DNA of 16,544 bases, from the NCBI GenBank assembly GCA_903930515.1, contig CAIYYW010000161.1:1-16544 (forward strand), in the 5' to 3' direction. A model generated the notes under the pieces. The model was not told the origin of the DNA. It was given only the letters and a program-made list of their open reading frames with translations, and searched no databases. This document shows, piece after piece, positions 1 through 16,544 of this stretch. This DNA is from an uncultured delta proteobacterium (lineage in GTDB: Bacteria > RBG-13-61-14 > DRUE01). The translations under genes and the position numbers were made by a program. The stretch's first letter is position 1. Every line of letters starts with the position of its first letter.

Positions 1-47
1 CGGTAAAATCAGTCAACTGGATTGAGAAGATTTTATTTCCGGGCTGG

Positions 48-1028
48 ATGGTTAACCGTCGGGTTCGGATCACGCGCGCCGGGGGGGTGTATCTGGGGTT
101 GGTGTTCCTGTTCGGGTTTGCCGCGATCAACAGCGGGAACAACCTGCTCTACCTGGTGCTGTCGGTGATGATCAGCATCCTGCTCGCCGGGTTCTGGCTG
201 AGCGAGATGACGCTCAACGATTTCAAAATTTCCCGGCAATTGCCGGAGTCGGCGTGCTCGGGCGAGGAGTTCATCATCAGCTACGGGATTGAGAATCAAA
301 AGCGGTTTTGGCCGCTGGCCGGCCTGGAAGCGCGTGAAGAAATTGAGGGCAAAGCGACCGGGGCATATTTCCTGCTGGTGCGTCCGAACCGGACCGAGCA
401 GGTTTACGCGGGTTTGAGCCTGGGGCGGAGGGGAAGAGCTGATTTCAACGACCTGATGGTCTTGACCAGGTTCCCGTTCGGTTTTTTTGAAAAAGGCAAG
501 CGGGTGAATCTGCCGGGGGAGATGGCGGTGATGCCGAAGCCGGTCCTGACCGGGATAGATGCCGAGTCGCCGGGGCCGTGGACCGGGGAGGTTCACCGCG
601 GGAAAAAGGGATCAGGCTCCGAGCTGTTCTGCTACCGTCCTTACACCCCCGGGGATCAGCCGGCCTGGATTGATTGGAAAGCGAGCGCGCGCGCCGGCGA
701 GATCCTGGTCCAGGAGAACGAGCTGGAATTGGAACAGTCGGTGGTGATCTCATTAAGGGTGCCCCTGGTCCGGCCGGAGCCGGACTCCGGGGAGCGGGAG
801 GATTTAATCGGAAAGGCCTTTGGGTTCAGCCGTATTTTTCTGGACCGCGGCTACCGGGTCCGTCTGGAAATCCAGGACCGGGGTATTGATTTTGGAATTG
901 GAATCCCGCAATTGAGCCGGATCGGAAGGTTCCTGGCTTTGTTTGACGACCCTAAAAACCCGGATTTGGGCGAGCCGCTTCCGGCCCGGGCCGACCCGGG
1001 GTATCAATGCGTGGTGGGAGGGGAATAG
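48..1028 (+). CDS. DUF58 family membrane protein
   Basis: A DUF58-family protein; in other bacteria these sit beside MoxR ATPases and transglutaminase-like proteins, and their exact role is unsettled. Two hydrophobic segments lie near residues 13-30 and 33-52, the second after a SGNNLLYL stretch typical of the family. The C-terminal half carries the DUF58 signature RPYTPGD (197-203) and IDWKASAR (208-215). The rest is probably a von Willebrand A-like fold. The reading frame stays open upstream of this ATG to the left edge of the window, with no stop in bases 3-47 and no clear ribosome binding site before the ATG, so the true start may be outside and the gene may be partial. It converges on the receiver-domain gene. 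The family call is firm; the start is uncertain. Confidence 0.85.
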   Translation: MVNRRVRITRAGGVYLGLVFLFGFAAINSGNNLLYLVLSVMISILLAGFWLSEMTLNDFKISRQLPESACSGEEFIISYGIENQKRFWPLAGLEAREEIEGKATGAYFLLVRPNRTEQVYAGLSLGRRGRADFNDLMVLTRFPFGFFEKGKRVNLPGEMAVMPKPVLTGIDAESPGPWTGEVHRGKKGSGSELFCYRPYTPGDQPAWIDWKASARAGEILVQENELELEQSVVISLRVPLVRPEPDSGEREDLIGKAFGFSRIFLDRGYRVRLEIQDRGIDFGIGIPQLSRIGRFLALFDDPKNPDLGEPLPARADPGYQCVVGGE

Positions 1029-1100
1029 TTTCCGGTTTCCGCCGCGCTCCCAACCGCCCCCGGCGCGAATTAAGGAATAAGCGGTTTGGGCGAGAGTCCC

Positions 1101-1547
1101 TCAACTTATGAGTGGGGGCTTGGTGTTTTTGGCGAGCAAGGCTCCCATCAGTTCCATCAATTCTCCGGTTCCAAAGGGCTTTTCCAGGAAGGCGTCGGCT
1201 CCGGCCTTGAAGCCCTGGAAGCGCACTTCGCTGCTGGGGTATCCGGTGACCATCATCACCGGGATATTTTTTAGCCGGGGATTTTTGCGGATGGCCTTGG
1301 CCAGGTCCATCCCGTTGATCCAGCTCATATAGACATCAAGGATAATCAGCGCGGGCGAGGTGTCACGGAGCTTGGTCAGGAATTCCAAGGCGGATTTGAA
1401 ATGCCTGGCCTCGTAGCCGTGGAGCCGGAGCAATTTCAGCACGAACCGTCCGAAGATTTCATCGTCATCCACGACGAAGACTTCGTTGCATTGCTGGACC
1501 TGCAGGTTATTTCCCCAATCAAATTCTTGCGCGGTAACTCCGTCCAT
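1101..1547 (-). CDS. Stand-alone response regulator receiver domain protein
   Basis: A single-domain (CheY-like) receiver of 148 residues that would take a phosphoryl group from a histidine kinase. Acidic-pocket residues D27-D29, phosphoacceptor D71 (in IILDVYM), switch residue T100 and the conserved lysine K122 (in EKPF) are all present. No output domain follows, so it probably acts through protein contact. About 20 residues precede the domain. An unusually good Shine-Dalgarno sequence, AAAGGAGG, lies just upstream of the ATG on the minus strand. No kinase gene is in the window. It is divergent from rpmH, sharing the AT-rich interval 1548-1673, and convergent with the DUF58 gene. The partner and process are unknown. 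Confidence 0.9.
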   Translation of the reverse strand: MDGVTAQEFDWGNNLQVQQCNEVFVVDDDEIFGRFVLKLLRLHGYEARHFKSALEFLTKLRDTSPALIILDVYMSWINGMDLAKAIRKNPRLKNIPVMMVTGYPSSEVRFQGFKAGADAFLEKPFGTGELMELMGALLAKNTKPPLIS

Positions 1548-1614
1548 TTTGAGCCTCCTTTAAAAGGGTCTGTAAATTTGATGAAAACCGAAAGGGATTA
1601 GTTTTGTTCAAAGT

Positions 1615-1642
1615 TTGCTTTTCGGGCAAAATTTTGTAAAAT
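1615..1642 (+). promoter_or_regulatory. Putative sigma-70 promoter of rpmH operon
   Basis: TTGCTT (1615-1620) and TAAAAT (1637-1642) are 16 bases apart in the AT-rich stretch between two divergent genes, about 30 bases upstream of rpmH. A weaker alternative is TTGTTC (1604-1609) with CAAAAT (1627-1632), 17 bases apart. Assigned by eye only. Confidence 0.4.
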
Positions 1643-1673
1643 AAGCTAAAATCTTTAAGCAGGAGAAAAAGTT

Positions 1674-1829
1674 ATGGTGCAATTAACCTTTCGGCCTCAT
1701 AATCGGAAGAAAACCCGAACCCACGGGTTCCGGAAGCGGATGAGCACGAAGCGAGGCCAACAAGTGCTGAGCCGTCGGAGAAAGAAGGGCCGGCATCGGC
1801 TGACAGTAGTGGTCCCCGGGAAGAGGTAA
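1674..1829 (+). CDS. rpmH: 50S ribosomal protein L34
   Basis: A 51-residue highly basic protein with the L34 pattern: [20 protein letters not shown], then [11 protein letters not shown]34 is a component of the large ribosomal subunit. It is slightly longer than many L34 proteins because of the C-terminal tail VVVPGKR. AGGAG at 1661-1665 is a good ribosome binding site 8 bases before the ATG. Its stop codon shares a base with the rnpA start (TAATG), so the two are translationally coupled. This is the conserved rpmH-rnpA-yidD-yidC order found in most bacteria. dnaA, a frequent upstream neighbour, is not here; a receiver-domain gene stands divergently instead. Confidence 0.97.
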
Positions 1830-2221
1830 TGGCGGAAGCCCGGTTTCGCAAATCGGATAGAATCCGGTTGAGCCGCGATTATGCGCGGATCAAGGAATCG
1901 GGGAAGCGGTTTCGGACCCGTCACTTTCTGTTGAATTACCAAAGGTCGGATGGGGATGGGATTAGACTCGGGACCGTGGTTTCCAGCCGGGTCCGGCCGG
2001 CGCACAAGCGGAACCGGTGCAAGCGGCTGATCCGCGAGTATTTTCGGATGAACCGCTCGGAGATCAAAGGCTGGTTTGAGTTCGCCTGGAACCATAACGG
2101 TTCCGGTCTGGACTTGGTCGTGGTGGCGTATCCGGGGGCGGAGGGGTTGAGCTTCGGGGAATTGAAACAGGAACTGAACGCGGGTTTGGAACAAGAAGCC
2201 GGTCAGGTCCGGAAAAGATAA
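1829..2221 (+). CDS. rnpA: Ribonuclease P protein component
   Basis: The protein subunit of RNase P, which with the catalytic RNA removes 5' leaders from tRNA precursors. It is 130 residues, near the usual family length. The RNR signature RNRCKRLIREYFR spans about residues 61-73, and the N-terminal region RFRKSDRIRLSRDYARI matches the family start. It overlaps the rpmH stop by one base and ends immediately before the yidD ATG. The position in the cluster and the motif make this call secure. The RNase P RNA gene is not in the window. Confidence 0.96.
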   Translation: MAEARFRKSDRIRLSRDYARIKESGKRFRTRHFLLNYQRSDGDGIRLGTVVSSRVRPAHKRNRCKRLIREYFRMNRSEIKGWFEFAWNHNGSGLDLVVVAYPGAEGLSFGELKQELNAGLEQEAGQVRKR

Positions 2222-2431
2222 ATGAGCAAGGTCGCGATCATATTGATCCGGGCGTATCAGATTTTGATCTCGCCCTTCCTGGGGAGTCATTGCCGGTTTG
2301 ATCCGAGTTGCAGCAGCTACGCCCTGGAGGCTCTCCGGAAATATGGTTTTAGCAAAGGAACCTGGATGACGGCCCGGCGGATTCTCCGCTGTCACCCTTT
2401 TGGCCCGGGCGGTTACGATCCGGTTCCTTGA
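2222..2431 (+). CDS. yidD: Membrane protein insertion efficiency factor YidD
   Basis: A 69-residue YidD protein. The family helps insert or fold inner-membrane proteins together with YidC. It shows the hallmark order: an amphipathic N-terminal helix ([16 protein letters not shown]), then [19 protein letters not shown] (about 24-42) and [17 protein letters not shown] at the C-terminus. The conserved cysteines C24, C30 and C57 are present. The ATG follows directly after the rnpA stop with no spacer, and yidC begins 12 bases after its stop, in line with one transcript. Confidence 0.96.
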
Positions 2432-2443
2432 ACAGGAGATGGA

Positions 2444-4180
2444 ATGGAAGAGCGGGACCCGGCATTAGAGAAGAATTTTATCATATTTATGATCCTGGTG
2501 ATGGCCTCAATCTTCGGCTGGATGTATTTGAACGGGAAAAAGAACCCTCCGGCCAAACCCGGATCGACGCCAGCCAAGGTGTCGGAGCAAGCTCGAGGGA
2601 CAACCAAGCCCAGCCCGGAGTTGACGCAGCCGGCCCCGGGAACGCCGGCTTCGGCCCCGGCCCCGGCGAGTCCGGTCCCCGCGGGAATAATTCCGGCCGC
2701 GGAAGAAAAGATTATGGTGGTCTCAAGCCCGCTTTACCGGGTGACCTTCAGCAACCAAGGCGCGGTCCCGGTCGGTTGGGAACTGCTCAAATACCAGGAC
2801 CAGGTTTATTTCCCGTATGAAGTCAGCCTCAAATGGCCTCCGTTCCGGCGGGTGGAAAAATTTATCTCGCATCCGGTCCAACTGATCAACCCGGGCTTGA
2901 AGGGCAAGCCCCCGCTCCGGACCGCCATCCGGATCAACGGGATCTCGGTCGGCCCGGATACGCTCTGGCAAACGGATACCGAGTCGGTATCGGTGGAAAA
3001 AGGACCGACCGCGGTGGTATTTTCATTGCCGCTTTCCGGGGGCGGTCTCCTGAAGAAGATTTACACCTTTTATCCGGACCTATACCGTTCCGAATTGAAG
3101 ATTGAATATTCGGGGATTGAGCCGGATTTGCAGCAGAGCGGAGTGGACTTTGAAATGAGCTATTTATTCGAGCCGCTGAACCGCCTGTCAAGCATCAACT
3201 TCCACGGGCCCATCATCCATACCGGCAAGAAGCTGGTCAAGTTTTCCCTCAAGGACTTGAACAAAAATAAAATTATGGCCGAACCGGAAGCCGACTGGGG
3301 AGGGTTCACCGACAGCTATTTCCTCACCGCCCTGCTCGCGCCTCCCGGGTCGTTGATGTCTGCCCAGGCTGTTTACGCCGGGACCGACGAGGCGTTGCAG
3401 GACAAGAAATCGGTCAAGGAATACGGGTTGGAGCTTAAATTCAAACCGGCGCCGAAACTGCTGTCGGAACATTCCCTGGCCGACCTGACCCTTTATTTCG
3501 GGCCCAAGCAAAAGGATTTGCTGGAGCAAACCCGCAACACCCTGGGGCTGGCCATTGATTACGGAATGTGGGCCCCGATCGCGATCCCGATCATGTACTG
3601 CCTGGTCTATCTCAACAAGGCAATAAAAAACTTCGGCTGGTCCATCATCATCCTCACCTTCCTTTTAAGGATGGCGATGTTCCCGCTCACCCGCAAGGGC
3701 CAGAAGTCAATGAAGGAGTTGCAGAAGCTTCAGCCGGAGATGGAAAAAATCCGCAAGAAATTCCCGGATAATAAGGTGAAGCAGCAGGAAGAGATTTACG
3801 CTTTGCAGCGTAAATACAAAATCAACCCCCTGGGCGGATGTCTGCCGATGCTGGTCCAGATCCCGATCTTCTTCGCCTTTTACAAGGTGCTCCTGGTCAG
3901 CATAGAACTTAGGCACGCGCCCTGGATGCTCTGGATCCCGGACCTCTCCAGCCGGGACCCGCTCTTGATTTTGCCTGTGCTGATGGGCGGAAGCCAGTTC
4001 CTGATGCAGAAGCTCACTCCCACCGCGGGCGACCCGATGCAGGCTCGGATGATGATGTTTATGCCTCTGATCTTCACTTTTATGCTGATCTATTTCCCCT
4101 CCGGATTGCTTTTATATTGGACGGTCAGCAACATCATCGGGATCGGCCAGCAAGTCTATGTCAACAAAACCATGAAATAA
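2444..4180 (+). CDS. yidC: Membrane protein insertase YidC (Gram-negative type)
   Basis: YidC inserts membrane proteins alone or with the Sec translocon. At 578 residues it has the long architecture of outer-membrane bacteria. One N-terminal transmembrane segment (about 11-30) is followed by a Pro/Ala-rich linker (about 33-85), a large periplasmic beta domain (about 90-365) and the conserved insertase core with several membrane helices. The core includes the hydrophilic-groove arginine (R409 in LLRMAMFPLT), the charged cytoplasmic coiled hairpin QKLQPEMEKIRKKFPDNKVK, and INPLGGCLPMLVQIPIFFAFYKVL. The C-terminal PSGLLLYWTVSNIIGIGQQ is typical. AGGAG (2434-2438) precedes the ATG by 5 bases. khpB follows after 10 bases. 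Confidence 0.97.
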   Translation: MEERDPALEKNFIIFMILVMASIFGWMYLNGKKNPPAKPGSTPAKVSEQARGTTKPSPELTQPAPGTPASAPAPASPVPAGIIPAAEEKIMVVSSPLYRVTFSNQGAVPVGWELLKYQDQVYFPYEVSLKWPPFRRVEKFISHPVQLINPGLKGKPPLRTAIRINGISVGPDTLWQTDTESVSVEKGPTAVVFSLPLSGGGLLKKIYTFYPDLYRSELKIEYSGIEPDLQQSGVDFEMSYLFEPLNRLSSINFHGPIIHTGKKLVKFSLKDLNKNKIMAEPEADWGGFTDSYFLTALLAPPGSLMSAQAVYAGTDEALQDKKSVKEYGLELKFKPAPKLLSEHSLADLTLYFGPKQKDLLEQTRNTLGLAIDYGMWAPIAIPIMYCLVYLNKAIKNFGWSIIILTFLLRMAMFPLTRKGQKSMKELQKLQPEMEKIRKKFPDNKVKQQEEIYALQRKYKINPLGGCLPMLVQIPIFFAFYKVLLVSIELRHAPWMLWIPDLSSRDPLLILPVLMGGSQFLMQKLTPTAGDPMQARMMMFMPLIFTFMLIYFPSGLLLYWTVSNIIGIGQQVYVNKTMK

Positions 4181-4190
4181 GGAGACCACC

Positions 4191-4727
4191 GTGGACGAGG
4201 AAAATCTGGAACAGCCGGGAGAAGAATCAGCGGGGGAACCCTCGCGGGCGGGGCAGACGCGCCAGCTCTGCCAAAAAATCCTCAGTTTTTTCCCGCTTTA
4301 CAGCACCCCCCTGGTGCAGGCCTGGGAGGAGCAGGGAAAAATTATCGTGGAGATCCAGGGCGATAAATCAGGAATCCTGATCGGAAAACACGGCCAGACC
4401 TTGCTGGCCCTGGAGTTGGTCCTGAACCGGATCGTCCAGCGCCAGGCCGGAGAGTCCATTCAGGTCTGTTTGGATTGCGAGGGATACCGCAAACGGCGCA
4501 AGGAAATGCTGGAGCGGATGGCGCGGGAGGCCGCGGAGGAAGTGGAGGATACCGGCGCGCCCGTGAATTTGGGGCCGATGCCTTCGGAGGAGCGAAAAAT
4601 TATCCACTTGGTCTTGCAGGAGCATCCCCGGGTCTGCACCGAAAGTCAGGGAATTCCTCCGGACCGCGAAATCATTGTCAAGCCCCGCCCCAAACCTGAA
4701 CAAGACGAGAAGCCAAGCGAGGGATAA
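4191..4727 (+). CDS. khpB: KhpB/Jag RNA-binding protein (KH-R3H), lacking Jag-N
   Basis: A single-stranded nucleic-acid binding protein of the Jag/KhpB family (178 residues). The KH domain carries the GxxG loop GKHG (65-68) followed by QTLLALELVLNRI. The R3H domain (about 115-165) has the Arg-x3-His pair in ERKIIH (R135, H139). The N-terminal Jag-N domain of longer homologues is absent; about 25 polar residues replace it. It starts with GTG, chosen because GGAG (4181-4184) lies 6 bases upstream and homology begins soon after. Placement directly behind yidC is the conserved context. In Firmicutes the family affects cell division and elongation through RNA binding; its role here is inferred. 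Confidence 0.92.
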   Translation: MDEENLEQPGEESAGEPSRAGQTRQLCQKILSFFPLYSTPLVQAWEEQGKIIVEIQGDKSGILIGKHGQTLLALELVLNRIVQRQAGESIQVCLDCEGYRKRRKEMLERMAREAAEEVEDTGAPVNLGPMPSEERKIIHLVLQEHPRVCTESQGIPPDREIIVKPRPKPEQDEKPSEG

Positions 4728-4733
4728 GATAAT

Positions 4734-5459
4734 ATGACGGGCAGGGCAAAACCGAAACCGTTCAGTATCGGTTGGGATGTTGGCGGATGGAATTGTGACA
4801 AGAATCCACGAAGCCGCGATGCCATCGTCATCCTGGATTCCATGCTGAAGATTGTTGGCGAGCCGTGGCGGGGTAATCTGCGGGAGGGTGTCTGCGAGAA
4901 TTCCAAGACAAGCGATTGGCTCAAGGCGCTGTTCAAAAATTGTGATGCGGAATTTCCTGATGAGCCGATGGCGATCACGATGGCTATTGATGCACCTCTG
5001 GGGTTCTCCGAGGAGTTTGTGAATCTGGTGACCAGCTTGAGGTGCGTGGATTCGGTCGAGAGGTTTAACACCAACCGCTATCTGTTTCGTCAGACCGACC
5101 GGGGTCTTTTCAATCAGGGCCTAAAACCATTGTCCCCGGTCAATGATATGATCGGCAGCCAGGCGACCAAGGGGATGCATGTCCTCGCAAAATTCGCACC
5201 CATAGTCGAGAGCTGCGGTGTGTGGACTGATGGTGAGGGATTCCATGCCCTCGAAACCTATCCAACGGCGTGCCGGGAAACAAGGGTAGTGAAGAAGCTG
5301 CTGAAAGGGCATAAGCCACTAAGGGATGACGACAGGAACGACGCTCGGATCTGCGCCCTAGTGGCGCATCTTTTTGCCACAGATCGGGGGGCGTTCAGCC
5401 AACCTCCCGAAAGCGTCCCGCAAAACGAAGGTTGGATTTGGGTGCCCCGGAAAAGATAA
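4734..5459 (+). CDS. DUF429-like RNase H-fold protein
   Basis: A 241-residue protein resembling DUF429, a family of predicted RNase H-like nucleases whose function is not proven. An early acidic residue lies in GWDVGGW (D15). The IDAPLGF strand carries D86, E174 lies in LETYP, and the C-terminal DDDRNDARICALVAH (D203) matches the last acidic position of the fold. NRYLFRQTDR and the MIGSQATKGMH segment are also family-like. It begins 6 bases after the khpB stop, with only a weak GAGGG upstream, and may be co-transcribed. It occupies the position where mnmE often follows khpB, so it is probably a lineage-specific insertion. It converges on the GIY-YIG gene. Confidence 0.7.
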   Translation: MTGRAKPKPFSIGWDVGGWNCDKNPRSRDAIVILDSMLKIVGEPWRGNLREGVCENSKTSDWLKALFKNCDAEFPDEPMAITMAIDAPLGFSEEFVNLVTSLRCVDSVERFNTNRYLFRQTDRGLFNQGLKPLSPVNDMIGSQATKGMHVLAKFAPIVESCGVWTDGEGFHALETYPTACRETRVVKKLLKGHKPLRDDDRNDARICALVAHLFATDRGAFSQPPESVPQNEGWIWVPRKR

Positions 5460-5490
5460 TATGAGTACTGTCGGCCAAATCAACAAGCAA

Positions 5491-5504
5491 ACGGGGTCAG
5501 GTTT
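5491..5504. repeat. GGGGTCAGG motif at the distal edge of the GIY-YIG unit
   Basis: ACGGGGTCAGGTTT on the plus strand contains the reverse complement of the GIY-YIG stop codon (5497-5499). From memory, GGGTCAGGT-type sequences often border REP-associated and IS200-like transposase genes in other bacteria. Here it may mark the end of the GIY-YIG/palindrome unit. Only one copy is seen in this window, so the repeat status is inference. Confidence 0.3.
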
Positions 5505-5748
5505 CCTTCCAGAAATGCCTTTTGGCGAAGGCCCTGCCAGAGCCTGATTTCAAATATTTTTCAAAATGTTTCGCGGCTTGGTCATCTTCGAACCTGATCA
5601 CTACCACCAATTCCCAGGGCTTGAATTTGGCCGTATGCGCTGATTGGCCGGCATTATGCTCTTGGATTCTTTGAAGGTAATTTGAGGATATGCCCACATA
5701 GTGCTGATCCGGGTGATTGATACTCCGAATTAGATAGACATATTTCAT
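5497..5748 (-). CDS. Small GIY-YIG nuclease domain protein
   Basis: An 83-residue GIY-YIG domain protein of the single-domain UPF0213/Slx1-like kind. It begins MKYVYLIRS (the GIY strand) and continues with HYVGIS (the YIG strand), LQRIQEHN (candidate catalytic Arg), then FEKYLKSGSGRAFAKRHF carrying the metal-binding Glu. The start is set at 5748 because AAGGAGGG (revcomp of 5757-5764) lies 8 bases upstream and homology begins there. The same frame stays open upstream to an ATG at 5940, which would add 64 basic low-complexity residues encoded by palindromic repeats; I treat that as leader. The Shine-Dalgarno sequence is itself part of a repeat arm. Function is unknown; DNA nicking or mobility of the repeats is a hypothesis. 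Confidence 0.88.
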   Translation of the reverse strand: MKYVYLIRSINHPDQHYVGISSNYLQRIQEHNAGQSAHTAKFKPWELVVVIRFEDDQAAKHFEKYLKSGSGRAFAKRHFWKET

Positions 5749-5945
5749 GAGGTCGGCCCTCCTTCGTCTTCGCTTCGGGCTTGACTTCGGCGGGCACCAG
5801 ACTTCGCCACCTGTGTGGCATAGACGCCAAGCGCGGCCGTCTGCAAAAATAATCAACTCCGGCGAGCCAGACGAAGCCTTGGATGAGAAGTCCTCCTTCG
5901 CTCGGGTTACCGAGCTACGGCGGACAGCCTTCGCCGACAATTCTG
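5749..5945. repeat. Palindrome-rich leader of the GIY-YIG gene
   Basis: Non-coding, GC-rich DNA made of imperfect palindromes. One pairs GCCCTCCTTCGTC (5756-5768) with GACTTCGGCGGGC (5783-5795), 9 of 13 positions complementary. A second and stronger one lies at 5891-5924. Between them is a stretch (about 5800-5890) with scattered CTTCG/CGAAG words but no strong hairpin that I can see. The minus strand supplies the ribosome binding site of the GIY-YIG gene. The whole leader is open in the GIY-YIG frame, but its translation (many Arg, Ser, Lys) does not look like a folded domain. Confidence 0.65.
5891..5924. repeat. Imperfect hairpin A, member of dispersed palindrome family
   Basis: Left arm TCCTCCTTCGCTCGG (5891-5905), loop GTTA, right arm CCGAGCTACGGCGGA (5910-5924); 12 of 15 positions pair. 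The mismatches include a TTC opposite TAC core. With the adjoining GGACAGCC (5922-5929) it matches, as reverse complement, the segment 14631-14665 at 30 of 35 positions. Confidence 0.75.
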
Positions 5946-5990
5946 ATCACCTGCCTAATCGCCTTTTTTCTATTTTATGCAACTGGCTTG

Positions 5991-6016
5991 CCAGCCGTAG
6001 CCTTGGCGAAGGCTGG
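5991..6016. repeat. Hairpin B abutting the tRNA-Glu 3' end
   Basis: CCAGCCGTAGCC (5991-6002), loop TT, GGCGAAGGCTGG (6005-6016); 10 of 12 positions pair. The mismatched core is GTA opposite GAA. Its last three bases, TGG, are the complement of the tRNA-Glu CCA end. On the minus strand the hairpin lies immediately downstream of the tRNA. An A-rich rather than T-rich stretch follows farther down that strand, so it is not a canonical intrinsic terminator. Confidence 0.7.
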
Positions 6017-6088
6017 TGGTCCCAGCGGGAATCGAACCCGCGTTACCGGATTGAGAGTCCGGTGTCCTAACCCCTAGACGATGGGACC
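6014..6088 (-). tRNA. tRNA-Glu (anticodon CTC), CCA encoded
   Basis: Read on the minus strand, the acceptor strands GGTCCCA and TGGGACC pair fully. The D arm begins CGTCTAGGGGTTAGGAC, the anticodon stem CCGGA/TCCGG encloses loop CTCTCAA with anticodon CTC (complement of 6053-6055), and the T arm is CGCGGGTTCGATTCCCGC. The discriminator is A (complement of 6017), followed by encoded CCA (complement of 6014-6016). The body is 72 nt. I see no convincing promoter directly upstream; co-transcription with tRNA-Gln is possible. A palindromic repeat begins at its CCA. Confidence 0.97.
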
Positions 6089-6170
6089 GGCTGCTCCTAA
6101 AAAGTTGAAAAGTTTATCAGTTTATATGTTGACAAAAAACCCGATTGTCCTTCCATCCAGTCATCAACCT

Positions 6171-6210
6171 GGCTGTCCTCCGCAGCCCCTTCTCACTCCG
6201 AAGGAGGATC
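6171..6210. repeat. Hairpin C between the tRNA genes
   Basis: TCCTCC (6176-6181) pairs perfectly with GGAGGA (6203-6208). The inner flanks are GCAG and CGAAG, a GCA-opposite-GAA version of the family core. It is preceded by GGCTG, which makes the left arm resemble both hairpin A and the copy at 14631. Confidence 0.6.
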
Positions 6211-6226
6211 AACTTATAAACCTACC

Positions 6227-6277
6227 TGTCCTCCGTAGCCTCTTCTTGCTCGCGCCATCTGTCGGCGAAGGAGGATC
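6227..6277. repeat. Hairpin D between the tRNA genes
   Basis: TCCTCCGTAGCC (6229-6240) and GGCGAAGGAGGA (6264-6275) pair at 10 of 12 positions across a 23-base loop. The mismatched core is GTA opposite GAA, the same as in hairpin B. The word CCGATTGTC occurs both at 6141-6149 and just after this hairpin at 6278-6286, so hairpins C and D are bracketed by a 9-base direct repeat. Confidence 0.65.
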
Positions 6278-6329
6278 CGATTGTCAACTGATCTTAACCA
6301 GGATCGGTTTTGCGCCGCACTTTTCAAAA

Positions 6330-6404
6330 TGGCTCGGGGCCAGGGACTCGAACCCCGACTGCCGAATCCAGAGCCCGGTGTCCTGCCAATTAGACGAGCC
6401 CCGA
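6330..6404 (-). tRNA. tRNA-Gln (anticodon CTG), CCA encoded
   Basis: Read on the minus strand, the acceptor strands TCGGGGC and GCCCCGA pair fully, with discriminator G and encoded CCA (complement of 6330-6332). The anticodon stem CCGGG/TTCGG, with two G-T pairs, holds loop CTCTGGA with anticodon CTG (complement of 6369-6371). The T arm is CGGGG, loop TTCGAGT, CCCTG. The body is 72 nt. A near-consensus sigma-70 promoter lies directly upstream. Confidence 0.96.
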
Positions 6405-6415
6405 AACCGTTAATC

Positions 6416-6443
6416 AGTATAATCTCCGAGCCTTGTTTGTCAA
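6416..6443 (-). promoter_or_regulatory. Sigma-70 promoter of tRNA-Gln
   Basis: On the minus strand, TTGACA (complement of 6438-6443) and TATACT (complement of 6416-6421) are 16 bases apart. The -10 ends 11 bases before the mature tRNA 5' end, giving a primary-transcript leader of roughly 5 nt. The two hexamers depart from consensus at one base in total. Confidence 0.75.
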
Positions 6444-6504
6444 GAAACTATAAACCGGAAACGGGAAACCATCCGGGAAGGAAAGGGCCGTCAACCTTGT
6501 CGTT

Positions 6505-7884
6505 TCAGGAGAAGTTGATCTTGTATTGCTTGATCTTGTAATAGAGGGCGGATCTAGAGATGCCGAGCTTGCGGGAGGCGCGGCTGAAGTTATTGTCACA
6601 TTCTTCCAGAACCTGCTTAATCAGCTTGCTCTCAACCATCTCGGTCATCCGGGCCTTGGCCTGCTTCAAGGTCAGTCCGTCCCCCACGCTCTTATTGCTC
6701 AGGCCGGCAATCTCCGCGGATTCCATCACCTCGGCCGGGAGGGTGTCCGGGGTGAGGATGGTTCCGGTGGTCAGCAGGACCGAATGTTCTATGATATTTT
6801 CCAACTCCCGGACATTTCCGGGGAAAGCGAAATTGCGCAGGGTCTCCAGGAATTCCGGGCTGACCCCGGTGATCTTGTGGCCGGTGGCCCGGGCCAGTTT
6901 GTTTAAAATATGGTTGATCAAAATCGGCAGGTCTTCCTTGTGCTCGCGCACCGGAGGGACATTGATCGGAAGCACGCTCAACCGATAGTAAAGGTCCTGT
7001 CGGAATTGCTTGTCCTCAACCATCCGCCGCAGGTTGCGGTTGGTCGCCGCGATCACCCGGGCATTCACCGGCGTGGGTCGGGCGCTTCCCACCCGGGTCA
7101 CCTCGCCTTCCTGGAGCACCCGCAGGATTTTGGCCTGCAGGTTCAAATCCAGGTCCCCGATCTCGTCCAAAAAAATGGTCCCGCCATCGGCTTCCTCAAA
7201 ATATCCCGGCCGGTTCTCAATCGCGTCCGTGAAGGCGCCCTTGATATGCCCGAAGAATTGGTTCTCAAGCAGGGTCGCCGGGATCGCCGCGGAGTTCACC
7301 GCGATGAAGGGCTTTTCCGAGCGGTCGCTGAACTGGTGGATCAGGCGCGCCACCAGCTCCTTTCCGGTGCCGGTCTCGCCGGTGATCAGCACGGTGCTTC
7401 GGACCCGGGCCACCCGCTCAATCATATGCTTGACCTCCTGGATCGCCCGGGAGTTGCCCAATAACTCAAACTCCAATTCCTTCAAAGTGTTTCCGTCCGA
7501 GGACTTCTTCAGGATGTCGCTCCTCTCCAAAGCCCTCCGGACTACCAGCCCCAGTTGCTCGGTGTCAAAGGGTTTCTGGAGAAAATCGTCCGCGCCCAGC
7601 TTCATCGCCTGGATCGCGGTCTCTACCGAGCCGTAGGCCGTGATCACCACCACCGAGCTGGCCGGGCTTTTGCGCTTAGTCTCCTTCAGCACTTCAATCC
7701 CGCTCAGACCCGGCAGCCTCAGGTCCAGGATGATCAAATCAAACCCCTCTTTCCCGATCAGCTCCAGCGCCTCTTCCCCGGTCCCGGCCGTGCTGATCTC
7801 GCAATTGAGCTTGGATAATAGCCGGGATAGGATCTTTAAAATCTGAGGCTCGTCATCAACGATTAATATTTTGCCTTTCCTCAT
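6505..7884 (-). CDS. NtrC-family sigma-54-dependent response regulator
   Basis: A 459-residue two-component activator. The N-terminal receiver domain has D10/D11, phosphoacceptor D54, T82 and K104. A sigma-54-interaction AAA+ domain (about 140-370) follows, with Walker A GETGTGKE (169-176), the sigma-54 contact loop GAFTDA (216-221, a common variant of GAFTGA) and Walker B GGTIFLDE (234-241). A C-terminal Fis-type helix-turn-helix spans about 417-455 (SRASRKLGISRSALYYKIKQY). All catalytic residues appear intact. AGGGG sits 5 bases before the ATG and a strong sigma-70-like promoter lies upstream. No histidine kinase is adjacent, so it is an orphan here. It would activate sigma-54 promoters elsewhere; the regulon cannot be read from this window. 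Confidence 0.95.
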   Translation of the reverse strand: MRKGKILIVDDEPQILKILSRLLSKLNCEISTAGTGEEALELIGKEGFDLIILDLRLPGLSGIEVLKETKRKSPASSVVVITAYGSVETAIQAMKLGADDFLQKPFDTEQLGLVVRRALERSDILKKSSDGNTLKELEFELLGNSRAIQEVKHMIERVARVRSTVLITGETGTGKELVARLIHQFSDRSEKPFIAVNSAAIPATLLENQFFGHIKGAFTDAIENRPGYFEEADGGTIFLDEIGDLDLNLQAKILRVLQEGEVTRVGSARPTPVNARVIAATNRNLRRMVEDKQFRQDLYYRLSVLPINVPPVREHKEDLPILINHILNKLARATGHKITGVSPEFLETLRNFAFPGNVRELENIIEHSVLLTTGTILTPDTLPAEVMESAEIAGLSNKSVGDGLTLKQAKARMTEMVESKLIKQVLEECDNNFSRASRKLGISRSALYYKIKQYKINFS

Positions 7885-7945
7885 TTTACCCCTGTCCGCC
7901 CTCCACTCCTTTAATCCGGTTTCCCTTCTTTATGCAGTTATTGAT

Positions 7946-7974
7946 ATTTTACTACTATTTTCTTTTTATGTCAA
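7946..7974 (-). promoter_or_regulatory. Sigma-70 promoter upstream of the NtrC-type regulator
   Basis: Minus strand: consensus TTGACA (complement of 7969-7974), 17-base spacer, TAAAAT (complement of 7946-7951), in a locally AT-rich stretch. It implies a leader of roughly 55 nt before the ATG at 7884. This is one of the best promoter matches in the window. Confidence 0.75.
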
Positions 7975-8052
7975 GAATGCTCCCTTACATAAAATCCCCG
8001 ACCGTATTTTTGATTAGATGCCCGGATTCCTTGGTCAGGATGCCGTTTTTTT

Positions 8053-9279
8053 TCAGGAGAGATTGCCGGCCGAATCAAACTTCAGCTTCCGGGGACGGGA
8101 GAGGATTTTCAATTTCGCCCGGGAGGGTTTCAGTAAATTTTCCGTGATCCAGAATTGATCCAGTTCCAGCGTGCTCTTGATCCGGCACAAGCGCAGTTCC
8201 GTGGGAGACCGCCGCCAACTGGTCTGGATCGCCGCGGAGATCGCTTCCCGGTCCGAATTGAACCAGACCGGAATCCGCGCCCGCTCCAGAAAAGTTGACG
8301 CGAGCGCGTTCTCGCGCATCGCGTTCAGGTCCATCGCCTCCACCACTCGTTTGGTGGTAATATCGGCCAGCCCGATCCCATAAGCGGATCCCGCGGTCTT
8401 CCGGGATAGTCCCAGGACCACGATCCTTCGGATCCGGGGCTGCAAAGGCTCCGGCAAACCGCGCAAATCCATTCGGCCGATCACATTGGTGTCCAGACCG
8501 GTGCCGCTCTTGTCCTTCCCGATCTCGTCCACCACCAGCACTTCCAGTTCCGGGAAGGGCAATCGGGGCAAAAGTTTCCAGGCCCGCTTCAACAGAGGCG
8601 GCTCTTTGCTCAGGAATTCTTTTCCGGCCAAAACCTCCAGCCCGGCGATTTGATCGCGGTAATTTTCCAGCACCGCCACCCCCAAGAGCACGGGCAATTT
8701 CCGGACCAGATATTGAGCAACTTGCGGGATCAGCGCGGCCAGTCTCCCCGGACCGTATTGATGGATCTCCGCGGCGCCCTTTCTTTTGCCCAAACCGATC
8801 GCAAGCATCTTGCACAGGCCGGATTCGTATCGGCCGTGGAAGCTGGTGTGGGGTTTGATCCGGTTGAGCAGGATCAAATGGTCCGCTTTCAGCGCGAACC
8901 GGTCGGTGAAAATTTTTGTCCCGGCCAGGTCTCCGATTTGGATTCCATCAATCTCGGAACAAACCGGGCAGCCGATTGTTTTTTCGCTGATCCCGAGTTC
9001 GGCTAAAACTTTCTTCTGGCCCTCGCTGGTGGACGCGCCGTGGGAACCCATTGCCGGAATGATCAGGGGCTTGCCCTGCTCAGCCTTGACCCAGTCGGAA
9101 ACCGTTTTCACCAGCGAGTCAATCCCGCATATCCCCCGGCTCCCCACCGCGATCGCGACCTTTTGCCCCGGCTTGATCCGGTCCGCAAAGCGGTTCAGCT
9201 TCAGCAAAAGCTCCGCGGCCACAAACTTCAACTCCGGGGCCGGAAGCTCCTGCCTGACCTTGATTAGGCGGGGAATCAT
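8053..9279 (-). CDS. LarA-like DUF2088 domain protein
   Basis: A 408-residue protein related to the LarA/DUF2088 family. In LarA proper this fold binds a nickel-pincer cofactor and racemises lactate; many homologues act on other 2-hydroxy acids or are uncharacterised. Visible landmarks are AVGSRGI (44-50), PAMGSHG with H80, IKPHTSFHG with H144/H148, K157 in GLCKMLAIGLGKRKG, and H173 in EIHQYG. The K157-H173 spacing of 16 equals that of the cofactor-bearing Lys184 and ligand His200 of Lactobacillus LarA as I recall them. No LarB, LarC or LarE cofactor genes are nearby. The start has no good ribosome binding site, but a promoter lies immediately before it. Substrate unknown. Confidence 0.75.
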   Translation of the reverse strand: MIPRLIKVRQELPAPELKFVAAELLLKLNRFADRIKPGQKVAIAVGSRGICGIDSLVKTVSDWVKAEQGKPLIIPAMGSHGASTSEGQKKVLAELGISEKTIGCPVCSEIDGIQIGDLAGTKIFTDRFALKADHLILLNRIKPHTSFHGRYESGLCKMLAIGLGKRKGAAEIHQYGPGRLAALIPQVAQYLVRKLPVLLGVAVLENYRDQIAGLEVLAGKEFLSKEPPLLKRAWKLLPRLPFPELEVLVVDEIGKDKSGTGLDTNVIGRMDLRGLPEPLQPRIRRIVVLGLSRKTAGSAYGIGLADITTKRVVEAMDLNAMRENALASTFLERARIPVWFNSDREAISAAIQTSWRRSPTELRLCRIKSTLELDQFWITENLLKPSRAKLKILSRPRKLKFDSAGNLS

Positions 9280-9287
9280 CTGATTAT

Positions 9288-9316
9288 TTTATAACACCGC
9301 TTTCCGATTTGAGCAA
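9288..9316 (-). promoter_or_regulatory. Putative promoter giving near-leaderless DUF2088 mRNA
   Basis: Minus strand: TTGCTC (complement of 9311-9316), 17-base spacer, TATAAA (complement of 9288-9293). Only 8 bases separate the -10 from the ATG, so transcription would start at or within 2 bases of the start codon. No Shine-Dalgarno sequence is visible, which fits leaderless translation. Confidence 0.45.
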
Positions 9317-10498
9317 TCAGCGGGGTAAGCCCTGGAGCGGTATCACCGGATTTTTCTTGACGGCCTGGTCAATCAGAAAAATATTATAAAGGAGCTGGAA
9401 GTTACACCCGGCGCAGTAATCTTTTTCCTCGGATAGCCTGCCCTTCGCCAAATGATGCTGGACCCGGCCCCGATGGTCCCAGAGATAGTTTTGCGGGAAA
9501 TTCAGGGCCTGTTCGGCTTTTTGCAAAAAATCCCGCTCCTGGAACCCGCTCGCTTGATAAGCCAGCAGGTATCCGTAAACAATATAATTGAGCGCGGAGA
9601 GCGGCATATATTGCTGGTGATAAAGCGGATTGAATTTTTCATATTTGCGAAACCAGGCGGGACCGTCTTGCGCGGCCAGATAGCCCTGGTAATCCGGCCG
9701 AAATAAATCCTTCTCCATTGCGTTCAAGGACAGGACCGCCCGGTCGTAATAATGCTTGTCCCCGGTCAGGTAGTATGCCCGGATCAATGCCTGGACCGCG
9801 ACACTGTTGGTGTAAGCATAGGTGAAATCATAGCCGGGAACCAAGTCAAACAGATATTTTTGCCCTGTTTCCGACCACAGATTTTTATCCAGCTTTTGGA
9901 CCAAATCCAGGCCGATCTTTTTGAATTCTTCCCGGCGCGGAGAATCCGGGAAGCTCAAGGGATATTGAAGATAGAATGACGCCAGGCCGAAGAGCACGGT
10001 TCCCGGACCATAGGGCTGGATCGGGTAGTAATAAAGAATGCCCGGATGCCGGGCGATCAATTTGAAGTCATCCAGGTATCGCTCAATCACGGCCTGCTTT
10101 TCCGGGTCGGGCTTTTGGAAATTCGCAAAATAAACCCCGCCGATCCCGATGTAAAGATGCATCACCGTGTCCAGGTCCTGGAAGCTCTTGACCGGATTTT
10201 TTTCAAACTGATCAAGATAGGGCTCGTAATTCTTGACCATCGCGTCGGCAATTGCGAGCTCTTCCTTGGAAACATCTTCGCCGGCGATTGCGCGGTGATA
10301 AATGTAAGAGCCGGCATAAACCAGGGCGTCTCCATACTCCGGTTCAATCTTGCCCTGTTTCAGGCCCGGATGAATTTGCGGGTCAAAAAGATAGGCCCGG
10401 ACATCCTCGGACATAGCGCTGAAACCCTGGGCTTTGACGGCAGAGGAGACGGCAAATAAAAGAAAAAGACCGAGCATCCATTTGGGGATTCTGATCAT
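9317..10498 (-). CDS. Secreted protein of unknown function, probably alpha-helical
   Basis: I do not recognise a named family. The 393-residue product begins with a clear signal peptide: basic MIRIPKW, hydrophobic core MLGLFLLFAVSSAV, likely cleavage after KA near residue 23. The mature protein is rich in Tyr, Leu and Phe and has repeated helix-like segments, for example YAYTNSVAVQALIRAYYLTGDKHYYDRAV. These resemble the alpha/alpha-toroid pattern of six-hairpin glycosidases and N-acylglucosamine epimerases; that is only a resemblance. A CxxC pair (C362, C365 in DYCAGC) lies near the C-terminus and could be disulfide-bonded or bind metal. The gene lies between the DUF3786 and DUF2088 genes on the same strand. 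A periplasmic or extracellular location is likely. Confidence 0.75.
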   Translation of the reverse strand: MIRIPKWMLGLFLLFAVSSAVKAQGFSAMSEDVRAYLFDPQIHPGLKQGKIEPEYGDALVYAGSYIYHRAIAGEDVSKEELAIADAMVKNYEPYLDQFEKNPVKSFQDLDTVMHLYIGIGGVYFANFQKPDPEKQAVIERYLDDFKLIARHPGILYYYPIQPYGPGTVLFGLASFYLQYPLSFPDSPRREEFKKIGLDLVQKLDKNLWSETGQKYLFDLVPGYDFTYAYTNSVAVQALIRAYYLTGDKHYYDRAVLSLNAMEKDLFRPDYQGYLAAQDGPAWFRKYEKFNPLYHQQYMPLSALNYIVYGYLLAYQASGFQERDFLQKAEQALNFPQNYLWDHRGRVQHHLAKGRLSEEKDYCAGCNFQLLYNIFLIDQAVKKNPVIPLQGLPR

Positions 10499-10566
10499 CG
10501 CCTGATTTATCTTGCCGGATTTTTTTTAAAATTTCAACCCGGTCCGCAATTTTTCCGCAACCTGGA

Positions 10567-11292
10567 TCAAACCCGGCGCGGTTTCAAAGGGAGGCTGGCC
10601 AAAAAGGGCGGCCTCAATGATCCGCTGGTCAAAGGGAACGACCTGACCAGTCGGATCGCGATGATGTTGGCAAGCACGGTGATGTCCTCGGCCGGGAGGT
10701 ATTCCATAATATTTTTGTCAAACACGCATTTGACCTCGGCCTCAAACTCGTCGTCCCCGGGCCACATCAGGAAATGATATTTCACCTTTGGAAAAGCCAA
10801 AACCTCAACCGCGTATTTGCCCAGCGAGGATGGCTTGCCCCCGATGGCGAGTCCGGCCTCCCGGAACGCTTCGGGGTTTCGGGAAAAAGTTTTGACTAAA
10901 ATACCGGCGGTGCGGCGGACGAAACTCGGATAGTAAAGCCAGCCGTCCGGGATTTGCTGGTAGGAAATCAATTCCCCGGTTTCCGGAACGCCTTGGGCGT
11001 TGGCCAGGTAATGGAGGATAATAATCCGCTCCCAGATTGTGGGTTGCTCTTCCGCCTTTGAAAAATTCACCTCGCCGGAAGAGTGATCAACCCGGTAGTC
11101 GCGGTTGATGAAATGGATCCGGCAAATGCCCCCGGCAGGATCAACGACCTCGGCCCCGGCCTTTTGGCACTGCCCCGCAAAATCCCCGGCCCTGAGCCGG
11201 TCCTTGGCCAACGGGTGCGCGGTCTCGTAATTGTCCTGCCCGACCAGGTCCCTTTGAATTCCGTCATACATACCGACTCGCTCTTTATTCAT
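10567..11292 (-). CDS. DUF3786 domain protein, possible C-terminal frameshift
   Basis: A 241-residue protein matching DUF3786, a family of unknown function that I associate with anaerobes. Diagnostic segments are GGICRIHFINRDYRV, then IIILHYLANAQGVPETGELISYQQIPDG, FPKVKYHFLMWPGDDEFEAEVKCVFD and the YLPAEDITVLANIIAIRL end. The last 28 residues in this frame are Pro/Ser/Leu-rich and unlike the rest. From about 10650 the -1 frame instead encodes a natural-looking helical tail (FDQRIIEAALFGQ...) that ends with TAA at 10526, so a one-base deletion is suspected. The start may instead be the ATG at 11271, as no ribosome binding site marks either. It begins 3 bases after the PIN gene stop, so co-transcription with the toxin pair is possible. 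Confidence 0.75.
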   Translation of the reverse strand: MNKERVGMYDGIQRDLVGQDNYETAHPLAKDRLRAGDFAGQCQKAGAEVVDPAGGICRIHFINRDYRVDHSSGEVNFSKAEEQPTIWERIIILHYLANAQGVPETGELISYQQIPDGWLYYPSFVRRTAGILVKTFSRNPEAFREAGLAIGGKPSSLGKYAVEVLAFPKVKYHFLMWPGDDEFEAEVKCVFDKNIMEYLPAEDITVLANIIAIRLVRSFPLTSGSLRPPFLASLPLKPRRV

Positions 11293-11295
11293 AAG

Positions 11296-11751
11296 CTATT
11301 CTGGTTTAAAGTTTTCAATCAGCAAAATTCTCTTGTCCAAGAAATCCAACGCCAGGTCTTTGGCGTATTTCCGGTCATCGGTCAGCCATTTGCATTCCAA
11401 TTTTATCGCCAGCCATACATAACAGGAATCATAATAATGCCTGTTCATATCATTGGACAAAGACAAGATCAATTGCCGTTCGCGGTCGTTGAATGAATGG
11501 TATTGGATGGGCAGGGCGCAAAATGATTTGTAAGATTCCTCACAATAGAACCGGCTCAATCTTTCGCGCGAACCGCTTTGAGCCTTATAGAAAGCTTCCG
11601 CCATTTCATATTTTAAGATCTCGGGCCCGTGAAATTCCATTTGGAGATCGAGAAGTTTAAGGAGGGCTTGCTCCGCCTCTTCCCAAAAATCTTCATCGCT
11701 AAAATACCATTTGGCGACGACAGAGGCATCAATCACAAAGCGTTCGGGCAT
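11296..11751 (-). CDS. VapC-like PIN-domain ribonuclease toxin
   Basis: A 151-residue PIN-domain protein of the kind used as the toxin in type II VapBC systems, where it cleaves RNA. The acidic metal-binding residues sit where expected: D8 in VIDASVVAKW, E49 in KYEMAEA, D108 in YYDSCYVWLA and D125/D126 in WLTDDRKY. It starts 3 bases after the stop of the small basic gene upstream, a typical antitoxin-toxin arrangement; with no clear ribosome binding site, translation is probably coupled. Base composition is lower in GC than the neighbours (about 35% in 11401-11460 by hand count, against 60% in 12541-12600 of folD), suggesting acquisition by transfer. Confidence 0.85.
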   Translation of the reverse strand: MPERFVIDASVVAKWYFSDEDFWEEAEQALLKLLDLQMEFHGPEILKYEMAEAFYKAQSGSRERLSRFYCEESYKSFCALPIQYHSFNDRERQLILSLSNDMNRHYYDSCYVWLAIKLECKWLTDDRKYAKDLALDFLDKRILLIENFKPE

Positions 11752-11754
11752 TTT

Positions 11755-12006
11755 TCAATTTTCGCGGATTTCCCGGATTAGATCCCTTACCTTGAACGGA
11801 ACCGGGCCAATGGCTTTGCGGAGCGCGCGGATTTCTTCCAACTGTTCCTTTGCCTCCAGGCTCAATTTGGCTTCCAGCGCCTTGATGGAATTCGCTTTGC
11901 TCGCACACGGCGCTTTAGTAAGAACCCGCTTACGACGACTGGCAGCCCCGGTTCCCTCCTCTTTTGTTGGTTGAGTCTTCGCAACAGCCCTTGAATTCTT
12001 CCTCAT
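11755..12006 (-). CDS. Putative antitoxin of the PIN toxin
   Basis: An 83-residue protein with a basic, disordered-looking first 40 residues (many Lys, Arg, Ala, Ser). A helical Glu/Lys/Leu-rich stretch follows (LEAKLSLEAKEQLEEIRALR), then the tail GPVPFKVRDLIREIREN. A short helix plus a toxin-wrapping C-terminal tail, directly upstream of a PIN gene with a 3-base gap, fits an antitoxin. I do not see a clear ribbon-helix-helix or AbrB DNA-binding motif, so the VapB subclass is not assigned. The ATG at 12006 lacks a ribosome binding site, but a promoter places the transcript start at the ATG. The pair would be expected to repress its own promoter. Confidence 0.65.
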   Translation of the reverse strand: MRKNSRAVAKTQPTKEEGTGAASRRKRVLTKAPCASKANSIKALEAKLSLEAKEQLEEIRALRKAIGPVPFKVRDLIREIREN

Positions 12007-12012
12007 AAAAAT

Positions 12013-12041
12013 AGGATAGCCTTTTGAGGCGCGATATGCAA
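12013..12041 (-). promoter_or_regulatory. Putative promoter of the toxin-antitoxin operon, leaderless
   Basis: Minus strand: TTGCAT (complement of 12036-12041), 17-base spacer, TATCCT (complement of 12013-12018). The -10 ends 6 bases before the antitoxin ATG, so the predicted +1 is the A of the ATG itself. Confidence 0.4.
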
Positions 12042-12048
12042 ACTTAAC

Positions 12049-12150
12049 CTATCCCTCCAGCCGGCTATGGGAGTAGAGCACATCTCCTTTGAGCGCTTTG
12101 GCGGTGCGGTGGTATTTTTTCAATTCCAAAGAGGTCCGGTTGAAAACATT
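12049..12150 (-). pseudogene. Coding-like fragment between folD and the antitoxin
   Basis: One minus-strand frame, ending at TAG (complement of 12049-12051), reads as a natural-looking peptide. It contains SLELKKYHRTAKALKGDVLY and then SHSRLEG, with mostly G or C in third positions. No start codon with a ribosome binding site precedes it and an in-frame TAG lies about 100 bases upstream. It could be a remnant of a lost gene or chance. No family recognised. Confidence 0.2.
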
Positions 12151-12179
12151 CTATCCGTTGAATTGTTTAAATCAAAAAC

Positions 12180-13052
12180 TCATCCTTTCTTTTCCAGCCG
12201 AAGCCGGGCGGCCCGCAGGGTGTTCTTCAATAACATGGTGATGGTCATCGGGCCTACTCCTCCGGGCACGGGCGTGATCTTTCCCGCCACATTCTTTGCC
12301 GACTCAAAATCCACATCGCCGCACAAGCCGGTCGGGAGCCGGTTGACTCCCACATCAATCACGGTGGCGCCGGGCTTGATCATATCCCCGCTGATGGCCT
12401 TGGGCTTGCCCACGGCCACGATCAGGATGTCGGCCTCTTTGGTGAACCCCTCCATATTCCTGGTCTTGGTATGGCAGATGGTTACCGTGGCATTGGCGTT
12501 TTTAGCCTTCTGAACCAGGATCATCGCGATCGGCTTGCCCACGAGATTGCTCCTGCCCACCACCACGACATTGGCACCTTCAATCGGGGTTCCCGAACGG
12601 ACCAGCAATTCCTGGATCCCGGCCGGGGTGCAGGGGAGATAGATCGGCTCTCCGATCATCATTCTTCCGACATTGACCGGATGAAACCCGTCCACATCCT
12701 TGTCCGGGTCTATCGCGTAAAGCACGCTCGTCTCCTTGATCTGCTTGGGAAGAGGCAATTGCACCAAAATGCCGTCCACTTCCGGGTTCCGGTTCAGTTC
12801 CTGGATCAGCTTGAGCAGTTCCGACTCGGAAAAATCAGCGGGCTTCCGGAATTCCAGCGAGTTGATCCCGGCCTTCTGGCAGGCAATCCCTTTGTTCTTC
12901 ACATAAACCTGACTGCCGGGGTCTTCCCCCACCAAGACCACGGCCAGGCCCGGGACGATCCCGCTCCTGGCCTTTAGCTCCGCAACCTCGGTCTTGATCT
13001 CCGCCTGGATCTGCCGGGCAATCCCTTTGCCGTCAATAATCTGAGCCGTCAT
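12180..13052 (-). CDS. folD: Bifunctional methylenetetrahydrofolate dehydrogenase/cyclohydrolase
   Basis: FolD interconverts 5,10-methylene-, 5,10-methenyl- and 10-formyl-tetrahydrofolate in cytosolic one-carbon metabolism. It is 290 residues, the standard length. The folate site and catalytic residues are present: SQVYVKNK (Y50, K54), ILVQLPLP with Q98, and DKDVDGFHPVNVGR with D121. The nucleotide-binding segment is VVVVGRSNLVGKP (about 162-174), and the C-terminal signature PGGVGPMT (263-270) is intact. The nearest possible Shine-Dalgarno sequence (AGGGG) is 13 bases before the ATG, longer than usual. It has no metabolic neighbours here; it lies between the Omp85-type gene and the toxin-antitoxin pair, all on the minus strand. 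Confidence 0.97.
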   Translation of the reverse strand: MTAQIIDGKGIARQIQAEIKTEVAELKARSGIVPGLAVVLVGEDPGSQVYVKNKGIACQKAGINSLEFRKPADFSESELLKLIQELNRNPEVDGILVQLPLPKQIKETSVLYAIDPDKDVDGFHPVNVGRMMIGEPIYLPCTPAGIQELLVRSGTPIEGANVVVVGRSNLVGKPIAMILVQKAKNANATVTICHTKTRNMEGFTKEADILIVAVGKPKAISGDMIKPGATVIDVGVNRLPTGLCGDVDFESAKNVAGKITPVPGGVGPMTITMLLKNTLRAARLRLEKKG

Positions 13053-13081
13053 TTTTAAATGTCATCCCCTATCCGGTTGTC

Positions 13082-14350
13082 TCAGAAGGGCCATCCGGCC
13101 GTGATGTATGAATTCATACCTTCATCGCTGATGCCCCAGTCAAACCGGACCAGCACGCTCGGGCTGATGATGAATCGGAAGCCGACGCCATAGGTGTAAT
13201 GGTATCCTTTAAAATCGTCCGCGATATTATCGTGATCCATAAACACCCGGCCGTAATCGTAGAAAAGGACTACCATCGGCGCCCGGAGCACGAATTGCTT
13301 CAAGGCTCCCCAGGGGAGCGGGCTGAATGCCACATCAAAGGCCTGGCGCAACTCAAAATTAAGCAGGGTGGAATCATTTCCCCGGAACCGGCCGTCATTA
13401 TATCCCCGGATGGTGCTGCCCGACCCGAACGAGCTCATTTCCCAGAACGGCACCGCGCCGTCCTTGACCTGGACCTGGCCGCGCATAGCCAGGACGGTCC
13501 AATCCCATCCGATCGGGACAAAATAGGTCAGGTTCAGCCGGTATTCCCGGAAGTCAAAATCCGATCCCAGGGCTGAATCGTAAAATCCGAAAAAGAACTC
13601 CTGACGCCCTCCCCCGATTGGAAAGACCACCTCATCCCTGCCCCCTCCGACCGGGAATTTGTCTTTGCGGTCGTCATATACCAAAAGGATTCCCGGACCG
13701 GTGGTGGCGCCGCCGTCATTAAAATTATCGCTGTTAAAAACCCGGGGATGGAGGATGCTGATCGGCCTCAAGGATTTATCTTTCAGGTCATCCGCCTCGC
13801 CCCAGTCAAAGGAACCGTCTTTGGCAGTGAACGATGAATATCGGTAATTTACCTTGACTCCCGCCCGGCGGTCTCCGGTTAAAAACCAGTAATCGTAGCG
13901 CGGCTCCACGCTATAAGCGGAGTCTCCAAAGCTGGACACATTTTCCTTGTCCGAGTTGTTGCCGAATCCGTAGAAGCGCCGGTTGGGGGTGGTGTTATAG
14001 GAGACCGCGAAGTTCGCCCATCCGTTTTTGCTGAATAACTGAGGCTCGCTCCAGTTCAGGGAATAACTCTGGTATTGATTGATCGTGTAGCTGACGGAAA
14101 AAGTAAAATCCCGGCCTTCCTTTTTCAGCAAATCCCGGAACAGGCCGCTCGCGCCCAACCCGAACCCGGTGTCCGGCCCGCTGAAAACATAAGGGACCGC
14201 CCCGAATTTAGCCTCTTTTGCCTTGCTCTCCGCCGGTGCGGTTTCAACCGCCGCGCCCGGAGTGGTGGTATCCCCGGCTTTCTCCTCCTGAGACCAGCCG
14301 ACCGAAACCGACAGCAAAAAAACCGCCAACCCAATCACCATCTTCCTCAT
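13082..14350 (-). CDS. Omp85/D15-family outer-membrane barrel protein without POTRA
   Basis: A 422-residue outer-membrane protein. The start is set at 14350, not at the in-frame codon 90 bases upstream, because GGAGG lies 8 bases before it and a signal peptide begins there: MRKMVIGLAVFLLSVSVGWSQ, with cleavage near residue 21. A short Ala/Glu/Thr-rich linker follows (about 22-50), then alternating beta-strand sequence to the end. GSGSTIRGYNDGRFRGN (about 310-325) carries the RGY motif of the Omp85/BamA surface-antigen domain. The protein ends in Phe (ITAGWPF), the signal recognised by the BAM machinery. There is no room for POTRA domains, so it is not BamA or TamA itself. Role unknown; transport or surface display are possibilities. 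Confidence 0.85.
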   Translation of the reverse strand: MRKMVIGLAVFLLSVSVGWSQEEKAGDTTTPGAAVETAPAESKAKEAKFGAVPYVFSGPDTGFGLGASGLFRDLLKKEGRDFTFSVSYTINQYQSYSLNWSEPQLFSKNGWANFAVSYNTTPNRRFYGFGNNSDKENVSSFGDSAYSVEPRYDYWFLTGDRRAGVKVNYRYSSFTAKDGSFDWGEADDLKDKSLRPISILHPRVFNSDNFNDGGATTGPGILLVYDDRKDKFPVGGGRDEVVFPIGGGRQEFFFGFYDSALGSDFDFREYRLNLTYFVPIGWDWTVLAMRGQVQVKDGAVPFWEMSSFGSGSTIRGYNDGRFRGNDSTLLNFELRQAFDVAFSPLPWGALKQFVLRAPMVVLFYDYGRVFMDHDNIADDFKGYHYTYGVGFRFIISPSVLVRFDWGISDEGMNSYITAGWPF

Positions 14351-14378
14351 AAAACTATCCTCCAGACAAATTTGCTCT

Positions 14379-14406
14379 ATTTGAGCATAAATCCAAAACT
14401 TGTCAA
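14379..14406 (-). promoter_or_regulatory. Putative promoter and small palindrome for the barrel protein gene
   Basis: Minus strand: TTGACA (complement of 14401-14406), 16-base spacer ending in an extended TGC, then TCAAAT (complement of 14379-14384). The perfect inverted repeat TGCTC-N5-GAGCA (14373-14387) overlaps the -10 and could be an operator; at 5+5 bp it may be chance. Confidence 0.4.
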
Positions 14407-14714
14407 TTGAACACCCCAACCCCCAAACAAATTTCAGCAAAACCGCAAATCAAAGCTGCCAGAGCAGACCCTTGTGCCTGCTTGCCTAAAAGTTCCTGTT
14501 TACCCATCCACCGTCCTCCCCTTAGTTTATCCGCCCCCGGCTCCTATCCAATCCTCAAAATTACCATCTTCCGACCGGAATGGCAAAATCTTCCCGTTTC
14601 GTCAAGCGATCGCGATGCACGGCATTTCAAGGCTGCCCGCCGCAGCCCGGTAATCCGAGCAAAGGTAGAAGCTGTTCTGCGCAGCTTTAACAGAGCAGAA
14701 TGACCGCTGGGGGA
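14407..14714. other. Gene-free interval between the barrel gene and the R-M locus
   Basis: I see no convincing gene here. Short open frames exist on both strands, but none has a ribosome binding site or a recognisable domain. The interval holds the dispersed palindrome copy at 14631-14665 and a small inverted repeat AAGCTG-N7-CAGCTT (14669-14687) with no T-run after it. The rest, 14407-14630, is C-rich on the plus strand and featureless to my eye. Confidence 0.5.
14631..14665. repeat. Diverged distant copy of hairpin A
   Basis: This segment matches the reverse complement of 5895-5929 at 30 of 35 positions in an ungapped alignment. All five differences are transitions (14636, 14643, 14647, 14654, 14661). 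Its own hairpin is partly decayed: CCCGG, then TAAT, then CCGAG. It is the only clear copy of the family outside 5750-6280 that I found. Confidence 0.7.
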
Positions 14715-14750
14715 TTGACAAGGTTGACCGATTGATGCTAAATTGGCATC
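14715..14750 (+). promoter_or_regulatory. Promoter of the R-M operon with palindromic operator
   Basis: Consensus TTGACA (14715-14720), 18-base spacer ending in an extended TGC, then TAAATT (14739-14744). The -10 lies in the 7-base centre of a perfect inverted repeat: TTGATGC (14732-14738) and GCATCAA (14746-14752). Such a site over the -10 would fit autorepression or a controller protein; no regulator gene is seen in the window. Confidence 0.55.
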
Positions 14751-14781
14751 AAGGAAAGAGGGGGTATAAGATTCAGAATTG

Positions 14782-15438
14782 ATGGAAAAGCAGGTCATTT
14801 CTAAAAAGAGGGTTGCCGACCATGGCGAGGTTTATACCGGCAAGCGGGAAGTGAACGCCATGCTCGATCTGGTCAAGCGGGAAACCGAAAGGATCGAATC
14901 CCGCTTCCTGGAGCCTGCCTGCGGCACCGGCAATTTCCTGGCGGAAATCCTGGAGCGCAAGCTTAATATCGTAGAGTCGCGCTACGGCAAACACCAACTG
15001 GACTATGAGCGCAACGCCGTGCTGGCCGTTTCATCGATCTATGGCATAGATATATTGGAGGACAACGTCCTCGAATGCCGCAAGCGGCTGTTTGCGATGG
15101 TTGATCAGAAATACCGCCGCCTGTTCAAAGATCAAACCAAAGTCGAATTCTGCGAGTCGGTAATGTTCATCCTTGAACGCAACATCATCTGGGGCGATGC
15201 CCTCACGCTCAAGACCGCGGGCGCCAATCCGGAGCCGATCGTGTTCTCGGAATGGTCCCCGGTCAACGGCAGCGTGCTCAAGCGCCGGGATTTTACTTTT
15301 CACGGCTTGCTGGACCATGCCCAGGTGGCCGGATTGCCGCTCTTTTCCGATCTGGGCGAGGATGTCTTCATCCCAACCCCGCTCAAGGAGTATCCTTTAA
15401 TCCACTTTTTAAAGGTCGGCCATGCTCAACCTCATTAA
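14782..15438 (+). CDS. Adenine methyltransferase-like subunit lacking motif IV
   Basis: A 218-residue protein related to N6-adenine DNA methyltransferases of R-M systems. It opens with [14 protein letters not shown] (15-28), the pattern often seen just before the SAM-binding region. Motif I follows as [11 protein letters not shown] (42-52), then [19 protein letters not shown] (motif II-like) and IIWGDAL (136-141). The catalytic [DNS]PP[YF] motif is absent, and the rest (FSEWSP, then [19 protein letters not shown]) shows no target-recognition domain I know. The ATG at 14782 is preferred over the TTG at 14779. Its end overlaps the next MTase gene by 17 bases, so the two probably work together. 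It may be a SAM-binding or regulatory half. Confidence 0.75.
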
Positions 15439-16544
15439 TTATAATCCCGATGTGCTCTCCTGCCTGGCCAATCTCAGCAGCGACGAGGTTTTTACCCCGC
15501 CGCAACTGGCCAATCAAATCCTGGATTTGCTGCCTAAAACCATCTGGAGCGATCCCAATGCCCGGTTCCTAGATCCGGCCTGTAAATCCGGGGTGTTCCT
15601 GCGCGAAATCGCCAAGCGCCTGATGGCCGGTCTGGAAAAGCAAATTCCCGATCAGCAGAAACGGATCAACCACATTTTCAAAAATCAACTCTTTGCCCTC
15701 TCCATCACCGAACTGACCGCGCTGTTGGGCCGAAGATCCGTCTATTGCTCCAAAACCGCCAACGGGAAATACTCGGTCTGCGAGAGCTTTGATGACCAAC
15801 AAGGCAATATCCGATTCAAGCGCATAAAGCATAAATGGGAAAACGGGCATTGCGTTTTTTGTGGCGCATCCGAGCAGGAATACGACCGAGGGGCCGAATT
15901 AGAAACGCATGCATATGAGTTTATCCATACCGAAAAACCGGAGGAGATATTCAATATGAAATTCGACGTAATCATCGGAAATCCGCCGTATCAGCTAAGT
16001 GACTCGGGATACGGAACAAGCGCAATCCCTATTTATCATAAATTTGTCCATAATGCGAAGAAACTCAATCCAAGATTTCTAACTATGATTATCCCTGCCC
16101 GTTGGTATTCCGGAGGAAAAGGGCTCGATGAATTTCGGGATGAGATGCTGAATGATAATCACATCAGACAAATTGTTGATTTCCCTGAAGCGATAGATTG
16201 TTTTCCAGGAGTTCAAATAAAAGGTGGAGTTTGTTACTTTTTATGGGATAGAGACAATCCGGGTGATTGCAAAGTAAGCACCTCAAGGAAAGGCGAGATT
16301 GTTTCAATAATGGAAAGGCCTTTACTAGAAAACGAATGCGATACTTTCATAAGATACAATGAGGCTATCCCGATACTCAAGAAGGTCCAATCACTTGGTG
16401 AGCCTTCCATTAAAAGTCAAATTAGTTCAAGAAAACCATTTGGATTAGATACCACCTTTAAGGGCAAGGCGAAGGCCTTTGCGAAATGTATAACCCTATA
16501 TCAGAACGGGGGAATCGGATATATAGAACCAGATGAATTAATTA
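15422..16544 (+). CDS. Eco57I-type adenine DNA methyltransferase, partial
   Basis: The frame opens at ATG 15422 and is still open at the window end (374 complete codons seen). It starts with a [18 protein letters not shown] segment (about 21-38). Motif I is [12 protein letters not shown] (49-60). Motif IV NPPYQ (187-191) follows FDVIIG, so the catalytic core looks intact. Between them is an insert with cysteines C109, C120, C144 and C147 ([12 protein letters not shown]), a possible zinc ribbon. After the core come [18 protein letters not shown] and [22 protein letters not shown], typical of Eco57I-like MTases. It overlaps the upstream MTase-like gene by 17 bases. GC content falls sharply in its second half. 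A restriction or helicase gene may follow outside the window. Confidence 0.9.

Follow-up and report, generated by a model that had tools for sequence, protein, structure and literature searches.

A GIY-YIG nuclease gene packaged with REPIN-like palindromes at the 3′ ends of bacterial tRNA and tmRNA genes: a probable mobile element

A gene for an 83-residue single-domain GIY-YIG protein, preceded by a leader of imperfect palindromes, lies beside a tRNA-Glu gene in a 16,544-nucleotide stretch of DNA from an uncultured delta proteobacterium (contig CAIYYW010000161.1; this whole stretch is hereafter the window). Is this a chance neighbourhood or a packaged unit that moves? A preliminary description of the window had proposed an analogue of the REP/RAYT systems, in which a GIY-YIG protein acts on or spreads palindromes. 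Our data support this proposal, the unit being an analogue and not a member of RAYT/REP. We consider it probable that the unit is a copy of a mobile REPIN-like palindromic element that has the 3′ ends of tRNA and tmRNA genes as its home and a GIY-YIG nuclease as its driver. Mobility, packaging and target are well supported, while the action of the nuclease on the palindromes is what we infer.

In the window the whole unit, palindromes and small GIY-YIG gene together, spans about 520 bases and is flush with the 3′ end of tRNA-Glu. The features of the locus are as follows.

6014–6088, minus strand: tRNA-Glu (CTC), the presumed target, identified by ARAGORN, Rfam tRNA and sequence
6013–5749, minus strand: leader of 265 bases, its first base directly after the tRNA-Glu CCA (6014)
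5984–6013, minus strand: hairpin A of unit 1, left arm GCC-TTCGCC, right arm GCTAC-GGC, then the palindrome TGGCAAGCCA (5993–5984)
5927–5935, minus strand: second complement of the left arm, GGCGAAGGC, which could pair with 6013–6005 in place of the right arm of hairpin A
5890–5925, minus strand: hairpin B of unit 1 (GTCCGCCGTAGC...GCGAAGGAGGAC), the hairpin A motif in inverse orientation
about 5882–5756, minus strand: unit 2, which begins at the apical loop of its A hairpin (CCAAGGCTTCGTCTGG...), then GGCGAAGTCTGGTG (5808–5795) and hairpin B2 (5795–5756)
5758–5762, minus strand: Shine-Dalgarno sequence GGAGG, inside the right arm of hairpin B2
5497–5748, minus strand: GIY-YIG nuclease gene, 83 amino acids from ATG, putative catalytic residues Y5, Y17, R27, H31 and E63 intact
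5491–5496, minus strand: approximate outer end of the unit, placed by analogy with Bradyrhizobium and not defined in the window itself
6171–6209, plus strand: gene-less B-type palindrome between tRNA-Glu and tRNA-Gln
6225–6279, plus strand: second gene-less B-type palindrome (CCTGTCCTCCGTAGCC...GGCGAAGGAGGATC), also between tRNA-Glu and tRNA-Gln

The leader consists of two units, unit 1 flush with tRNA-Glu and then the truncated unit 2. Hairpin A reads GCC-TTCGCC-AAG-GCTAC-GGC, followed by TGGCAAGCCA, and the encoded CCA of tRNA-Glu (6016–6014) doubles as part of its stem. Unit 2 is without a left arm and its arm (GAC) differs from that of unit 1; similar truncated tandem units are present at Bradyrhizobium loci. 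The leader had been described as palindromic, and folding bore this out, since it folded better than shuffled sequences both as DNA (z −3.2, 1/200 shuffles equally good) and as RNA (z −2.7, 0/200 equally good). No Rfam match was found for the leader. The Shine-Dalgarno sequence GGAGG (5762–5758) was confirmed to lie within a repeat arm, the right one of hairpin B2. The stop codon does lie inside GGGTCAGG, as had been reported; however, we found no reason to give that 8-mer special weight. The unit had also been said to fit neatly between a DUF429 stop and the tRNA-Glu CCA. It is indeed flush at the CCA (6014), while on the other side the DUF429-like ORF ends at 5459 and its Pfam match falls below the family cut-off.

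The 83-residue gene itself proved real. The ORF begins with ATG (an upstream in-frame TTG start, giving 147 amino acids, would run through the palindromes), and its match to PF01541 (E=2.8e-15), putative catalytic residues and fold place the product in the GIY-YIG superfamily. Y5, Y17, R27, H31 and E63 were invariant in 35/35 sequences, a set made up of P0001 and the loci where these residues fall in the aligned part. The predicted model has a pLDDT of 95.7 and its nearest folds are Slx1/HIGLE and UPF0213. Slx1 is a cutter of branched DNA, and the Slx1-like fold of the model fits, but does not show, a hairpin substrate.

The B motif is present in 13 copies in the 3.65 Mb genome of the window, with 0 for the reversed control; an initial palindrome pattern (GCTTCGGCGGACA...) gave no match. 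The genome has just two GIY-YIG genes of this kind, and two of the 13 copies lie no more than 300 bp from them, where 0.006 would be expected; the other 11 B-type palindromes have neither a tRNA nor a GIY gene nearby. In the second of these GIY-YIG genes (contig 326), which is not placed flush with a tRNA, a TAG stands in the position of the YIG tyrosine. Both gene-less palindromes of the window (6171–6279) are on the opposite side of the target tRNA-Glu from the GIY unit. Most B-type palindromes of the window's genome, G000 (L007–L011, L013–L017, L019), are found in clusters of intergenic repeats distant from tRNAs and from GIY-YIG genes.

Is the position behind a tRNA gene peculiar to this locus? 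We searched 84,980 species genomes with the GIY-YIG protein family only and analysed the best 80 loci, most of them from metagenome assemblies. Since the search used only the protein family, palindromes and tRNAs had no influence on the choice of loci. At 60 of the 80 best loci a same-strand tRNA or tmRNA gene lay no more than 500 bp upstream, compared to about 0.6 expected, a chance figure taken from the other 22 tRNA genes in 772 kb. No upstream tRNA or tmRNA gene was found on the opposite strand at the best 80 loci, and their downstream side gave one case for each strand. A search with the family profile served as an internal control: a tRNA was upstream in 14/18 matches above 40 bits and in 0/7 GIY-YIG matches below 38 bits. 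The preliminary description had placed the unit only in a gap before a tRNA and missed its link to tRNA and tmRNA 3′ ends as the target. Target kinds number 13, tmRNA (16), Ala (16), Ser, Glu, Val, Gln, Pro, Leu, Phe, Met, Gly, Asp and Tyr, and the hosts of the tRNA-linked units belong to at least 13 named phyla. Many of the 20 loci lacking an upstream tRNA are at contig ends or have a tRNA/tmRNA 3′ remnant before the leader; such remnants are seen at L039, L049, L063 and L114.

Several further arrangements were observed. A relative with a hairpin A start lies directly after a selenocysteine tRNA gene (L293, genome G303), and at another locus two GIY-YIG genes of the family follow a tmRNA gene in succession (L285, genome G338). 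More distant GIY-YIG genes at L025, L026, L033 and L035 (genomes G003 and G056) are located between a tRNA or tmRNA and a duplicated tRNA/tmRNA 3′ part; these form a second architecture of tRNA-linked GIY-YIG genes, and some have TCCCGAA...TTCGGGA palindromes. At L302 (genome G270) a GIY-YIG relative is in an rRNA operon region where the sequence just upstream resembles 23S rRNA, and this gene may be in an intron or intervening sequence.

The hairpin A architecture of the window is common to 56 of the 61 tRNA-adjacent leaders, which start exactly at the CCA with a short arm followed by TTCGC or a close variant. Arm sequences were of 15 different kinds. The right arm after GCTWC was the perfect complement in 48 of these 56 leaders, while shuffling the arms among loci gave a mean of 13.3 and a maximum of 21; the second complement was perfect in 41/56. 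In hosts without an encoded CCA (for example the tmRNA of some Planctomycetota), direct reading of the sequence puts the leader directly after the discriminator base, with the arm spanning the place of the CCA. The leader is thus conserved with the gene in other genomes, a check that the preliminary description had called for.

Copies of the unit were also detected with a pattern of tRNA T-arm, CCA and hairpin start, of whose matches a few are not units. This looser pattern found flush copies in 17/22 genomes, and the reversed pattern found 0. The majority of the extra flush copies have no GIY-YIG gene yet retain hairpins A and B. In B. macuxiense such gene-less copies follow several different tRNAs, all with the CGC arm. 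A stricter pattern gave copies in 14/386 broadly sampled genomes, its reversed control being 0 in all. Arms agreed within genomes in 41/80 pairs compared to 15.8 in shuffled data (P about 5e-5), and when the richest genome was omitted P was about 6e-4. Strong relatives of the protein (at least 85 bits) were present in 6/14 genomes with strict copies and in 2/28 comparison genomes, a count that leaves out comparison genomes G131 and G151, which are Bradyrhizobium. Four of the 14 genomes with strict flush copies had no strong relative of the protein. The proposed relation of the palindromes to GIY-YIG genes stands, and gene-less copies bear the same arms as units in the same genome. Comparison of sequences thus shows leader and gene as one package, flush with a tRNA or tmRNA gene and in its orientation, with arms that covary and are typical of the genome.

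At tRNA-Ala, nuclease type is also matched to arm type. At this site CGC arms were found with a WYV-type protein (39) and GCC arms with a KYV-type protein (7), along with one GGC-arm WYV unit; because the sequences are related this count is not a probability. In a tree of 91 proteins, built on few columns and modestly supported, units that are sisters and have identical arms sit at different targets: tmRNA and Ala (L038, L041), Pro and Gln (L060, L070), and Ser and Phe (L099, L103), with SH-aLRT of 80–88. The arm is therefore a property of the element, not of the tRNA.

Unoccupied orthologous sites, whose absence the preliminary description had named as a refutation, do exist in the Bradyrhizobium group. 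Strains differ in what starts at the base after the CCA of tRNA-Val(GAC): in some it is a unit with a CGC arm, in others a unit with a TCC arm, and in the rest unrelated sequence. At tRNA-Phe the unit is clear in 4/30 strains (7 by a coarser script) and most have unrelated sequence. The distance from tRNA-Ala(GGC) to the same downstream gene is about 45 bases (a hairpin remnant), 65–115 bases (a gene-less unit) or 380–520 bases (a GIY unit), truncated or stop-containing GIY genes are among these sites, and family relatives sharing the upstream gene have no unit. In the tRNA-Ala series the host flank resumes within about 7 bases past the GIY stop codon. Only this series sets the right end, because the flanks downstream of Val and of Phe cannot be aligned. 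The comparison of loci with and without the unit, suggested earlier as a way to define its ends, therefore gave the right end, but a clean empty site with both flanks intact, sought at tRNA-Val, tRNA-Phe and tRNA-Ala, was not found; the sites are one-sided empties and a two-sided length series whose shortest member retains a hairpin remnant. For intact genes of Bradyrhizobium the median dN/dS is 0.066, indicating purifying selection. Comparison thus reveals occupied and empty sites, changes of tRNA identity between sister units, decayed copies and purifying selection on the intact genes.

Could the system instead be domesticated? The GIY-YIG protein may have a useful chromosomal role, either in hairpin repair or at tRNA genes as replication or transcription barriers, with the palindromes as regulatory or substrate sites and with negligible present mobility, as argued for RAYTs. 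The strong purifying selection fits such a role. So does the GIY unit held at one tRNA-Ala across many Bradyrhizobium species under strong selection, a unit that looks domesticated as much as mobile. In addition, family matches numbered 0 on 72,556 plasmids and 50,697 phages and only 2 among 2.9 million viral contigs, one of these again after a tRNA-Ser 3′ remnant, and the family is therefore chromosomal. However, presence is patchy, many copies are decayed, sister elements sit at different targets and gene-less copies at other tRNAs. We regard a domesticated host role as unlikely to be the main explanation, and it would be compatible with past mobility.

Another alternative is an element that works at the RNA level, in which a structured leader RNA on the tRNA transcript regulates either tRNA 3′ processing or the expression of GIY-YIG, and co-transcription, not DNA insertion, explains why the unit is flush with the tRNA. 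This would account for the flush start, the constant strand, the good RNA fold and the Shine-Dalgarno sequence within a hairpin arm. It does not account for copies without the gene and away from tRNAs, or for arm types that cross phyla and switch targets, and the leader has no Rfam family; we consider it very improbable. Hairpins behind tRNA genes are common in bacteria, which would favour ordinary terminators or common REP repeats beside an unrelated GIY-YIG gene, but this chance neighbourhood is excluded for practical purposes by the tRNA-proximity counts, including the contrast between strong and weak profile matches, and is opposed by the conserved motifs and covarying arms across phyla, on which grounds the terminator reading was rejected as well. 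Two known element types were also rejected: a group I intron with a GIY-YIG gene, as tRNA-Glu is intact and no Rfam intron match was found in 5480–6420, and a tyrosine-integrase island, as the GIY-YIG gene is the sole ORF in the units.

How might a mobile palindromic element driven by a GIY-YIG nuclease work? Its cis part would be a REPIN-like inverted pair of hairpins, A and B, starting at the last bases of the tRNA, and its trans part a single-domain GIY-YIG endonuclease; full units bear the nuclease, and gene-less copies follow other tRNAs of the same genome. The protein may recognise the hairpins of its own element, whether single-stranded or as cruciforms, and cut there. The probable cut site is the apical loop of hairpin A, since truncated tandem units, unit 2 of the window included, begin at that loop, which suggests cutting there. 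New copies would be joined to the CCA end of the tRNA gene, perhaps via pairing of TGGTG with the CACCA end. In some units the second complement runs on into TGGTG, which is complementary to the CACCA end of the tRNA gene, and unit 2 of the window retains TGGTG without an adjacent tRNA, as if it had once been beside one. Insertion behind an intact tRNA would be harmless, and the GIY-YIG gene may use the tRNA promoter for its transcription. We infer that the protein cuts or spreads the palindromes. The full proposal is a new class of mobile element in at least 13 phyla, in which a cognate GIY-YIG nuclease inserts palindromic units specifically at tRNA/tmRNA CCA ends through hairpin-loop cutting and TGGTG/CACCA pairing; we advance it tentatively, as a possibility somewhat short of an even chance.

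To our knowledge, each palindrome family described in bacteria is either linked with an HUH transposase or lacks a known mover. The present units pair palindromes with a nuclease of another family, and do so in many phyla at a highly conserved landmark of the genome, the tRNA/tmRNA 3′ end. This would add a mover for palindromic repeats, would explain some of the hairpins behind tRNA genes and would offer small cognate nuclease-hairpin pairs that are directly testable. In term searches of 5.39 million open-access articles, with matches judged by title and abstract, we found no work linking GIY-YIG genes with palindromes of the REP kind or with the ends of bacterial tRNA or tmRNA genes. Units of this kind at tRNA or tmRNA genes in at least 13 phyla point to a mobile DNA family that has not been described and for which the ends of tRNA genes serve as home.

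The units resemble the REP/RAYT systems (REPtrons, REPINs) in that a nuclease gene is flanked by imperfect palindromes, palindromes form inverted pairs, gene-less copies are present elsewhere in the genome, nuclease type is matched to palindrome type and a chromosomal copy is under selection. In contrast to those systems, the nuclease is GIY-YIG, with no homology to the Y1 HUH tyrosine transposase, the palindromes are flush with tRNA/tmRNA 3′ ends, and the TTCGC/GCTWC motif is internal whereas REPs have a terminal GTAG or CGTC tag. According to a 2013 survey, GTAG repeats are tied to tyrosine transposases and CGTC repeats have no associated transposase; REPs of both kinds have an unpaired terminal tag on a simple stem-loop, CGTC stems start with A-T, and GIY-YIG is not mentioned (PMC3733652). 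Set against REPs as described there, our units have GTAGC or GAAGC within the stem, no unpaired end tag and no A-T start, and identity with the CGTC repeats seems unlikely, since their described stems differ.

The nearest match in the literature is SegB of phage T4, a GIY-YIG homing enzyme encoded in the tRNA region of the phage (PMC13096335). Free-standing GIY-YIG homing endonucleases of this type share with our units a GIY-YIG gene beside tRNA genes and selfish spread; our units differ in that they are located on bacterial chromosomes, encode a single domain with no DNA-binding domain apart from it, carry structured palindromes in cis, exist as gene-less copies as well and have many different tRNA targets. 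Slx1/HIGLE and UPF0213 have the same fold and are the nearest sequence matches, but Slx1 has an extra domain and a partner, Slx4, and is without palindromes or tRNA linkage. Finally, tyrosine-integrase islands likewise use tRNA/tmRNA 3′ ends as sites, and tRNA 3′ remnants travel with some of our units; unlike those islands, the units described here have no integrase, are 0.1–0.5 kb in size and are flush at the CCA without the usual internal crossover.
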